DNA from: Parasphingorhabdus cellanae
GTDB taxonomy: Bacteria; Pseudomonadota; Alphaproteobacteria; Sphingomonadales; Sphingomonadaceae
Direction: 5' to 3'
Assembly: GCF_017498565.1 (NCBI RefSeq)
Contig: NZ_CP071794.1
Location: 1,364,001 to 1,428,000 of the forward strand
Length of the DNA: 64,000 nucleotides
The stretch's first letter is position 1; the number at the start of each line of letters is the position of its first letter. The notes beneath the pieces are model-generated. The model was not told where the DNA came from and did no database searches. It saw only the letters and a list, made by a program, of their open reading frames with translations. Shown here one piece after another: positions 1-64,000 of this stretch. A program made the position numbers and the translations under genes.

Positions 1-531
1 GATGCTCATTTGCTGCGGATCTACCGGTGTCGCCGATGGCAATAGTAATTTCTCTCCGACCCGCAAGACAAACGGTTCTTCCAGCTCGTTCAGCGCGACC
101 ACATCTCGCCACGGCACACCATAAGCGCGCGCAATCGCGATGCCGGTTTCTCCGTCATTGACCCAATGATAGCGGCCACCGGTGATGGTCAGCTGTTGCC
201 CCGGCTGAATCACATAGGGTGCCATCAGGCCATTGGTGGTGGCAATGATTTGAGCGCTGGCCCCGGTTTCATTGGCAATAGCGCGCAGCGTGTCGCCCGG
301 TTTCACGGTATAAATGCTGTCACCAATCACCATGGCATTGGGTGTGACCCGCTGGGCCGTCCAGGTTGGCGGCGGCGCGTCCGCCGGGCTTTTTCCAAAT
401 ATGGAAGCATCGGTTTCCAGCATCGGTGCCGGAGGCTCCGCCGCTGCATTTTGCGGCAAGCCATAATCACGGCCGGCCGGAATGCAGGCCGATACAGTGA
501 ATAGCAGACAACAAATGATAAAGTTACGCAT
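1..531 (-). CDS. LysM lipoprotein, probable M23-type murein hydrolase activator (NlpD-like), cut by window edge
   Basis: Reading leftward from the ATG at 531, the protein opens with a lipoprotein signal (hydrophobic stretch, then lipobox VSAC near residue 16). A Pro/Ala-rich linker follows, then a LysM domain (YTVKPGDTLRAIANETG at about residues 74-90) and a second, weaker LysM (HWVNDGETGIAIARAYG). At least 177 residues are present and the C-terminus lies outside the window. A lipoprotein with tandem LysM next to surE and serS is typical of the NlpD/M23 peptidase genes of sphingomonads, which bind peptidoglycan and activate amidases. The peptidase domain itself is not visible, so the enzyme class is inferred from context. 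Confidence 0.8.
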   Translation of the reverse strand, partial: MRNFIICCLLFTVSACIPAGRDYGLPQNAAAEPPAPMLETDASIFGKSPADAPPPTWTAQRVTPNAMVIGDSIYTVKPGDTLRAIANETGASAQIIATTNGLMAPYVIQPGQQLTITGGRYHWVNDGETGIAIARAYGVPWRDVVALNELEEPFVLRVGEKLLLPSATPVDPQQMSI

Positions 532-771
532 AGAACGCCCCGTTCACTCACCCTTACCCCTATAAGAGCATCGCTTGTCTAGCATCAAATCGGTTCGTTG
601 CCAGCCCCCGCTTAGCGGTCCGGTATGGAAAGCGTTGTGTTTGGTTTGTGCCTGAGTGAAGAGGCTAAGCAGCGAAGGAGATGTCAGCGGGTTATGTAGC
701 AGCGTTGGCTTTGGGTGCAAAAAGGGAGATTAGAGATTGCTCGAACTAAGGCGGTCACATACTGAATTAGA

Positions 772-1218
772 ATGAAAACTGGACCAGATAATATTGATTT
801 TAATGTGAACAAGAACCGGCGCATGTTCGTGTGTGCCTTCACCTTGATGGCTGCGATAGTCAGCGCTTACTGTGTTGGAGTTATTCTTGGGCTCTGGGAT
901 AACGAGAATATCGACTTGGATAAATTCGAAGGCGCAAAATTAATAGCTGTCACGATATTTTTAATATTGGGTTCAAGCTATTTAGCATTGAAATGCAAAG
1001 AGTTTTTTAAGAGTGAACGGGTATTTCGAATATCGGAAGAATACGTGGAACTGGCAGATCGCAATCAAATCCAAATCTCCAACATAAAGTCCATTAAACA
1101 TGTGAATTTCCCCATTCATGACGATGTTATCGTGTGTCACGATGGGACCGAGTTCCGATTAAAAACATATTTGACTGATGTCACTCCAGCTCAATTGCAC
1201 GAATTAATCTTCAAATAA
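772..1218 (+). CDS. Orphan two-helix membrane protein, STM3941/PH-like tail
   Basis: This 148-residue protein has two hydrophobic segments (about residues 20-42 and 59-78). A soluble tail follows with the pattern RISEEYVELAD..QIQISNIKSIKHV, resembling the PH-like half of STM3941-type membrane proteins. It runs opposite to its neighbours and splits a cluster (serS, surE, LysM lipoprotein) that is normally contiguous. Its codons are clearly AT-richer than those around it (for example runs of AAA, AAT, TTA). A dispersed repeat sits just downstream. These signs suggest horizontal acquisition. Function is unknown. Confidence 0.6.
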   Translation: MKTGPDNIDFNVNKNRRMFVCAFTLMAAIVSAYCVGVILGLWDNENIDLDKFEGAKLIAVTIFLILGSSYLALKCKEFFKSERVFRISEEYVELADRNQIQISNIKSIKHVNFPIHDDVIVCHDGTEFRLKTYLTDVTPAQLHELIFK

Positions 1219-1233
1219 TATGGATAATCAGCT

Positions 1234-1283
1234 CCTAATGTCCGCTTGCGGGATATTATAGTCACAAACGCCCGCTTGCAGGA
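1234..1283 (-). repeat. Dispersed intergenic repeat, copy A
   Basis: On the minus strand it reads TATCCCGCAAGCGGACATTAG. Close relatives occur at about 46808-46906 and 62165-62216 (TTTATCCCGAAAG-C/T-GGACA). It is not inside any gene and sits between the orphan gene at 772-1218 and surE. It looks like a decayed dispersed repeat; its function is unknown. Confidence 0.5.
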
Positions 1284-1346
1284 CCACCCTTCTGCAGGAA
1301 AGAAGCCCTGTCTGGGTCATTCTTTCACCGCAGAAGATACGCCCGC

Positions 1347-2114
1347 CTATGTTTCGTAAAGCTTGTGCAACCTATCCATCGATTCATAGTGCGTGAGATC
1401 CAGATGCAGCGGCGTGATCGACACGTAACCGTCGGCAATCGCTTCGAGGTCGGTGCTGTGCGCAGGCGTTTCGACCATTGGTCCAAGGTTCAGCCAATGA
1501 TATTCGAAGCCGCGCGGGTCGCGATTGCTGATAAATTGCATGCGGCCATAGTCGCGGATACCCTGCGATACCACGCGGATGCCTTTGACTTCACTCGCGG
1601 GCAAGGCCGGAAAGTTGATATTGACCAAGGTCCGGTGATCCATGCTTTGCTTGATGAGCGGACGCAGCACCCTTTCCCCCCATTGCAAAGCCGCCTCAAA
1701 GGGCACGTCATCACCCATTTCGCCGCGCGCATAGGCCTGGCTGATCGCAATGGACGGAATACCGGCCAGCGCGCCTTCCATCGCGGCCGACGCTGTCCCC
1801 GAATAGGTCACGTCTTCACCAAGGTTCGCCCCGCGATTGACGCCAGAAAGGATCAAGTCGGGCAGGCCGTCTTTCATGATTTTAGCGACTGCCATCATCA
1901 CGCTGTCGGTCGGCGTGCCATCGACCGAATATTGTTGATCGCCGCGCTTGCGGACGCGCAAGGGGCGGGTAATTGTTAACGAATGACCAGCGCCCGAATT
2001 TTCATCTGACGGCGCGACAATCCAGATATCGTTGGAAAAATGCTGCGCAATGTCGAGCAGGACCTTCATGCCCGGGGCATCAAATCCATCATCATTGGTC
2101 AGCAAGATACGCAT
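1347..2114 (-). CDS. surE: 5'/3'-nucleotidase SurE
   Basis: This 255-residue protein has the SurE N-terminal metal-binding motif LLTNDDGFDAPG, followed by APSDENSGAGHSLT and the LSGVNRGANLGEDVTYSGTA block of the family. SurE is a divalent-metal-dependent phosphatase acting on nucleoside 5'- and 3'-monophosphates in stationary-phase and stress physiology. Length matches the family (about 250). It lies 101 bp downstream of serS on the same strand, separated by an inverted repeat element. The start ATG is preceded by AAGGAGAAAAACG, a good ribosome binding site. Confidence 0.95.
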   Translation of the reverse strand: MRILLTNDDGFDAPGMKVLLDIAQHFSNDIWIVAPSDENSGAGHSLTITRPLRVRKRGDQQYSVDGTPTDSVMMAVAKIMKDGLPDLILSGVNRGANLGEDVTYSGTASAAMEGALAGIPSIAISQAYARGEMGDDVPFEAALQWGERVLRPLIKQSMDHRTLVNINFPALPASEVKGIRVVSQGIRDYGRMQFISNRDPRGFEYHWLNLGPMVETPAHSTDLEAIADGYVSITPLHLDLTHYESMDRLHKLYET

Positions 2115-2130
2115 CGTTTTTCTCCTTATA

Positions 2131-2210
2131 TCGTCATCCCAGCGAAAGCTGGGATCTCGTTAGGTTCAGCGCTGGCCTTAAGGAGATTCCAGCTTTCGCT
2201 GGAATGACGG
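2131..2210. repeat. REP-like inverted repeat between serS and surE
   Basis: Two arms, CATCCCAGCGAAAGCTGGGAT (2135-2155) and ATTCCAGCTTTCGCTGGAATGACG (from about 2187), each fold on themselves around AGCGAAAGCT. They also pair with each other through GTCATCCCAGC / GCTGGAATGAC. This is the common bacterial pattern of two palindromes in opposite orientation making a mobile REP/BIME-type unit. It lies in the serS-surE intergenic gap and could act as a terminator or mRNA-stabilising hairpin. Confidence 0.7.
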
Positions 2211-2215
2211 TGGCT

Positions 2216-3502
2216 TTAAATTGTCGCAACCTCCAGTTTTTCCATCCCGCCCATATAAGGCTTCAATGCTTCCGGAATTGTTACACTCCCGTCTTCCTGC
2301 TGATAATTTTCTAATACGGCCACCAGCGTGCGCCCGACCGCAAGGCCCGAACCGTTGAGCGTGTGGACAAATTGCGTGCCCTTGGTCTCGCCTTCGGGCC
2401 GGTAGCGCGCATTCATCCGCCGTGCCTGATATTCGCCGCAGGTCGAGACGCTGGAAATCTCGCGATAAGCGCCTTGGCCTGGCAACCAGACCTCCAGATC
2501 GATCGTCTTGCGCACCGTCGCGCCCAGATCACCGGCGCAGAGCATCAGGTTACGATAGGGCAGTTCCAACGCTTCGAGGATCGATTCTGCCGAGGCCAGC
2601 ATATGCTGAAACTCGGCCTCATCCTGATCCGGCTGGGCCACCGTGACCATTTCAACCTTTTCAAACTGATGCTGGCGAATATAGCCTTTGGTATCACGAC
2701 CAGCCGACCCTGCTTCACTGCGGAAACAGGGGGTCAGCGCGGTAATCCGTTGCGGAAGATGGGCGCCATCAAGAATTTGTTCCCGCACACTATTGGCCAG
2801 GCTGGTTTCTGATGTCGGGATCAGCCAGCGGCCATCGGTCGTCTGGAACAGGTCTTCGGCAAATTTGGGCAGCTGCCCGGTGCCGAATACCGCCTCTTCA
2901 CGCACCAGCAGCGGCGGCGCACATTCGGTATAGCCATTTTCCGTCGTCTGTTTGTCGAGCATATATTGCCCGATCGCGCGTTGCAGCCGCGCCATCTGAC
3001 CACGCAGGAAGGCAAAGCGCGCGCCGGACATGCGCGCTGCGGTTTCAAAATCCAGCCCCAGCGCGGGACCGATATCGCTGTGCTCGCGCGGCGTGAAATC
3101 AAAATCGCGCGGCGTGCCCCAGCGCTTGATCTCGACATTATCCTCTTCATCCGCACCATCAGGCGCTTCCGCGCTCGGCAAATTGGGCAAGGCCGCGACA
3201 AGATTTTGAAGCTTCTCCGCCGCTGCGCGCGCCTGGTCTTCCAACTCGGGCAGGCTCGCCTTCAATTCCGACACTTCGGCCATCAGCGCCTGCGCGGTTT
3301 CCTCGTCGCCCTGCCCCTTGGCCTTGCCAATCGCTTTGGATGCCTCGTTGCGCCGCGCCTGGCCTTCCTGAAGTCGGGTCGCGAGACTGCGGTTTTCCTC
3401 GTCGAGCGCCAAAATGGTCGCCGCCACTGGTTCCACACCGCGCCGCGCCAATGCGGCATCAAAATCGGCCGCGTTTTCTCTGATATATTTTAGATCATGC
3501 AT
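2216..3502 (-). CDS. serS: Serine-tRNA ligase
   Basis: This 428-residue class II aminoacyl-tRNA synthetase charges tRNA-Ser and tRNA-Sec. Residues about 30-105 form the characteristic long antiparallel coiled-coil tRNA-binding arm (Glu/Ala/Lys-rich heptads). The catalytic domain shows motif 2 ([26 protein letters not shown]) and motif 3 ([15 protein letters not shown]) near the C-terminus. Length is normal. It leads the serS-surE cluster and starts with [10 protein letters not shown], typical for the family. Confidence 0.97.
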
Positions 3503-3562
3503 GGGACAAGCCTATGCCGAGACACGGGCTTTGGTTCAAGTGCAGAGCACGAACCTCCCAAC

Positions 3563-3596
3563 AAAAAAAGCGGCCAGATTGCACAGGCCGCTTTTT
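3563..3596 (-). terminator. Rho-independent terminator after the Ser/Gly-rich gene
   Basis: The stem GCGGCC (3570-3575) / GGCCGC (3586-3591) with a 10-base loop is flanked by seven A on the left and five T on the right, so it can end transcription in either direction. It lies just downstream of the Ser/Gly-rich gene (stop at 3621) and upstream of serS, insulating the two minus-strand genes. Confidence 0.85.
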
Positions 3597-3620
3597 GATT
3601 TCTTCTACGTGGGTTGCCGT

Positions 3621-4970
3621 TTACGCGGCGACCGCCTTCTTGGCTTTGCGGCTACGGGCAAACAAAGCGGCTGCCGCTGCGCCGAATAGCAAGACAACGG
3701 GCGGGGCAGGAACGGGCGTTCCGCCGGTGGAGCCGCCGGTTGATCCGCCGCTGCTGGCACCGGATGAGGTGCTGGAGCTTGAGCTGCTGCTCGAACTACT
3801 GGAGCTGCTGGACGAACCGCTGCTGCCAAAGCTCGATGATCCGCCCGTCGCACCTGAAGAGGTTGAGCTTGACGAACCGGATGATCCGCTGCTGCCCGAA
3901 GACCCTGTACTGCCACCGGAACCGCCGCTGCTGGATGAACTGGAACTGCTGGATGAGGAACTACTCGAACTACTCGAACTGCTGCCGGATGAGCCGCTAC
4001 TCCCCGAAGAACCGGAGGAACCGGAACTGCCTGAAGAGCCGGAGCTTCCCGAGGAGCCGGAGCTGCCTGTGCTGGTCATACCACTGCTGGTGGACGCACC
4101 GGGATGGCCGCTGGAAGTGTTGCCGCTTGAGGTCATACCGCTCGACGTCATGCCGCTTGACGTGTTGCCGCCGGAGCTGGAGGAGCTTGAAGAGCTACTC
4201 GACGAGGAAGAACTGGAGCTGCTCGACGAACTGGATGAACTACTACCACCAGTGGAGGTGCTGACACCGCCGGTAGAGGTGCTAACCCCGCCCGTTGAGG
4301 TACTGACGCCACCTGTAGATGTGCTTACGCCGCCGGTTGACGTACTCACACCGCCCGTAGACGTGCTTACGCCGCCAGTGGATGTGCTGATGCTGCCTGA
4401 GGATGTACTGGTCGAACCGCCGGTTGAAGTACTGGAAAAACCACCGGTGGACGTACTGGTCGAACCACCACTTGTTGAACTGCCTCCGGAAGACGTGCTG
4501 GTAGAGCCGCCGCTGCTGGTTGACGAGATAACAACAGAACCGCCTCCCGATCCACCGCCGCCGAAAAAGCCGCCAAAAAAGCCGCCGCCGAAACCGCCGC
4601 CATAGCCGCCGCTACCGCCAATCACCACCGGAACGGAGCCGCCGCCGCTTTCCAGCACAGGTATTTCCGGCAAAGGAGCAGGAATATAAGCTGGCGCTGG
4701 AAGCGGTACAGGTTGAGCTGGTGCCTGCGTGATCGTCACCACGCTGGGCGCACAGGCGGTAACGGTTTTCGTAACCGTGCGCCGGGTGCGTTTGACTTTC
4801 CGCGCCGATTGGCCCCGTTTCAGGACCCGTGCGCGCACATGTTTCTTTTTGTCGACCTTTTTGATGTAGGGCGCAGCGGGTGCTTCTGTGACATGCACCG
4901 CACCACCACCAATTAACGCGCCGCCGCACGTGCAAGCGCATAATTTTGCTAAAGCCATTTTTACCGACAT
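3621..4970 (-). CDS. Ser/Gly-rich low-complexity surface protein with PEP-CTERM-like sorting tail
   Basis: From the ATG at 4970 the protein has about 449 residues. The N-terminus is Ala/Cys/Gly-rich (LAKLCACTCGG). A basic stretch (KKVDKKKHVRARVLKRG, KRTRRTVTKT), a Pro-rich segment and a glycine/phenylalanine-rich block follow. Then come about 280 residues of Ser, Gly and Thr: STSTGGV heptads repeated about six times (DNA about 4250-4393, 21-bp period), poly-Ser runs and SGS/SGSS repeats. The end is VPAPPVVLLFGAAAAALFARSRK: a short VPAP motif, one membrane helix and a basic cluster, the architecture of PEP-CTERM/exosortase sorting signals. It is probably exported and possibly glycosylated. The ATG at 5054 is in frame but its leader looks non-coding. 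Confidence 0.7.
   Translation of the reverse strand: MSVKMALAKLCACTCGGALIGGGAVHVTEAPAAPYIKKVDKKKHVRARVLKRGQSARKVKRTRRTVTKTVTACAPSVVTITQAPAQPVPLPAPAYIPAPLPEIPVLESGGGSVPVVIGGSGGYGGGFGGGFFGGFFGGGGSGGGSVVISSTSSGGSTSTSSGGSSTSGGSTSTSTGGFSSTSTGGSTSTSSGSISTSTGGVSTSTGGVSTSTGGVSTSTGGVSTSTGGVSTSTGGVSTSTGGSSSSSSSSSSSSSSSSSSSSSSSSGGNTSSGMTSSGMTSSGNTSSGHPGASTSSGMTSTGSSGSSGSSGSSGSSGSSGSSGSSGSSGSSSSSSSSSSSSSSSSSSSGGSGGSTGSSGSSGSSGSSSSTSSGATGGSSSFGSSGSSSSSSSSSSSSSSSTSSGASSGGSTGGSTGGTPVPAPPVVLLFGAAAAALFARSRKAKKAVAA
4247..4393 (-). repeat. 21-bp tandem repeat encoding STSTGGV heptads
   Basis: Six to seven consecutive 21-bp units with mostly synonymous differences encode (V)STSTGG repeats inside the Ser/Gly-rich gene. 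The units are related in sequence but not identical, as expected for an old expansion under protein-level selection. Copy number may vary between strains by slippage or recombination. Confidence 0.75.
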
Positions 4971-5429
4971 AAGATTCACTCTCTTCCGCTTGGAAACGCG
5001 ATATATCGGACAGCAAGAATATGCTCGTCGTCGATTTCGTTTCCCGACATCCATAAAAAGCGCAGAAGAAACTGTTCATCACAATTCCGTTAACCTTGTT
5101 TCCGGCAAGAAAAATCGAAAAACCGTTATCAACTTCTCGCCAAGCAGAGTTAATGTCCCGAATTGATACCGTTTGCTTTCAACATCTTGCCCTTATGGTC
5201 TAAAACTATCGATAAATCCGGTGTTTAGGTCGACCATTGATTCGCCGAATCTAGGCTGACGCACGGTCATCCAGACGTTTCCGCGCCATATCAGGACATC
5301 AGCAGCATTATTTGATCGATAGCGGCATATTGCATCTTGTCTAAGACGAACGCCAAGTTTATAGGCCCGATTCACGGCCGTTCCTTCGCCGACCCATATC
5401 GGGTTGGGGGCAGATGTTGGAGAGTATAT
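4971..5429. other. Intergenic region between the Ser/Gly-rich gene and dksA
   Basis: About 460 bp between divergent genes. It is AT-richer than its surroundings and should hold the promoters of both neighbours. I could not assign a clear -35/-10 pair, hairpin or RNA gene. Short open frames here lack convincing composition. Confidence 0.5.
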
Positions 5430-5894
5430 TTGGCGTCCTCAGCGAAAAAAACATCCGGTTCGGATAGCGGTTCCAAAGATGAAATCGTGCTCGAAAGCGG
5501 TTATAAACCCAGTGCAGACGAAGAATTTATGAATGACCGGCAGCTGGCCTATTTCAAGCGTGCTCTGGAACAGTGGAAGCTCGATATCATCGAGGAATCC
5601 AAGGAAACCCTGGCTCATCTGCAGGACGGACCCATTCAAGAAGCCGACCTGAATGATCGTGCGTCCAGCGAAACCGATTGGGGTCTCGAACTGCGCACCC
5701 GCGACCGGCAACGCAAACTGACATCGAAAATCGATTCTGCACTGCGGCGGATCGAAGAAGGCGAATATGGTTATTGTCAGGTTACCGGCGAGCCAATTTC
5801 GCTCGAACGGCTCGAAGCAAGGCCTATTGCAACGATGAGCGTGGAGGCGCAGGAAGCCCATGAACGCAACGAGAAAATCTCTCGCGATCAATAG
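5430..5894 (+). CDS. dksA: DksA-family RNA polymerase-binding transcription factor (zinc-finger cysteines missing)
   Basis: About 154 residues from a TTG at 5430 (ASSAKKTSG), preceded by GGAGAG at 5419-5424; this matches family length better than the far-upstream ATG at 5337. The protein has the DksA core: FMNDRQLAYFKRAL, a coiled coil (about 35-110) with DRASSETDWGLELRTRDRQRKL containing the secondary-channel tip acidic residues, then IEEGEYGYCQVTGEPISLERLEARPIATMSVEAQE. Of the four zinc-finger cysteines only one remains (YCQVTG), as in other alphaproteobacterial DksA proteins. DksA works with ppGpp to retune transcription, repressing rRNA promoters and activating biosynthetic ones. Confidence 0.92.
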   Translation: MASSAKKTSGSDSGSKDEIVLESGYKPSADEEFMNDRQLAYFKRALEQWKLDIIEESKETLAHLQDGPIQEADLNDRASSETDWGLELRTRDRQRKLTSKIDSALRRIEEGEYGYCQVTGEPISLERLEARPIATMSVEAQEAHERNEKISRDQ

Positions 5895-6122
5895 CTTGCC
5901 GTTATCGAATTATCGGTCCCCTGCCGGGCCGACCTCAACCATCCAAAATGATGATTCAGCCTTAACACGAAGGGCTTAAAGCATCTGGCCCGTTTGAAAC
6001 GATCAAAGCGTTCCACTGATTTCCCGCTAACCATCGCCTTGTAACGTTAACCAATTTTCCATCTTTTTGGGGCAATAATTGGCGCTAGAAAACGTTATGT
6101 TACATCAATTTGCGGGAAGCAC

Positions 6123-6533
6123 ATGAAAGAACCTTTTGACGATAATCTGGGAAAAAATGCCCAGACGAGCGGCCTGCCGAAACGCGAGCTTGATCGTGAT
6201 AGCCTCTTTCTCAAAGCTGTTTTGCGTTTTGTCGATGGCGATGATTGCGGCGAAGTACGGATTCGCAATCTTTCCGCTGGCGGCTTGATGGCGGAAGCTC
6301 CGGTCATTGCCAAGCGCGGTGATAAAGTCGAGCTGGAATTGCGCAATATCGGACGCGTTACAGGGTATATTGCTTGGGTTGCGCAGGGCCGCCTGGGTAT
6401 TGCATTTGATCACCCCATTGATCCAAAACTGGCACGGAAACCCGTCGGACAATCCAAGGTGGAACTGCCCCGCTATTTGAAACAGCACAACGCCAAACGC
6501 CAGCCATTAGCCCATGGGCAGCGTCCGCGCTAA
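6123..6533 (+). CDS. PilZ domain protein (putative c-di-GMP receptor)
   Basis: This 136-residue, single-domain protein has no signal or membrane segment. The pattern RDSLFLKAVLRF...EVRIRNLSAGGLMAEAPVIAKRGDKVELEL fits PilZ: a basic N-terminal motif, then the (D/N)xSxxG signature as NLSAGG, then a beta-barrel strand pattern. The N-terminal RxxxR arginines that bind c-di-GMP are not perfect here, so ligand binding is uncertain. It is a solitary gene, 228 bp after dksA. Confidence 0.8.
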   Translation: MKEPFDDNLGKNAQTSGLPKRELDRDSLFLKAVLRFVDGDDCGEVRIRNLSAGGLMAEAPVIAKRGDKVELELRNIGRVTGYIAWVAQGRLGIAFDHPIDPKLARKPVGQSKVELPRYLKQHNAKRQPLAHGQRPR

Positions 6534-6581
6534 AAGCGCAATCACAAATCTGCTTGATTAGAACCCAACCGCTGCATAGGA

Positions 6582-6605
6582 CCGTTTAATCATTTGATTA
6601 AACGG
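6582..6605. promoter_or_regulatory. Perfect 10-bp inverted repeat at the CoA-transferase start
   Basis: CCGTTTAATC and GATTAAACGG are separated by ATTT and lie 9 bases before the start codon at 6615. As DNA it is a TetR-like operator shape. As RNA it would fold a hairpin that overlaps the start of the GGGAG ribosome binding site. No T-tract follows, so it is not a terminator for the PilZ gene. Confidence 0.55.
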
Positions 6606-6614
6606 GAGCAAGAT

Positions 6615-7655
6615 ATGGCTGGGCCACTAGCTGGAATCAATATTATCGAATTTGCAGGCATTGGGCCCGGACCTTTTTGCGGCATGATGCTTGCCGACCA
6701 AGGGGCTACGGTTACGGTTCTGCACCGGCCCGGCGGTGCACCTGATGGCCGTCTCTCACTATCCCGCTCGCGCAATCTTGTCGAAGTGGATCTCAAATCC
6801 GACGCCGGTATTCGAAAAGCGCGCGACCTGGTCAAAGAGGCTGATGGGTTGATCGAGGGCTTTCGTCCCGGTGTCATGGAAAGGCTCGGCCTTGGACCGG
6901 ATGTCCTATTACAGGATAATCCCAAGCTGGTTTACGGACGGATGACCGGATGGGGACAATATGGGCCGCTCGCCCATGCGGCCGGACATGATATAAATTA
7001 TATCTCTATCTCCGGCGCATTGCATGCCTTTGGCCGCGCTGGAGACAAGCCGACCCCGCCGATCAATATGGTCGGGGACTTCGGCGGTGGTGGCATGATG
7101 CTGGCACTGGGCATGGTATCGGCCCTGCTGCACGCCAAAACCGGCGGCGAGGGACAGGTCGTCGATTGCGCGATGACAGACGGTTCAGCCGCTTTGATGG
7201 CGATGATTTTTGACTTTCATAACGTCGGCCAATGGCGCGATGAACGCGGCGTCAATCTGCTTGATACCGGTGCACATTTTTATGACAGTTACGAAACGGC
7301 CGATGGGAAATATATCTCCATCGGATCGATTGAACCGCAATTCTATGCACAGTTACGCAAGGTCGCGGGATTGGAAGAGGATGCAGATTTTGACCCTCAG
7401 ATGAACCCGAAATCCTGGGGCCCATTGAAGGAGAAACTGACCGCCTTGTTCCTGTCAAAATCCCGAGATGAATGGTGTGCGCTAATGGAGGGCACGGATA
7501 TCTGCTTTGCCCCGGTTCTGTCGCTGGCAGAAGCCAAAAAGCATCCACATAATGTTGAGCGGGAGACGTTTGTTGATGTTGGCGGACATCTGCAACCAGC
7601 GCCCGCGCCGCGCTATTCCGTCACGATATCAGACAAGCCCAAACCGCCAAGCTGA
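6615..7655 (+). CDS. CaiB/BaiF-family CoA transferase, alpha-methylacyl-CoA racemase-like
   Basis: 347 residues from the ATG at 6615 (MAGPLAGINIIEFAGIGPGPFCGMMLADQGA). Family marks include the N-terminal LxGIxxxExAGIGPGPF block, the nucleotide-type segment RPGGAPDGRLSLSRSRNLVEVDLKS, and YGRMTGWGQYGPLAHAAGHDINYISISGAL with the conserved Asp that forms the acyl intermediate or acts as base. The length and GIGPGP motif favour the alpha-methylacyl-CoA racemase (AMACR) branch, which epimerises 2-methyl-branched acyl-CoAs in branched lipid or sterol side-chain breakdown. It is a single-gene unit. Confidence 0.88.
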   Translation: MAGPLAGINIIEFAGIGPGPFCGMMLADQGATVTVLHRPGGAPDGRLSLSRSRNLVEVDLKSDAGIRKARDLVKEADGLIEGFRPGVMERLGLGPDVLLQDNPKLVYGRMTGWGQYGPLAHAAGHDINYISISGALHAFGRAGDKPTPPINMVGDFGGGGMMLALGMVSALLHAKTGGEGQVVDCAMTDGSAALMAMIFDFHNVGQWRDERGVNLLDTGAHFYDSYETADGKYISIGSIEPQFYAQLRKVAGLEEDADFDPQMNPKSWGPLKEKLTALFLSKSRDEWCALMEGTDICFAPVLSLAEAKKHPHNVERETFVDVGGHLQPAPAPRYSVTISDKPKPPS

Positions 7656-7698
7656 CCAACTGCCTTGCGCTATGCAGAGTGGATCAGAGCCGCCAAAG

Positions 7699-8436
7699 CT
7701 AATTGCCCAGCGCGCTCATTGCGCTTTTGACAAAGCTTGGCCCGATCGTGAGCTCTGTTCCGTTTTGCATTACCAGATATTTGCGGCGCCCTTTGCGGCG
7801 AATATCGCGCACATAATTCCGGTTTACCGCAGCCGAGCGATGAATCCGAACAAACAAACCGGGAGGTAGCCGTTTCAATAGCGATTGCATTGCTTCGTGC
7901 ACCAAATAGCTGCGATCTGGCAAACATAGCCGCATATAATCGCGATCTGCCTCAATCCATCCGATATCAGCGCTGCTAATCTGTACGGCACTATCGCCGT
8001 CCTGAACCCAAAGCCGCCGATCACCGGTCGGTTGCAAGCCAGTTTGATCGGTTTGTCGCCTTTGCTGCACGCGGCTGACAGCTTCTCTGAGCAACTCTTC
8101 CTTGACCGGTTTCAGAAGATAATCTGCGGCGTCATAGCGAAACGCTTCAACCGCATAGCGGTCATGAGCGGTGGTGAAAATAATCTCTGGTGCGGTTGCC
8201 AGTTGCTGACATCGTTTCGCAACATCCATACCGGAAAGATCTGGCATATCGATATCGAGCAGCAATATTGCGGGGCAGTTTTCCGATATTATGTCCAGCG
8301 CTTCGCGACCGCCGCTCGCCATATCTATGCGATTGATGTTGGTCATCCTGTTACACAGGGATTTTATGCGGCCGCGTGCCAAGGGTTCATCATCGACAAT
8401 CAATATGTCGAGCTTTTGGTCTGATGTCATAGACAA
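7699..8436 (-). CDS. LytTR-family response regulator
   Basis: 245 residues. The N-terminal receiver domain (LDILIVDDEPLARGRI..., phospho-acceptor Asp in AILLLDIDMPDLSGMD, Lys in LLKPVKEELL) is joined to a C-terminal LytTR DNA-binding domain (about 145-240: GWIEADRDYMRLCLPDRSYLVHEAMQSLLKRLP, RIHRSAAVNRNYV). It overlaps the upstream sensor kinase gene by 10 bp, so the two are co-transcribed and coupled. Target genes are unknown. Confidence 0.93.
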   Translation of the reverse strand: MSMTSDQKLDILIVDDEPLARGRIKSLCNRMTNINRIDMASGGREALDIISENCPAILLLDIDMPDLSGMDVAKRCQQLATAPEIIFTTAHDRYAVEAFRYDAADYLLKPVKEELLREAVSRVQQRRQTDQTGLQPTGDRRLWVQDGDSAVQISSADIGWIEADRDYMRLCLPDRSYLVHEAMQSLLKRLPPGLFVRIHRSAAVNRNYVRDIRRKGRRKYLVMQNGTELTIGPSFVKSAMSALGN

Positions 8437-9587
8437 TAATCTCGGAAAATCTGTTCTTCATCGGGAATGATAATCGTCGCCACCATCTTCTCATCATTTT
8501 CACTATGCGTGAGCAAGGCAGCAGCAGGTCCATATAGAGCGGCCAATCGTTCCCTGATATTGGAGAGCCCCGTTCCGGTGCCATCGGTTTTGGCGTCGCC
8601 AATCTCAATTCCGCCATCGTTGGTGACGACAAGTTTCAGGCGGTCAGCGTCCTTGCGTGCCGAGATAGTGACAGACACCGGCTGGCACGAGCGAGCAACA
8701 CCATGTTTGATCGCGTTTTCAACGAGCGGTTGAATAATCAATGCCGGAATTTTCCAGCTGCGCACATCATTATCGATATGCACATTGAAAGACAGGCGCT
8801 TGGGAAAACGAACCTGCTCAATCTCAAGATAGCGGACTTGCTGGGCGATTTCCTGTTCCACCGTAATCATATCGCCGTCTTCATCATTGAGGACAGAACG
8901 CATATAGTCCGCCAGGCCGTCTACAAGATGTTCCGCCTGACTGTTTTTATTGTCGATGATCAGACTGCTGACAGAGTTTAAAGCGTTAAAGACAAAATGC
9001 GGGTTTAACTGATAACGCAACGCACGCATTTCGCTCTCACGCGTCACGCGTTCCAGATTCCGGCTATGAATCAAAGCCGCCTGTGTCTTGCGGCTATTGG
9101 CCATCGCCAGATAAAGCCCGCCCCAGCCGACCAATATCAGATAGTCAACAAAGGCTGTGTCAAAAAAATGAGACAGTGCCATATCCAACGGAAGATCGTG
9201 ATTGGCGCTGATATGCGCCAGTATCGGAGTTGGAAAAGCCAATATCAAATCCGTCAAATAGGCGATGGCGATCGCCAGAAATATGGTCGGTATCGTCAAA
9301 ATCAATACGGCGCGGGCCGTACGATCGCCAACTAGAATTAAGCATCGATATAGCGCCCAAGTTACGGTCACTGAAATCACGGCAGTTATCAGATAAGCTA
9401 TAAGCGAATGGCTATGGTGTGGCGCTCCCCAAAGCATCGCTCTTAGCGCATTGACCATGAAATAGGCTGTCCAAATGCCAAAGATACTTTTCATCGCGAG
9501 ATCAATATTAATCGGGAATATCCGATGCCAAAAAGGCGAAACTTTGGGCGATAGATTGTCTACGACAGGGATCAATCTCGTCGCCAC
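8427..9587 (-). CDS. LytS/AlgZ-type sensor histidine kinase
   Basis: 386 residues. Four to five N-terminal membrane helices (about 25-170) are followed by the His_kinase domain of the LytS family: LRYQLNPHFVFNALNSVSSLI with the phospho-acceptor His, then a HATPase domain (PLVENAIKHGV, TGTGLSNIRERLAALYG). It is the partner of the overlapping LytTR regulator downstream. The sensed signal is unknown; there is no separate sensory domain beyond the membrane helices. Confidence 0.92.
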   Translation of the reverse strand: MATRLIPVVDNLSPKVSPFWHRIFPINIDLAMKSIFGIWTAYFMVNALRAMLWGAPHHSHSLIAYLITAVISVTVTWALYRCLILVGDRTARAVLILTIPTIFLAIAIAYLTDLILAFPTPILAHISANHDLPLDMALSHFFDTAFVDYLILVGWGGLYLAMANSRKTQAALIHSRNLERVTRESEMRALRYQLNPHFVFNALNSVSSLIIDNKNSQAEHLVDGLADYMRSVLNDEDGDMITVEQEIAQQVRYLEIEQVRFPKRLSFNVHIDNDVRSWKIPALIIQPLVENAIKHGVARSCQPVSVTISARKDADRLKLVVTNDGGIEIGDAKTDGTGTGLSNIRERLAALYGPAAALLTHSENDEKMVATIIIPDEEQIFRDYCL

Positions 9588-9593
9588 AATAGC

Positions 9594-10841
9594 TTACTCC
9601 GAAACTGCTTCTGATGCGGACTGATCGTTTTGGTCTTCCTCGGTTGTTAAAGCCGGCGTGCGGTTCAAGCCCCTTTCGGTTCGCCAGTAAGTTGCAAAGC
9701 TGGCCAACCAATGGCTACCGGCATAATGCGGTGTGCGAACGGATTGCTCACCGGCATCTCCGTGCAATTTTGCTGAAGCCAGCAGCGCCGCTTTTCGCGC
9801 ATCGCCTTCCGGCAGAGCCGTCGCTATGCCTTCCAATGCCCATGCGCGCGACAGGTTCACACCATCCAGATGAACAAGTTTGCCATCAGTGGGATCATTG
9901 ACAATACCGACCGCCAGCCATTCGGCGCTGCCGTCTGTCGGTATGTTCGGCAAAAAGGCGGTCAGCCAATCGGCAAATTCTGTCGCGGGCATAATCCGCC
10001 GCATCAAATCTGCTTCCATCAGACAGGGAGAGAGAAAATCTTCGCCGGACGGCTCGTAGGCAATTGGACAATCACGATCCTCGCGATGGAAGCCCATGCT
10101 CTTATCCGTAATCAATTTTGTCATCTCGTCATCGCCGCTAATCCGCGCCCAATCGAGAAACAGACCAAAAGCAAAAGCAGACTGATTATGGGTGCCGAGC
10201 CGGATCGGATAAGCAAGCTTGGGCACCCATGTGCTGATCCGGTCTTTCACGATCGATTCCAGAGGCTTTAGTTCGTTTAGCCAAGTTTGTGCCTGCTCCG
10301 CCTTCGCACCGTCACCCGCCGCGATTTCGGTCAGTTCAGCGGTCAACTGCAAAAACCAGGCAAGTCCATAAGGCCGCTCAAAAGAAGCCCGGCCTTCGCC
10401 ATTGAAATAAGCAACCTCTCCGGCAATTTTGTCGGATGTGAAATTATTGGCCAGCGCTGCGGCAATCTCATTTTCCATTTCCGGCACAGAACCATTGCCC
10501 CACAATCTGGTCAGTAACCAGTGACCGTGCACTGCGCTGTGCCAGTCAAAACATCCGTAAAATACAGGCGTAAGCCGAACCGGTTCCTGCACATCACTGG
10601 CGCTGGTCATCACATGGCTGATTTTATTGGGATATTGTTTGTTCACGCAATCCAGGGCGATCCGGGCATAGGCATGTTCCGGCTTGCGCGGTGATTGCGC
10701 GTTTTCCGCGGGATCAGGCGCAATATTTTTACGTTCGAAATAGCTCTGCTCGGACGTACTTCTCTGTCCTTCATCATCGCTTACCGAACAGGATGATATC
10801 ATCATCGTCATTACCGAAAGAATAGTTAAGCGCACTAACAT
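9594..10841 (-). CDS. DUF2891 family lipoprotein
   Basis: 415 residues from the ATG at 10841, which has GGGGAG at good spacing; the longer in-frame start at 11015 would add non-coding-looking sequence and overlap the divergent gene. The N-terminus is a lipoprotein signal (VMTMMISSCSVS). The body is DUF2891: ALDCVNKQYPNKISH...FYGCFDWHSAVHGHWLLTRLW, EGRASFERPYGLAWFLQL, and PHYAGSHWLASFATY. Composition suggests an alpha/alpha-barrel fold with a His/Trp-rich cleft like a glycosidase. It ends 6 bp upstream of the LytS-like kinase gene and could be co-transcribed with it. Function is unknown. Confidence 0.85.
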   Translation of the reverse strand: MLVRLTILSVMTMMISSCSVSDDEGQRSTSEQSYFERKNIAPDPAENAQSPRKPEHAYARIALDCVNKQYPNKISHVMTSASDVQEPVRLTPVFYGCFDWHSAVHGHWLLTRLWGNGSVPEMENEIAAALANNFTSDKIAGEVAYFNGEGRASFERPYGLAWFLQLTAELTEIAAGDGAKAEQAQTWLNELKPLESIVKDRISTWVPKLAYPIRLGTHNQSAFAFGLFLDWARISGDDEMTKLITDKSMGFHREDRDCPIAYEPSGEDFLSPCLMEADLMRRIMPATEFADWLTAFLPNIPTDGSAEWLAVGIVNDPTDGKLVHLDGVNLSRAWALEGIATALPEGDARKAALLASAKLHGDAGEQSVRTPHYAGSHWLASFATYWRTERGLNRTPALTTEEDQNDQSASEAVSE

Positions 10842-10880
10842 ATATTGCTCCCCAAAAAGCATTTCTAGCATAGAGAGGAA

Positions 10881-12311
10881 TTGACCGGATGGCAAAACGC
10901 TATAGGGCAAATATTCGATAGATTTTTGCCGTTTTCTGTCAACATATTCATTTTTCAGGATCATATTATCGCCAGCCAGCCCGCAATATTTCTTACCGGC
11001 AGTCCGATGCGGCATATTACGGTGATGACATTGACGGCAAGCATCGGTTTGCTGACGATGTTCATCGTCGATTTTGTCGATCTGTTATATATCGCACAGC
11101 TCGGCGACAGCGCGCTGACTGCGGCTATGGGCTTTGCCGCCACGATCCTGTTTTTCGGAACCGCTTTCAATATCGGCCTTATGATCGCAGCCAGCGCCTT
11201 GGCAGCGCGGAAAATCGGCCAAGGTGATACCGCCTATGCCCGGCGATATCTTACCAACATCTTGGCGCTGAGCATGATGCTCATCATCCCGCTGGCGATT
11301 ATTTTCTTTATCTTCGCGCCGCAAATATTGGATCTTGCCGGCGCAACCGGAACGGCAAAAGACGCCGCGATCGGCTATATCCGCATCGTAGCCCCATTCA
11401 TGCCATTTAGCGTAACAGCTATGGTCTGTTCCGGCTTTTTACGGGCCCACGGAGCAGCGCGGCGGGCGATGAATGTAACGCTAAGCATGGGCATTGCCAA
11501 TGCGATACTGGATCCGATTTTCATCTTTGGTTTTGGCCTTGGTGTCAACGGCGCCGCTATGGCCACAGCTTGTGCAGCCATTGTTTCATCGATCCTCGCT
11601 GTCGTACCTATCATCAGGCATTATGGCGGATTTCAAAGGATTTCATCGGTCCTGTTCAAAGAGGATTTAAAGCCGGTTATGGCGATCCTGTTGCCTGCAA
11701 TCATGACCAATGTTGCAACCCCGGTAGGCGGCTTTATCTCCTATCGTTTCATCGCCAGCTATCCCGATGAAATCATTGCTGGTTTTGCGGTTATGGGACG
11801 GGTCGTTCCGGTCGCCTTTTGCCTGTTATTTTCCCTTTCAGGTGCCGTTGGACCGATTATCGGACAGAATTTCGGGGCCCTGCAATTTGACCGTATCCGT
11901 CTGACCATCCAGCAAGCCATGGGCTTTGCGCTCGGCTATACATTGCTGGTCTGGCCGCTTTTGTTCCTGCTCCAGGGTCCGATCAGCGATGTTTTCAATT
12001 TGCAAGGCGAAGGACGCGATGTGTTCTGGCTTTTTGCTGTCTATCTGACTCCGCTATTTTTCTTCAACGGCATATTGTTCATCTCCAATGCGGCATGCAA
12101 CAACCTGGAACGCCCTACCTGGTCGATGGTGATGAACTGGTTGCGCAACACATTGGGGATATACCCCTTTCTGTTGGTTGGGGGAGCGCTTTACGGCCTG
12201 CCCGGTATTGTCATCGGGCCGGCTATAGGCGGCGTGCTATTTGGCATTATCGGCTATGGCATTACTCGGTATTTGGTAAACGTGCAGGAAGCGAATCACA
12301 TTTCCAGCTAG
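10881..12311 (+). CDS. MATE-family multidrug / Na+ (H+) antiporter
   Basis: About 476 residues with twelve predicted helices. The MATE hallmark FLTGSPMRHITVMTLTASIGLLTMFIVDFVDLLYIAQLGDSALTAAMGFA begins at about residue 38. It exports cationic drugs or metabolites in exchange for Na+ or H+. The start is uncertain: a TTG at 10881 follows AGAGAGGAA closely, while family alignments would begin nearer 10960, where no good ATG exists. It is divergent from the DUF2891 gene and shares about 40 bp of promoter. Confidence 0.9.
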   Translation: MTGWQNAIGQIFDRFLPFSVNIFIFQDHIIASQPAIFLTGSPMRHITVMTLTASIGLLTMFIVDFVDLLYIAQLGDSALTAAMGFAATILFFGTAFNIGLMIAASALAARKIGQGDTAYARRYLTNILALSMMLIIPLAIIFFIFAPQILDLAGATGTAKDAAIGYIRIVAPFMPFSVTAMVCSGFLRAHGAARRAMNVTLSMGIANAILDPIFIFGFGLGVNGAAMATACAAIVSSILAVVPIIRHYGGFQRISSVLFKEDLKPVMAILLPAIMTNVATPVGGFISYRFIASYPDEIIAGFAVMGRVVPVAFCLLFSLSGAVGPIIGQNFGALQFDRIRLTIQQAMGFALGYTLLVWPLLFLLQGPISDVFNLQGEGRDVFWLFAVYLTPLFFFNGILFISNAACNNLERPTWSMVMNWLRNTLGIYPFLLVGGALYGLPGIVIGPAIGGVLFGIIGYGITRYLVNVQEANHISS

Positions 12312-12531
12312 GGTCGCCAATTGGCAGTTTTTCATGAAGACCTTGCCCAATCGGCCGCTCATTTTCTCCGATTTCTTGGGTCCGGCATCTGGTAGGCGGC
12401 AGAATTGCTGCGTTAACCATTTAACACCCGGCGGCGCCCCGTCCCATCTTGAAACAGCCTGATTTTGGCCAGCGATACCTGCTGAAAAAGACTGTATTTC
12501 CGTCGCTTCCGGCCCGGATGGGCTTTTTCAG

Positions 12532-13911
12532 GTGTGTCGACCAATTACAGATCGTGTTCCTCCTCCCTACGTGCCGCAGCTCAGCAGTGGTGATTCAGCC
12601 GTTGCTGGACCGTCAGGATATGCTTTTTCGCCATCGCCTGAACCCGCTCAAACGCGAATTGTTGCGGAACAGAAACCGGCGCCAAAACAGACAAACTTCG
12701 TTACGCCGGACACCGATGTAACCCAACCACAGCCTGCAATAACTGGTCGCCTGCCGCGCTGGTTGATGCTAAATGTCCGTGAACGGATATTGCTGGGCCT
12801 GTTGATTTTTAGCCTCATCATGGTCCCTGCCACGATACCGCAAGCCAGTCTTGATGCGCAGCCAAATAATCCAAGCGACCCCAACTTGCAGCCAGTCGAA
12901 CGCGCCGAAGAAAATTTCGCGGGCTCGGCATTTTACTTTATCGATCCCGGCTATGCGATCCCGCAAAATTACGGGGACCTCGCCATTGATCCGCTGGCCG
13001 AACAAGGCAGTAACGAAATTGACGGGTTACTCACGGATAGTGACGGTTCCGCTGCCAGCCGCGATCAAACCGCCTCCGCACATCTGATCCACCCTGTTGC
13101 CTTCCGGGCCTCGCTGACGGACAATAGTCGGGCACTCCAATGCCTGACCTCGGCCATATATTATGAAGCCGGTCTTGAACCTGATGCGGGACAACGCGCC
13201 GTCGCACAGGTGGTGCTCAACCGGGTGCGCCATCCCAGCTATCCGCGTACCGTTTGCGGTGTGGTTTTTCAGGGCAGCGAACGGCGTACCGGATGTCAGT
13301 TTTCCTATACGTGCGATGGATCCTTGCGCCGCTCACCATCGAAATATCATTGGAATCGCGCTAAAAAAGTCGCTGCCTTGGCTCTATCCGGCAAGATCGC
13401 ATCGCCCGTTGGAACGGCAACACACTATCACACGACGGAAATTTACCCCTATTGGGCGCCCAGCCTGCGGTTCCTTGGCACTATCGGCGCGCACCGCTTT
13501 TATAGCTGGAAAGGCAGCGCTGGCAAAGCGACGGCGTTTAGTCAGGCCTATCGCGGCGGTGAACCCCTGCCTGCACCAAAACCGCGTAGATATGATCCGA
13601 GTCCCGCCACATCGCTCGACCCCATCGCATTGGAAAAAGCTTATGAAGCTGGACGGCGAAAGGCAGAAGCAGAAGCCGCGAAATCCGAGAAAGCAGCCGC
13701 AATCGCAGCCGACAATGCGCGCCGACACAGCTTGCCGGCTCCGACCAACAACGCCAGCGCACCCAAGACCTACCAAGCGCCCAGCTATAGCAAGCAAGCG
13801 CTGAAAAAGGGCGGAGAGGAAGCCTTTGCCGGTCAAAAATTGCCAAATGTCAGTCAAATCAAACCAGAATATCGTAATGCTGGCAGTTGGAAAACAAAAC
13901 CGGGCAGTTAG
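12532..13911 (+). CDS. SleB-type cell wall hydrolase
   Basis: About 459 residues from a GTG. A cytoplasmic proline-rich N-terminus precedes one membrane helix (RERILLGLLIFSLIMVPATI, about residues 83-103). The Hydrolase_2/SleB domain sits at about 200-330 (LTSAIYYEAGLEPDAGQRAVAQVVLNRVRHPSYPRTVCGVVFQG...CQFSYTCDG) with its catalytic Glu in YYEAG. A Lys/Ala-rich coiled tail ends the protein. SleB enzymes are lytic transglycosylases cleaving peptidoglycan; in sphingomonads they are anchored in the inner membrane and probably take part in wall remodelling. The GTG start is weakly supported. Confidence 0.88.
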   Translation: MCRPITDRVPPPYVPQLSSGDSAVAGPSGYAFSPSPEPAQTRIVAEQKPAPKQTNFVTPDTDVTQPQPAITGRLPRWLMLNVRERILLGLLIFSLIMVPATIPQASLDAQPNNPSDPNLQPVERAEENFAGSAFYFIDPGYAIPQNYGDLAIDPLAEQGSNEIDGLLTDSDGSAASRDQTASAHLIHPVAFRASLTDNSRALQCLTSAIYYEAGLEPDAGQRAVAQVVLNRVRHPSYPRTVCGVVFQGSERRTGCQFSYTCDGSLRRSPSKYHWNRAKKVAALALSGKIASPVGTATHYHTTEIYPYWAPSLRFLGTIGAHRFYSWKGSAGKATAFSQAYRGGEPLPAPKPRRYDPSPATSLDPIALEKAYEAGRRKAEAEAAKSEKAAAIAADNARRHSLPAPTNNASAPKTYQAPSYSKQALKKGGEEAFAGQKLPNVSQIKPEYRNAGSWKTKPGS

Positions 13912-14031
13912 TTCGCTCGACAAGGCAATTTGTTAGTTTCTGGCGCAACCAAACGGCGCTTTTGCTTGCCATTCCCCTTGAAACGAGCCTAAAGCCACCC
14001 GATTTTAAGTGAAAGATATTGGAGTGTGCTC

Positions 14032-15405
14032 ATGGCGACGAACTGGACGCCGAACGGTTGGAGAAATTTTGAAGGGCTGCAGATGCCTGATTATCCCGAT
14101 GCTGCAAAGCTCGCGGATACCGAACAGCTGCTTGGCACCTATCCGCCGTTGGTCTTCGCCGGTGAAGCGCGTAGCCTAAAAAAAGACTTGGCGGAAGTGG
14201 CAGAAGGCAAAGGCTTCCTGCTGCAAGGTGGTGATTGCGCCGAAAGTTTTGCCGAATTTCACCCCAATAATATTCGCGACACGTTCCGGGTCATCCTGCA
14301 AATGGCTGTGGTCTTAACTTACGCATCAAAAATGCCGATAGTGAAGCTGGGCCGCATGGCAGGGCAATTCGCCAAGCCGCGTTCTGCCCCGACCGAGACG
14401 CAAGATGGCGTCGAAATGCCCAGCTATCGCGGCGACATTATCAACGGCATCGAATTTGAAGAAGGCCGCCGTCAGCCCGATCCAGACCGGATGGTCCGCG
14501 CCTATAATCAGGCCGCGGCGACGCTCAATCTGCTGCGTGCTTTTTCAACTGGCGGTTATGCCAACCTGCAACAGGTGCATGGCTGGACCCATGATTTCAT
14601 GAGCCGCAGCCCGTGGGCCAAGAAATTCGAAGAAATGGCGGACCGTATCGGTGAAGCGCTCTCTTTCATGGAAGCGTGCGGGATCAATCCTGACACGGTG
14701 CCGCAACTTAAGGCGACTTCTTTCTACACCAGTCATGAAGCTTTGCTGCTGCCCTATGAAGAAGCATTGACGCGGCAGGATAGTCTGACCGGTGAATGGT
14801 ATGACACCAGCGCGCACTTCCTGTGGATTGGTGATCGCACCCGCTTTGAAGGATCCGCTCATGTCGAGTTTTTGCGCGGCATTGGCAACCCGATTGGTAT
14901 GAAATGCGGGCCATCGCTGAAGGCCGATGACTTGCTGAAAATGCTGGATACGCTGAACCCGGGACGGGAAGCTGGCCGGATTACGCTGATCTCACGTTTC
15001 GGACATGACAAGGTGGAAAGCGGCCTCGCGCCGCTCGTTCGCGCGGTTAAGCAAGAAGGTCATCCAGTTATCTGGTCCTGTGATCCGATGCACGGCAATG
15101 TTATCAAAGCGGATAGCGGCTATAAAACCCGCCCGTTTGAACGCATTCTTGCCGAGGTTCGCGGCTTCTTTGCCGTGCACCGCGCCGAAGGCACTTTTGC
15201 CGGCGGTATCCATTGCGAAATGACTGGCCAGAATGTCACGGAATGTACTGGCGGCGCTGTCGCTATTACCGACGCGGCGCTGGGTGATCGCTACCACACC
15301 CATTGCGATCCACGGCTCAATGCAGCGCAATCGTTGGAACTGGCTTTCCTTTTGGCAGAAATGCTCAATCAGGAACTGTCAGACCGTGCTCAGGAAGCTG
15401 CTTAA
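14032..15405 (+). CDS. aroG: Class II 3-deoxy-7-phosphoheptulonate (DAHP) synthase
   Basis: 457 residues from the ATG at 14032, preceded by GGAG with 7-base spacing (the GTG at 14026 is less likely). It joins phosphoenolpyruvate and erythrose-4-phosphate, the first step of the shikimate pathway. Class II plant/Mycobacterium-type marks: [35 protein letters not shown] (metal-binding Cys), [41 protein letters not shown], and [13 protein letters not shown] small membrane-protein gene follows immediately. Confidence 0.96.
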
Positions 15406-15471
15406 GACATGGCGGAGAAAATCAAGCCGGAACGCATGCGTCCGGAAGATTATGCGCAAGGAGGATCACCG

Positions 15472-15642
15472 ATGAGCAGAGGGGCCACCTATGTTCGCAA
15501 GGAAATTGTCAGCAAGGGCGTAGGCTTTGGCAGCGCGCTGGCCATTGCGATCAGTTTTACGACCCACAATTCGATTATCTGGGCGATCATCCACGGTTTT
15601 CTTTCGTGGCTTTACGTCATCTACTATGTACTGACGCGTTAA
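15472..15642 (+). CDS. Small single-helix membrane protein
   Basis: 56 residues (MSRGATYVRKEIVSKGVGFGSALAIAISFTTHN...YYVLTR) with one or two hydrophobic segments and a basic N-terminus. The start at 15472 is chosen because AAGGAGG stands 7 bases before it. An in-frame ATG at 15409, just after the aroG stop, would give 77 residues. The gene sits 66 bp (or 3 bp) after aroG and is probably in its transcript. I do not recognise a named family; similar short proteins occur in sphingomonads. Confidence 0.7.
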   Translation: MSRGATYVRKEIVSKGVGFGSALAIAISFTTHNSIIWAIIHGFLSWLYVIYYVLTR

Positions 15643-15743
15643 GGCGAGAGTGCAATATGGCGATGATAACAGTCTATTATCGTGACATTTCAGAGCTTTC
15701 CCTTTATTGATACACACGGTTACTAATGAACCTGGGGATTGCT

Positions 15744-16295
15744 ATGCACCGCTTTGCCATCTTGATGATACCGATAATGGCTATCACCGCCAGTTGCAGC
15801 GGCCCGATAGAAACCCGCATTCAAACCCAGGCCGCATCGACACTACCCGCGCAAACACAATATAGCTTTTCAGCAAAGCCCGAACAAAATAACAAAACCT
15901 ATGACCAGGCGCGCGAATTGGTCGCTGACGCCCTGTCAGCCAAGAATTTCGTGGCTGCCCAGCAAGCACCGGTGATGGTTCATATCGCCTTGGCTAACCG
16001 CACGGCTTCAATTGCAATGACAACCGGTGAGAAAGATCAGATCGATATAATCGCGCCGCAAAAAGAGCGTAAATTTCTGCAATCCTGCGATGATATAGAA
16101 CATCGCCTCACGCTTACGATGGTCGATGTGGCAGATGGCTCTACCCTATATTCCGGAACGGCGGCGGAATATCATTGCAAAGGCTCTTTGGAACAGTCTC
16201 TACCCTATCTGATCGATGGTGCGCTCTCTGGTCTGGGCGACGATCCAAGCCAGATACCGAATAAAATAACGCGCACGCGCGCTGGCATAGAATAG
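15744..16295 (+). CDS. Lipoprotein, DUF4136-like
   Basis: 183 residues from the ATG at 15744 (CTGGGGA upstream). The signal peptide ends in the lipobox ITASCSG. The mature part (YSFSAKPEQNNKTYDQARELVADALSAKNFVAAQQAPVMVHIALANR...) has the layout of DUF4136-type outer-membrane-associated lipoproteins: an N-terminal strand, a helix with ALxxxxF, then a conserved beta sheet ending in LDGALSGLGDDP-like sequence. Function is unknown. It converges on the CHASE2 kinase gene with a gap of only 8 bp. Confidence 0.72.
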   Translation: MHRFAILMIPIMAITASCSGPIETRIQTQAASTLPAQTQYSFSAKPEQNNKTYDQARELVADALSAKNFVAAQQAPVMVHIALANRTASIAMTTGEKDQIDIIAPQKERKFLQSCDDIEHRLTLTMVDVADGSTLYSGTAAEYHCKGSLEQSLPYLIDGALSGLGDDPSQIPNKITRTRAGIE

Positions 16296-16303
16296 CCAGC
16301 AAA

Positions 16304-18589
16304 TCATGCTGGTTCCACCGGATCCGGCGCAAGCGGAAGCAGAACCGTAAAACACGCACCGCTGTCTCTCATATTTTCTGCGCGGATCGTTCCGCCATGA
16401 CGCGCAATGACCGCGGCCACAAAATTCAATCCCAATCCAGCGCCTTTGACCGCGCCTTTGGAATCCAGGTCGTTGCTGGCAAATCGCTCGAACAAATGAT
16501 CCACCATATCCTCGGCAATACCGTTGCCCTGGTCGGCTATAGTTACCGATACAAAAAGCTGTTTATCGATGGCGATATTACGCAACTGGATCGTGATCTT
16601 ACTGTTATCCGGGCTATATTTGATTGCATTGTCGATCAGATTGGCGAAGGAGCGATAAAGGCTTGATGGCTCACCAATGATGAAGGCCCCATCGGTTTGG
16701 TCCTCGACGGAGGATTGAATGCCGCGCTGCTTGGCCAGTGGCCAAAGACTGTCATTTGCTTCGATCACGAGATCAGAAAGTAATATTTCCTCTCCCGAAA
16801 ACTCACTGGATTTAATTCTCGCCAAGCCAACGAAGTTATCCGCCAAGGCCAGCGTCCGCCGGGCGTGATTTTCTATTCGCCTATTGTCATCAGTCGCATC
16901 TTGACCATCCAACAGGGCAAGGATGGCGGCCTGCGGCGATCGCATATCGTGAGACAGAAGCTGCAACACTTCTTCGCGTTCCTGGGCAGCATTGGCAACC
17001 TCGGTGATATCAGCGAGATAGTGGATATGACCGCGCAGGTCTCCCTCATCAGACAAAACCCTCGCTCGGCGCATCGCGAAAACCTCGTCATTCAGCGACG
17101 TGAAATCAACATAGTCATGTTCCCGTAAATTTTGGTCCAGCGCCAGATAATCTTTGACATCGTCCAAATCTTCCGGCGCGACAAAGCGTTTTAGCATATC
17201 GTCGAGCGCAAGATTCTGTGCACCATCTTCAACACCAGTCTGGGCCAGCTTGTTGACGAATTTCACTTTGCCGTCGAGATCGGTGATAAACATCGGATCA
17301 GGTAAATTGGTCAGCGCATCGGAAATGAACCGCCGCAAATCGCGGACATGTTTGATGGCGTGGGCCAGTTCTTCGGCCTGTTCCGTGACCAAATCGACCG
17401 GGCCAAGCGGCGCCTGTAAAACCGGAATATCGGGCGTGTCCGACCGATAGTTTTTCAGCTCATCGTCCATGAAATCACTGGTCGCCTGCAGCCGTCGCCA
17501 GCCCCAGACCGGATAAACAAGCGCCAACCCAACCAATGCAGCACCCGGCGCAAACCAAATGCGGAGCGACAGCAAGATTGCACTCGCCGCCAATATGCAG
17601 ATCACCAGTCCGACCGAAACAAAAATCGTTGTCCGCGGCCGCCAGCGCCAAAAGCCGATCAACAATATCCATGTCGGGATTAGCGACAATGCGATTTGCG
17701 TGGGAACAGAAACCGGCGTGATGAAGTTGTCTTCTCTAATATCATTCAGCAGGTTGGCCATAATCTCTACACCCGCCATGGTACCGCCGTCGCCGAGCGG
17801 AACCGGATGCTGGTCACCCAAACCCTGTGCCGTTGCCCCTACCAGGATGATTTTGTCCTTTAGAAACGCCCCAGGCATCTCGCCATTTGCGACAGCCGCA
17901 TAAGAAACCTGAGCAAAGGTCCCCCGGTCCGCATAGGGCATGAGCAGCGGTTTCTGGCAATCAGGACGGCGGCTAAAGGCCGGCGAAATGCCACCATTGA
18001 TGCTGCGATAAACCTGTTCCATCAAATGCGGCCAGGTTACCTCCATACTGGTGGCGGGATCCGCTATTCCCCGGAAACAAAGCGACGTTCGGCGAACGAC
18101 CCCATCGCGATCAAACAGCAAATTGACGTGGCCAATTGCACTCGCCGCTTGCTTCAGCGGTGCAATTGGCTCCTTGATATCAAAGTCAGCGCCATTGCTT
18201 CCGGGAAAAACGAAATGCAACGGCAGCAGCAGATTCTCGTTTTTTGCGGCTGCATCAGCAAGCGCCATATCTTCCGCGCTATCACCGGGCTCACTCAACA
18301 ATAGATCAAAGGCGATCGCTTTTGGGTCGGCATCAGCCAATAATGCCAAGAGCTCGGCATGACGATCCCGCGACCAAGGCCATTTGCCAAAGGCTGCCAG
18401 ACTATCTTCGTCAATGGCTATAATTAAAACGTCATCTGGTGCCGCCGGTCGGTCATATTCCGAGAGCTGGTCGTAAAGCAGGTTGTCGAAATTTGCGAGA
18501 CTGTTCCAATAGATTAGACCGGTAACGATCAGCGAGGCCGCCAAAGCCACACCGGCCCATTCAATCCCCAGACGACGGCGTAGTTTCAT
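16304..18589 (-). CDS. CHASE2-domain sensor histidine kinase
   Basis: 761 residues in domain order: N-terminal membrane helix; extracytoplasmic CHASE2 domain (about 35-310, with LLIAIDEDSLAAFGKWPWSRDRHAELL); three membrane helices (about 315-385); a PAS-like segment (PDPMFITDLDGKVKFVN); HisKA (QLLSHDMRSPQAAIL with the phospho-His); and HATPase (NLIDNAIKYSPDNS, GLGLNFVAAVIARHGG). It is the last gene of a three-gene unit with an OmpR regulator and a LysM-FecR protein. The CHASE2 domain presumably senses a periplasmic signal. Confidence 0.93.
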   Translation of the reverse strand: MKLRRRLGIEWAGVALAASLIVTGLIYWNSLANFDNLLYDQLSEYDRPAAPDDVLIIAIDEDSLAAFGKWPWSRDRHAELLALLADADPKAIAFDLLLSEPGDSAEDMALADAAAKNENLLLPLHFVFPGSNGADFDIKEPIAPLKQAASAIGHVNLLFDRDGVVRRTSLCFRGIADPATSMEVTWPHLMEQVYRSINGGISPAFSRRPDCQKPLLMPYADRGTFAQVSYAAVANGEMPGAFLKDKIILVGATAQGLGDQHPVPLGDGGTMAGVEIMANLLNDIREDNFITPVSVPTQIALSLIPTWILLIGFWRWRPRTTIFVSVGLVICILAASAILLSLRIWFAPGAALVGLALVYPVWGWRRLQATSDFMDDELKNYRSDTPDIPVLQAPLGPVDLVTEQAEELAHAIKHVRDLRRFISDALTNLPDPMFITDLDGKVKFVNKLAQTGVEDGAQNLALDDMLKRFVAPEDLDDVKDYLALDQNLREHDYVDFTSLNDEVFAMRRARVLSDEGDLRGHIHYLADITEVANAAQEREEVLQLLSHDMRSPQAAILALLDGQDATDDNRRIENHARRTLALADNFVGLARIKSSEFSGEEILLSDLVIEANDSLWPLAKQRGIQSSVEDQTDGAFIIGEPSSLYRSFANLIDNAIKYSPDNSKITIQLRNIAIDKQLFVSVTIADQGNGIAEDMVDHLFERFASNDLDSKGAVKGAGLGLNFVAAVIARHGGTIRAENMRDSGACFTVLLPLAPDPVEPA

Positions 18590-18653
18590 AGATCGTCGGC
18601 TCTCCTAAATCGGACTATAGAAAGGGCCTCCATCGACCCTTGCGATTAAGCGC

Positions 18654-20027
18654 CTAACCAGCCACCGTCAATTTTTCATAATCGGTCCATTTCTGGAACA
18701 CATCCTTATCTTCAGGATCGGACGAATATTGCGTAACCCCGACACGCCAATAATATTCGCCGTCTGGTAAATCAGATAAAGTAATAACGTCTCGTGTCAG
18801 TCCAGCCTCGTCAACAATCGGAACGGATTTGGTGCTGCCAAGCATCAATTGAAACCGGTACGTTCGTTTGCCGCTGCCAGCCCCAATCCATTTGAAACGA
18901 TAACCAAAATCGCCGCTATCAGCACTGCCGCTTAAAGTGCTCAATTGGCGCTTGAAGGAATAAGTCTCTGGCATACCTTCAAAGCCGTCTTCATCGAAGG
19001 CCGTTGCTTTCCCAAAATAACGGCCGTCCGCCAAACCATCCAGACTTACCATATTGCTCTCACTGCGCTGCTCCGCAACAATGTCAACAAAGCCCGCGTC
19101 GGACGATATCAATATGCGGTGTGCTTTCGCCGCTGGGCGAGGCGCGATCACAAAATCCAAACTGTCTTCCGATTGTACTTTCGCCGGATCCACCAGTTCG
19201 GGCGGTGTGAGCAGATCTGCCATCGCAAGCTCGCCCGTTACAGTTGCCGCAGCGCCGGTCCCGGCCGGCACCGAAACGCTGGACGCTCCATCAAAGCTTT
19301 CGCCCGCCGCGACTTCAACCGATCCCTCAACCGTTTCTGAAAAAGCAGTGCCTGTTTCTTCGTCGACACGGGTTCGATAATCGGTTCCCCTTACGGCGGA
19401 AACGGCGACCGGTGTTCTTACACGGTAGCGATCAGCTTTTTTGTCAAATGGCGTGATTTTAGAGCGAACCCGACCGCTATCGACCGCCAACTCGTAATCA
19501 ATGCTGTCGGTCAGCAGAATATGGCGAAGCCGCGTGATCCGCATCTTGCTATTAGAGGGCATCGAAATACGTGATCCGTCTTCGAGCTGCAGCGTCAGGA
19601 AACTGCCAGCGGATGTCGCAAGCCGGCTGCCTTCGCCGATCTCGAGACCTTGCACAGGCGTGATGGCCTGCCCGTCAGCAGCTATCACAACATTGCCGCG
19701 AAAGGCGCTCAGACTGGCTTCGCTCTGACGGTATTTCAGCAGACGAAAAGGAATGGATACCGTTTTCCCGATGGGAATGAATCGCGGATTAGCTATGCGA
19801 TTGAGCCGCTGAACCGCGACATAGTCGGACCGCTTGCGCATATATTTCTCAGACAGGGCGATCAATGTATCGCCTCGCTTGAAGGTATATTCCACCTGCA
19901 TATTATCCGCGGCGGTCTGGGCCTGAGCGGCCATTGGTAAAACGGAAACGGGTATGAATGACAGAAGAATTGAAACCCGCAAATATCTGAAATATCTGCG
20001 CTTACTCATCTCAACGACCACGGTCAT
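18654..20027 (-). CDS. Periplasmic LysM-FecR domain protein
   Basis: 457 residues, ending 64 bp before the CHASE2 kinase. It has a signal peptide (SILLSFIPVSVLPMAAQAQ), one LysM motif (VEYTFKRGDTLIALSEKYM...IPIGKTVSIP) and a FecR domain (FRGNVVIAADGQAITPVQGLEIGEGSRLATSAGSFLTLQLEDGSRISM...TPVAVSAVRGTDYR), followed by two fibronectin-like beta domains. FecR domains here are not tied to iron uptake. With CHASE2 and LysM they suggest a periplasmic, peptidoglycan-bound sensor partner for the adjacent kinase. The start overlaps the regulator's stop as ATGA, giving translational coupling. Confidence 0.88.
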   Translation of the reverse strand: MTVVVEMSKRRYFRYLRVSILLSFIPVSVLPMAAQAQTAADNMQVEYTFKRGDTLIALSEKYMRKRSDYVAVQRLNRIANPRFIPIGKTVSIPFRLLKYRQSEASLSAFRGNVVIAADGQAITPVQGLEIGEGSRLATSAGSFLTLQLEDGSRISMPSNSKMRITRLRHILLTDSIDYELAVDSGRVRSKITPFDKKADRYRVRTPVAVSAVRGTDYRTRVDEETGTAFSETVEGSVEVAAGESFDGASSVSVPAGTGAAATVTGELAMADLLTPPELVDPAKVQSEDSLDFVIAPRPAAKAHRILISSDAGFVDIVAEQRSESNMVSLDGLADGRYFGKATAFDEDGFEGMPETYSFKRQLSTLSGSADSGDFGYRFKWIGAGSGKRTYRFQLMLGSTKSVPIVDEAGLTRDVITLSDLPDGEYYWRVGVTQYSSDPEDKDVFQKWTDYEKLTVAG

Positions 20028-20719
20028 ACCCCTTTAGTTAAGGTCTCCAGTCTGTAGCCATAACCGAAAACAGTGAAAATCCGAAACCCGTTTTCCGGTG
20101 TAAGCGATAATTTCGAGCGCACGCGCGACACGTGCATGTCAAGCGTCCGGGTCGCAAGATGCGCATTGGTCCGCCAAACGGTTTCCATGATATAGCGGCG
20201 CGACAATGTCCGGTCACGATTACGGAACATTAAATCCGTAAGCTCAAACTCTTTCGCGGTCAGCGCGACTTCGTTGTCCTTGTGCCGGACCTTTTGCTCG
20301 ATACGGTCGAGTATATATTCGCCATATTGGGCCTCTGTTTCCATCGCCGATGCGCCGCTATTACGCCGCAAGATGGCATTGATACGGGCTGCGATGACTG
20401 ACGGGTCTTCCGGTTTCGTTATATAATCGTCAGCGCCTGCGTTGAGTGCTTCGCTGATATCCTGCTTGGCGGTTCGGCTCGTCATCATCATGACGGGCGG
20501 GCGATCATCAACCGCTTCTTCCATCCATTCCAGAATCTGAATCCCGGTTTTGCCCGGCATATTCCAATCCAATATCACCAGATCAAAAGTATCTCGCAGC
20601 AACGCGTTGGCCAAAGCATTGCCTTCCGCAAAACCAACAAAGACGTGGCCTTGTCCTTCAACAATTTTTCCTAAGAATTCGACGATTTCATTGTCGTCGT
20701 CCGCAATCGCTATACGCAT
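20024..20719 (-). CDS. OmpR/PhoB-family response regulator
   Basis: 231 residues. The receiver domain (MRIAIADDDNEIVEFL, phospho-Asp in LVILDWNMPGKTG, Lys in YITKPED) is followed by a winged-helix Trans_reg_C domain (VALTAKEFELTDLMFRNRDRTLSRRYIMETVW, RTLDMHVSRVRSKLSLTPENGFRIFTVFGYGYRL). It is the first gene of a unit with the LysM-FecR protein and the CHASE2 kinase, and is most likely the kinase's partner. Confidence 0.94.
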   Translation of the reverse strand: MRIAIADDDNEIVEFLGKIVEGQGHVFVGFAEGNALANALLRDTFDLVILDWNMPGKTGIQILEWMEEAVDDRPPVMMMTSRTAKQDISEALNAGADDYITKPEDPSVIAARINAILRRNSGASAMETEAQYGEYILDRIEQKVRHKDNEVALTAKEFELTDLMFRNRDRTLSRRYIMETVWRTNAHLATRTLDMHVSRVRSKLSLTPENGFRIFTVFGYGYRLETLTKGV

Positions 20720-20993
20720 AGATGTTCCCCGGTGGCGAAAAGCAACATCTCGATTGCTTCGCCATTTTCAATTTCCCAAACCCGAGCCCATTTACCTCTA
20801 TTTTTGCAGACTTTACCAGAACTTCGACATGTAATTTACATTCCTTTACATAAATCCGGATGAATTCTGTTAAAACGGCGATGAAATAAAGAAACGATCA
20901 ATCAATTTCGGAGTTTTTCGGGCCGTGGGAAGCGTTAACAATGCGATTTACATGGCTGCTCGACATCAGTGATTCGATTCGAACATGATAAAT

Positions 20994-21068
20994 TGGTTGG
21001 GGTGGCAGGATTCGAACCTGCGCATGGCGGCATCAAAAGCCGCTGCCTTACCACTTGGCGACACCCCA
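20994..21068 (-). tRNA. tRNA-Gln (anticodon TTG)
   Basis: On the minus strand the gene runs from TGGGGTG (21068) to an encoded CCA (20994). The acceptor stem is TGGGGTG/CACCCCA. The D arm is GCCAAGTGGTAAGGC, the anticodon stem-loop GCGGC-TTTTGAT-GCCGC gives anticodon TTG, and the T arm contains GGTTCGAATCC. All arms pair well. It stands alone between the OmpR regulator and ilvE. Confidence 0.97.
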
Positions 21069-21160
21069 ATATAGGCTGCTTCATTCGTCAGCGAAGGGGC
21101 CTAATATCTAACTTACCCCAAAGGGGCAAGAGCCAGTTACAGCTTATTTCAGAACATTTT

Positions 21161-22257
21161 TTAGAACAGGCGTTTCACCCAGCCATGCGTATCTTCCGCA
21201 AGTCCGCGCTGAATATCGACCAGCCGCATCCGCAATTTTTCCGTCAATTGCCCCGGACCGCCACTACCAATGGTAAAATCACCGCTTTCGGATCGCACGG
21301 TTCCCACCGCGGTCACCACTGCAGCCGTTCCGCAGGCAAAAGTTTCCCGCAATTTCCCACTGACGGCATCATCGCGCCATTGGTCGATGGAATAGGGCTC
21401 TTCACGGACTTCCAAACCTTCTTCGCGAGCGAGGACCATGATCGATTCCCGAGTAATTCCCGGTAAAATGGTACCAGTTAGCGGCGGCGTAATTAACCGG
21501 CCATCATCCATCACAAAGAACAAATTCATACCGCCCAGCTCTTCGACCCAGCGCTGTTCGGCGGCATCAAGAAACACCACTTGGTCACAATCCTGAGCGA
21601 TTGCCTCGGCCTGTGCCACAAGGCTCGCAGCATAGTTTCCGCCGCATTTGGCAGCGCCCGTACCGCCCGGTGCGGCCCGGCTATAATCTTGGGAAACCCA
21701 GATCGTAATAGCAGAGACCCCAGCCTTGAAATAAGCACCCACTGGCGATGCGATCACCATATAGAGATATTCTTTTGCCGGACGGACGCCCAGAAAAACC
21801 TCACTCGCAAACATGAAGGGGCGCAGGTACAGAGATCCGCCTTCTGTTGCCGGAAACCAGTCACGGTCGATATCAACCAGCGCTTCAACGGATTTCAAAA
21901 ATAATTCTTCCGGCAATTCCGGCATTGCCATGCGTCGCGCAGAGGCCTGAAAACGTTTGGCATTCTGATCAGGCCGGAACAAAGCAGTCCCCCATCGGCG
22001 AGCCGATAAGCCTTCATGCCTTCAAATATTTCCTGCGCATAATGCAGCACCGACGATGCAGGATCCATCGGAATTGGCCGGCGTGCTTCGACCTTGGCAT
22101 CGTGCCAACCCTGCCCTTCAGTATAGCGGATAACCACCATATGATCAGTGAACAAATTTCCAAAGCCAGGGTTTTCGAGCAATTGTGTCCGCTCTGCATC
22201 CGGGACTGGCGCACCGTTTCGTTCGATACGGATTTCCAGACTATCGTCGTGCGCCAT
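21161..22257 (-). pseudogene. ilvE: Branched-chain amino acid aminotransferase, broken by an apparent 1-base deletion
   Basis: Two frames together make a complete class IV aminotransferase. The N-terminal part (22257 to about 21990) reads MAHDDSLEIRIERNGAPV...HYAQEIFEGMKAYRLADGG. The C-terminal part (to 21161) continues LFRPDQNAKRFQASARRMAMPELPEELF... through to VRSESGDFTIGSGGPGQLTEKLRMRL. The break falls at a run of five G (C on the plus strand, 21989-21993); one more G would restore DGGTALFRPDQ, the family sequence. IlvE makes leucine, isoleucine and valine and is usually needed without added amino acids. This could be a sequencing error in the homopolymer, a real mutation or slippage-tolerant expression. 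Confidence 0.88.
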
Positions 22258-22345
22258 ATCCCGTCTCTCTCGCTATGCTGATTTGGAAGATTCGTAGCCT
22301 TGTTTATCTTGCAATCACCTAAACAGCATGTCAAGATACGTCAAC

Positions 22346-22858
22346 ATGGCTGACATATCTCGCCCTTCTGCTTCCCCGGGAGCATCACCGCTTTTTCTCC
22401 GCGAAGACGAGATCAGACGCGGCGTGGAACTGCTGTATTTTGGCTATACCCGCCTGACCAATGCGATTGATCAAGAGCTTGCCAAACAAGGTCTAGGTCG
22501 CGCGCATCACAGGGCTCTTTATTTCATCGCGCGTCAACCGGATTTGACGGTGGGCGAGTTGCTGCGATTGCTCGCGATTACCAAACAATCGCTGGGCCGG
22601 GTGTTAAAGGAATTACATGACCGCGAGCTGGTCGTCACAAAAACAGGAGCCTTGGATCGTCGCCAGAAATTACTGCGCCTGACCGACAGTGGTGCGGCGC
22701 TTGAAGCAGAGCTGTTTGCACAATTGCGGGAGCGGCTTTCTGCAGCCTATGTCACTGCGGGACAGGAATCGGTCACAGGCTTCTGGCACGTGCTGGAAGG
22801 GCTTGTACCGGAGAGTGATCAGCAAATGGTGTTCGATTTGCGCCAGGACAAGAGCTGA
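22346..22858 (+). CDS. MarR-family transcriptional regulator, PetP-like
   Basis: About 170 residues (start 22346, MADISRPS; ATG at 22328 is an alternative). It has a winged-helix domain: LFLREDEIRRGVELLYFGYTRLTNAIDQELAKQGLGRAHHRALYFIARQPDLTVGELLRLLAITKQSLGRVLKELHDRELV. This block closely fits the PetP branch known from Rhodobacter next to petR. It is divergent from ilvE. The 70-bp gap contains ATGTCAAGATACGTCAAC and TGACAT half-sites that may be its operator. Confidence 0.87.
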   Translation: MADISRPSASPGASPLFLREDEIRRGVELLYFGYTRLTNAIDQELAKQGLGRAHHRALYFIARQPDLTVGELLRLLAITKQSLGRVLKELHDRELVVTKTGALDRRQKLLRLTDSGAALEAELFAQLRERLSAAYVTAGQESVTGFWHVLEGLVPESDQQMVFDLRQDKS

Positions 22859-22961
22859 ACCAGCTGTTAAGTTTACAAAGTGCGCAAGCTTCTTTGCGTC
22901 ATTGCTAGCACGCAATGGAACTTCAAAGTTCACACAAGTCTCACCCATCGTGCAGGAAAGC

Positions 22962-23774
22962 TCAGGCCTTCGCTTCTTCCGCCATTTCCCGATTGCGCTC
23001 CATTGCTGCTTTCAAGACATCATGGAGCAACGCGTTCACCCGGCCATCGGCATCCAGCACATCAAGCCCTTTACGGGTGACACCATTGGGGCTAGCCACT
23101 TGATTAGCGAGTTCTCCCGGACTGACGGCTGAACGGGAAGCTAGCGTCGCTGCGCCATCAACCATCGCCAATGCCAGACGCGCGGCTTGATCCTTGTCCA
23201 TGCCTAGCTCGGCGGCCGAAACCGCTAGCGCGTCTATAAACCGGAACAGGAAAGCAGGGCCAGAACCAGATAAAGCCGTCGCGATATGCATCTGGCCTTC
23301 ATTTTCGAGCCATTCCGGCTGTCCGAGCGGTGAGAATAGGTGATTCATCTGATCCTTCAGATTAACGTCATCAGCCTCGCTGATCAGGATCATCGGCGAT
23401 TTGGCGACTGTCACAGCCATATTGGGCATCAAGCGGACAATTTTACCGGCCTTTGGAAAAGCGGCCCGCAAAATGTCGATTTCGGTTCCCGCCAGCACCG
23501 ACACGATATGGCTATTGTCTCCGACCAGCGGTGCGAGCTTAGCCGCCACATCATCGAGCTGATAAGGTTTCATCGCCAGCATCACCAGATCGGGAGTTGC
23601 TCCTTCAGGATAATCAGGCTGTGATTGCAATCCACCCGGAAGCTGAGAAGCATGCGGTTTGATTATAGTGACTTTAGCGGCATCCAGACCGTTATCGAGC
23701 CAGGCTTGTAAGATCGCACCGCCCATATTGCCGCAACCGACAAACCAGATGCTATTAAAGCCGTCTCCGATCAC
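22962..23774 (-). CDS. proC: Pyrroline-5-carboxylate reductase
   Basis: 270 residues. It reduces 1-pyrroline-5-carboxylate to proline with NAD(P)H. An N-terminal Rossmann motif IWFVGCGNMGGAILQAWL is followed by VMLAMKPYQLDDVAAKL, VLAGTEIDILRAAFPKAGKIVRLMPNMAV, and the C-terminal dimerisation signature DKDQAARLALAMVDGAATLA...LANQVASPNGVTRKGLDVLD. It is followed on the same strand, in order ybjN then proC, with a 43-bp gap. Confidence 0.95.
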   Translation of the reverse strand: MIGDGFNSIWFVGCGNMGGAILQAWLDNGLDAAKVTIIKPHASQLPGGLQSQPDYPEGATPDLVMLAMKPYQLDDVAAKLAPLVGDNSHIVSVLAGTEIDILRAAFPKAGKIVRLMPNMAVTVAKSPMILISEADDVNLKDQMNHLFSPLGQPEWLENEGQMHIATALSGSGPAFLFRFIDALAVSAAELGMDKDQAARLALAMVDGAATLASRSAVSPGELANQVASPNGVTRKGLDVLDADGRVNALLHDVLKAAMERNREMAEEAKA

Positions 23775-23817
23775 GCTTCGCTCCTTTATGCTTTGCCCTA
23801 TTTACACTTCGCCCTAC

Positions 23818-24324
23818 TTAAGCTTCACCCTGCGTGTCGATCATCGCATGTTCAATTGCGTCCTGAGGGCTTTTGTCGCTCCACAGCACAAATTGGAAGA
23901 CGGGATAGAAACGCTCCCACTCATCAATCGCCATATCGACAATCGTCTGGGCCTGATCAAGACCGAGCATGCCGCTACCGCCAAGCATGATCGCATGACG
24001 GAACAGTAATATGTTGTTCGTCGACCATAGATCAAAATGACCGAGCCAAAGCTGTTCGTTGATCAGGCCGAGCGATTCATAAATGGCGATTTTCTTGTCG
24101 TCAGGTACGCGAATGTCAGGGAGCAGCAACAATTGTAGTACATGGTCTTCATTGCGCCAGATCGCCCGCAATTGATAGCTGGTCCAGTTGCCCTTAATCT
24201 CTACCGAGATTTCTTCATCGCTAACATGATCAACCGTCCAGCCGCGTGCCTCGAAAAAAGCAACCAGCATATCAACCGGCGGCGCCTCTTCCTGATCAAG
24301 CTCAGACCACATATCGTCAAGCAT
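23818..24324 (-). CDS. YbjN domain protein
   Basis: 168 residues, acidic and soluble, with no signal peptide. The fold pattern (LVAFFEARGWTVDHVSDEEISVEIKGNWTSYQLRAIWRNEDHVLQLLLLPDIRVPDDKKIAIYESLGLINEQLWLGHFDLW) is that of YbjN proteins, which resemble type III secretion chaperones. In E. coli YbjN affects motility and stress responses. Its place 43 bp upstream of proC on the same strand is the usual arrangement in sphingomonads. Confidence 0.87.
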   Translation of the reverse strand: MLDDMWSELDQEEAPPVDMLVAFFEARGWTVDHVSDEEISVEIKGNWTSYQLRAIWRNEDHVLQLLLLPDIRVPDDKKIAIYESLGLINEQLWLGHFDLWSTNNILLFRHAIMLGGSGMLGLDQAQTIVDMAIDEWERFYPVFQFVLWSDKSPQDAIEHAMIDTQGEA

Positions 24325-24496
24325 TACGGTTCCACATCTTTTGCATCATTGCCCCTGCATCACGAGCCTTAGTGGCCTAGCCCATCATACAGGGCAAGGC
24401 GGGGCTATGCCTTCGATCATATTGTTTGTGGGAAGACTGTGGATAATCGCCAAAGATTCTCAATGCCAAAATGGTCGTCCAGCCATGGGACGAAAA

Positions 24497-24859
24497 CTAG
24501 TTTCCGGATTTTGGCGGTGTTGTCTTCTTTGGCGCCGCTTTACGAGCTGCAGGCTTGCGCGCCGCTGGTTTTTTTGGCGCTGCCTTGCGCGCGGCTGGCT
24601 TCGCAGCAGCAGATTTTGGTGCTGTTTTCTCCAGGGCATCCAGACGCTTTTTCAGCGCATCGGCTTCGGCGCGAGCCTTGGATGCCATTTCCTTGACCGC
24701 TTCAAATTCCTCGCGCGAAACGAAGTCCATGCCGCCAAACCATTCCTTTGCGCGCTCCCGCGCGCCCGCTTCGGCTTCGCGACCTACGCCGGCCACAGTT
24801 CCAGCCAAGCCATTCAATACTTTGGAAAGATCATCAAAAAATCGGTTCTGGCTTTGCAT
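24497..24859 (-). CDS. ubiK: UbiK-family accessory factor (YqiC/BMFP) with Lys/Ala-rich tail
   Basis: 120 residues from the ATG at 24859 (GGAG 8 bases upstream; the longer frame to 24961 is not supported). The N-terminal BMFP part (FFDDLSKVLNGLAGTVAGVGREAEAGARERAKEWFGGMDFVSREEFEAVKEMASKARAEADALKKRLDALE) forms an amphipathic helix and trimeric coiled coil. UbiK assists aerobic ubiquinone synthesis with UbiJ and binds lipids. The tail of AAKPAARKAAPKK repeats is histone H1-like and longer than in E. coli. Confidence 0.87.
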   Translation of the reverse strand: MQSQNRFFDDLSKVLNGLAGTVAGVGREAEAGARERAKEWFGGMDFVSREEFEAVKEMASKARAEADALKKRLDALEKTAPKSAAAKPAARKAAPKKPAARKPAARKAAPKKTTPPKSGN

Positions 24860-24902
24860 GTCATTTGCTCCGTCTGGGGGTGAATATTTGGCTCGGTTAC
24901 GA

Positions 24903-25451
24903 CTATATCTGGGTACTCGCCGCCGGAACGACAAGGGTTTCCGCGCCCGGGTTAAGATCATCTATCTGTTTATTTAATATCGCCGCAAAACAAAGCCAAG
25001 CAAGATAGGGCACCATTAACCAAGCAGCGGCCTTGCGAACGCGGCCGAAAACCAGTGTGGTCACAAAGGCAGTGGCAAATATCGCAACCAGCAACCAAAA
25101 AGCAGCAGACACCTGATGCATACCGAAAAATAAGGGTGACCAGGCCAGGTTCAGCGCAAATTGCACGATAAATAAAATGATGGCGAGCCCGCGAAGCGGC
25201 GCACCACGCGCGTTCAATATCATGGAAAAAGCGATAGCTATCATGACATAAAGAATTGTCCACGCAATGGGGAAAGCCAAATCAGGTGGCTGAGCCGCCG
25301 GCTTTACGAGCGCTTGGAACCAGCGGTTTTCGTCAGCAGGGCCCGTCACCTGGGCCGCTAAAAATCCCAGCAACACGATCAACGGAACGATGAACAAGGC
25401 CCAACGTAACAGCGACATACGCAACTGGCCTTTGGATGCAATTTGGTTCAC
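24903..25451 (-). CDS. TspO/MBR (translocator protein) family membrane protein
   Basis: 182 residues with five membrane helices. TspO features include WFQALVKPAAQPPDLAFPIAWTILYVMIAIAF (the family's KPxWxPPxxxFxxxWTxLY block), FALNLAWSPLFFGMHQ and MVPYLAWLCFAAILN. TspO binds tetrapyrroles; in Rhodobacter it tunes the oxygen response of pigment genes. It lies 43 bp upstream of ubiK on the same strand. Confidence 0.93.
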   Translation of the reverse strand: MNQIASKGQLRMSLLRWALFIVPLIVLLGFLAAQVTGPADENRWFQALVKPAAQPPDLAFPIAWTILYVMIAIAFSMILNARGAPLRGLAIILFIVQFALNLAWSPLFFGMHQVSAAFWLLVAIFATAFVTTLVFGRVRKAAAWLMVPYLAWLCFAAILNKQIDDLNPGAETLVVPAASTQI

Positions 25452-25750
25452 GGCTTCATTCCCTTAACCCACTTTGTCGTGTCCGGCTTTACGACCCCAT
25501 AAAACGAATCATACAACGGAAAACCGCCATGTTTCTATGGTTTCTTAGGCAATCCGGCGGCGCTTTTCCAGTCACTTGGGCCAGGCAACTATGATGGTCC
25601 CAATTTAGGCCATTTGGCGGTCCCGGTGCTTGGCATCGAACAATTACGCCCTATGTTAGATAGACCGGTTCACTTGCGTGCATGATTTTCCTTCCTGCCA
25701 TGACTGCGAACAGGATTGTGACGTCAGGGCCGGGCTGCTAGGGGCTTTTT

Positions 25751-27580
25751 ATGAGTGAACTTACCAATGACAATGCCCCTGAAAAGGAGCCGTCAAATAC
25801 TGAAAAGCCAGCAACGAAGAAGATCGGCAATCTTCGGATGGTCTGGGAGCGGGCCGTTAATTATCCTAAGCAGATTGCCTTTGCGGCGATAGCGCTTTTC
25901 GTAGCTGCCATGGCGACACTGGCCATCCCTTGGGGTTTTAAGTCCATAGTTGACGAAGGCTTTGCATCTGGCGGCGGCGATATTGCCCCCTATTTTCAAA
26001 TTCTCTTGGTGATTGTCGCCATTCTGGCTGTCGCCACGGCGCTGCGCTTTTATTTCGTCAGCTGGCTTGGCGAACGGGTCGTTGCCGACATCAGGCTGGC
26101 CGTCCAGCGGAATTTGCTCCGCCTCGCGCCCGGCTTTTTCGAGGAGAACCGGCCATCGGAAATCGCATCCCGGATGACGTCGGATACCGCGATTATCGAA
26201 CAGGTCGTTGGCACCACAGTGTCTGTGGCGCTGCGTAATATCATCATCGGCATTGGCGGCATTATCTTTCTGTTCACATTGGCGCCAACACTGACGGCTG
26301 GACTATTGCTGGGTATTCCTATCGTCATTTTACCGATTGTATTCATCGGCCGCAAATTGACCAATGTCTCGCGATTCAGTCAGGACCGGGTAGCCGATGT
26401 GGGCGCAATGGTATCTGAGACACTTGGTGCCATGAAAATCGTCCAGGCTTTCGGTCAGGAAACGCGCGAACATGAAAGATTCGGCAGCGCCGTCGAAAGC
26501 ACATTTGACACCGCCAAGCGGCGTATCAGACTGCGGGCGGCGCTGACCGCGGTGATTATCGCGCTCGTGTTTACCGGTATCACACTCCTGATGTGGCGCG
26601 GCGCTATCGGCGTTGCCGACGGCAGTATCTCCGGTGGTACAATTGCTGCATTCGTTCTTACCGGCGGTTTGGTTGCCGGAGCCTTTGGAGCACTGACCGA
26701 AGTTTATGGTGATCTTTTAAGAGCAGCTGGCGCGGCTGGCCGTCTTGCAGAGCTGCTATCGGAAGAGCCGGGCATTGCCGCACCAGCCTCTCCGATTGCT
26801 TTGCCGGAACCACCGCGGGGTCAAATCTCTTTTGATAATGTGACTTTTGCTTATCCCACGCGCACGGATACCGCAGCGCTTAAAAATTTCTCCCTTAAGG
26901 TAACACCAGGCGAAACCGTTGCGGTTGTCGGCCCATCCGGCGCCGGTAAATCCACCCTTTTTCAGCTGGCCCAACGGTTTTATGATCCCCAAGGCGGCAG
27001 CGTGCGTATTGATGGTGTCGCTTTGCCCTCCGCAGACCCGGCCGACATCCGCGAACGCATGGCGCTGGTACCACAAGACACTGTGCTATTCGCAGCCTCT
27101 GCGCGCGACAATTTGCGCTATGGCAAGTGGGATGCAACGGACGAAGAGATTTGGGCCGCCGCGCGCGCCGCCAATGCCGAGAAATTCTTGGCTGAATTGC
27201 CAGAGGGGCTCGACAGCTTCATGGGCGAAGCGGGCACGCGGCTGTCTGGTGGGCAGCGCCAGCGGGTCGCCATTGCACGCGCTTTGCTCAGGCAAACGCC
27301 CATATTATTATTGGACGAAGCCACCTCGGCCTTGGATGCCGAAAGCGAAAAACTGGTTCAGGATGCTCTCGACAGGCTGATGCGCGAGCGTACCACTCTT
27401 GTTATTGCGCATCGGTTGGCGACCATAAGATCAGCAGATCGTATCATCGTTATGGATGAAGGGCAGATTGTCGAACAAGGCGATCATGACAGCTTGATAA
27501 CCAAGAACGGCCTTTACGCCAAACTCGCGGAGTTGCAGTTTAATGGCGTTGAACAGTCCAAAACCGCTATTGCCATCTAG
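25751..27580 (+). CDS. ABC-type exporter with fused membrane and ATPase domains
   Basis: 609 residues. Membrane domain with six helices (about 35-325; LRLAPGFFEENRPSEIASRMTSDTAIIEQVVG). ATPase domain about 350-595: Walker A GPSGAGKST, Q-loop, signature LSGGQRQRVAIARAL, Walker B ILLLDEATSALD and H-loop VIAHRLATI. It belongs to the MsbA/LmrA-like group of homodimeric exporters of lipids, drugs or siderophores; the C-terminal half also resembles mitochondrial-type HMT/ATM proteins. The substrate cannot be read from sequence. Confidence 0.92.
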   Translation: MSELTNDNAPEKEPSNTEKPATKKIGNLRMVWERAVNYPKQIAFAAIALFVAAMATLAIPWGFKSIVDEGFASGGGDIAPYFQILLVIVAILAVATALRFYFVSWLGERVVADIRLAVQRNLLRLAPGFFEENRPSEIASRMTSDTAIIEQVVGTTVSVALRNIIIGIGGIIFLFTLAPTLTAGLLLGIPIVILPIVFIGRKLTNVSRFSQDRVADVGAMVSETLGAMKIVQAFGQETREHERFGSAVESTFDTAKRRIRLRAALTAVIIALVFTGITLLMWRGAIGVADGSISGGTIAAFVLTGGLVAGAFGALTEVYGDLLRAAGAAGRLAELLSEEPGIAAPASPIALPEPPRGQISFDNVTFAYPTRTDTAALKNFSLKVTPGETVAVVGPSGAGKSTLFQLAQRFYDPQGGSVRIDGVALPSADPADIRERMALVPQDTVLFAASARDNLRYGKWDATDEEIWAAARAANAEKFLAELPEGLDSFMGEAGTRLSGGQRQRVAIARALLRQTPILLLDEATSALDAESEKLVQDALDRLMRERTTLVIAHRLATIRSADRIIVMDEGQIVEQGDHDSLITKNGLYAKLAELQFNGVEQSKTAIAI

Positions 27581-27926
27581 CACTTTAGACCAGACCCACG
27601 GCTACAGATGAATGTGTTATTGCTTCAGCGGATGCTTAACCCGGAAATTTGGTTTGGTATTTAGCCGTTGGTAGCGAACATGATGAGATAATAGGGCGAA
27701 TGAGTTATCCCTAAAAAATGACCTTGGAACGGAACCTGCGTTCTGGACTAATCACCTATTTCTGATCCATACGCCGTTGAGAGCCGTTAGCTTTATAAGG
27801 GGGTGCTCGGGTTTGAGCATGTCTCAAACCCGAGTATAGAGCCGAATGCGCTATCGCTTTGTTTGATAACCGTCCGCAGTGTGAAGTGCAGGTAAACAAC
27901 AAAGCGACATCGTTGCCAAAACGGAC
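27581..27926. other. Intergenic region with a long hairpin
   Basis: About 345 bp between two convergent units. It contains a perfect 12-bp inverted repeat, CTCGGGTTTGAG (27806-27817) and CTCAAACCCGAG (27823-27834) with a 5-base loop. No T-tract follows on either strand. I see no gene here; the hairpin may help end the ABC exporter transcript. Confidence 0.5.
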
Positions 27927-27958
27927 AAAAAAAGGGCGATGGATCGCTCCACCGCCCT
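27927..27958 (-). terminator. Rho-independent terminator of the tonB-exbBD operon
   Basis: On the minus strand, GGGCG..TGGA pairs with TCCA..CGCCC around a short loop and is followed by seven T. It lies 20-50 bases past the last exbD stop codon (27980), where the minus-strand operon should end. Confidence 0.8.
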
Positions 27959-27979
27959 CTATATTATTGTTAGCTGCTT

Positions 27980-28432
27980 CTAGTTTGGCAAACGTGACGC
28001 TTTACCAAAGCTGCTATATTGTTCGTTACCGACAAAACCAAACTTGCTTACGCCGCTATCCTTAATCTCCGCGAGAACGCGATCGACTGTCAGATAAGCA
28101 CTGACCGGGTCAGGCTGGAACTGGAGCTCAGGCTCTGGAACCATTGATTTGGTCTGCGCGAGATATTGTTTAATCTGCTGCAAGGAAGCCGGTTGGTCAT
28201 TCCATAAGATCTGGTTGGTCGGGGTAATGCCCAACCGATTTTTCACCGGATCAATGTCCGGTGGCGGTGGTGCATTGGGATCATCGACAGGTAGATCCAG
28301 TTTAACCGCATGGGTCTGGACCGGGATTGTAATGATGAACATGATGAGGAGAACGAGCAGGACGTCGATCAACGGCGTCGTGTTCATTTCCATCATCGGC
28401 GTGCCATCATCTTTGCCGCCGCTCATAGCCAT
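27980..28432 (-). CDS. exbD: ExbD/TolR-family biopolymer transport protein
   Basis: 150 residues. A cytoplasmic stub precedes a single N-terminal helix with the proton-path Asp (MMEMNTTPLIDVLLVLLIMFIITIPVQTHAVKLDLP). The periplasmic domain has only about 110 residues. It works with ExbB to harvest the proton motive force for TonB. It is the second of two exbD copies, the usual arrangement in sphingomonads and xanthomonads. Confidence 0.94.
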   Translation of the reverse strand: MAMSGGKDDGTPMMEMNTTPLIDVLLVLLIMFIITIPVQTHAVKLDLPVDDPNAPPPPDIDPVKNRLGITPTNQILWNDQPASLQQIKQYLAQTKSMVPEPELQFQPDPVSAYLTVDRVLAEIKDSGVSKFGFVGNEQYSSFGKASRLPN

Positions 28433-28475
28433 TAGTGCGTCTCCTTAAATACTCTAAACTTCATGCCATCTCAGG

Positions 28476-28997
28476 CTATTCGATTGCAACCGGTGTCGAC
28501 AAGAAGCCAACTTTGGCAAAACCCGCCCGCTGCATGGCGAAAATTGCGCCACCAATGCACCGATATGGCGTGTTAATATCTCCGCGAATATGAACTTCCG
28601 GCATATCATCCGCTGTCATATTCTCTACGCCGCCAAAAGCTTCGATCTGGTTTTCCAACTGGGTCACAGCTCGTTGCACCAATTCATTGGAATCGATCGG
28701 AGTCGTGTTCCAGTAAATCCGGCAATTGCCGCCTGGATTAGCGCCAGAAAATTCCGGATCACCAGGATCCCGACCAGCCGAGTCTGTTGTCGTAACAGCG
28801 AGCAGAACATTTTCCGGTTTGGTTGTCGTCACTTCAAACGGTAGAACCGGCAGTTCCAGCTCCACAGTTTGAATCACGACCGGAACAGCGATCAAGAAAA
28901 TGATCAGCAAAACCAGCATGACGTCCACTAGCGGGGTCGTGTTAATGTCCGATAGAGGAGTTTCCGCTCCACCGCCGTCCCCAACATTCATCGCCAT
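28476..28997 (-). CDS. exbD: ExbD/TolR-family biopolymer transport protein (first copy)
   Basis: 173 residues with the ExbD helix LSDINTTPLVDVMLVLLIIFLIAVPVVIQTVELELPVLP; the Asp in TPLVD is the conserved proton residue. The periplasmic part has an extra loop with cysteines (NPGGNCRIYWN, TPYRCIGGAI) that could form a disulfide, which the second copy lacks. It lies 43 bp upstream of the second exbD. Confidence 0.94.
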   Translation of the reverse strand: MAMNVGDGGGAETPLSDINTTPLVDVMLVLLIIFLIAVPVVIQTVELELPVLPFEVTTTKPENVLLAVTTTDSAGRDPGDPEFSGANPGGNCRIYWNTTPIDSNELVQRAVTQLENQIEAFGGVENMTADDMPEVHIRGDINTPYRCIGGAIFAMQRAGFAKVGFLSTPVAIE

Positions 28998-29074
28998 AAG
29001 ATTCTATCCTCTTATAATTATACTTTACCGAAATAGCAGGATGAACCTGCACATTCGAAAATCAAGAGCGGCCC

Positions 29075-29112
29075 AAGCCGTTTGCAAAAGGTCGAGACCC
29101 TGCAAACGGCTT
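29075..29112 (-). promoter_or_regulatory. 12-bp inverted repeat between exbB and the first exbD
   Basis: AAGCCGTTTGCA (29075-29086) and TGCAAACGGCTT (29101-29112) pair perfectly over a 14-base loop, in the 126-bp gap after the exbB stop. No T-tract follows on the minus strand, so it is more likely an mRNA processing or stability hairpin, or a weak attenuator that sets different ExbB and ExbD amounts. Confidence 0.6.
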
Positions 29113-29123
29113 TGGCTAGCGCT

Positions 29124-29900
29124 TTACTTCTTTACAGCTGGCTTAGCCGCCGGAGCTGCTGCTGTTGCAGGCTTCGTCTGGATGCCGCCTTTAGTCGTGG
29201 TTGGCTTCACAGCGCCGTCTGACGAAATATAACCCAGAACATCATTGGAGAAATCGCTGATATCTTCGGCGATGCGCTTGTTGCGGCCCTGCAGCCAGTT
29301 ATAAGCAAGAACGGCAGGAACAGCCACGCCAAGACCCAGTGCGGTCATGATCAAAGCTTCACCAACCGGACCAGCAACGGCATCGATTGATGCCTGACCA
29401 GCAATACCAATTTTAATCAGTGCGCGGTAAATACCGATAACCGTACCGAACAGACCGATAAATGGCGATGTCGCGCCCACAGTTGCGAGCCAAGGAAGGC
29501 CAGTTGCCAGCTTGGAGTTGATCAGACCTTGCGAGCGGTTCAGCGAACCGTGCAGCCAATCATGGGCTTCCACAGGGTCGGTCAAACGTGCGTGATCTTC
29601 TTCGGCCTTGATGCCGTCATCAACAATCTGGCGGTAAGCACTATTCTTGTCGAGCTTTGCAGCGCCTTCTTTCAAGCTATTGGCTTTCCAGAAAGAAGCC
29701 CGGGCCGCTTCACCCTGTTTCATCACTTTGTTTTGCTCAAAAAGTTTCGAGAACAGGATGTAGAATGAGGACACAGACATGATGGCCAAAACGCCGAGCG
29801 TGAACCAGGCGATAATACCGCCCTGTTGCATCGCTTCCCAAAAGCCAAACTGATTCTTCGGTGCGGCCGTTCCGGCTGCAGCTAAAATTTCAATAAACAT
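29124..29900 (-). CDS. exbB: ExbB/TolQ/MotA-family proton channel protein
   Basis: 258 residues with three membrane helices: GGIIAWFTLGVLAIMSVSSFYILFSKL, then LPWLATVGATSPFIGLFGTVIGIYRALIKIG and ALIMTALGLGVAVPAVLAYNWLQGRN, the conserved MotA/TolQ/ExbB block. The N-terminus has AAAGTAAPKNQFGFWEAM and the C-terminus a Lys/Ala/Pro tail. It forms the stator with ExbD and powers TonB. It lies in the operon between tonB and exbD. Confidence 0.95.
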   Translation of the reverse strand: MFIEILAAAGTAAPKNQFGFWEAMQQGGIIAWFTLGVLAIMSVSSFYILFSKLFEQNKVMKQGEAARASFWKANSLKEGAAKLDKNSAYRQIVDDGIKAEEDHARLTDPVEAHDWLHGSLNRSQGLINSKLATGLPWLATVGATSPFIGLFGTVIGIYRALIKIGIAGQASIDAVAGPVGEALIMTALGLGVAVPAVLAYNWLQGRNKRIAEDISDFSNDVLGYISSDGAVKPTTTKGGIQTKPATAAAPAAKPAVKK

Positions 29901-29980
29901 TATATATTCCCCTCAAGGATGGATTAGATTTTCAAATTTTGCAGCGGAGCGGTGTTCAAACCGATCCACTGCGGTGTTAC

Positions 29981-30643
29981 TTATTTTGGTATCTGCCAAC
30001 GAACCCTACTGGACCATGAAGCACTGGTGGGATTGCCTGCACTATCCAGAGCGGGACGAAAACGCGCCCGTCGCTGGATATTCTTGCAAGTTGCCGCATC
30101 CAAATCACTATGGCCGCTAGAACCAGTAATCTGACAACTGTCCACTCTACCTTTGGCATTTACAACCACGCTAAAGCTTGTCGTACCCTCACGCTCTTCA
30201 CGCAGCGCACGAGACGGATAGTCGTTCGCGTTCGCCCAGTTGCCTGGATTACCGCGCGGTTCGGGATTAGCCCGTTGCGGCGGTGGCGGTGGCGGTGGAG
30301 CTGGCGGTGGGGCCGGTGCAACTGGCGCTGGGGCCGGTGGCGGTGTTCTCACCTGCTGTGGCTGAGGCCGCGCAATCGGTGGCGGCGTCACGATCGGCGG
30401 TGGTGTCACCACGGGTGGTGGTTCAATCGGCTGATCCGGTGGCGGTGGAGGTGGTTCCTCAATCTCTTCCGGGGGTTCTTCTTCTTGGATATCGATCATA
30501 TCAAGCTCTGACGCCACTTTCTTGACTGCACTATAAGCCAGTCCGGTGACCAAAGCATATCCAAACAGCGCGTGTATGATGACGACAAGGGCAATAGATA
30601 CCAGCTTGCTCGAACTCATCTGTTGTTGGTCAGCATAAGCCAT
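29981..30643 (-). CDS. tonB: TonB energy-transducing protein
   Basis: 220 residues. One N-terminal helix (LVSIALVVIIHALFGYALVTGLAYSAV) contains the conserved Ser and His (VIIHALF). A long Pro/Glu then Pro-rich rigid spacer follows (about 50-135). The C-terminal TonB domain (YPSRALREEREGTTSFSVVVNAKGRVDSCQITGSSGHSDLDAATCKNIQRRARFRPALD) ends in the usual beta strand. It energises TonB-dependent receptors such as the one at 49296-51713. It is the first gene of the operon. Confidence 0.95.
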   Translation of the reverse strand: MAYADQQQMSSSKLVSIALVVIIHALFGYALVTGLAYSAVKKVASELDMIDIQEEEPPEEIEEPPPPPPDQPIEPPPVVTPPPIVTPPPIARPQPQQVRTPPPAPAPVAPAPPPAPPPPPPPQRANPEPRGNPGNWANANDYPSRALREEREGTTSFSVVVNAKGRVDSCQITGSSGHSDLDAATCKNIQRRARFRPALDSAGNPTSASWSSRVRWQIPK

Positions 30644-30905
30644 TCAGAAACATAACTCCTTTTCTTCCCTCGGGAATCAAAACCTCGCAAAAGATTCTTA
30701 TCAAGAACTGCCGGCGTGTAACCCGCACCATCCCTAGATTCCCCACGACAGCCTTTCGTTGCGATGAAAGCCGCCTTAAAAATGTTTTAACGCGGTAGTT
30801 GGGGTCAGGCAATCGCTTTGTTAGTTCAGGGTTGATTAAGCTGTCAAAAACACAAGATGTTGCTTAGAGAATAGTCCATTAAAAGCGGAAAATTACAGGA
30901 TATTC

Positions 30906-31757
30906 ATGCACACCATACCCTATAAATTCATTGGCTTGCTAATAGCGCTAACAGCCTGTTTCCCTGCTTTTTCGCAGTCGGATGCGAATGCTGATCCATT
31001 ACAATATGCGGATGTTGCTGACCTTAGTGTTAATGCGCCTTTGATTGCGCATGTTACGATTAAAGAAGCCATTAAAGTTGACCCAAAAAGGGTCACTAAC
31101 GCACCGGCGGGAACGGAAAGATATTATATTGTGGCGACAACCAACGCGCTGATTCGGGGTCAGGGCGGAATACCGGAAACGATTCGCTATATCATTGATC
31201 TACCGTTGAACGAACGCGGACGAGCGCCCAAGATCAAGAAGAAACAGTTTATCATTTTCGCCCGTAATCTCAGCGGCTCCAGCGGTGATATTCAGCTCGC
31301 CGCGCCGGATGCACAGATTGACTGGACGCCCGAGAGAGATCAGCGCGTGCGATCACTTGTTCGGGAAATCGTCGCTCGCAACGCTGCGCCATCAATCACG
31401 GGAGTAGGTAGCGCTTTTCACGTTCCCGGTACAATTATCGGCGAAGGCGAAACGCAAATTTTCTTGGAAACCGTTACCGGAAACCCAGTTTCCATCACGA
31501 TATTGAGCCGAGAGGGCCAGCAAAAAGTCTGGGCCGTGTCTTTGAGCGAGATAGTTGATGAAGCAGCAACTGCGCCGGTCCGAAACAGCCTGTTATGGTA
31601 TCGGCTCGCCTGCTTTTTACCAAGATCACTACCAGAGGAATCCTTGGCAGGTGATTCGGCTGCCAATGCCAATCAAGCCCGCCGAGACTATGATCTGGTC
31701 ATACAAGATCTGGGGAATTGCCCGCGTACGCGCCCGGCTGAATATCGCCCTAGCTGA
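30906..31757 (+). CDS. Exported protein of unknown function
   Basis: 283 residues with a cleavable signal peptide (FIGLLIALTACFPAFSQSD). It has no recognised domain. Motifs such as YADVADLSVNAPLIAHVTIKEAIKV, RGQGGIPETIRYIIDLP and KKKQFIIFARNLSG suggest a beta-rich periplasmic protein. It stands alone upstream of hom on the same strand with a 141-bp gap. Similar proteins appear to be common in sphingomonads, but I cannot name a function. Confidence 0.75.
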   Translation: MHTIPYKFIGLLIALTACFPAFSQSDANADPLQYADVADLSVNAPLIAHVTIKEAIKVDPKRVTNAPAGTERYYIVATTNALIRGQGGIPETIRYIIDLPLNERGRAPKIKKKQFIIFARNLSGSSGDIQLAAPDAQIDWTPERDQRVRSLVREIVARNAAPSITGVGSAFHVPGTIIGEGETQIFLETVTGNPVSITILSREGQQKVWAVSLSEIVDEAATAPVRNSLLWYRLACFLPRSLPEESLAGDSAANANQARRDYDLVIQDLGNCPRTRPAEYRPS

Positions 31758-31898
31758 CACGCTGGATCACAAATTTATGCCAGTAACGTGAAAGACAGGC
31801 TGGCATTATAGGGCCGCGGCGCTATTAAACGGGCTCAATATTTCAATGCCCAATATACACCGCTAATCTATCAGCCCGAACTCAAGGTTTCCATCACT

Positions 31899-33197
31899 AT
31901 GACTACACCTCTCCGCATCGCTTTGGCTGGTCTTGGCACTGTCGGTTCCGGCGTCATCCGCTTGATCAATGAAAATGGTGCGATGATAGCGCAGCGCGCT
32001 GGACGCCCTATAGAGATTAGCGCCATCTCGGCACGCGACCGGGCCCGTGACCGCGGAATGGATCTTAGCCCGTATAAATGGGCCGACGATATGAACGATT
32101 TCGCCGCTGATCCGGGCGTTGATTGCGTGGTTGAAATGATCGGCGGTTCTGATGGTCCGGCTCTCGATCTGGCCCGCAACAGCCTGAAAAGCGGCAAATC
32201 ATTTGTGACCGCGAATAAAGCCATGATCGCCCACCATGGTATGGAATTGGCCAGCCTTGCAGAAAAACAGAATCTGGCTTTGAAATATGAAGCCGCTGTC
32301 GCTGGAGGTATCCCGGTCATAAAGGGCTTGCGCGAAGGCGCCTCGGCCAACCGTATCGAGCGGGTCTATGGCATCCTGAACGGCACTTGTAATTATATCC
32401 TCACCACGATGGAAAAGCACGGCAGCGATTTTGATGCGGTATTAAAAGATGCACAGGATCTGGGATATGCCGAGGCTGATCCCAGTTTTGATATTGATGG
32501 AGTTGATGCCGCCCATAAACTGGCGATTTTGGCGGCGCTGTCTTTTGGCAAGGCGGTTGATTTTGATGGCGTAGAAATTGCTGGCATTCGCGATATTGTG
32601 GCAGCAGATATTGGGCAGGCAAAGGCGCTTGGCTATCGCATCCGCCTGCTTGGCATGGCACGGATAGACGATGGAAAGCTATTCCAACGTGTTAATCCTT
32701 ATCTGGTCCCTGAAAGTCATCCCCTCGCTCATATCGATGGATCGACTAACGCTGTCGTCGCCGAGGGCAATTTTTCCGGACGGCTGATGTTTCAGGGCGC
32801 TGGTGCCGGTGATGGCCCTACTGCGTCTGCCATAGTCGCCGACTTGATCGATATTGCGCGCGGCGATAGCGGCACCGTTTTTGCGATGCCAGCTAGTAAA
32901 ATGGCGGCTAGCGAGCGGGCGGAAAGCGGTAATCGTACCGGGAAAAGTTACATCCGTTTCATCGTTGCTGACAAACCGGGCGTGTTGGCGGAAATCACAG
33001 CAGCGATGCGGGATGCGGAAGTGTCGATCGAAAGCCTGATCCAGACCGAGAAAACCAACGAGGGTTCTGTGCTTATTTCGATGGTAACCCATCAAAGCCT
33101 GGAACGGGATGTTATTCAGAGCCTTGAAAAACTATCGGATTCCAGCAGCCTGCAAGGCGCTCCAGTGGTTATGCACCTATTGAGTGACGAAGACTAA
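31899..33197 (+). CDS. hom: Homoserine dehydrogenase
   Basis: 432 residues. It reduces aspartate semialdehyde to homoserine on the way to threonine and methionine. Domains: N-terminal NAD(P)-binding (LRIALAGLGTVGSGVIRLI), catalytic GTCNYILTTMEKHGSDFDAVLKDAQDLGYAEADPSFDIDGVDAAHKLAIL (family signature with the catalytic Lys) and a C-terminal ACT domain (SYIRFIVADKPGVLAEITAAMRDAEVSIESLIQTE) for threonine feedback. It leads the hom, glpX, recJ region typical of sphingomonads. Confidence 0.97.
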   Translation: MTTPLRIALAGLGTVGSGVIRLINENGAMIAQRAGRPIEISAISARDRARDRGMDLSPYKWADDMNDFAADPGVDCVVEMIGGSDGPALDLARNSLKSGKSFVTANKAMIAHHGMELASLAEKQNLALKYEAAVAGGIPVIKGLREGASANRIERVYGILNGTCNYILTTMEKHGSDFDAVLKDAQDLGYAEADPSFDIDGVDAAHKLAILAALSFGKAVDFDGVEIAGIRDIVAADIGQAKALGYRIRLLGMARIDDGKLFQRVNPYLVPESHPLAHIDGSTNAVVAEGNFSGRLMFQGAGAGDGPTASAIVADLIDIARGDSGTVFAMPASKMAASERAESGNRTGKSYIRFIVADKPGVLAEITAAMRDAEVSIESLIQTEKTNEGSVLISMVTHQSLERDVIQSLEKLSDSSSLQGAPVVMHLLSDED

Positions 33198-33207
33198 AAA
33201 TCACAGC

Positions 33208-33696
33208 TCATTCCGGCTCATTCGCTCTGATCTGGACTTGTTTGACATAATCTTCATCCGGAACAGTCGGCTTTATCACGCGCCACAGCTTTCCAGCCGG
33301 ACCGTCAACACCGCCACCGGGCCCGCCAAACGATATAGTCATGATCGGCAGCCCTTTGAAACATTTGCGTTCACTGGCATCGACATAACAGCGGCCAGTA
33401 TTCACATATTCCGCATTTCCGGTGGGAATTGGCTCCCTAATCCTCTGACCACGTTCCAGCAGTTCCGGAAAGGGCAGCCGATATTTGCGATTGGCATCAA
33501 ATGCTGCGCAAACCACAATTTCGTCCGGATCAGAATTTTTCAGACAGCCATCAGCATCAACGGCGACCAATTGGTGGGCATTGTCGATCAACTGATCGGT
33601 GCGGCTAACTGTCTCTATTTGGGCATAAGCCGTCTCGAAAACCGTGCCGAATGTCAGGATTAAGGACAAGATTACAAGGCTTCTCGACAATGTCAT
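33208..33696 (-). CDS. Small exported protein with conserved EIVVC and YRLP motifs
   Basis: 162 residues with a signal peptide (LVILSLILTFGTVFETAYAQ). The mature part has CLKNSDPDEIVVCAAFDANRKYRLP, a pattern seen in many short exported sphingomonad proteins, and cysteines CYVDASERKC that could pair. It lies antisense between hom and glpX, ending 10 bp after hom and starting 56 bp before the glpX start. Function is unknown. Confidence 0.72.
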   Translation of the reverse strand: MTLSRSLVILSLILTFGTVFETAYAQIETVSRTDQLIDNAHQLVAVDADGCLKNSDPDEIVVCAAFDANRKYRLPFPELLERGQRIREPIPTGNAEYVNTGRCYVDASERKCFKGLPIMTISFGGPGGGVDGPAGKLWRVIKPTVPDEDYVKQVQIRANEPE

Positions 33697-33752
33697 ATCG
33701 CTCCCCTATCGAGAGTTCAAAATTGGCCCCTATAGAAGGACTAGACATTCAA

Positions 33753-34724
33753 ATGCCTAAATCAAGTGATATTCTCGAACGCGTATTGGTACTGGAAATG
33801 GTACGTGTGACCGAGGCAGCCGCAGTTTCTGCTGCCAAGCTCATTGGTCGGGGCGACGAAAAAGCGGCTGATGCCGCGGCGGTCGAGGCTATGCGCGCAG
33901 CACTGAACGGGCTCAATATCTGCGGCACCGTTGTCATCGGCGAGGGCGAAAGAGACGAAGCACCGATGCTGTTTATCGGTGAGAAAGTCGGCCATGGCTG
34001 CGAGGGCGAATCACCAGAAATCGATATCGCCCTGGACCCGTTGGAAGGGACCACGATTACGGCAAAAGCCGGCCCCAATGCCCTTGCGGTTCTCGCCATC
34101 GCGGAGAAAGGCAATCTTCTCAATGCGCCAGATGTCTACATGGACAAGCTCGCCGTCGGCCCGGGCTATTCCGACAATATTATAGATCTCGACAAATCTG
34201 TACGAGAGAATGTCTCAGCGGTTGCGAAGGAAAAAGGTGTTGAGCCAGCGGATATTATCGTCTGCGTGCTTGACCGGCCACGCCATGAGAAAATCATTGC
34301 CGAACTGCGTGAAATCGGTTGCGGTATCATGTTGATCCCCGACGGTGATGTGGCCGGTGTTATTGCGACCACCGATGAAGAAACGACTGTCGACATGTAT
34401 ATGGGCAGCGGCGGCGCTCCTGAAGGTGTCTTGGCCGCAGCGGCACTGCGCTGTGTCGGTGGACAGTTTAAGGGCCGCTTGACCTTCCGCAATGACGATG
34501 AACGCAAACGCGCCCATAAATGGGGCATCGAAGATCTCGACAAAATCTATGACCTCAAAGAACTGGCAAAAGGCGATGTCATTTTTGCAGCGACGGGTGT
34601 TACTGACGGCTCCCTTTTGGAAGGCGTCAAGAAACTGCGCAGCGGTGTCATGACGACCGAAAGCGTGGTGATGCGTGCTTCGTCCGGCACAGTGCGCTGG
34701 GTCAAGAGCGAGCACCGCGCCTGA
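33753..34724 (+). CDS. glpX: Class II fructose-1,6-bisphosphatase (GlpX)
   Basis: 323 residues from the ATG at 33753 (MPKSSDILERVLVLEMVRVTEAAAVSAAKLIGRGDE). GlpX hydrolyses fructose-1,6-bisphosphate in gluconeogenesis. Signature segments: GTVVIGEGERDEAPMLFIGEKVG, DIALDPLEGTTITAKAGPNALAV (metal site), SGGAPEGVLAAAALRC. The more upstream ATG at 33651 would overlap the antisense gene and does not look coding. Four bases separate its stop from the next gene. Confidence 0.95.
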   Translation: MPKSSDILERVLVLEMVRVTEAAAVSAAKLIGRGDEKAADAAAVEAMRAALNGLNICGTVVIGEGERDEAPMLFIGEKVGHGCEGESPEIDIALDPLEGTTITAKAGPNALAVLAIAEKGNLLNAPDVYMDKLAVGPGYSDNIIDLDKSVRENVSAVAKEKGVEPADIIVCVLDRPRHEKIIAELREIGCGIMLIPDGDVAGVIATTDEETTVDMYMGSGGAPEGVLAAAALRCVGGQFKGRLTFRNDDERKRAHKWGIEDLDKIYDLKELAKGDVIFAATGVTDGSLLEGVKKLRSGVMTTESVVMRASSGTVRWVKSEHRA

Positions 34725-34727
34725 TCC

Positions 34728-35975
34728 ATGACGGAAGGCGCAATTCGAGCATTGGTAGGCCGCTTCAGACCTGTGATATTTGCGCTGCCGCTGATGGCGG
34801 CGGCCTGTATTTCACCGGTTGACTATGGTCCGATCCGGCATGCGGACTACGTTGCCAATGGGCGCTGTGATCCGGTAGAAAATAGCGCGGCGACAAATGA
34901 CCCGGATACCGCGGAAAAACCGTTTTTCGTTGTCACTAGTCGTTTACCAGATTGCCGAGCCGATGATATCAAACTGCTCAATCATCGCGGAGATAAAGTT
35001 CGCTTTGGCCGCTTTGGGGCCCCGCAGGATATGCTGGACGAGAAAGGCAAGGTAGACGGACGGCGCATCCCGTTTTCCATATCCAACGAAACACAATGGT
35101 GGGCAAGCTTATCCAAAACTATGGGCAACCGTGAAGGCCGGGTCCTGCTCTATGTGCACGGCTATCGCGAGACATTTTTCACAAGCTCCCGCGATACCGC
35201 CCAAATTGCACGGCTGACAAATTTTACCGGTCCCGTCATCCAATATTCATGGCCGTCGCAAGGGCAGTTTCTCAAATACACGGTCGATGAAACCAATATG
35301 TACTGGGACGAACGGAATTTCCGCAAATTTCTGACAAAATTGGCCCAGCAACCATGGACCAAAGAAATTGTGCTGGTCTCTCATTCACTGGGCGCACGGC
35401 TCATACTGCCAGCAGTGGAATTTGTCGATCGCAACAGTTCCGACGCTGACTCCAGCAATATCTCGAATATCATTCTCGTATCACCCGATGTTGATCGTCA
35501 GGATTTTGAACGGGATATCGCAGAGGAAATTTTGTCCGCACGCCGGGTCAATAATGACCGGAGAATAACCGTTTATGCCTCAGCCAAAGATAGCGCCTTG
35601 TCGTTATCGGATGACGTTCACGGCTATCCACGACTAGGTAATCCGCGATGTTTTGATCCGTTCAAGGCCGCAGAACTCAAAGACAAAGGCTTGCCCGAAC
35701 GCTGCTATGCGGCAAAATCGCAATATGACGATCCGCCAGAAAAAAGCGGCCTCACCATTGTAGATACTACCGCTGTCAGTCAGGGCCGGGTGGGGCATGG
35801 CGACTATCTGCGCAGTGCCATTGCTTGCCGGGATTTTGCTGCCGTCGTGAATGGAGAGAGGGGAGCAATAAAAGGCCGTGATCCAACCCATTTATCCTAT
35901 GTATTTGCGCTAGCGCCGCCTTTGGAAGACGAGGAGCTAGACGATCTGGCAATCTGCCGCCGCGACTCCGATTGA
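34728..35975 (+). CDS. Alpha/beta hydrolase lipoprotein, DUF900 type
   Basis: 415 residues. An N-terminal lipoprotein signal (FALPLMAAACISP) precedes a DUF900-like alpha/beta hydrolase: EGRVLLYVHGYRETF, FTGPVIQYSWPSQGQFLKYTVDETNMYWDERNFRKFL, nucleophile elbow SHSLGAR (Ser), then ILVSPDVDRQDFE and a late HGDYLRSAIA likely containing the catalytic His. The substrate is unknown; family members include esterase- and lipase-like proteins. It starts 3 bp after glpX. Confidence 0.87.
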   Translation: MTEGAIRALVGRFRPVIFALPLMAAACISPVDYGPIRHADYVANGRCDPVENSAATNDPDTAEKPFFVVTSRLPDCRADDIKLLNHRGDKVRFGRFGAPQDMLDEKGKVDGRRIPFSISNETQWWASLSKTMGNREGRVLLYVHGYRETFFTSSRDTAQIARLTNFTGPVIQYSWPSQGQFLKYTVDETNMYWDERNFRKFLTKLAQQPWTKEIVLVSHSLGARLILPAVEFVDRNSSDADSSNISNIILVSPDVDRQDFERDIAEEILSARRVNNDRRITVYASAKDSALSLSDDVHGYPRLGNPRCFDPFKAAELKDKGLPERCYAAKSQYDDPPEKSGLTIVDTTAVSQGRVGHGDYLRSAIACRDFAAVVNGERGAIKGRDPTHLSYVFALAPPLEDEELDDLAICRRDSD

Positions 35976-36575
35976 ATGGCTGTTAATCCGGGCAATCTCG
36001 ACGAACTTTTGAAAGATGTCCGCGCATGCACGGTTTGTAGCGGGCTGCCGTTTGGCCCCGACCCGTTGCTGCAAGCCGGGTCGACCGCCAAAATCCTGAT
36101 CGCAGGACAGGCACCGGGCAGCAAGACCCACGAGAAAGGCCGACCTTTTGATGATCAGAGCGGCAAGCGCCTGCGCACATGGCTTGGCGTGACCGAAGAT
36201 CAATTTTATGATCCAGGCCTGTTTGCGATCATTCCAATGGGTTTTTGTTTCCCGGGAACAGGTAAGGGCGGCGATCTGCCTCCGCGCCCAGAATGCGCAC
36301 CGCTGTGGCGCAAGCCTTTACTTGATAGTCTGCCCGCGATTGAGCTGACCCTGATCCTCGGCCAATATGCGCTGCACTGGCATCTCGGCGACGCCAAATC
36401 GAAAACGCTGACAGAAACCGTCAAACGGTGGGAAGAATTCTGGCCTTGCGCGCTGCCCCTACCGCATCCCAGCCCACGCAATATTCGTTGGTTTAATGCC
36501 AATCCCTGGTTTGAGGCCGAACTTGTCCCGGTACTTCACGAGCGCGTCGCGCGATTGATCAAAAAACACCCATAG
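35976..36575 (+). CDS. Uracil-DNA glycosylase superfamily protein
   Basis: 199 residues starting directly after the hydrolase stop (TGAATGG). It has the UDG fold: ILIAGQAPGSKTHEKGRPFDDQSGKRLRTWLGVTED (motif A region), FCFPGTGKGGDLPPRPECAPLW, LILGQYALHWHL and the late LPLPHPSPRNIRWFNANPWF (motif B, HPS). An N-terminal CTVCSGLPFG pair may be structural. This is the widespread UDG-like family (COG1573-related); it may remove uracil from DNA, but some members lack activity. Confidence 0.88.
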   Translation: MAVNPGNLDELLKDVRACTVCSGLPFGPDPLLQAGSTAKILIAGQAPGSKTHEKGRPFDDQSGKRLRTWLGVTEDQFYDPGLFAIIPMGFCFPGTGKGGDLPPRPECAPLWRKPLLDSLPAIELTLILGQYALHWHLGDAKSKTLTETVKRWEEFWPCALPLPHPSPRNIRWFNANPWFEAELVPVLHERVARLIKKHP

Positions 36576-37050
36576 CCAGACCAGCGGCAAGCGTGGCCCC
36601 TATTTCAGCGCATTGCGCTTTATCCATTTCGCTAATCGTCTTGGGTGCCATTATCGCTTGTTCAGTCTGCGCATGGGTGCAAATAATTGGCGTATCAACA
36701 ACCTTTTTAAGCCGCCACCCAGTCGCAATTCGCTCCAGCTGTTTCTGCGCATTTTCACCATCCGAACCCGCACAAATCATCGCCGCATAGGGGCGACCTT
36801 TCATTTGCCCAAGTAATGGATAATAGCAGCGATCAAAAAACGCCTTCATCACGCCCGCAATCGCCGCCAGATTTTCAGGCGTGGCAAAAATATAACCATC
36901 AGCAGCCAGCATATCGGCAGGTTTGCAATCTTCGGCGCGAAGCAATCGGGTTTTGGTATCCTTTTCTTCGCGCGCAGCCGCTGCGGCGGCTTCGGCCATT
37001 TGCTCGGTTCCACCAGTGTAGCTGTGATAGATGATCAGCAGATTTTTCAT
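36559..37050 (-). CDS. Flavodoxin-family NAD(P)H-dependent FMN protein
   Basis: 163 residues from the ATG at 37050 (MKNLLIIYHSYTGGTEQMAEA), with the FMN phosphate loop SYTGGTEQ, YIFATPENLAAIAGVMKAFFDRCYY and AAMICAGSDGENAQKQL. Similar to flavodoxin/NAD(P)H oxidoreductase WrbA-like proteins. Its 3' end overlaps the 3' end of the convergent glycosylase gene by 17 bp. Confidence 0.87.
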   Translation of the reverse strand: MKNLLIIYHSYTGGTEQMAEAAAAAAREEKDTKTRLLRAEDCKPADMLAADGYIFATPENLAAIAGVMKAFFDRCYYPLLGQMKGRPYAAMICAGSDGENAQKQLERIATGWRLKKVVDTPIICTHAQTEQAIMAPKTISEMDKAQCAEIGATLAAGLAMGVF

Positions 37051-37115
37051 GAGCCCTGCCCTAACAGCGATCAAAGCAATTGTCAGCGGACCATGGTTCG
37101 CGCATAGCTATTGCC

Positions 37116-38882
37116 ATGAATGCAGTTCTCAATGTCACGCAATCGCTATCGGGTCAAAGTTGGCAATGGCGCAGCACCAGCGCCGACGCACGCGACCCCG
37201 GTTTTCAGCCCGATGATCTGGTCACGCAATTATTGCTGGCCCGCGGCGCGACCCGTGAAACACTGGATATAAACAAGGATCCGACGATCAGAGGGTTTAT
37301 GCCGGATCCGTCAGTTTTTCAGGACATGGACGTGGCCGCCGAGCGACTGTCAAAAGCCGTCCTGAATAGTGACAAAATAACGGTTTTTGGTGACTATGAT
37401 GTTGATGGTGCGACCAGTGCCGCGCTCCTTATCCGATTGCTCCGCGACCTCGGACTGGAGGCGGGCTATTATATTCCCGATCGCTTGATGGAAGGCTATG
37501 GTCCGTCCGGAGAAGCGCTGGTCAAGCTCGGTCAGCAAGGCTCTGATCTTGTCGTGACAGTGGACTGCGGTGCAATGGCCTTTGAAGCGCTTGATATGGC
37601 GCATAAAGCCGGCGTCGAAGTCATCGTCGTCGATCACCATAAATGCGCCGCCGAGCTGCCCAAAGCCAGCGCCATGGTCAATCCCAATCGCCTCGATGAG
37701 AGCGATGCCGGAGCCGAGCATGGGCATCTGGCCGCCGTTGGGATCGCCTTTCTGTTAGGGGCAGCCTTGGTTCGTAATTTGCGTGGCAAGGGCTTTTTCA
37801 AAGACCGGCCCGAACCGAAATTACTCGAACTGCTCGACATTGTCGCGCTGGGAACCGTTGCCGATGTCGCCCAACTTCGCGGCCTCAACCGCGCCTTTGT
37901 CGCGCAAGGACTGAAAGTGCTTGCAGGTCGCAAAAACATCGGCCTCTCCGCCTTGATCGACGCCAGTCGTTTGAAACGCGCGCCGATATGCTCAGATCTC
38001 GGCTTTGCCTTGGGACCAAGGATCAATGCTGGCGGCCGCGTTGGTAAATCCGACCTTGGCGTCCGCTTGCTGACGACCCAAAACCCCGAAGAAGCACAGA
38101 AAATATCCGCAGAACTGAATCATTATAATGAGGAACGCCGGGCGATTGAGGCGCATGTACTGGAAGAAGCCGAGGCCATGTGTTCCTCCCAACAGAATCA
38201 GGCCGTTGTGGTCCTGTCAGCCAAAGGCTGGCATCCGGGCGTGATCGGGATCGTTGCCGGCCGCATCAAGGAAAAATTGGGCCGCCCAGCCATCATCATT
38301 GCCGAAGACGAAGACGGCATTGGAAAAGGGTCGGGCCGCTCCATTTCTGGCGTAGATCTCGGCGCAGCCATAATCGCAGCGAAAGACCAGGGCTTGCTGA
38401 TCGCTGGCGGGGGGCACGCCATGGCGGCCGGCGTTACCATCGACGCCACCAAAGTTGATGCATTTAGCGAATTTCTCAATGACCGGCTGGCTGACACTGT
38501 CGGCACAGCGCAAGCCGGAAAGGCTTTGCTGCTTGACGCTGTTCTCTCCCCCAAAGGGGTCAATCCGCTGTTTGTAGAAGCCATGGACGGCGCGGGCCCC
38601 TACGGTATGGGCTGGCCGGCACCGCGCATTGCCGCCGGGCCCGTGCGGATCATCAAATGCGACATTGTCGGCAAGGACCATGTCCGGATGATTGTCGCAG
38701 GCGATGATGGCGGTTCCATCAAGACTATCGCGTTCAGAGCAGCCGAAAGCGATTTGGGTCAAGCTCTGCTCAGTGCTCCAAAGAACCGGAAGTTATGGAT
38801 CGCCGGCCGCGCCAAGATCGACGATTGGGGCAGCCGCCCCGCCGCCGAAATCCATCTGGAAGACGCCGCCTGGGCCGATTAA
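37116..38882 (+). CDS. recJ: Single-stranded-DNA-specific exonuclease RecJ
   Basis: 588 residues from the ATG at 37116. A 5'-3' ssDNA exonuclease in RecF recombination, mismatch and base-excision repair. The DHH domain shows VFGDYDVDGATSAALLIRLL and VVDHHKC; the DHHA1 domain GGRVGKSDLGVRLL, WHPGVIGIVAGRIKEKLGRPAIII and KGSGRSISGVDLG, IAGGGHAMAAG. Length is normal. It is divergent from the flavodoxin-like gene, sharing a 65-bp spacer. Confidence 0.95.
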   Translation: MNAVLNVTQSLSGQSWQWRSTSADARDPGFQPDDLVTQLLLARGATRETLDINKDPTIRGFMPDPSVFQDMDVAAERLSKAVLNSDKITVFGDYDVDGATSAALLIRLLRDLGLEAGYYIPDRLMEGYGPSGEALVKLGQQGSDLVVTVDCGAMAFEALDMAHKAGVEVIVVDHHKCAAELPKASAMVNPNRLDESDAGAEHGHLAAVGIAFLLGAALVRNLRGKGFFKDRPEPKLLELLDIVALGTVADVAQLRGLNRAFVAQGLKVLAGRKNIGLSALIDASRLKRAPICSDLGFALGPRINAGGRVGKSDLGVRLLTTQNPEEAQKISAELNHYNEERRAIEAHVLEEAEAMCSSQQNQAVVVLSAKGWHPGVIGIVAGRIKEKLGRPAIIIAEDEDGIGKGSGRSISGVDLGAAIIAAKDQGLLIAGGGHAMAAGVTIDATKVDAFSEFLNDRLADTVGTAQAGKALLLDAVLSPKGVNPLFVEAMDGAGPYGMGWPAPRIAAGPVRIIKCDIVGKDHVRMIVAGDDGGSIKTIAFRAAESDLGQALLSAPKNRKLWIAGRAKIDDWGSRPAAEIHLEDAAWAD

Positions 38883-39015
38883 TCTCTCCCATTCAATATG
38901 GTATAATAAATATCCGACAATATGCCAGCAAACCGCCAAAAAGGGGTTGACCAAAACGCCCGATGCCCCTAATCGCCCAATTCTGCTGACCAGAGATGCT
39001 TTTGAGCATCGGTAT

Positions 39016-39090
39016 GGCCCCTTCGTCTAGCGGTTAGGACGCGGCCCTTTCACGGCTGAAACACGGGTTCGATTCCCGTAGGGGTCACCA
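39016..39090 (+). tRNA. tRNA-Glu (anticodon TTC), integration target
   Basis: GGCCCCT pairs with AGGGGTC for the acceptor stem; the anticodon stem-loop is CGGCC-CTTTCAC-GGCTG, giving anticodon TTC; the T arm is CACGGGTTCGATTCCCGT and CCA is encoded. The integrase gene ends 27 bp past its 3' end, so the left attachment site of an integrated element most likely lies here. Confidence 0.96.
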
Positions 39091-39116
39091 TTTTGATTTG
39101 TCATAATTTTTTCTCC

Positions 39117-40190
39117 TTACTTGCCATTTCGTCCCCCTTTTAAGGGTAGGACGTCCCCCCTTGTGACTCTGCTCGCCACACCTTCTGCGACCATGAGAAT
39201 ACGTTTCCGTTTGGTGTAATGCCGCACCGTCGGCGGCGTCATGCCACAGATGGAGCCGATCTGATTATCGCTAAGCCCTAATTCGGCAAGATAGCAGGCC
39301 GCATTTTTGCGAAGGCCGTGGAAACTGTATAGCTTCGGCTTACCATTACTCAAATATGTTGGTGAACCGATTTCAGCCATGAGCCTACGCATTCTTTCTT
39401 GAATCGCCTTCGGACTACTGAATGGGGATCCACTTCTGTCGTAGAGCACGGTAAGAGATCGTCTGGGAACTTTCTCTATTTCCGCAAGCCACAAAGGATG
39501 CATGGGAACGGCAACTCCGACGCCTTTGTCCTTTTTACCCACCACTTTTGCTGTCACAAATTGCATCATTTGACCATCATGCCAACTATGCTGCATTCGG
39601 ATGACGTCGCCTACTCTTGCGCCGCTGCAAAAACCGGTGATGATCGCTAGACGCATCATCGGGCTTGCGACATCCAAAGCTGCCCGCAATACTTCTGTCG
39701 GCCAAGGCTCATGCTCACCGGTATCTAGAGGTTTGATGCCAATCGCAGGATTGTCATCACGCCAAGAGTTCTCAACCGCATATTTCATCAATGACCGAAA
39801 CGTGCTCAGCCAGTTATTCGCTTTTCCTGGCTTATCGAGATAGCGGTCACGCATTTTTCGCACATGGGGATTCTTGCATCCACTGACGGTTCGATGACCG
39901 TCCTCACTCTCGATCATTGCCAAATAGCGTGCTTTATTACGTTTTGTTTTTGGTGATTTAATGAGCTGGTATTCGGAGCTCTTTCGATAATCGATGACCA
40001 ACGCCGCCATTGTATCCGCAGCGACGCGTCGCCTCTTGTTTTCTGGTGAAGATACTCTTTGATACTCAACGGCAAAATCTGGGTCATCCAGTTCCGGCAA
40101 TCGAATATAGGTGTCTCTACCCGCTACTTTTCGCCGAAAATAGATACGGCCTTGCTTTTGACAGATGTTTTTTAGCGAAGATCTGCCCAC
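39117..40190 (-). CDS. Tyrosine recombinase / integrase
   Basis: 357 residues. The N-terminal SAM-like core-binding domain (about 95-165: DGHRTVSGCKNPHVRKMRDRYLDKPGKANNWLSTFRSLMKYAV) is followed by the catalytic domain, with Arg in FCSGARVGDVIRMQ, YSFHGLRKNAACYL (HxxR) and the Tyr in TPPTVRHYTKRKR. It is placed immediately at tRNA-Glu and reads toward it, as usual for element integrases. Two small HTH proteins lie just upstream. Confidence 0.93.
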   Translation of the reverse strand: MGRSSLKNICQKQGRIYFRRKVAGRDTYIRLPELDDPDFAVEYQRVSSPENKRRRVAADTMAALVIDYRKSSEYQLIKSPKTKRNKARYLAMIESEDGHRTVSGCKNPHVRKMRDRYLDKPGKANNWLSTFRSLMKYAVENSWRDDNPAIGIKPLDTGEHEPWPTEVLRAALDVASPMMRLAIITGFCSGARVGDVIRMQHSWHDGQMMQFVTAKVVGKKDKGVGVAVPMHPLWLAEIEKVPRRSLTVLYDRSGSPFSSPKAIQERMRRLMAEIGSPTYLSNGKPKLYSFHGLRKNAACYLAELGLSDNQIGSICGMTPPTVRHYTKRKRILMVAEGVASRVTRGDVLPLKGGRNGK

Positions 40191-40417
40191 GTGCTGTCCT
40201 CACTTGACTGGAAATTTGTGTAGCCGAATTGAGCGGCGATATGCCTGTCCAATTGTATCCGTGACCAAAATTTGAGAGAGCCATCCTGTATCGGCTGAGG
40301 ATATAAACGATCAGCAACTCTCGTGCGAAAAGTAGACTTGCTGACGCTCATGTAAGCGGCTGCGCTATCTTCACTAAGTCTCGCTGGCCAGGTTGGTAAT
40401 TTGCGGAGATCTTGCAT
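40172..40417 (-). CDS. Small HTH protein, AlpA/excisionase-like
   Basis: 81 residues, overlapping the integrase start by 19 bp. RLSEDSAAAYMSVSKSTFRTRVADRLYPQP fits a helix-turn-helix of the AlpA/MerR-like excisionase type. The remaining part, FWSRIQLDRHIAAQFG, resembles the tail of such proteins. It probably helps integration or excision, or regulates the integrase. Confidence 0.75.
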   Translation of the reverse strand: MQDLRKLPTWPARLSEDSAAAYMSVSKSTFRTRVADRLYPQPIQDGSLKFWSRIQLDRHIAAQFGYTNFQSSEDSTWADLR

Positions 40418-40420
40418 GGC

Positions 40421-40615
40421 CTAGCTTGATTTCTTGACTGGTATGGGATCCACCATGTTCGCTGTAACGAACTCTTCCAGTGCTCCTGACGGAATGTAAA
40501 GATTGGCTCCGATCCTGAGGTGCCTTAGTTTCTTTTGAGCAATTAATGTCCGAATGCGCCTTTCAGGCCACCCGCAACGTTGAGCTAATGCTCTTGGGCT
40601 CTCGAATTGTTCCAT
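40421..40615 (-). CDS. Excisionase-like winged HTH protein
   Basis: 64 residues: SPRALAQRCGWPERRIRTLIAQKKLRHLRIGANLYIPSGALEEFV is a typical helix_turn_helix_17/Xis DNA-binding unit. It starts in a 108-bp region shared with the divergent XRE repressor and is 3 bp upstream of the next HTH gene. Probable recombination directionality factor of the element. Confidence 0.78.
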   Translation of the reverse strand: MEQFESPRALAQRCGWPERRIRTLIAQKKLRHLRIGANLYIPSGALEEFVTANMVDPIPVKKSS

Positions 40616-40723
40616 GTCTTATTCTTGGCTCCCATGCTAACTGCTGCTACATTTATCCAAGAATCACATCATTGGTACAAAATATGATACTTTGGACTAA
40701 ATTATGAAACCATACGAGAAGGC

Positions 40724-41119
40724 ATGATGTCAATAGGAAAAAGGATGGCCGAGGTTCGCGCGGCCGCTGGTCTCAATCAGATCGACTTTGCCGAGCAGCT
40801 ATCAGTACCCAAAAGTTCCTACAAAAATTACGAGCGCGGAGCCTTCGATCCCCCTCTCAGTCTGATCATGCAGATTTGCGAAACCTACGCGGTAGATGCG
40901 AACTGGATCCTTTTTGGCAAAAGCAAACCGAGCAACAAGGATCTCGACAAAATTTCCGACAGCATCGAACGCGCGTTTTCTTTTTTGTCTGAAGAGGGCT
41001 TGGAGTTGAATGCGAAAAATACGAACAAAGCGGTGGCGGTAATATTGAATCTTCAAGATGAATCAGGTTTGGACAAGAGTTCGGTTGATCCATTGTTGAA
41101 GAAGTTAGTGGCGGAGTAA
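40724..41119 (+). CDS. XRE-family repressor of the element
   Basis: 131 residues. An N-terminal Cro/CI-type HTH (GKRMAEVRAAAGLNQIDFAEQLSVPKSSYKNYERGAFDPPLSLIMQICETYAVDANWILFG) leads into a C-terminal helical part for oligomerisation. ATG codons at 40724 and 40727 both follow GAGAAGG; the second has better spacing. It is divergent from the excisionase-like genes, the classic lysogeny-switch layout. The gap holds near-repeats GGTACAAAATATGATAC that may be its operator. Confidence 0.87.
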   Translation: MMSIGKRMAEVRAAAGLNQIDFAEQLSVPKSSYKNYERGAFDPPLSLIMQICETYAVDANWILFGKSKPSNKDLDKISDSIERAFSFLSEEGLELNAKNTNKAVAVILNLQDESGLDKSSVDPLLKKLVAE

Positions 41120-41123
41120 AACG

Positions 41124-41531
41124 ATGAAATCACATGGAGAGCCCAGAGAAAACGAGGCTTTACGCGAAGCATTTAAGAATGAAAAACGCGAAGCCGAGAG
41201 CACTGATCGAGCTCAGCATTCGTTCTTTGAGACACTTAAGCCAGAGAATGCATATGTAGTTGTGATCCTAAAATACCTAGCCATTATCGTAATCGCGCTC
41301 CCTTTGGCTCTGATTATTTTCGTAAGTGAATATCAACCAGATTGGGGTTCCACCGCTATCATATTAGCATTGTTGATAGAAAGTTTGGCTATTGCGGCAA
41401 TGATCGCGGTCGAACGGATTGAGGGTCTAGTTGGTAAATGGAGATTAGTACTGCCCTGGGAGAGCGGATCAATCTCACATTTGCGAATTTCCGTTTTGCA
41501 TTTTTTTCCAGCTAAATCACAAAAACACTAA
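41124..41531 (+). CDS. Two-helix membrane protein of unknown function
   Basis: 135 residues. A charged, helical N-terminus (REAFKNEKREAESTDRAQHS) leads into two hydrophobic helices (about 50-70 and 80-98; YLAIIVIALPLALIIFV, IILALLIESLAIAAMIAV). It is 4 bp after the XRE gene and so in the same transcript. No family recognised. Codon use is AT-rich, consistent with accessory DNA. Confidence 0.65.
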   Translation: MKSHGEPRENEALREAFKNEKREAESTDRAQHSFFETLKPENAYVVVILKYLAIIVIALPLALIIFVSEYQPDWGSTAIILALLIESLAIAAMIAVERIEGLVGKWRLVLPWESGSISHLRISVLHFFPAKSQKH

Positions 41532-41664
41532 GGCGGTCTTCAATTAGGCGCCCAAAAATATAACGAACTGCTGAAATGACGCTTAGTGAGTTCACAGCGA
41601 AATGTTAAAATTCCGGTCTTAAGAGGCGGCCTCCTTCAGTATAAAGACGTCAATCGCGGGCGAT

Positions 41665-44286
41665 TCAAATAGCCTTCTGCCTAGTTTCGAGATCGTCTAT
41701 CCAATTTTCGAGTGCCTTAATCTCGTCCTCAATCTGCTGCGGTGTTGGAGCCTGTGGATTAAGTTCGTCCGAAGCCTGATGCAGGAGAACGGAGCAATGC
41801 CCGTAACACTCCTTCATTGTGATGGCATCTGCCAGCTCGATCGCAGATAATTTCTTGAATCCCTTAGTGTTCACCTGCGACTGAAATGTTCTCAACACGG
41901 GAGAAATCGCATCTTCGATTGCTTTTTCCCATATCTGGCGAACGCTGTTAATCAATCCCCGTGAGGTCATTAGCCAATCATCGCCATCTGGATCCTGGTC
42001 ATATTTCACTTTCGTATTCGCAAGATGCGCCCTTACTGTGCTTAGGCGCTTGCCAGTTGGCTTCGCACTGTCGGGTGCTTCGTTTCGGCAGTGACCCGGC
42101 TCTTTTCCGCGTTTTTGGATATGCCTGAAAACGATTTCGGATTTTTCGGCAGGATTATCCACATTTAAACACGCTCGACGGAGCAGAAAGAGAAATGCAA
42201 TATCGTGAGTAAACACGATCACTTGACGTTTTTTCCCTTCTTTCGCCAACCGTTCCGCGATTGCTTGTCTGTGCAAATGGTCCAACGAAGATACCGGATC
42301 GTCAAAGATGATCCCAGAGTCACTGTCGCTAGTTGCCAGTTCAGCCAAGAATCCTGCCAAAGCCACGCACCGATATTCTCCTTCACTGAGAATTTCACCG
42401 GCGTTCTGAGATCCGGCTTCCATTAACCCGATACGAAACCGCGAAACTCCAAGCTGCGACTTCGCCTGTTTCAGCTCTATTGCCAGTCCTGCGAGTTTGA
42501 AATCATCGATTTCCTGAGCAAAACGAGCGCGCAATCGTTCGGTAATGAGGGCTTTGGAAAGCTGAGTATTAAGCGCAGTGATCGCATTCGGACGTGTTGA
42601 TTTTACCGCCACCTCCAATTCAGCGATGGCCTTTCTGCGCCCAATTTCTGCAATTACATCGTCAAGAATTGTTGACAACCACTTGCGATCTTTGAGTTCG
42701 CAATATTGCGCCCGTTGGGCTTTTCTTTCCTCGCTATCTTCTTCAGCCAGAATAGCCGCTGCTCGTTTTTCAAGTTCTTCAATCGCATTCGTCAGTTCGG
42801 CTTCGGGCAACGGCGGAATGGCTATTCCACTATCTCCTCTCAGTCTCATCATATCGCGCAAACGCCATTTTGCTTTGGCTACGAACGTGCGGACAACGGC
42901 AGCGAGTGCATCAAGCTCTATCTCATCTGAAATCTGGCGAATGCGCTTCAGCAATTGAGATTGTGTCGGCGCGGTTCGTGCAAGCTCGCTGAGTGTGGTA
43001 TCGCGCATGTTACTCGCGTCACGTGCCTGCGTCTGTGTCTGATCCTGCACAAACACCTCAAACCGTTTTAGCCGTTCGGGCGCAGCGCCTTGAAGTTTCT
43101 GCTGACACAGTAAGCAGTGCGCGTCACCATCCACGACTGGAAATGGCCGTGCTTGATAGGCCTCCAGTTCAGAAAAGGCGCGTGCCGTCTCCCAAAGCGC
43201 CTTCCAAGATTCCGATCCAACGCCTTTAAGCGGCTCTCCATCAAACAATTCTGATGATGCCAATTTAGCAGCATCAGATTTTGCCTTCGCATTCGCTGTA
43301 AGAGAAGCCAAACCGCTTGCAGATTCGTCTGATACTGCATTGCTTAGGTTCCTCAGCTTTACGAGCAATTCTGCCAACCCAGCTTTGTATGAGCGAAGTC
43401 GCTTTGCGATTACGTCAGCACCTTGGGCAAAATCACCTTCAAGCGTCTTTAACTGCTTCTCTTCGCCGTCAGATAGCTTCGCCAAGGCAATGACTTCTTC
43501 TGGGTTGGTAGCGCCGGATAGTTTTGAGAGCAGTTTTCCAACTTGGCTACCGTCGGAGCAGGTCGGTGAGCTTATGGCTTGAGGGGTTTGATCTTTAAGA
43601 GATTGATGTTCGGCATCGAATCTTTCTTTCAACTCTCTGCTGGCGCTAACCAGTTCCTCGACCACCTTCATTGGTCGAGGTGTATAGGCCAAGTTATTTG
43701 TTTCCTCGACATGCACGTTGGCGGTTTTCGTATCAAAAACGCTAACTTCCGACAGCAGCGCGTCAGCGGCTACACCCACTTCCCATTTTACTTTCTGATT
43801 CTGCCCGCCTGCGACATATTCAATTTCGGCAGTTTGCTTACCTGAACCATCACTATAAATATTGTGAAGTAAGACTTCGGTTTTGCCCTTTGGCGTCCGT
43901 GCGCGACAGGCACGCTTCAAGATCCTCACATAGCCAGACTTGCCCGAACCGTTGTTTCCATAAACAACGCTTAGCCCGTTTGGGTTAAATGGCAATGTTT
44001 GGCCTTCGGCAAGAGCATTGATATTCTGCGCATCTTTAATCGATTTCAGAGTAACCGTTGGCACGCCGGCGCTGTGTCCACCGATATGTGTATCATCAAG
44101 CGGAATGCAGGGCTTTGTCTCATCCTTGCAAAGAGCAAGAAGCTCATCATGATCGCTTTTCGACAAATCGCCATCGACGATCAAGCGGCGCAAGCAATCG
44201 CGCTGCCAATTTGCTTTGTCCTTCGACCAATCCAGTATCGCTTGAAAAGCGTCTGATTCTGTATTTATTGTTATATTGTCTGACAT
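41665..44286 (-). CDS. Zinc-hook AAA ATPase, possible RloC/PrrC-like anticodon nuclease
   Basis: 873 residues. Order: N-terminal helical cap (WSKDKANWQRDCLRRLIVDG, 19-38); Walker A GNNGSGKS (110-117); long coiled coils broken by a zinc-hook CLLC (391-394); ABC-type signature LSEGEYR (633-639); Walker B IIFDDPVSSLD; H-loop Thr-His at 693-694. The C-terminal part has RQIWE (783-787, an RxxxE) and His at 830 and 836. A AAA_13-type ATPase with a CxxC hook and a C-terminal Arg-Glu-His set is the layout of RloC, which cuts tRNA anticodons on infection. The nuclease triad spacing is not that of PrrC, so the assignment is tentative. It is element-borne. Confidence 0.7.
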   Translation of the reverse strand: MSDNITINTESDAFQAILDWSKDKANWQRDCLRRLIVDGDLSKSDHDELLALCKDETKPCIPLDDTHIGGHSAGVPTVTLKSIKDAQNINALAEGQTLPFNPNGLSVVYGNNGSGKSGYVRILKRACRARTPKGKTEVLLHNIYSDGSGKQTAEIEYVAGGQNQKVKWEVGVAADALLSEVSVFDTKTANVHVEETNNLAYTPRPMKVVEELVSASRELKERFDAEHQSLKDQTPQAISSPTCSDGSQVGKLLSKLSGATNPEEVIALAKLSDGEEKQLKTLEGDFAQGADVIAKRLRSYKAGLAELLVKLRNLSNAVSDESASGLASLTANAKAKSDAAKLASSELFDGEPLKGVGSESWKALWETARAFSELEAYQARPFPVVDGDAHCLLCQQKLQGAAPERLKRFEVFVQDQTQTQARDASNMRDTTLSELARTAPTQSQLLKRIRQISDEIELDALAAVVRTFVAKAKWRLRDMMRLRGDSGIAIPPLPEAELTNAIEELEKRAAAILAEEDSEERKAQRAQYCELKDRKWLSTILDDVIAEIGRRKAIAELEVAVKSTRPNAITALNTQLSKALITERLRARFAQEIDDFKLAGLAIELKQAKSQLGVSRFRIGLMEAGSQNAGEILSEGEYRCVALAGFLAELATSDSDSGIIFDDPVSSLDHLHRQAIAERLAKEGKKRQVIVFTHDIAFLFLLRRACLNVDNPAEKSEIVFRHIQKRGKEPGHCRNEAPDSAKPTGKRLSTVRAHLANTKVKYDQDPDGDDWLMTSRGLINSVRQIWEKAIEDAISPVLRTFQSQVNTKGFKKLSAIELADAITMKECYGHCSVLLHQASDELNPQAPTPQQIEDEIKALENWIDDLETRQKAI

Positions 44287-45015
44287 ATGTTGGACAAGTT
44301 AGCATAACTTCCAATAATAAAACGAAAATATTTACACCACAACTAGGCAACCTTAGTCATACGCTGCTACTTGTTCAAAGTTGAAAGAAGATAAGCCGCT
44401 AAAGGTCCAAATTTAGCTCGTCAATTTCAATTTTTTGATTACCCGATAACCCTCCACCTATGGCCAGCCAATAAAGTCAAATTTGGAGTTTGTTTTGAAG
44501 ATATAGCTACCATAATTAGTGTCCGCCATCTCAAAACACTTTGCTGATATCATCAGCATGGCGGAGGATTTTTTGTTCCTGTTTCGCATACCGAAACCAT
44601 CAAGCATATCGACTCAATCCGCGTTTACCCGAATAAATAATCTCGCCGAATAAGGCATAATAGCACCCCCTCAATTCGCAATTATCCTCATTGCCTTCGC
44701 GTCGTGATTTCATCTCAGAAAAAACCAACATTTCGAACACTTAGAAAATCGGTTTCGCTCCCCTTGAACGCAAATTTTGTTGTCAGCATTGTCAGCCTAG
44801 GAATTCTGCGGCTAGAGGGGTGGTTGTCAGCAGGGCTGACAAATCTGCCAGCGATGCTGACAGACTAAACTACTGAAATACAAACAAAACCTGCCCAACT
44901 ATGGGCCCGTAGGGTGTGCCACTTTTAATAATTCCTGCTTACTGTCTCTGAATTGCCTGATTTTGACGTCTTAAATTAACTTTAAAACGGTGTGCGTTTG
45001 CCGCAACCTGGCCGC
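44287..45015. other. AT-rich intergenic region inside the element
   Basis: About 730 bp with no convincing gene. It holds the AAA ATPase promoter and a cluster of TTGTCAGC palindromes (separate entry). A 9-bp match to the tRNA-Glu 3' end, CCCGTAGGG, lies at 44906-44914. Otherwise I see only low-GC sequence with stop codons in all frames. Confidence 0.5.
44780..44863. repeat. Cluster of TTGTCAGC/GCTGACAA palindromes
   Basis: Within 84 bp there are two direct TTGTCAGC copies (44780, 44789), then a perfect palindrome TTGTCAGC-AGG-GCTGACAA (44824-44842), then CTGCCAGC-GAT-GCTGACAG (44845-44863) with one mismatch. Evenly styled octamers in both orientations suggest binding sites for an element protein (regulator, replication or transfer) rather than a terminator. 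Confidence 0.6.
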
Positions 45016-45468
45016 TTAAATTTTGGATCCAGCTGAGAAGCTGATATTGCAATTGAGATTGGCAGATAGAAACTGATGATAAGGGTCCTTGAGCTTTCGT
45101 CTTTTGACGCCCTGTTCTCGCAAAAATTTGTCAGCGCGTCCTCTGGCTTCCAATATATGCGCAAACGTCTCGAGCATTTTTATCATTTTACCCTGCCCTC
45201 GACCGGCAACGCAAAAATAAATACACCGCTGATAGTCGCACCAGTTGTCGGAAAGTATATTTGATAAAACGGTTTTCCCTTCATTCGGGCATAATATGAT
45301 TAACCGCGCAGCTTGGATTAGCTCTTGAACGGCAAAATAAGCGTCATCTAGGCCCATGCCGAGTGTGAGACTCGCCATTGCGCGTATCTCGTGATCTTGA
45401 TGCTCTCTGGCCGTATCCTGGAGGATTATATCCGGATCAACCGGCTCAGCAAATAAATTGCCTATCAT
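45016..45468 (-). CDS. Hypothetical protein
   Basis: 150 residues, unrecognised. Helical with basic C-terminus (GVKRRKLKDPYHQF) and two cysteine pairs. No signal peptide or membrane helix. It starts 4 bp after the preceding small membrane-protein gene, so the two form a unit. AT-rich codons fit the accessory region. Confidence 0.55.
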   Translation of the reverse strand: MIGNLFAEPVDPDIILQDTAREHQDHEIRAMASLTLGMGLDDAYFAVQELIQAARLIILCPNEGKTVLSNILSDNWCDYQRCIYFCVAGRGQGKMIKMLETFAHILEARGRADKFLREQGVKRRKLKDPYHQFLSANLNCNISFSAGSKI

Positions 45469-45472
45469 GATT

Positions 45473-45868
45473 TCACCACCTCTGCCCAGCTCTCGTATCC
45501 TGACCAGAATCGGTCATTGAGGCTGCCTGAAAACAGTCGACGCTTTCTCTGCGGGACATGAGTCGGCCCGTTCGCTCGCGTGAATAAAGCGCCCATCGCT
45601 CTCTCAGTGCCAGCTGGCGCTCAATACCGATAAGGTCGAGCTGGGTTTGGAGTAAGGTCTGTGAAGCTATTGTATCTGGCCTGATCAGCACTGCGAATAG
45701 GGTCAGAGAAAACAGCATTCCCACAAGGCCAAGTGGGCCAATATCAAAACTAGCAATCGCAACCAACGACATGGCCTGGACGCTGAAAACAGCTATCACA
45801 ATCTGCACGTCATAAACATCAATCAGTGCCACGATCTTGCGGCATAATGTTGCAATCCAGCAGAGCAT
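45473..45868 (-). CDS. Hypothetical membrane protein
   Basis: 131 residues with two hydrophobic segments (about 18-40 and 45-65: YDVQIVIAVFSVQAMSLVAIASF, LGLVGMLFSLTLFAVLI). A charged, helical tail follows with RERWALYSRERTGRLMSRRES. It is just upstream of the hypothetical gene at 45016 with 4 bp between. Function is unknown. Confidence 0.55.
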   Translation of the reverse strand: MLCWIATLCRKIVALIDVYDVQIVIAVFSVQAMSLVAIASFDIGPLGLVGMLFSLTLFAVLIRPDTIASQTLLQTQLDLIGIERQLALRERWALYSRERTGRLMSRRESVDCFQAASMTDSGQDTRAGQRW

Positions 45869-45935
45869 GTTGGGGCCCTTCTTTCTTTCAATCCATAAAC
45901 CTAAACAAAAAACGGGTGAACAGAAACTAGCTTAG

Positions 45936-45984
45936 CCCCAGGTAACAGTCACCTTCATCTATCAAAGGTGACTGTTACCTGGGG
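45936..45984. repeat. Perfect 20-bp inverted repeat
   Basis: CCCCAGGTAACAGTCACCTT (45936-45955) is followed by a 9-base loop and its exact reverse complement (45965-45984). It lies between the small membrane-protein gene and the lipoprotein gene. No T-tract follows on either strand. The arm is itself part-palindromic (GGTAACAGTCACC). It could be a terminator-like hairpin or a recombination or protein-binding site. Confidence 0.75.
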
Positions 45985-46004
45985 CAGATGGCGAAACACG
46001 CCAT

Positions 46005-46478
46005 CTAGTTCTGCACATATCCCACAATCGCCAGCTTACCGTCCAGCTTATCAAAGCGCCAAGCACCGCTAATTTTATCATCTTTGCCATCAAGCCCCTT
46101 AATTAATACTTCCATCTCACAATTTTGACCAGGCAAGTTGGCGGCAGGAACGCACCGTATGTTTTCAACATCTTCAACAGCTGCTGTGCTCAACCAGCGC
46201 GAAAATCTTGCCGCATCAGCAGACTCGTTAGCGGTTTCGTCGGTAGATGCTCCATCGTCTTGTCTGCCAAGACTGGCTGAAACGCTGCGGCGCAATTCCG
46301 CGCCTCGACGAAAGCTCTCTGCATGACTATCGAAAAACTCGGCTTTCTCAGCCCACTTCGCCTGCGCGGTTGGCCAGAAATCCTCGATCGCTGATTTATA
46401 CTCTACCTTACTCGGAGCGGATGGTGCACAACCAATTGAAAGTATTAGGGCAGGAAATAAGTAAAGGGTTTTGATCAT
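46005..46478 (-). CDS. Small lipoprotein with a structured, SD-blocking leader
   Basis: 157 residues from the ATG at 46478, preceded by GGAGG at 46483-46487 (spacing 4). A lipoprotein signal (LYLFPALILSIGCAPS) precedes a soluble domain (VEYKSAIEDFWPTAQAKWAEKAEFFDSH...CEMEVLIKGLDGKDDKISGAWRFDKLDGKLAIVGYVQN) of unknown family. An in-frame ATG further upstream (46544) lies inside the hairpin region and is not used here. The leader appears built to control translation (next entry). Confidence 0.7.
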   Translation of the reverse strand: MIKTLYLFPALILSIGCAPSAPSKVEYKSAIEDFWPTAQAKWAEKAEFFDSHAESFRRGAELRRSVSASLGRQDDGASTDETANESADAARFSRWLSTAAVEDVENIRCVPAANLPGQNCEMEVLIKGLDGKDDKISGAWRFDKLDGKLAIVGYVQN

Positions 46479-46500
46479 AAAGCCTCCGAAGGTATAAATT

Positions 46501-46640
46501 GGAGGCTGGCCCGTAACCGGGCGTTTGTAACTCCACGTTGCCACGGAGCGCCGCCACCTTTAGGCGGACCCTGGACATACGTGACGGCCACCCGGTCAGA
46601 ATATCTGACCGGCGACAACATTGGAGGTTACAAAGCCTCA
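46501..46640 (-). ncRNA. Structured 5' leader, C4-antisense-like or riboswitch-like, of the lipoprotein gene
   Basis: On the minus strand (mRNA sense), TTTGTAAC (46634-46627 side) pairs with GTTACAAA (46531-46524 side), closing a domain with several hairpins: CCGGTCAGA-ATA-TCTGACCGG (46612-46592), CCGCC/GGCGG (46567-46551) and CTCC/GGAG (46548-46531). A GCCCG-GTTA-CGGGC hairpin follows (46522-46509). The last motif, GCCTCC (46506-46501), complements the ribosome binding site GGAGGC (46487-46482). An upstream GAGGC (46639-46635) can also pair with GCCTCC, giving two alternative folds. It resembles phage C4 antisense RNA (inference; no covariance test possible here). Confidence 0.4.
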
Positions 46641-46807
46641 CAGCCGGGATTGACCGAACTGCAAAACCTACAATGGCAAATATGGAGTCCGGGAGCAATG
46701 GAGAAATCATGTTAGCTACCCCCGTAAACTGGTGCTAAAAAATTGAGGGAATTCTATTCAACGGTTCGAAGGGCTTTTTTACTCCCGCCAATGTCTCCTA
46801 TGGGCTC

Positions 46808-46906
46808 AAAAGCGGACATTAGGGATGCAGAAGTTGTCCGTCGGATAAGCGCCCCAATCTCGGACCTTCCGATGGTTTCTGCTTTATCCCGAAAGTGGAC
46901 ACTAGA
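46808..46906. repeat. Dispersed intergenic repeat, copy B
   Basis: Contains AAAGCGGACATTAGGGATG and, about 70 bases further, GCTTTATCCCGAAAGTGGACACTAG. The same core appears at 1234-1283 and 62165-62216. It stands at the left edge of the catabolic cluster. Confidence 0.5.
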
Positions 46907-46929
46907 GTACAACCCGTAGGATCAAATTT

Positions 46930-49152
46930 TCATTCTGCGGCTTCGGCCACTGGTTGATTAGATGCGCGGCGCAAGCGGACCGGAATTGCGCTCATAAGCG
47001 GAATGCCTGTCCTTCGGTCGAAGTCTCGATCATTGAACGATAGCCGTCCTGTATTGCCACCTGCACCAAGCGGGTCGTCGTCCTCATCGGGATTGCCTCC
47101 CCATGCATGTGGCACAGAAAGGCATCCCGCGCGGACTTCCGGTGACTCTATTGTAACGCACTTGATTGTTGCACGGGCAGACTCAATTTCTACAACATCG
47201 CCTGGCGCAAGACCTAGGTCATTCATATCCTTTGGGTTTATAAATGCCGGATGGTGAGGCACCCGCTTGCGCTGCAGTGGGTCCTCGTGCCAATTGGAAT
47301 TATGAATATCGCTCAGACGACGCGAAATCACCCGGTAGGGGTACGTTTCAAAATCTTGTTTTACATCCAACCGTGCGGCGACTTCATCCAACTCCTCAAG
47401 CATGGCTGGCGCGCCTATACAAAGACGCTCTGCCCAGTCTGCTGGCTTGGCCTGAATTCGCTCTTCCGGGCAATCCATGAGCCTGCCTTTACGAGCTTCC
47501 GGATCGTTGTAAACTTCCCGGAAGGGCATGGGCGAGCCTTTTAGAACCGCGTCCCATACCGTGACCGGATCAGGGAGGGGAGAGCCTGCAGGGAACAGCG
47601 TTTTATGGTTTGCTGCCTGATCATGGTCTAGGATCGCCTTCGTCTTGACATTGAGATCAAGACCCATGCTGCCGGCCATTGCATGGAAGAATTCATGTTC
47701 TTCGCAGAGGTCTGAACCGGGCGGCGTATCAAGGATTGGATCACAAATCTGAACATAGGGCTCTTCATATCCCCAACCACCGCCGAAGCTGGTCAAAAAT
47801 TCGTTGAGCGCGGTAGTTCCAATCGTCTCATAGTGAATTTTGGGCGCAATCACATAGTCTGCTAACTCGCATGTCTTCGACATACGGGGATCGAAGCACA
47901 CCAACAAATCAAGCGCCTTCATAGCCTCGAAAGTTTTAATCTGGTCGGGCCAAGCCAGCATGGGATTACCGCCCAGAACAATCAGAGCCTTGATCTGTCC
48001 TTCGCCCGGGGTAAGAATTTCATCTGCTAATGCAGCTGTAGGCAGACCTGAAGCGCTTTCTTCAAGATCGCGTACACGAAGCTTCTTGCCGAACCCCCAA
48101 GCCGGTTCCGAACCGGTTCCAGCAGCGATCGGCGGGAAGCCTTCAATCAAGACGCCCGGATTGCGGCGAAGGTCGCCTTCGCGCTTCCAGTGGCCCATAA
48201 GTGACATGAGCACCTTGTTTAGATACTCAGCTGCATTTCCGTAGCCAGACATATTTGCGCCAGTTCCGCATGCAATGTCGGCTTTCTTGAAGGAACCATA
48301 CATACGTGCAGCCGCAATGAGTTCTTCGGGTTTCAATCCCGAACGTTTCGAAACAGCCTCAGGCGTAAACGGAGCCAGTGTCGATTTCAGCTCTTCAAAC
48401 CCGACTGTTTCCTCTTCGACAAATGCTTTGTCATGTAGATCTTCTTCTATGATTTGGCGTGCAATGCAAGCAAGGATAGCAGCGTCTTCACCGGGGCGGC
48501 ATTGAAGATGTATGTCCGCTTTTTTGGCAACATCCGATACACGTGGATCAATGACAATAAGTTTCATGCCGCGCTTTTTGGCCGCATGCAGGTTTTTGTT
48601 TGGGTTCATCCCTAGACCACCCTGCATGGAGACCACGGGATTTGTCCCAACGAGCATCAACCCGTCCCATTCCTCATGGCGATAGGCCCCTGCCTGCCAA
48701 AAGCCATGCTGAAACCATGCTATCCCCTTGCCGGGCTGATCGATAGTGACAGATGTGAAAATCATTGGCGAGTTGATCGCTTCCATGAAGGCAAGAGCGA
48801 ACGCCTGAGCAGTCAGTGTATTAAAGCCGAATGTACCTATATAGATCGCGACTGATTCCGGGCCATGTTCGTCGATGATGGCCTGAATTTTGTCACTGAC
48901 TTTGGCAGCAGCATCATTCCATGAGCAAGGCGCGTGCGAGCCATCAGGCTGTCGTTCCAAACTGTGTTTCAAGCGAGTTGGGAAACTGTGGTAGTTCATC
49001 AATTCACGGCCCTTGATGCAAGAGTAGCCAGCTGATGCAGGATTGTCCTTGTCACCGTGTGTTGCAACCGGAACACCGTCCTCAAAATCGACGATAAGAC
49101 CACATTGGGCATGACAAGCCCGACAAATCACATGCTTACGTTCGGTTTCCAT
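46930..49152 (-). CDS. Molybdopterin-dependent oxidoreductase, [4Fe-4S] type
   Basis: 740 residues of the DMSO-reductase superfamily. The N-terminal cluster site is CRACHAQCGL...SCIKGR (CxxCxxxC with a later Cys). The Mo-bis-PGD fold follows: GTFGFNTLTAQAFALAFMEAINSP, TSVTIDQPGKGIAWFQHGFWQAG, IVIDPRVSDVAKKADIHLQCRPGEDAAILAC, GTGANMSGYGNA and the C-terminal molydop_binding domain (RRLSDIHNSNWHE...HPAFINPKDMNDLGLAPGDVVEI). No twin-arginine signal, so probably cytoplasmic. The substrate is unknown; the cluster implies hydroxylation, dehydrogenation or hydration of a hydrophobic compound. An ACAG-CT-CTGT operator lies upstream. Confidence 0.9.
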   Translation of the reverse strand: METERKHVICRACHAQCGLIVDFEDGVPVATHGDKDNPASAGYSCIKGRELMNYHSFPTRLKHSLERQPDGSHAPCSWNDAAAKVSDKIQAIIDEHGPESVAIYIGTFGFNTLTAQAFALAFMEAINSPMIFTSVTIDQPGKGIAWFQHGFWQAGAYRHEEWDGLMLVGTNPVVSMQGGLGMNPNKNLHAAKKRGMKLIVIDPRVSDVAKKADIHLQCRPGEDAAILACIARQIIEEDLHDKAFVEEETVGFEELKSTLAPFTPEAVSKRSGLKPEELIAAARMYGSFKKADIACGTGANMSGYGNAAEYLNKVLMSLMGHWKREGDLRRNPGVLIEGFPPIAAGTGSEPAWGFGKKLRVRDLEESASGLPTAALADEILTPGEGQIKALIVLGGNPMLAWPDQIKTFEAMKALDLLVCFDPRMSKTCELADYVIAPKIHYETIGTTALNEFLTSFGGGWGYEEPYVQICDPILDTPPGSDLCEEHEFFHAMAGSMGLDLNVKTKAILDHDQAANHKTLFPAGSPLPDPVTVWDAVLKGSPMPFREVYNDPEARKGRLMDCPEERIQAKPADWAERLCIGAPAMLEELDEVAARLDVKQDFETYPYRVISRRLSDIHNSNWHEDPLQRKRVPHHPAFINPKDMNDLGLAPGDVVEIESARATIKCVTIESPEVRAGCLSVPHAWGGNPDEDDDPLGAGGNTGRLSFNDRDFDRRTGIPLMSAIPVRLRRASNQPVAEAAE

Positions 49153-49191
49153 TTGTCCAGCTTCTCCATTTGAAATCGTGATAATTTTTAT

Positions 49192-49201
49192 ACAGCTCTG
49201 T
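49192..49201. promoter_or_regulatory. Candidate cluster operator, site 1
   Basis: TATACAGCTCTGTCAAAA has core ACAG-CT-CTGT, 40-50 bp upstream of the molybdopterin oxidoreductase start. It matches the core of the sites near 51772, 51796, 53494, 54558 and 60927. Confidence 0.5.
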
Positions 49202-49230
49202 CAAAAAGTTCAATTAGCAAAATAGGTATG

Positions 49231-49257
49231 AAAAAATTGGCGGGCGCAAAGCCCGCC
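49231..49257 (-). terminator. Rho-independent terminator of the TonB-dependent receptor gene
   Basis: On the minus strand, GGCGGGC-TTTGC-GCCCGCC (49257-49239) is followed by AATTTTTTC. It lies 40 bases past the stop of the receptor gene at 49296. Confidence 0.85.
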
Positions 49258-49295
49258 ACAAGGAGAGATTGATTGTAAGCCGAAGCTCGATGGAA

Positions 49296-51713
49296 TTAGA
49301 AATCAAAACCTAATTCAATACCATATCTTCTTGGGAGAGTTTCTGTTCCGAAGGTAGTAAGTATCCCGGCCTGCGTGAAGGAATTGACATCTACGTTGTT
49401 CGTAAGGTTCTTACCAAACAAAGTAACGCTAAAGTTATCTTGATTAGGACCACCGAACTGCAACGTAGCCGCGGCATCAAACAAGAAGCTCTCCGGCAGC
49501 AAACCGCGCTCGTCGTTGAAGAAATCCATTTGTTGCTCTGACACATAGCGCCCCTGGCCGTTCAGCACAAGCTCGCCAAAGCCAACATCAACAGAATAGT
49601 TCAGAGAAAGACTGCCCGTAAACTCTGGCGCCCTTCTTGGCGTCAAGTCAGAAAAGTCAGCTTCGAGCAATGTGCCTGCTGGCTGCGCTGGCGTAGAAAT
49701 GTACCGAGCGGGAGACAGTAACGCGGTAAAGTCAGTGTATTTCGCGTCAAGATAGCCGAGAGACAAATCAATCCGCAGATCATCAACCGGAAGAGCGCTT
49801 ACTTCAATTTCAAAACCGCGAAAGCGAGCAGAAGCCACATTCTGTACGGTGGAAGAAGTAAATGGAGCCTCGTTGGTGGGCTGAGTTGTCTCTTCCTGTT
49901 TATCAGAATAATCATTCCAGAAGGCCGCAAAGTTCACGCGGAGACGCCGATCAAGCAAATCAAACTTACCGCCGACTTCATAGCTGTTGATGAATTCTGG
50001 ATCGAAAGCTCTTGTAGCATCCGGAACATTACCGGCACGGGCACTGAAACCGCCTGCATTATATCCGCGCGTGAACGATGCATAAAGCAGGGCATCATCA
50101 TTTGGTTTATAGGTAAGCATCACCTTGGGAGTGAACTGAAACCAGCTTTCCTCTGCTCCGCCTTCGGCACCAAACGGTTTGTCCGCATCCAGTGGACGAT
50201 TGGCGGGAACGCCTTCGTCAACTTCATATGGATCTGTCAGCCCAATATTCGCATCGCGGAACTGGGTAAAAATGGTTTTTTTGTCCCATGTAGCACGCCC
50301 CCCCAGAGTAAGCGTCAAGTCTTGTGCGAATTCCCAGTCAACTTGCGAGAAAATCGCAAATGTTTCAGACGTAAAGTCATCATTGTCTCCAGGGCCGTTA
50401 GCAAACAACACGCCGGGAGGAATACCAGGGATGCCCAATATGCCAAGATCAAGCTTAACGGCTTGATCCAAGCGATATTCACTGTTGAAATAGAATGCAC
50501 CTGCAACAAAGTTGATCGGCCCATCGAAATTAGAGGCCAGTCGCACTTCGGCGCTATACTGTTCGTAATCCTGATCACGAACGACGCTCAAGACTGGCTC
50601 ATCCGTTCCGTCGAAATCAATAAAAACTTCCTCAGTGGATGACCGCCACCCGAGAACAGTGGTGAGGTCCAGATTGTCTGAAATCGGGAAATCGCCGTTA
50701 AACGAAATCGCATCCAGCTTTGCATTAATCCGGTTAGGCGCTGTCACACTCGACACGCGATTTTCGGTGTCAAAGCATCGATTTAATATCGTGCATAAGG
50801 GGTCAAGCGAAAGTGCAGGTGTGATAGTCGCTGGAACTGGAAGATCGGTCTGTGTGATCCGAATAGGGATTGGCGTTCTTTCCCTCAAGCCGAACGCAAA
50901 ATACGGCTGCAGTTCACTATTATCTTCGACGTGATCATAGGTGATGGTGATGTCAGCAACGCCAGGCTGATTAAACCGAAGGGCACCGCCGATGGACCAG
51001 CTATCGCGCGCACCTGTGGCGCCGCCCGCTGAGTTTTCAAAGACGCCATCATCTTTGATGCGCTGACCGCGGATCAACCCGGACAATATACCGCCAACCT
51101 CTGGCAGGTTCAATTCGCCCTGGAAGTCGCGCTGGCCAAAGTTACCGACAATAACCTGACCACGCGCGCCAAATTCGCCTTTTGGACGACGCCGCTGCGC
51201 GTTGATTGCGCCACCGGTTGTGTTACGGCCAAAAAGAGTGCCTTGGGGCCCACGAAGTACTTCGATCCGCTCAAGACTAAACGGATCAAGCAAGTTAAAT
51301 GCGCTTGAGCCGAGATAGATGTTGTCAACGAAGACACCAACCGCTGGGTCAAAGCTTTTTTCCGGGTCCTGTGTATTCACGCCGCGGATCGCGATCTGTG
51401 CCAGTCCGGGACCAAGGCCAATTTCCGAAATCACAACATTCGGTACTGAACCCGTCAGATCGCGAATGTCTCGACTGTTCAAATTCTCAATCGCATCTTC
51501 GTTCAGCGCAGTAATCGCAACTGGCACATCTTGAATCTCCTGTTCTCTCCGCTGGGCAGTAACAATGATTACACCAAAGCCACCTTCATCTGCTTGTTGA
51601 GTATCACCAGACGTTGGACCGTCTTGCGCGATCGCTTGTGCTGGAGAAAGCAAAATACCTGCAGAGGCCAACAAAACAGATTTCAATGGTAGTTTTTTTT
51701 TACAAACAGACAT
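49296..51713 (-). CDS. TonB-dependent outer-membrane receptor
   Basis: 805 residues. A signal peptide (VLLASAGILLSPAQAIAQ) precedes the TonB box region (GFGVIIVTAQRREQEIQDVPVAI), the plug domain (NSRDIRDLTGSVPNVVISEIGLGPGLAQIAIRGVNTQDPEKSFDP...GPQGTLFGRNTTGGAINAQRRRPKG) and the 22-strand barrel ending in F (LPRRYGIELGFDF). The plug and box type are those of receptors for hydrophobic or aromatic substrates in sphingomonads, not siderophore-specific. It probably brings the cluster's substrate across the outer membrane. Two operator-like sites lie upstream. Confidence 0.94.
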   Translation of the reverse strand: MSVCKKKLPLKSVLLASAGILLSPAQAIAQDGPTSGDTQQADEGGFGVIIVTAQRREQEIQDVPVAITALNEDAIENLNSRDIRDLTGSVPNVVISEIGLGPGLAQIAIRGVNTQDPEKSFDPAVGVFVDNIYLGSSAFNLLDPFSLERIEVLRGPQGTLFGRNTTGGAINAQRRRPKGEFGARGQVIVGNFGQRDFQGELNLPEVGGILSGLIRGQRIKDDGVFENSAGGATGARDSWSIGGALRFNQPGVADITITYDHVEDNSELQPYFAFGLRERTPIPIRITQTDLPVPATITPALSLDPLCTILNRCFDTENRVSSVTAPNRINAKLDAISFNGDFPISDNLDLTTVLGWRSSTEEVFIDFDGTDEPVLSVVRDQDYEQYSAEVRLASNFDGPINFVAGAFYFNSEYRLDQAVKLDLGILGIPGIPPGVLFANGPGDNDDFTSETFAIFSQVDWEFAQDLTLTLGGRATWDKKTIFTQFRDANIGLTDPYEVDEGVPANRPLDADKPFGAEGGAEESWFQFTPKVMLTYKPNDDALLYASFTRGYNAGGFSARAGNVPDATRAFDPEFINSYEVGGKFDLLDRRLRVNFAAFWNDYSDKQEETTQPTNEAPFTSSTVQNVASARFRGFEIEVSALPVDDLRIDLSLGYLDAKYTDFTALLSPARYISTPAQPAGTLLEADFSDLTPRRAPEFTGSLSLNYSVDVGFGELVLNGQGRYVSEQQMDFFNDERGLLPESFLFDAAATLQFGGPNQDNFSVTLFGKNLTNNVDVNSFTQAGILTTFGTETLPRRYGIELGFDF

Positions 51714-52045
51714 TTCATTCTCCCATTCAATGCCTTCTGGCGAGGCAATGACATTACCATGCTACATTACTACAGTATTGTACAGATATGTTTTGACAGA
51801 GTTGTATTAATTTGATTTTGGGGAGTGTTCAAATCACCGTGAAACGCTCTTATTGCTTTGGGTTTCGATATGTAATGGAGACGCTATTTTCACACGCGTT
51901 CAGGTGCAAAGATCGTGGCGAGAGTGATTAAAATTTGGAATTTTCCAATGCGCAGTCTGATTCGGCCCTGTCGAAGCTCATGAACCCTACGAGAGATCGA
52001 AGCCAAAAATGCCGCGGATTGGCGATTATAATCAAAAGTCAAAGG
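51714..52045. other. Intergenic region between receptor and MFS genes
   Basis: About 330 bp, AT-rich. It contains the receptor promoter and two ACAG-type palindromes at 51772-51781 (ACAGTATTGT) and 51796-51805 (ACAGAGTTGT), centred 24 bp apart on the same DNA face region. The rest, toward the MFS stop, holds no gene or hairpin that I can support. Confidence 0.5.
51772..51805. promoter_or_regulatory. Candidate cluster operators, sites 2 and 3
   Basis: Two tandem variants, TACAGTATTGTA and TTTTGACAGAGTTGTATTAA, lie 58-95 bp upstream of the receptor start. Both keep ACAG-NN-(C/T)TGT. The second shares the flanking TTTTG. Confidence 0.45.
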
Positions 52046-53377
52046 TCAGGCAGTTTCAGACGCTCTGATCTTTCGAAAATGCGGCATAGCTTTCAATAAG
52101 CAGAAGAAAGCAAGCGGAGCGCAAGCCGCACTTACAATGGCCAGAGAATAACGGATACCGTCAGCCTCCACAAAAACCAAATCACTAAATACCGCCACGA
52201 TTAGCGGCCCAAGCCCCAGACCAACCATATTTATCACCAGCATATAAAGCGCCGTCACCTGACCGCGTAAGTTGTTTGGCGTGATGAGCTGGATAGCAGT
52301 CCCGGCAAGGGGATAGGGCAGCGTGGTGAGCAAGATGGCTGGCGCGAAGCATGCTAGAGCTGCTGTTCCATTGGGCATCAGCGGCGCAATTCCACCAAAT
52401 AGCCCTGCCCCGATATATCCGAAAGCTGCAACACGTAGCGGCGCGTCTTTATATCCTTTTGCAGTCAACCGGTCGGATAGCGTCCCGCCAATCAAAGCAC
52501 CCAGAGGTGCGAAAATGAGAAATACTATGCCATAATAATAGCCAACATCGCCTGCCGACCAATCATACACGCGAATAAAAACAGCTGGGGTCCAAACGGT
52601 CGCGGCGTAGCCCGCCATTGTGATCAGGCTGAACCCTGCAAAGATTGGGTATAGAACTTTGCCCTGTGTTTTTACATGGCCAAATGCGTTTTTAATGGAA
52701 ATCGGCTTGGACGTAACCACCCCCCGCCGTTCTGGTTCGCGCAGGCATAGCAACAGCGGAACTATCAAGATTCCCGGCAGTGAGACCACTATGAAAACTC
52801 TGCGCCATGGTTCCAGTTGGGCTAGCGGCCATGGCGCGTTCCAAGCAGCAATTGCCTCAATAGCTGCTCCGCCAGCAATATAAGCAAGCCCTATCCCGAC
52901 AAAAGAGGTCATTGTGAAAATACTTATGGCCCGGCCAAGATATTGCGGCGCGAAATAGTCGGTAATCATGGAATAAGATGCTGGCAGGATGCTGGCCTCC
53001 CCTGCACCAACGCCGACCCTGCATAAAAACATTTGCTGAAAACTTCTGGCAAGACCGGAAAACAAAGAACTCACACTAAATACCAGAACACCGATTATAA
53101 TGATTGGCTTGCGTGATCGCATATCAACCATTCGCCCTATCGGCAGAGCTAAAGTGGCGTAGAACAAACCAAATGCCACACCTTGTAGCAAACTGAATTG
53201 GGTGTCAGTAATCACCAAATCCGATTTTATCGGTTCAACCAGAAGGTTGATAATTATCCGGTCTAGATAGGACAGAATGTTTGCAGTCGCTAAAATCGCC
53301 AAGGCGGTCCAAGCTAGCTTGCGCGATGGCCAAGGAACGCCTTTTTCAGAAACCTTATCGCCAGTAGCATCTGCCAT
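52046..53377 (-). CDS. MFS transporter, spinster-like
   Basis: 443 residues with twelve membrane helices. ILSYLDRIIINLLVEPIKSDLVITDTQFSLLQGVAFGLFYATLALPIGRMVDMRSRKPIIIIGVLVFS is the typical MFS first half with its signature loop (GRMVDMRSRKP). It matches the Spns/'spinster'-like group common in sphingomonad degradation clusters. It probably moves the cluster's substrate or a product across the inner membrane. An operator-like site lies about 120 bp upstream. Confidence 0.9.
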   Translation of the reverse strand: MADATGDKVSEKGVPWPSRKLAWTALAILATANILSYLDRIIINLLVEPIKSDLVITDTQFSLLQGVAFGLFYATLALPIGRMVDMRSRKPIIIIGVLVFSVSSLFSGLARSFQQMFLCRVGVGAGEASILPASYSMITDYFAPQYLGRAISIFTMTSFVGIGLAYIAGGAAIEAIAAWNAPWPLAQLEPWRRVFIVVSLPGILIVPLLLCLREPERRGVVTSKPISIKNAFGHVKTQGKVLYPIFAGFSLITMAGYAATVWTPAVFIRVYDWSAGDVGYYYGIVFLIFAPLGALIGGTLSDRLTAKGYKDAPLRVAAFGYIGAGLFGGIAPLMPNGTAALACFAPAILLTTLPYPLAGTAIQLITPNNLRGQVTALYMLVINMVGLGLGPLIVAVFSDLVFVEADGIRYSLAIVSAACAPLAFFCLLKAMPHFRKIRASETA

Positions 53378-53493
53378 TCTTCGCCCCTCCCAAGGTTATT
53401 AAGCATCCTCTATCAAAAGGAATGTTCGACATGTTCACTGAGAAAGAGTGGATTGCCCTATAGTCTTCGTAAACTCGGTGAAATAGGATTTGT

Positions 53494-53503
53494 ACAACAC
53501 TGT
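53494..53503. promoter_or_regulatory. Candidate cluster operator, site 4
   Basis: TTTGTACAACACTGTAATAAA has core ACAA-CA-CTGT, upstream of the MFS gene. It matches the other sites in the cluster with one change. Confidence 0.45.
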
Positions 53504-53590
53504 AATAAAGTTGATATACAGCATGGCATGGTTGTGTATAGCTTTTTATCATCAGGCCCGCGCCAACAGGGACTGGAAACAAACCCCGGC

Positions 53591-54364
53591 CTATTTCGAT
53601 TGGCCGCCATCCACCGGCACAATTGCGCCAGTCATGAAGCTGGCCAGCGGGCTTATCATGTAGGCGGCGGCGGAACCGATTTCATCCGGTGTTCCAAAAC
53701 GCTGAAGCGCAACTTCTCGCTTTATCCATCGGATCCATGCGTCACCGCGCTCGCCATTCTTGCGTCTTTCCCAATCACCTCCTGGGAATATTACGTTACC
53801 TGGCGCAAGCGCGTTTATCCTGATACCTTTGCTCCCCATTATGCCGGCCAGTTCTTTTGCCAGATGGTTCATGGCTGCCTTCGCCGTGCCGTATGTAAGG
53901 GGAGTTCCCAATGCAGCCATACCGGCAATCGAGCTGATCAGCAGCAAGGAACCTTCGCCGCGCTTTTCAAGCCGTTGCAACACAGCTCGCGATAACATGT
54001 ATGCGGAATCCAGATTCTGGTTAAAACCTGCACGCCACACATCGTCCTCGAGATCATATCCCGGTGGTGTAGGGTGTAGACCTACATTTGCTACTGCAGC
54101 CCAGATAGGACCAAAATCGCTCTCTATTTCATTGACCGTAGCATTGATGGTTTCCGGATCTGTGAGATCGCCTGCGCGAGACCATATGCGATCCTCGCCA
54201 TAGATTGATGCGAGACGTTTTCGTTCTTCTTCCAGCCGCTCTTCGCCGCGGGCAGCTATCGCAACTTTCGCATCCTCTTCAAGGCAGGTTTCCGCTATGC
54301 CAAGCCCAATACCCCGGCTTCCGCCACCGATAAAAACGATCCTGTCTCTAAGTTGCAAATCCAT
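53591..54364 (-). CDS. Short-chain dehydrogenase/reductase
   Basis: 257 residues from the ATG at 54364 (GGAGC 6 bases upstream; the upstream start at 54475 overlaps promoter-like DNA). Rossmann motif IVFIGGGSRGIGLGIAE; active site Ser in LLLISSIAGMA, YGTAKAAMNHLAKE (Tyr-x3-Lys); C-terminal FMTGAIVPVDGGQS. It oxidises or reduces an alcohol/ketone of unknown substrate. It is divergent from the Rieske oxygenase gene. Confidence 0.91.
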   Translation of the reverse strand: MDLQLRDRIVFIGGGSRGIGLGIAETCLEEDAKVAIAARGEERLEEERKRLASIYGEDRIWSRAGDLTDPETINATVNEIESDFGPIWAAVANVGLHPTPPGYDLEDDVWRAGFNQNLDSAYMLSRAVLQRLEKRGEGSLLLISSIAGMAALGTPLTYGTAKAAMNHLAKELAGIMGSKGIRINALAPGNVIFPGGDWERRKNGERGDAWIRWIKREVALQRFGTPDEIGSAAAYMISPLASFMTGAIVPVDGGQSK

Positions 54365-54554
54365 ATTCAGCTCCATTTTTATTTTGTTTATGCTGCCACG
54401 GTGAGAACGGGGTAGACTGTTACGATCTGCGCAGTACCAACAACATCGATTTTGACTGAGCTGCACAAATTTCAATTGTCACGTTTCGCTCTTCCCAAGA
54501 TTCCTGTCTTGCAGAGATTCCATAATAAACTATACTAGTTTGTCAAAAAACTTT

Positions 54555-54570
54555 TAGACAGCACTGTCTA
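54555..54570. promoter_or_regulatory. Candidate cluster operator, site 5 (best palindrome)
   Basis: TAGACAG-CA-CTGTCTA is a perfect 7-bp-arm palindrome centred 31 bp upstream of the Rieske oxygenase start codon (54594), and just upstream of its AAAGGAG. This position would block transcription or early elongation when bound. Confidence 0.6.
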
Positions 54571-54593
54571 TAAGTCAAAGGAGTAAGATATCG

Positions 54594-55952
54594 ATGCCAA
54601 AGCGCGCTGAAAATGGGCCTCGTCCAACGGTAGCTGAAATGCTTGAAATTGATAGCCGCCCCGTCCCGGAGGTACTTTTGGACCAAGGGGAGGCGCAGGT
54701 CGATCAGCGCCCTATCCCGAAGGAGCGATATTTTTCTCCCGATTATTGTGAGCAAGAGTTCCGGAAGCTCTGGAGCCAGGCCTGGCAGATGGTTTGCCGG
54801 CTCGAGGATATTCCGAACAAGGGAGACTATACTGTTTATGAAATAGGCGATGAATCCTTGCTGGTCGTCCGCCTGGGTCCCGAAGAGGTGCGAGCCCATC
54901 ATAACGTCTGCCTCCACCGTGGTCGAACTTTGCGAGAGGAGGATGGGCAAGCACGCGATTTCAGATGCCCTTTTCATGGATTCGCCTGGAACATTGATGG
55001 AAGCTGTAAATTTATTCCCAACAAGTGGGATTTTGACCACATCAATAAAGAAGCGTTTTTCTTGCCGGAGGCGCTCGTGTCAATTTGGGAAGGATTCGTT
55101 TTCGTGAATTTTGACGAACAGGCTGAATCTCTGGATCAGTTTCTCGATATTGTTCCGCAAGCTTACCGGACGAGAGGCTGGTCATTAGGCGACCGCACAA
55201 AGACCGTTCATATTCGAAAGATTAATCGCTGCAATTGGAAGGTGGCGCTTGAAGCCTTTATTGAAAGTTTCCACGTCACAGCAACGCACAGCAGCGCGGC
55301 TCCTTTTCTGGGCGATGCAAATACACAATATGACGTTTGGGAAAATTCAAAGCATACCCGGATGATCGCTCCACGCGGCTTGCATAGTCCCAATTCCAAG
55401 CCGATCTCTGATGTTGAGGTCTTTCGCGCCGCGCTGCGCGGGAGTCTTGGGGATGCAGCAGATGATGTTAAGCTTCCTGATGGCCTAGAAAATCCGCGGG
55501 CAGCCATTGGCGATGCGCGTCGCCGCAGCCTTGTAGAAGCTGGGCTGGATATTGCCGAAGAGGCGACAGACAGCGAGTTGATCGACACGATACACTATCA
55601 TATTTTTCCAAATCTAGTGTGCTGGGCAGGATGGGGAGCCTATCTCGTCTATCGGTTTCTCCCCTACGAAAAAGATCCCGATATGTCCGTGATGGACATT
55701 ATGTTTCTGGATCCCACAGGTGAACCCGGGGAGCGGATAGAGCCCCAGATTATCGGCCCGGATGAAAGCCATCACACTGCGCCGCAACTTGGCGGATTTG
55801 CCCCGGTATTTGATGAAGACTCGGGAAATCTGGCAGCGCTGCAAAAAGGCTTGAAAGCCATGAAAGGCAAGGGTCCTGTAACAGCAAATTATCAAGAGGC
55901 GCGCATCCGACATTTCCATGAAATCCTGGAAGAGTATATTCCTGATGTCTGA
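54594..55952 (+). CDS. Aromatic-ring-hydroxylating Rieske oxygenase, alpha subunit
   Basis: 452 residues, AAAGGAG upstream. Rieske [2Fe-2S] motif NVCLHRGRTL (CxH) and FRCPFHGFAWNIDG (CxxH). Catalytic domain mononuclear iron ligands appear in ALEAFIESFHVTATHSS (His-x4-His) with a later Asp. Large alpha-subunit type. No beta subunit, ferredoxin or reductase gene is present, so electron partners must lie elsewhere. It overlaps the downstream P450 gene by 8 bp. It would attack a ring of the cluster's substrate. Confidence 0.93.
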   Translation: MPKRAENGPRPTVAEMLEIDSRPVPEVLLDQGEAQVDQRPIPKERYFSPDYCEQEFRKLWSQAWQMVCRLEDIPNKGDYTVYEIGDESLLVVRLGPEEVRAHHNVCLHRGRTLREEDGQARDFRCPFHGFAWNIDGSCKFIPNKWDFDHINKEAFFLPEALVSIWEGFVFVNFDEQAESLDQFLDIVPQAYRTRGWSLGDRTKTVHIRKINRCNWKVALEAFIESFHVTATHSSAAPFLGDANTQYDVWENSKHTRMIAPRGLHSPNSKPISDVEVFRAALRGSLGDAADDVKLPDGLENPRAAIGDARRRSLVEAGLDIAEEATDSELIDTIHYHIFPNLVCWAGWGAYLVYRFLPYEKDPDMSVMDIMFLDPTGEPGERIEPQIIGPDESHHTAPQLGGFAPVFDEDSGNLAALQKGLKAMKGKGPVTANYQEARIRHFHEILEEYIPDV

Positions 55953-57195
55953 GCAGCCTCTTATCGCGAAGATATTCCGGCCAAGAGAAGCCGGTTTCAT
56001 GGATGATCCGGAAAGCGCCTATCGCGTGATGCGAGAGCGGGCACCTGTTTGGTGTGAGCCGGATACAGGCACATGGTTTGTGACATCCTATTCCTGTGCT
56101 GAGGAAGTCATGCGGAATCATGATCGATTTTCAAGTCTGGTTGATAGGGTGTCCATGCGCGCGGGAGGGTTGCCCGAGAAAGCTAAGAAGATAAGGGAAA
56201 AAGCGTGGACGCTTGCTCCAACTTTAAGCCATAATGATGAAGCTTCCCATAAAGATTATCGTAGCCTCGTCGGCTCTTTTTTTATGCCGCGAAAACTTAA
56301 ACTCGTTCAGCCATTTGTTGAGGAACGTATAGAAACACTGCTTGCTGACATTGACGACAAGGGCGGGCGGTGCGATTTTCTTGATGCCTTTTCGGTACCG
56401 CTTCCTGTTTCTGTTATCGGTGAATATCTGGGCATGCGTCATCTTGGTGATGAGACACTAAAGATATGGTCGGATGCCTTCGCTGATGAGGTTGGTTTCC
56501 TAACGGATGATAACCGGGCAATCGAAATTGCGCAGCTCACGCTGGACTGTCAAAATGCCATGGTCAAGTTGAGCGATGAACGTCGCGGGGGAGCGGGTGA
56601 AGATATCATTACCGCGCTTGCGAATGCAAAGCTACCAGATGGTCGCGAGCTGGAAAATGAAGAGATATTGTCGATTCTGGTTCAACTTCTCGTTGCCGGG
56701 AATGAGACAACAACATCAACTCTGAATTTTTCACTGATAAATTTGGCGCAGTCGCCGGAATGCCTTGAGCGGCTGCGCCAAGATCCGAATCTTATCGGTC
56801 CTTTCATTGAAGAAATTCTTCGTATCGAAAGCCCAATACAGGGACAGTTCCGAAAGGCGGTCGGAGATCAAAAACTGGGCGGAGAAACCATTCCGGATGG
56901 AGCCTTGATTCACATCCGTTTTGGGTCCGCCAATCATGATGAGGCGATTTGGGGTGACCATCCCTTGAATATCAATCTCGAAAAGCGCCAACCAAAACCT
57001 CATATGGCCTTTGGCAATGGAATACATTTTTGCGTTGGAGCTGCCCTTTCCAGGCTTGAATTGAGGCACGCCTTGCAGGCGATTGTAAATCGGTATAGTG
57101 AAATAAGATTGCAAGTGCCTGTTGATCAGTTGCCCCTTTGCACACATTTCCATCAACGCAGGCATGATCGCTTGCCTTTGGAGTTCATTAATTGA
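55945..57195 (+). CDS. Cytochrome P450 monooxygenase
   Basis: 416 residues from the ATG at 55945, overlapping the Rieske gene's stop by 8 bp. P450 motifs: I-helix LLVAGNETTTSTL (oxygen-activating AGxET), ExxR in FIEEILRIESPIQGQFRKA, and the heme Cys loop MAFGNGIHFCVGAALSRLELR (FxxGxHxCxG). Class I bacterial type, needing a ferredoxin and reductase that are not in this cluster. Translationally coupled to the Rieske enzyme and followed at once by the TetR gene. Confidence 0.94.
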   Translation: MSEQPLIAKIFRPREAGFMDDPESAYRVMRERAPVWCEPDTGTWFVTSYSCAEEVMRNHDRFSSLVDRVSMRAGGLPEKAKKIREKAWTLAPTLSHNDEASHKDYRSLVGSFFMPRKLKLVQPFVEERIETLLADIDDKGGRCDFLDAFSVPLPVSVIGEYLGMRHLGDETLKIWSDAFADEVGFLTDDNRAIEIAQLTLDCQNAMVKLSDERRGGAGEDIITALANAKLPDGRELENEEILSILVQLLVAGNETTTSTLNFSLINLAQSPECLERLRQDPNLIGPFIEEILRIESPIQGQFRKAVGDQKLGGETIPDGALIHIRFGSANHDEAIWGDHPLNINLEKRQPKPHMAFGNGIHFCVGAALSRLELRHALQAIVNRYSEIRLQVPVDQLPLCTHFHQRRHDRLPLEFIN

Positions 57196-57893
57196 CCACA
57201 GCCAAGAACCTCAACAAAGACTCCCAAAATTACAGCGGGTCGATTGATGATCCGGCTATGCTTAATGTAGGGGAAATCCATAAAAGTCGGAAGACAAGGC
57301 TGAAGATACTGAATGCAGGTGTCGTCAGTCTTGCCGATCACGGGCACAAGAAATTGTCGACAACAATGGTGGCGAAGCGTGCGGGAATTACACGTTCTGC
57401 CATGCTCTATCATTTCGGCTCACGTGCAGAATTGATCTCAGCGATAGTCCAGCACGTAACCCGTAGGCGCTTGTCCATGTATCAAGAAGCGATGAGCAAA
57501 ATCCCTCACGATGAGCATTTTCTCGATGCCGCAATCGATATTGCTTGGGATCAGCTCCAGACACCTGAATTTTTTGCATTTACTGAACTCTCGCTAGCGG
57601 CACGCACCGATCCTGAGTTAGCAAAAACATTTAACCCGGCGATGGCCGCATATGACAAAGAACGCAAACAGGCTGCGCTTGAAATATTCCCCGACCAGGA
57701 AACACGTGGCATTGAATTTGACTTGCGGCGCGATATTGTTCGCTTTCTGATTGAAGGCATCGCACAACAAAATGGCATTACTTACAACGAACATGAGCGG
57801 AAACGCGCTCTGAAGACGTTTCTAAAAACCTTGTTTGGCTCACCATCGGGCGTGGAGCTATTGCGCGAAGCCGTGTTAAAAGCACAGCGCTAA
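57192..57893 (+). CDS. TetR-family transcriptional regulator
   Basis: 233 residues from a TTG that overlaps the P450 stop (TTGA). HTH at about 33-80: KSRKTRLKILNAGVVSLADHGHKKLSTTMVAKRAGITRSAMLYHFGSRAELISAIV. The C-terminal ligand-binding domain is family-typical but not assignable. Being the third gene of the Rieske-P450 unit, it likely represses the cluster and responds to a substrate or intermediate. It is the best candidate for binding the ACAG-NN-CTGT palindromes. Confidence 0.9.
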   Translation: MTTAKNLNKDSQNYSGSIDDPAMLNVGEIHKSRKTRLKILNAGVVSLADHGHKKLSTTMVAKRAGITRSAMLYHFGSRAELISAIVQHVTRRRLSMYQEAMSKIPHDEHFLDAAIDIAWDQLQTPEFFAFTELSLAARTDPELAKTFNPAMAAYDKERKQAALEIFPDQETRGIEFDLRRDIVRFLIEGIAQQNGITYNEHERKRALKTFLKTLFGSPSGVELLREAVLKAQR

Positions 57894-58022
57894 TGGTGGC
57901 GAACCTGAGAGGTTCTCAAACAGTCGCCCATGCCGGGTTGACGAGAATAATCGTTCATATCTCGACCAGATTACCAAACTGATGGCTAAACCGCTCAAGC
58001 GAGATCTATTGAGAGATGCATT

Positions 58023-58799
58023 ATGAAGCTTGAAGAAAATATCGCGTTGGTAACCGGAGGGGCTGGCGGTATCGGTCAAGCCATATGTGCGATGATGATC
58101 AGTGAAGGGGCAAAAGCCATTGTCGCGGATCGTGATTTATCTGCCGCGCGCGGCGTTGCCCAGAATCTAGGCGATCAGGCGATTGCTGTTGAACTGAATG
58201 TTGCAAGCGCCCCTTCTTGGTTGAACGCATTATCGCAAATCGAAACACGATTTCCCCGTCTTGACATATTGGTAAACTCTGCTGGAGTTTCCGGCTTTGG
58301 GAACATAGACCAGATTGATTTTGAATTCTGGAAGCGATTTCAGGAGGTCAATTCTGATTCTGTTTTCCTTAGCGTAAAGCACTGCCTTCCGATGCTACGC
58401 AAGGCGAAAGCTGCCTCAATAATAAATATCGGGTCTACGCAAGGCCTGCAGCCCAATCCAAACCTTCCTGCCTACTCTGCATCGAAGGGCGCCTTGCGCG
58501 CGCTTACAAAGTCACTTGCTCTACACTTTGCTGACAATGGGGATAACATTCGCTGCAATGCGATTCATCCCGGGTCAACATTGACGCCAATGATGGAAGC
58601 CAATCTAGGCAAGACCGAAGAGGAACGGCAGCGTAATTATGATTTGCGAATACAGGCACATCCTTTGGGCAAAGTTCTTGGCAGAATTGTTCTGCCAGAA
58701 GACATCGCAAAGGCAGCGCTGTTCCTTGCGAGCAACGATGCCGAATTCATAACAGGTATTGATTTGCCTGTAGATGGTGGCGCCACCGCATTTTGCTAA
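58023..58799 (+). CDS. Short-chain dehydrogenase/reductase
   Basis: 258 residues. ALVTGGAGGIGQAICAMM (TGxxxGIG), NSAGVSGFG (NxAG), active-site Ser in IINIGSTQG, YSASKGALRALTKS (Tyr-x3-Lys), ending ITGIDLPVDGGATAF. Its 3' end overlaps the convergent SDR gene by 4 bp. It stands 129 bp after the TetR gene. Probably acts on an alcohol or ketone intermediate. Confidence 0.9.
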   Translation: MKLEENIALVTGGAGGIGQAICAMMISEGAKAIVADRDLSAARGVAQNLGDQAIAVELNVASAPSWLNALSQIETRFPRLDILVNSAGVSGFGNIDQIDFEFWKRFQEVNSDSVFLSVKHCLPMLRKAKAASIINIGSTQGLQPNPNLPAYSASKGALRALTKSLALHFADNGDNIRCNAIHPGSTLTPMMEANLGKTEEERQRNYDLRIQAHPLGKVLGRIVLPEDIAKAALFLASNDAEFITGIDLPVDGGATAFC

Positions 58800-59551
58800 A
58801 GCGAAACGCGCTTTGTCTGCCCGCCATCGACCGTAAGGTTGATGCCTGTAATCCATGATGCCCGCTGACTAAGCAGAAACACAACTGCGTCGGCGATCTC
58901 TTCGGCGCTTCCTAGGCGACCAAAGGGAATGCTTTCTATTGTCGCCTTGTAGTAATCAGGGAGATTTTTTTGATGCCTCTCCCAGTTTCCGCCCTCAAAC
59001 AACGTTGCCCCAGGTGAGACACAATTGAGGCGAACGCCATCTTTCGCGATAACTTGCGACAATTGCTTGGCATATACGATGAGCGATGCCTTTAGGGCAT
59101 TATAAGGTTGAACAACCGGATAAGTCTCCAATGCAGCAGTCGAGACGATAAATACGGCAGAGCCATTATTCTTCGAAAGATGTGGAAGCAAAACCTCCAT
59201 TCCGCGCACAGCGCCCATCAGATCGACTTCAAAATTTGCCCGCCACTGTTCCTCGTTGCTGCCGCCACCAGCAGAAACATTCGGAACGAAGGCATCGCAC
59301 CCACCAAGCCAATCTGCCGCATCGGCGAGCCAGGCTTTGTAAGCTTCAGCATCAGCAACATCAACGGATGTACCTTTTACCTTATAGCCTTTGCCCGCCC
59401 ATTCTTCTTCCGCTGCGACAATTTCATCTTCGTTGCGTGCGCAGAAGGCGAGTGACATTCCGCTTTCCAGCATGAGATTCCCGATACGTTTTCCGATGCC
59501 TTTGGATGCACCCGTGACAATGCCCTTACGGCCGCCTAATTTAAGATCCAT
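58796..59551 (-). CDS. Short-chain dehydrogenase/reductase
   Basis: 251 residues. GIVTGASKGIGKRIGNLM (TGxxxGIG), the VPNVSAGGG variant of the NxAG motif, Ser in FIVSTAALETY, and YNALKASLIVYAKQ (Tyr-x3-Lys). The tail WITGINLTVDGGQTKR is standard. It is the last gene of the ThuA-CMD-SDR unit. Substrate unknown. Confidence 0.9.
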   Translation of the reverse strand: MDLKLGGRKGIVTGASKGIGKRIGNLMLESGMSLAFCARNEDEIVAAEEEWAGKGYKVKGTSVDVADAEAYKAWLADAADWLGGCDAFVPNVSAGGGSNEEQWRANFEVDLMGAVRGMEVLLPHLSKNNGSAVFIVSTAALETYPVVQPYNALKASLIVYAKQLSQVIAKDGVRLNCVSPGATLFEGGNWERHQKNLPDYYKATIESIPFGRLGSAEEIADAVVFLLSQRASWITGINLTVDGGQTKRVSL

Positions 59552-59560
59552 GGTTTTTCC

Positions 59561-60130
59561 TTATGCGCGTGTGAAATGTGGTTTGTCTTGGGGCATGGAA
59601 GCAACATTATCTTCAAGCGGCGTGCGCATCGCATTCAGCATGATCGAGATCATGTGGAACTGACCGATCAGGTAAACCATGTCGACCAGTTGCTGTTTGC
59701 TAAAATGCGGCTTCAGCTTTGCCCAGCTTTCATCTGAAATGGTTGATTGCGAGTGCAGATCATCTACGGCAGCTATTATAGAAGCCTCAGACTCTGTCCA
59801 ATTGTCAGAATCCTTGCCAACACAAATTGCCTCTAAATCCTTGTCAGTAAAGCCAACGGACCGGGCCACACCTTCGTGCATGCCCCATTCGTAAGGACTT
59901 CGACAATTCCAGCCCACGCGCAAAATGGCAATCTCTCGATCCCGGACCGACAGAGTGTTATCCTGCAGTATATGCTTTGCAAATGGCATCCATCTCTCAA
60001 GCGACTTTTCGGAATAGGCGAGCGTCTTATGAAGGTTGAAAACCCACTGACCGAGCATTTCCCTGATTTCCGGTGAAAGGTCCGCTTCAGCCATTGGTTC
60101 CAGACCTGGCTTACCGTGATGAGACGTCAT
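59561..60130 (-). CDS. Carboxymuconolactone decarboxylase / AhpD-like protein
   Basis: 189 residues from the ATG at 60130, whose ATGA overlaps the ThuA-like gene's stop. CMD fold: ILQDNTLSVRDREIAILRVGWNCRSPYEWGMHEGVARSVGFTDKDLEAICVG. The usual CxxC-like peroxidase pair is reduced to a single Cys (WNCRSPYEWGMH), so a redox role is doubtful. It probably acts on a lactone or as an isomerase-like enzyme in the pathway. Confidence 0.85.
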   Translation of the reverse strand: MTSHHGKPGLEPMAEADLSPEIREMLGQWVFNLHKTLAYSEKSLERWMPFAKHILQDNTLSVRDREIAILRVGWNCRSPYEWGMHEGVARSVGFTDKDLEAICVGKDSDNWTESEASIIAAVDDLHSQSTISDESWAKLKPHFSKQQLVDMVYLIGQFHMISIMLNAMRTPLEDNVASMPQDKPHFTRA

Positions 60131-60891
60131 CCTGTTTCCATTTCTAGTTGAGGGCTGACCCCCCATTTTATAGACCGTCGCAGTATTTCGAAGAACTCGG
60201 GCGCATCCCAGGCACCGCGCTCCACCTCCGGAGAAAATAATATGCGATGCTGCGCATCATAGTGGCCGCGGGCATGGCCCAATGTGCAGTATAAAATCTC
60301 CCCCTTGCCGAGCTTACGGATATACAGCACGGGGTGGTCGTCCTCTTCCCATTGATCTTTGATAAAGCCCGGAGTTTCTCCTCCAAAACGGGTAGATAAC
60401 AAGATCTCCACTGGGGAAGAGAAATCGGAGAGATATAGCTCGTCCTTGACCGTAAAAGGTTTGATACCAGACACTATCGGGTGATCGGAACCAGCGTTTT
60501 CTACTGTATAATCGCCGATGGGGGGATGAGCCTGAAATGCGCTGCCAAGTACGCCGAGAAAATGACCTTCTGCGGTTGCACATTCAACCCCGGCCTCAGT
60601 CCACTGAAAGAGAGAATTTGTGCCATGTAGCGCTATCCACTTGCCACCATTTTCAAGAAAACTTCTTAGCTTTCGTGATGCCTCTTCGGAAGGCTCCATA
60701 TTGCAACAATATGTTATCAAAAGGCTTGCGGGGTCGTCGTCAAACTCTTCCCATGTTGACGATACTTTGGTTCTGATACGATCATCTTCCGCCAGTATCT
60801 TGAGCAATTCCATTCGCGCATGATCAAAGTCGTGGGCCATTCCACCCGCTATTAAATGCGCATCAAGGCGCTTTTGCTCTCTTTTTGCCAT
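60127..60891 (-). CDS. ThuA-like domain protein
   Basis: 254 residues from the ATG at 60891 (GGAG 7 bases upstream). The ThuA/class I glutamine amidotransferase-like fold shows HLIAGGMAHDFDHARMELLKILAED, ITYCCNMEPSEEASRKLRSFLENGGKWIALHGTNSL, SDHPIVSGIKPFTVKDELY and YIRKLGKGEILYCTLGHARGHYD. Members take part in sugar or diterpenoid oxidation clusters (ThuA in trehalulose use). Function here is unknown. First gene of a unit with CMD and SDR genes. Confidence 0.85.
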   Translation of the reverse strand: MAKREQKRLDAHLIAGGMAHDFDHARMELLKILAEDDRIRTKVSSTWEEFDDDPASLLITYCCNMEPSEEASRKLRSFLENGGKWIALHGTNSLFQWTEAGVECATAEGHFLGVLGSAFQAHPPIGDYTVENAGSDHPIVSGIKPFTVKDELYLSDFSSPVEILLSTRFGGETPGFIKDQWEEDDHPVLYIRKLGKGEILYCTLGHARGHYDAQHRILFSPEVERGAWDAPEFFEILRRSIKWGVSPQLEMETG

Positions 60892-60926
60892 TTGCATTCT
60901 CCAGCTCAAACGCTATCAACTTTTGT

Positions 60927-60936
60927 ACAGTGCTGT
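60927..60936. promoter_or_regulatory. Candidate cluster operator, site 6
   Basis: TTTTGTACAGTGCTGTCAAAT has core ACAG-TG-CTGT, upstream of the ThuA-like gene and in the gap shared with the divergent LuxR gene. Confidence 0.5.
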
Positions 60937-61116
60937 CAAATTATTCGCGACTATCACACTTGGGAGCGATCACGACGTCAATTAGGTCGTTTGGAAGATG
61001 AACGAGGAGGAACCTGTTTCGCGCTGCGGATGTTGGTGGACATTAATAGAACACACTGGCGTTGCAGGGGCAGCGAAAGTGAATATTGAACGGGAGCGGG
61101 CTATGACCCTTTATTC

Positions 61117-62001
61117 ATGCATAGATTGGCGCGACTGCTGCAAGAAATAGGCACCATGAACAAGATGGCTCAAAATTTGAATACCGACCTTATCGATCTG
61201 CTGGATTCTGCTCGATCTTTTTCGACGAACGACCAAATACAGGCGCTGCTAAATCGTGTCACTATCTCCTCTCCGGACGATATTCACGATGCTGCCATTT
61301 CCTTGTATGAAATAACCACGGAACTTCAACTGCGTGTGGCAGTCACTGCCGACATCTCCTCTACTGAAGCGATGGTCGATGCTGAAGGAAATAGTCTCAA
61401 TGGCGAGGTTTTCGGTTGGCTAGCGGATGGTGAACGCTGGTGGGAAGATAAAAACCTGGCTCTTTCTTCGCCTCTTCCCCGAGCCTGCCGCTATGAAGCC
61501 GAGCCATTCTGGGTAAACAAGGATGGATTCAAGGGCAATTGGCGCAACGAATATCTTGAGGAAATAGATCTGCATGAATTCCAGCAGCGTTCGCTTGTTC
61601 CAGCGGCGATTGTTGTGCCTGTGCATCAGCCCTTTGCCCAAATCGGCGTGGTCACTTTTACACCGATAGACAAATCGATCGAGGACCTATCCGACCTGTT
61701 CATTCAATATGGTGAACTCCTTGCGATCATGGCTCGACGTTTTGTCTGTGGATATACCGTGGCTATGCGTTCGGCGCGTCGCCTTATCCCTTCAGATTGC
61801 GACCTTACCAAACGTGAGGTCGAGTGTTTGAGCTGGGCTGCAATTGGTAAAACTGATCGCGAAATCGCCATGATATTGGAATTGAGCCCTGCCACTGTGC
61901 GTTATCATATGATACGCGCTGGCGAGCGGCTTAACTCGGTCAATCGCGGTCAAGCGATTTTCAAGGCAGGGCAACTCGGGTATCTAGGGGCTAGCGCTTA
62001 A
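61117..62001 (+). CDS. LuxR-type HTH regulator
   Basis: 294 residues (start at 61117 uncertain; ATGs at 61156 and 61165 also in frame). The N-terminal 220 residues look like a GAF/autoinducer-binding-like sensory domain (NWRNEYLEEIDLHEFQQRSLVPAAIVVPVHQPFAQIGVVTF). The C-terminal LuxR HTH reads LTKREVECLSWAAIGKTDREIAMILELSPATVRYHMIRAGERLNSVNRGQAI. With no luxI gene in the window, it would be a LuxR solo or a ligand-responsive regulator of the cluster. Confidence 0.87.
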   Translation: MHRLARLLQEIGTMNKMAQNLNTDLIDLLDSARSFSTNDQIQALLNRVTISSPDDIHDAAISLYEITTELQLRVAVTADISSTEAMVDAEGNSLNGEVFGWLADGERWWEDKNLALSSPLPRACRYEAEPFWVNKDGFKGNWRNEYLEEIDLHEFQQRSLVPAAIVVPVHQPFAQIGVVTFTPIDKSIEDLSDLFIQYGELLAIMARRFVCGYTVAMRSARRLIPSDCDLTKREVECLSWAAIGKTDREIAMILELSPATVRYHMIRAGERLNSVNRGQAIFKAGQLGYLGASA

Positions 62002-62164
62002 AACACATCACATATTGCAGTAACAATGAGGGTTCTGGTTATTATAAATTCAAAAATAGATAAAAACACGACGCCATCAATACTAACCAAACGAACCTGT
62101 TAAGCTTCTACTTTGCAAAGAAAATCGCCCGGTTTTTCAGCGTTCTTTGTATCCGCTTTTGTAC

Positions 62165-62216
62165 CCAAAGCGGACGCTAGCGTTGTGAACGCTTTATCCC
62201 GAAAGCGGACATCTCC
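62165..62216. repeat. Dispersed intergenic repeat, copy C
   Basis: CCAAAGCGGACGCTAG and GCTTTATCCCGAAAGCGGACATCTCC, closely related to copies at 1234-1283 and 46808-46906. It stands between the LuxR and IclR genes at the right side of the catabolic cluster. Confidence 0.5.
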
Positions 62217-62225
62217 AACAGTCTA

Positions 62226-63050
62226 TCAGTGATGCGGGATATGGTTTGAGTTCTCGACAACCCCGTTTTCCGCCTTAGCTTGTCTTCCAATTATTCCAGC
62301 TGCCAATTGTAATTTATGCAGGAATTTGTCGACTGCCTCTTCAGAATTCATCGCAGAAGAAAAATATATCATGGTAAGGGCTGCAAGGACCTCGCCATTA
62401 CTGTTTAATATCGGAACCGATAAGGATGAAGTCTTGCCCGGTTCCGCATTATGAATGTTACGAAAGTTCAGTGCATAGCCTTTCGTGCGTAGCTGGTTAA
62501 GATACCCTTCGTCACGGATGAGTAACAAGCCTCGCCGAGCGCTTTCGCTATCAGTTGCTTTCCAAGCTTCTGCGATCAAATCACGCTCAGCTTCCTTGCA
62601 AAAAGCGAGATATATTTTTCCTGATGCGCATTCGGAAATCGGTAGGGTGTAGCCGGGATAGTAATTTGAAAATGTCTGAGATGTCATCCTGTGCGTGGAA
62701 TCGCGGATGACCATACGTGTCCCGACCCTAGTTACAATAGATATTGGCCATCCAGTATCAAGGCACAGCTGTTTGATATGCGGGCGGGCGACATCGACTA
62801 AGCCATCTTCCCATTGGAAACCGGTTGAAAGTGAAGTGACTAGAGATGTCGCTCGATAATACTTCCTAGCCGCTTCTTTCTCTATCATACCTTCATGCAA
62901 TAAAGTCTGAACAACACGACTGGTGGTGGGGTATGGAAGGTTCGTGGCCTTTGCTATATCCATCATCGACATAGGCCCATCGCGGTTAACAGTCGATAGA
63001 ACGGCCAAGCCGCGGCTAAGTGCTCTTATTGGAATATCACGCGACATCAA
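62226..63050 (-). CDS. IclR-family transcriptional regulator
   Basis: 274 residues. N-terminal winged HTH: RALSRGLAVLSTVNRDGPMSMMDIAKATNLPYPTTSRVVQTLLHEGMIEKE. C-terminal IclR effector domain: LCLDTGWPISIVTRVGTRMVIRDSTHRM, YPGYTLPISECASGKIYLAFC, AALTMIYFSSAMNSEE. IclR proteins sense aromatic or small acids in degradation pathways. It lies 28 bp downstream of the GntR gene on the same strand. Confidence 0.92.
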   Translation of the reverse strand: MMSRDIPIRALSRGLAVLSTVNRDGPMSMMDIAKATNLPYPTTSRVVQTLLHEGMIEKEAARKYYRATSLVTSLSTGFQWEDGLVDVARPHIKQLCLDTGWPISIVTRVGTRMVIRDSTHRMTSQTFSNYYPGYTLPISECASGKIYLAFCKEAERDLIAEAWKATDSESARRGLLLIRDEGYLNQLRTKGYALNFRNIHNAEPGKTSSLSVPILNSNGEVLAALTMIYFSSAMNSEEAVDKFLHKLQLAAGIIGRQAKAENGVVENSNHIPHH

Positions 63051-63077
63051 CGCCTCCTCCGCTCACTTGAATGTAGT

Positions 63078-63812
63078 TTATGTGTCGAGACGATATTCAC
63101 ACCCGTCACTTCTAAGAAAATTTATGAAATAGATTAGAAATTCATCGCCAGAATTCCACATTGCACAACTATACCGCAAGATCGGCGAGCCAACGGGAAT
63201 GTCTAGAAGGTGAGCCATTTCAATGTCTGCAGTAGTCGCAGCGACATGCCTTTCCGAACGAGCGGCGTTGTCGATACGATCGCGGACCTCAATCTTGAAA
63301 TCGTCGTGCGAAAGCAAAGGGAGGAGTTTCGTGCGCTTCCCAGCGGATACATAAACAATGCTGTATCCGTTTGGACGACCATTTAGATATAATAGCGACC
63401 GATATTCAGCGACCCTTTGAGACGCCTCAAATTCAAACATTTTCGATAATTTTTTGCTGGGTTTGATAATCTTGGCGCTGGCCAATTGTGAAGGAGTATC
63501 GCCTGACGTCTCGACAAGCAAAAGGTCCTTCGTCGTTATATCTCCAAATACCGGCCGAATTTCCGGTTGCGATCCAACACGTGATCGACGGCCCCTGGAT
63601 GTGATTATAATCCCATTGTCAGACAATTCTCTGAGAGCTTCCTGGATGGTGCCTTTGGCAACCTTAAACTCACGGGCAAGTTCGCCTATTGTCGCGATAC
63701 TATCACCAGCCTTGTATCGACCACTTTGAATCCAGCTTCTAATAGTTTCGGCGATAACCAGGTATTGAGGTAGCCCCGAATTTCGATCTTTAACAAGAAC
63801 TGGTGTTTTCAT
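63078..63812 (-). CDS. GntR-family regulator, HutC/UTRA type
   Basis: 244 residues from the ATG at 63812 (GAGAGG upstream). The GntR winged HTH (LVIAETIRSWIQSGRYKAGDSIATIGELAREFKVAKGTIQEALRELSDNGIIITSRGRRSRV) is followed by a UTRA ligand domain (EASQRVAEYRSLLYLNGRPNGYSIVYVSAGKR...GSPILRYSCAMWNSGDEFLIY). It probably autoregulates through the 42-bp palindrome at 63899-63940 and may control genes to its right beyond the window. Confidence 0.9.
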   Translation of the reverse strand: MKTPVLVKDRNSGLPQYLVIAETIRSWIQSGRYKAGDSIATIGELAREFKVAKGTIQEALRELSDNGIIITSRGRRSRVGSQPEIRPVFGDITTKDLLLVETSGDTPSQLASAKIIKPSKKLSKMFEFEASQRVAEYRSLLYLNGRPNGYSIVYVSAGKRTKLLPLLSHDDFKIEVRDRIDNAARSERHVAATTADIEMAHLLDIPVGSPILRYSCAMWNSGDEFLIYFINFLRSDGCEYRLDT

Positions 63813-63898
63813 TACGTACCTCTCATTTCTGAACAACCTGAATGCAAATCTAAGCCATGCTCAGCGTATATGCGATCGTCAGACGGCTGAACATAAAG

Positions 63899-63940
63899 TA
63901 GACAACTAGATTACTAGTATACTAGCAATCTAGTTGTCTA
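63899..63940. promoter_or_regulatory. 42-bp near-perfect palindrome, candidate GntR operator
   Basis: TAGACAACTAGATT and AATCTAGTTGTCTA flank an inner palindrome CTAGTATACTAG, with one unpaired base on each side of it. The inner GTATAC fits HutC-type operators. Four CTAG tetramers fall in 42 bp, though CTAG is rare in many bacterial genomes. It lies 87 bp upstream of the GntR start codon. Confidence 0.65.
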
Positions 63941-64000
63941 CTATTCTAGCATTAAATTATGTTAAATAATTGTTATATAATCATAATATGATCGCTATCC

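What the first reader, a model, noticed from the sequence alone, without database searches (positions are those of the whole stretch)
46479..46640. Multi-hairpin leader with anti-SD: candidate C4-like or new riboregulator
The leader has a long-range TTTGTAAC/GTTACAAA closing stem, at least three internal hairpins including a perfect 9-bp one, a GCCCG/CGGGC hairpin, and a GCCTCC that can pair either with GGAGGC of the ribosome binding site or with an upstream GAGGC. This is the logic of a switch. Its parts resemble the C4 antisense RNAs of phage P1/P7 immunity, but here it precedes a lipoprotein gene rather than an antirepressor.
Basis: partly seen in the sequence, partly recalled or inferred. 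Interest (0 to 1): 0.75.

Follow-up and report, generated by a model that had tools for sequence, protein, structure and literature searches.

The report
C4-like RNA switch before cargo genes
Just upstream of a small lipoprotein gene sits a folded RNA leader from a widespread family not found in the RNA database searched; it is built on the plan of phage C4 antisense RNAs and hides the gene's ribosome-binding site, which suggests that some mobile genes carry their own private RNA lock.

Summary
The leader is real. All listed pairings are on the minus strand, it folds far better than shuffles (z -5.0), and its helices covary. It matches no Rfam family at threshold. A model from 20 copies finds the RNA in 158 of 397 genomes of the family and 31 of 385 of the class, before many different cargo genes.

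Two mutually exclusive folds are conserved. In one, the 5' half pairs with the 3' half; in the other, the 3' half folds like C4 and sRNA-Xcc1. The pairing letters are nearly private to each locus. Divergent members link the family to sRNA-Xcc1 and, weakly, to C4.

The near clade shows no antisense target at the RBS but an anti-Shine-Dalgarno hairpin (31 of 35 loci, 4.7 expected). This is much weaker in the wider family (7 of 19, 2.1 expected).

Side result: sRNA-Xcc1 loci carry C4-style targets over the next gene's RBS.

Verdict: C4-like in plan, not a C4 member; new variant of that kind. Switching direction and trigger are inferred.

The parts
46670..46698 (-). Promoter-like site, TTGCTC (46698-46693), 17 nt, CATTGT (46675-46670)
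   Evidence: Weak: none found by the consensus scan; best scores over 102 leaders average 7.18 against 6.53 in shuffles, but the best site ends 5-9 nt before the model start in 73 of 102. Inferred.
46640..46661 (-). P0 hairpin at the presumed 5' end of the transcript; corresponds to the first hairpin of c4-a1b1/isrK
   Evidence: Inner four pairs 18-20 of 20 paired, outer four 10-19 of 20; the sub-threshold c4-a1b1 hit of homologue L016 covers it.
46624..46639 (-). b1 hairpin GAGG-cuuuguaa-CCUC; its 5' arm (GAGGC, 46635-46639) resembles the SD and its loop is most of the 5' strand of P1
   Evidence: Covaries GAGG/CCUC to GGGG/CCCC; 99.7% of cells paired in 83 sequences.
46627..46634 (-). P1 5' strand (UUUGUAAC)
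   Evidence: 93.2% of cells paired; at one column 56 of 83 sequences changed on both sides; the outermost pair forms in only 38 of 83.
46614..46620 (-). P2 5' strand (UGUUGUC)
   Evidence: 7 of 7 pairs with changes on both sides, 96.7% paired.
46592..46612 (-). P3 hairpin, perfect 9 bp; its 3' arm overlaps a'
46589..46595 (-). a' (CCGGGUG): 5' strand of the C4-like closing stem
   Evidence: a'/a 99.7% paired in 83 sequences; not part of the model's structure.
46550..46588 (-). P4 hairpin with the conserved internal loop AUGUCCAG / UAAAG and small P5
   Evidence: Invariant or nearly invariant columns in 20 copies; P4 19-20 of 20 paired.
46531..46548 (-). P6 hairpin of the C4-like fold (CUCCGUGGCAACGUGGAG); excludes P1/P2
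   Evidence: 6 of 7 pairs with changes on both sides, 84.5% paired; innermost pair unpaired in 34 of 83.
46524..46542 (-). antisense segment: P2 3' strand (46536-46542) and P1 3' strand (46524-46531)
   Evidence: Pairs with its own 5' half at 98% of positions, against 62% with other loci's halves.
46517..46523 (-). a (CGCCCGG): 3' strand of the closing stem; alternatively in the local GCCCGguuaCGGGC hairpin (46509-46522)
46501..46506 (-). anti-SD GCCUCC
   Evidence: 31 of 35 near-clade loci have at least 5 nt exact anti-SD here, against 4.7 in shuffles; 7 of 19 against 2.1 in the wider family.
46482..46487 (-). Shine-Dalgarno GGAGGC
   Evidence: changes together with the anti-SD (e.g. CGGAGC, TTGGAGCG, ATCGGGA).
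46005..46478 (-). cargo gene: 157-aa lipoprotein-like protein (MIKTLYLFPALILSIGCAPS...), no Pfam or PHROG match
   Evidence: found in 4 of 32 genomes of the genus, its own included.
45935..45985 (.). perfect 21-bp inverted repeat after the cargo gene, possibly a terminator (no T run)
45473..45868 (-). small membrane-protein-like gene; a similar ORF follows the lipoprotein in one relative (L157)
   Evidence: no Pfam match.

Best explanation
The element is the 5' leader RNA of a mobile cargo gene. It belongs to a widespread alphaproteobacterial family built on the same plan as phage C4 and sRNA-Xcc1 RNAs. Shown by covariation: (1) the 5' half (b1 loop, a1) can pair with the 3' half (P1/P2), with letters nearly private to each locus; (2) alternatively the 5' half forms the b1 hairpin, and the 3' half forms a C4-like domain (closing stem a'/a, hairpins P4 and P6, free antisense strand). 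Shown statistically, for the near clade: (3) the SD sits in a hairpin with a dedicated anti-SD. Inferred: the resting transcript (P1/P2 plus SD hairpin) is translationally silent, as structure A is in Salmonella IsrK-orf45-anrP. How it opens is unresolved. Either the SD-like GAGGC, which P1/P2 leaves free, captures the anti-SD, or P1/P2 is disturbed by its own 5' or 3' RNA in trans, by processing, or during transcription. The result would be a private on/off lock on one mobile gene, in which the antisense output of the C4 plan has been replaced by a cis hairpin.
For: Fold and z-score. 22 of 196 relatives carry it by DNA match; model R1 finds 158 of 397 genomes (E 0.01) and 31 of 385 (E 0.001), and the held-out L019, L020, L022 at E 3.2e-13 or better. 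P1/P2/P3: 495 cells with changes on both sides against 138 in shuffles, covariation 0.66 against at most 0.084 when slid. C4-like helices, not in the model's structure: 133 against 37.5, and 0.285 against at most 0.093 when slid. Pairing letters: 76 distinct sets in 83 leaders; all letters pair in 69 of 83 own and 27 of 6,806 foreign combinations. Anti-SD 31 of 35 against 4.7. Bridge to sRNA-Xcc1: 10 of 20 divergent members hit RF02221, all at the 3' domain, E 0.007 to 8.6; model R2 of that domain finds 20 of 30 sRNA-Xcc1 loci at the right place (E 2e-6 to 0.5) and 23 of 23 other family loci. IsrK precedent: PMC4825925, passages read.
Against: Folded alone, the C4-like state of the window RNA is 14 kcal/mol less stable than the P1/P2 state and still keeps the SD hairpin; the decoy state is 5.3 kcal/mol less stable. 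The decoy pairing GAGGC/GCCUC hardly varies, so covariation gives it no support. The anti-SD is not general: of 40 further, lower-scoring family loci only 19 had an SD-bearing start by my rule, and 7 of these had the anti-SD (2.1 expected). R1 finds none of 3 C4 loci and none of 7 sRNA-Xcc1 loci tried; R2 finds none of the 3 C4 loci. No expression data were available.
Confidence: 0.6

Rival explanations
1. Trans-acting antisense RNA, as in C4: the 3' domain is cut out of the transcript (for example by RNase P) and represses its own mRNA or other mRNAs by pairing.
For: C4-like fold conserved. 8 of 23 divergent members keep a CACC[AC]-like tail after the closing stem. L022 and L081, with Rha-like genes, pair at -32.3 and -32.7 kcal/mol with their own downstream region including the SD. 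sRNA-Xcc1 loci pair with their own RBS.
Against: In the near clade the antisense segment does not prefer its own RBS (p 0.27, n 35; 9 of 38 in the top quarter), nor in the wider family (p 0.72, n 19); 1 of 38 near-clade members has the tail.
Confidence: 0.2
2. Ligand- or temperature-sensing riboswitch that happens to share the C4 topology; the conserved AUGUCCAG/UAAAG internal loop would be the sensor.
For: The internal loop is nearly invariant in 20 copies and is not explained by the pairing logic.
Against: Cargo genes share no evident pathway: 86 proteins matched 16 Pfam families, the commonest in 4. P1/P2 letters are nearly private to each locus, which a ligand switch would not need.
Confidence: 0.12
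3. The structure serves as DNA: a recombination site or mobile-element end that carries the cassette, not a regulator.
For: Copies sit on plasmids, and the window's copy at the end of an island behind tRNA-Glu.
Against: The SD hairpin and the start codon 34-45 nt after the RNA core in 29 of 35 near-clade loci make sense for RNA. Homology with relatives runs through leader and gene together.
Confidence: 0.05

Closest known systems
sRNA-Xcc1 (Rfam RF02221; integron-borne in Xanthomonas)
   Same: 3' domain: closing stem, two hairpins, free antisense strand. sRNA-Xcc1 loci also have an upstream half complementary to the antisense strand (own upstream in the top quarter in 24 of 27). Mobile setting (PMC12444791, passages read).
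   Different: Below the gathering score (best 37.2 of 53 bits, in L079; no hit in the window). sRNA-Xcc1 pairs with the next gene's RBS and lacks the anti-SD hairpin (2 of 24 against 1.9 expected).
C4 antisense RNA of P1/P7 with its c4-a1b1 targets (RF01695, RF03163)
   Same: Order of parts: a1/b1 hairpins, then closing stem with two hairpins and antisense strand, then the controlled gene. Two divergent members precede Rha-like genes (25.5 and 25.0 of 29.9 bits).
   Different: No hit in the window; best member scores 24.9 and 30.4 bits against cut-offs 45 and 46.7. Cargo is not an antirepressor here; no a2/b2 target detected in this clade.
IsrK-orf45-anrP leader (RF01394; Gifsy-1)
   Same: 5' element pairs long-range with the downstream part (silent) or folds into its own hairpin (active); exclusive folds (PMC4825925, passages).
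   Different: No isrK hit in the window; among 20 divergent loci one weak hit (19.1 bits, E 9.1). No leader ORF shown: frames without stops through the leader are about as common as in shuffles (55 of 83 against 45.8).
SD-sequestering 5' leaders and RNA thermometers in general (recalled)
   Same: Anti-SD hairpin over the SD.
   Different: Here the hairpin is tied to a 150-nt two-state RNA whose pairing letters differ from locus to locus.

Membership tests
C4 antisense RNA (RF01695) | covariance-model score at or above the gathering cut-off | tested here: not met
   No hit in the window at E 10; best member L022 24.9 of 45 bits.
C4 antisense RNA (RF01695) | closing stem enclosing two hairpins and a free antisense strand | tested here: met
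   State-B helices covary in 83 sequences; one of two exclusive folds.
C4 antisense RNA (RF01695) | upstream a1/b1 region complementary to the antisense strand | tested here: met
   Own 5' half in the top quarter in 38 of 38 near-clade loci.
C4 antisense RNA (RF01695) | a2/b2 target over the RBS of the downstream gene | tested here: not met
   Near clade p 0.27, n 35; wider family p 0.72, n 19; seen in divergent L022 and L081.
C4 antisense RNA (RF01695) | controls icd/ant or another phage antirepressor | tested here: not met
   Window cargo has no Pfam or PHROG match; Rha-like genes only at L022 and L081, below Pfam's cut-off.
C4 antisense RNA (RF01695) | maturation by RNase P (recalled) | not testable with these tools
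   Sequence hint only: CACC[AC]-like tail in 1 of 38 near-clade and 8 of 23 divergent members.
c4-a1b1 (RF03163) | gathering score | tested here: not met
   L016 30.4 of 46.7 bits, E 3e-4, at the expected place; no hit in the window.
sRNA-Xcc1 (RF02221) | gathering score | tested here: not met
   10 of 20 divergent loci hit below cut-off, all at the 3' domain, one of them at E below 0.01; none in the window.
sRNA-Xcc1 (RF02221) | common ancestry of the 3' domain | tested here: inconclusive
   R2 finds 20 of 30 RF02221 loci at the right place, 10 of them at E below 0.01; E-values of a short calibration are rough, and R1 finds 0 of 7.
sRNA-Xcc1 (RF02221) | integron cassette location | not tested
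   attC sites and integron integrases were not searched for.
riboswitch | specific ligand | not testable with these tools
   Cargo genes share no evident pathway.

The most novel reading that the evidence does not exclude
C4, IsrK, sRNA-Xcc1 and this alphaproteobacterial family are one superfamily of private-key RNA locks that mobile elements attach to cargo genes. Each unit has its own promoter, a 5' key, a 3' C4-like lock and an output. The output is either antisense capture of the RBS (C4, sRNA-Xcc1) or, as in the window's near clade, a built-in anti-SD hairpin. sRNA-Xcc1, described as a trans-acting sRNA that may regulate the neighbouring symE in a way left open, would then be the C4-type regulator of its own cassette gene.
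Probability: 0.5. Interest if true: 0.85.

Novelty: new variant of a known kind. Interest (0 to 1): 0.72.

Why it matters
C4-type regulation is known from phage immunity. Here the same plan recurs in 158 of 397 genomes sampled from one bacterial family, in front of many different cargo genes, some on plasmids and islands. That would suggest how acquired genes can be kept silent until needed, and why the copies within one genome carry different keys. It also offers a testable mechanism for sRNA-Xcc1, which one recent paper places upstream of symE and suggests acts on it by a divergent mechanism that it does not specify (PMC12444791).

Tried and rejected
Rfam at gathering threshold and at E 10: nothing credible at the leader. 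Viral contigs: the lipoprotein (16 pattern matches, none confirmed) and an exact core pattern gave no relative. Phages by blastn: one record, MT839424; R1 confirms the RNA there (69.7 bits), but its genes look plasmid-like (ParA), so I do not count it as evidence for phages. Plus-strand function: it folds but lacks the gene logic. Own-genome DNA repeat: single copy by DNA; a diverged second copy, L063, appears with the model (33.5 bits, E 7e-5), and a partial third at E 0.76 is not counted. tRNA-Glu 3' end as a repeat within the window: not found with 3 mismatches. Leader ORF: a 100-aa frame (46710-46408) runs through the leader, but stop-free frames are common by chance. A DNA recombination site of the attC kind was considered by eye only.

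Rows dropped. From one search's 28 matches, L021 and L023 were judged chance (not found by R1); L003, L004 and L028 were near-duplicates; L019, L020 and L022 were held out; 20 were aligned. Of 30 sRNA-Xcc1 loci, L102, L104 and L106 were left out because contig ends shift the domain, and 3 more had no start with an SD. Searches used 38 near-clade loci (R1 at least 128.7 bits) and 23 divergent ones; the 40 loci L114-L153 were tested later, and weaken the anti-SD claim outside the near clade. For some searches, 86 of 91 cargo ORFs of at least 50 aa were given. The start-codon rule is crude: for at least L087, L095 and L096 chose a later start than the one beside the target seen by eye. Its 'SD covered 24 of 24' count has no control and is not used.

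Full report
CHECK. All listed pairings are there. Its RNA folds at -76.8 kcal/mol, z -5.0, 0 of 200 shuffles as good. Rfam finds only two tRNAs in the window at gathering threshold, and nothing credible up to E 10 over 46380-46800.

HOMOLOGUES. Blastn over 196 relatives found the leader in 22 genomes, with up to three matches each. Of 28 matches, two (L021, L023) were judged chance. Twenty copies, the window's own among them, were aligned (A1). The genes behind them differ, while the leader keeps its architecture. In 29 of 35 near-clade loci the chosen start codon lies 34-45 nt after the RNA core. An exact core pattern occurs in 23 stretches of named genomes, among them Parasphingorhabdus, Sphingorhabdus, Pontixanthobacter, Novosphingobium, Sphingomonas, Pacificimonas, a Rhodobacteraceae MAG and Magnetospirillum (not scored with the model).

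MODEL. R1 (148 positions, from 20 sequences) recovers the three held-out divergent copies at E 3.2e-13 or better. At E 0.01 it finds the RNA in 158 of 397 genomes of the family and 59 of 96 genera; at E 0.001 in 31 of 385 genomes of the class (G000 counted in both), with up to six matches in one genome. G000 itself has a second, diverged copy (33.5 bits) before a DUF5818 gene.

TWO FOLDS. In 83 aligned copies (A4), P1, P2 and P3 are 95.7% paired, with 495 cells changed on both sides (138 in shuffles) and covariation 0.66 (at most 0.084 when slid); the outermost P1 pair forms in only 38 of 83. The helices of the alternative fold (b1 hairpin, a'/a closing stem, P6) were not part of the model's structure, yet are 94.3% paired with 133 such cells (37.5 in shuffles) and covariation 0.285 (0.171 in shuffles, at most 0.093 when slid). 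P1/P2 exclude b1 and P6; P3 excludes a'/a. The inner pairs of P6 are weaker (34 of 83 unpaired at the innermost). R1 was built with P1-P5, so counts for P1-P3 lean towards it, on a MAFFT alignment of 20, gives the same picture, though the helices were read from those same sequences.

PRIVATE KEY. The 14 P1/P2 positions read 76 different ways in 83 leaders (seven readings occur twice). Own halves pair at 98%, foreign halves at 62%. All positions pair in 69 of 83 own and 27 of 6,806 foreign combinations. In all four genomes checked, the copies differ.

OUTPUT. Of 38 near-clade leaders (R1 at least 128.7 bits), 35 have an SD-bearing start by my rule, and 31 of these have an exact anti-SD of at least 5 nt between the RNA and the SD, against 4.7 expected when the spacer is shuffled by mononucleotides. 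Divergent members: 5 of 18 against 1.8. sRNA-Xcc1 loci: 2 of 24 against 1.9. The partners change together (for example CGGAGC, TTGGAGCG, ATCGGGA). In 40 further family loci scoring 82-130 bits, only 19 have such a start and 7 of these the anti-SD, against 2.1. The hairpin is thus a trait of the window's near clade, not of the whole family.

LINK TO KNOWN FAMILIES. Among six loci, L016 hits c4-a1b1 (30.4 bits, E 3e-4) and L022 hits C4 (24.9 bits, E 0.64), each at the matching part. Among 20 divergent loci, 10 hit sRNA-Xcc1 below cut-off, all at the 3' domain on the right strand; one E-value is 0.007, the rest 0.11 to 8.6. A second model, R2, built from that domain of 18 divergent members, finds 23 of 23 other family loci, and gives a weak hit (E 0.2) in one of the two chance loci. 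It finds 20 of 30 sRNA-Xcc1 loci at the right place, 10 of them below E 0.01, best 2e-6, but 0 of 3 C4 loci. R1 itself finds none of 7 sRNA-Xcc1 loci. The link to C4 thus rests on architecture and two weak hits; the link to sRNA-Xcc1 on consistent placement and modest E-values.

sRNA-Xcc1 LOOKS LIKE A C4. In sRNA-Xcc1 loci over the family's cut-off the antisense strand pairs with an upstream copy (own in the top quarter in 24 of 27). It also pairs with the RBS of the next gene better than with other loci's (mean -19.2 against -14.6 kcal/mol over all pairs, 0 of 20,000 permutations as low, 18 of 24 in the top quarter). The same test is negative for the near clade (p 0.27, n 35) and the wider family (p 0.72, n 19), and borderline for divergent members (p 0.024, n 18). 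L022 and L081, with Rha-like genes, do pair with their own downstream region at -32 to -33 kcal/mol. So the window's clade appears to have exchanged the antisense output for a built-in hairpin.

CARGO AND SETTING. Of 86 cargo proteins scanned, matches fall in 16 Pfam families, the commonest (SHOCT) in 4 proteins; two Rha-like (below Pfam's cut-off), two DUF4268, two GGDEF, two DUF805. 44 PHROG families were matched; of the 25 shown, 18 have no description, and the anti-repressor family has 2. Five plasmid records of Sphingomonas, Qipengyuania and Polymorphobacter match; in the two looked at, the RNA lies within several kb of replication and relaxase genes. In the window the cassette lies at the far end of an island behind tRNA-Glu with an integrase-like gene (39117-40190; below Pfam's cut-off); homology with three relatives stops at 46707 in each, and the lipoprotein is in 4 of 32 genomes of the genus.

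MECHANISM. For the window RNA, P1/P2 plus SD hairpin is computed at -83.7 (unconstrained minimum -86.9, same fold type), the form in which the 5' GAGGC holds the anti-SD at -78.4, and the C4-like form at -69.9 kcal/mol. The resting transcript should therefore be silent. The IsrK-orf45-anrP leader of Gifsy-1 gives a tested precedent: the long-range fold is silent, the fold with the local 5' hairpin is active, and the 5' RNA in trans raises translation 114- to 171-fold in the wild-type fusions quoted (PMC4825925, passages read). That the window RNA is opened in a like way is inference, and the direction of the decoy step is open.

LITERATURE. C4 and c4-a1b1 appear in PMC2864571 (passages). sRNA-Xcc1 was found by cloning and Northern blot (PMC2996969, passages). 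It lies upstream of symE in the most widespread Xanthomonas integron cassette, where the authors suggest a divergent regulatory mechanism (PMC12444791, passages). Only one held paper names both C4 antisense RNA and sRNA-Xcc1, as annotations (PMC12189769, passages). Term look-ups in two motif surveys: PMC11109978 has no sphingomonad term; PMC8632094 names Sphingomonas once, for the odc1 uORF element, whose sequence I did not compare. The listings of searches (15 of 64 shown; 16 of 16; 10 of 69 shown) contain no title on this leader. The 2011 paper on sRNA-Xcc1 is not held. RNase P processing of C4 is recalled; the primary C4 papers were seen only as citations.

Noticed in passing
L084-L113 (sRNA-Xcc1 loci), upstream and downstream of the RF02221 match: sRNA-Xcc1 has an upstream partner region and a target over the RBS of the next gene, i.e. 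C4-type anatomy.
   Followed up: partly
L063 / G000:C1:1313360-1313530; L159 about 8861-9031: Second, diverged copy of the RNA in the same genome, before a DUF5818 gene and a recombinase-like ORF, still with the CACCA tail.
   Followed up: partly
window 39016-46707: Island behind tRNA-Glu: integrase-like gene, HTH genes, 873-aa AAA_13/SMC-like ATPase (41665-44286, possibly defence-related), ending at 46707 by comparison with relatives.
   Followed up: partly
window 45935-45985: Perfect 21-bp inverted repeat with 9-nt loop between the two cassette genes, without a T run.
   Followed up: no
L082 1501-1669 and 1913-2059 (minus): Two copies of the RNA in tandem, the second weak (26.2 bits).
   Followed up: no
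L154 (MT839424.1) 3462-3609: Record labelled Bacteriophage sp. carries the RNA (69.7 bits) but its genes look like those of a small plasmid (ParA).
   Followed up: partly
L114-L153: 21 of 40 lower-scoring family loci have no start codon with an SD within 130 nt by my rule, so how their RNA acts on a gene is open.
   Followed up: no
L065 2128-2256 (minus): Sub-threshold match to Wolbachia sRNA 46 (37.5 of 65.3 bits, E 4e-4).
   Followed up: no
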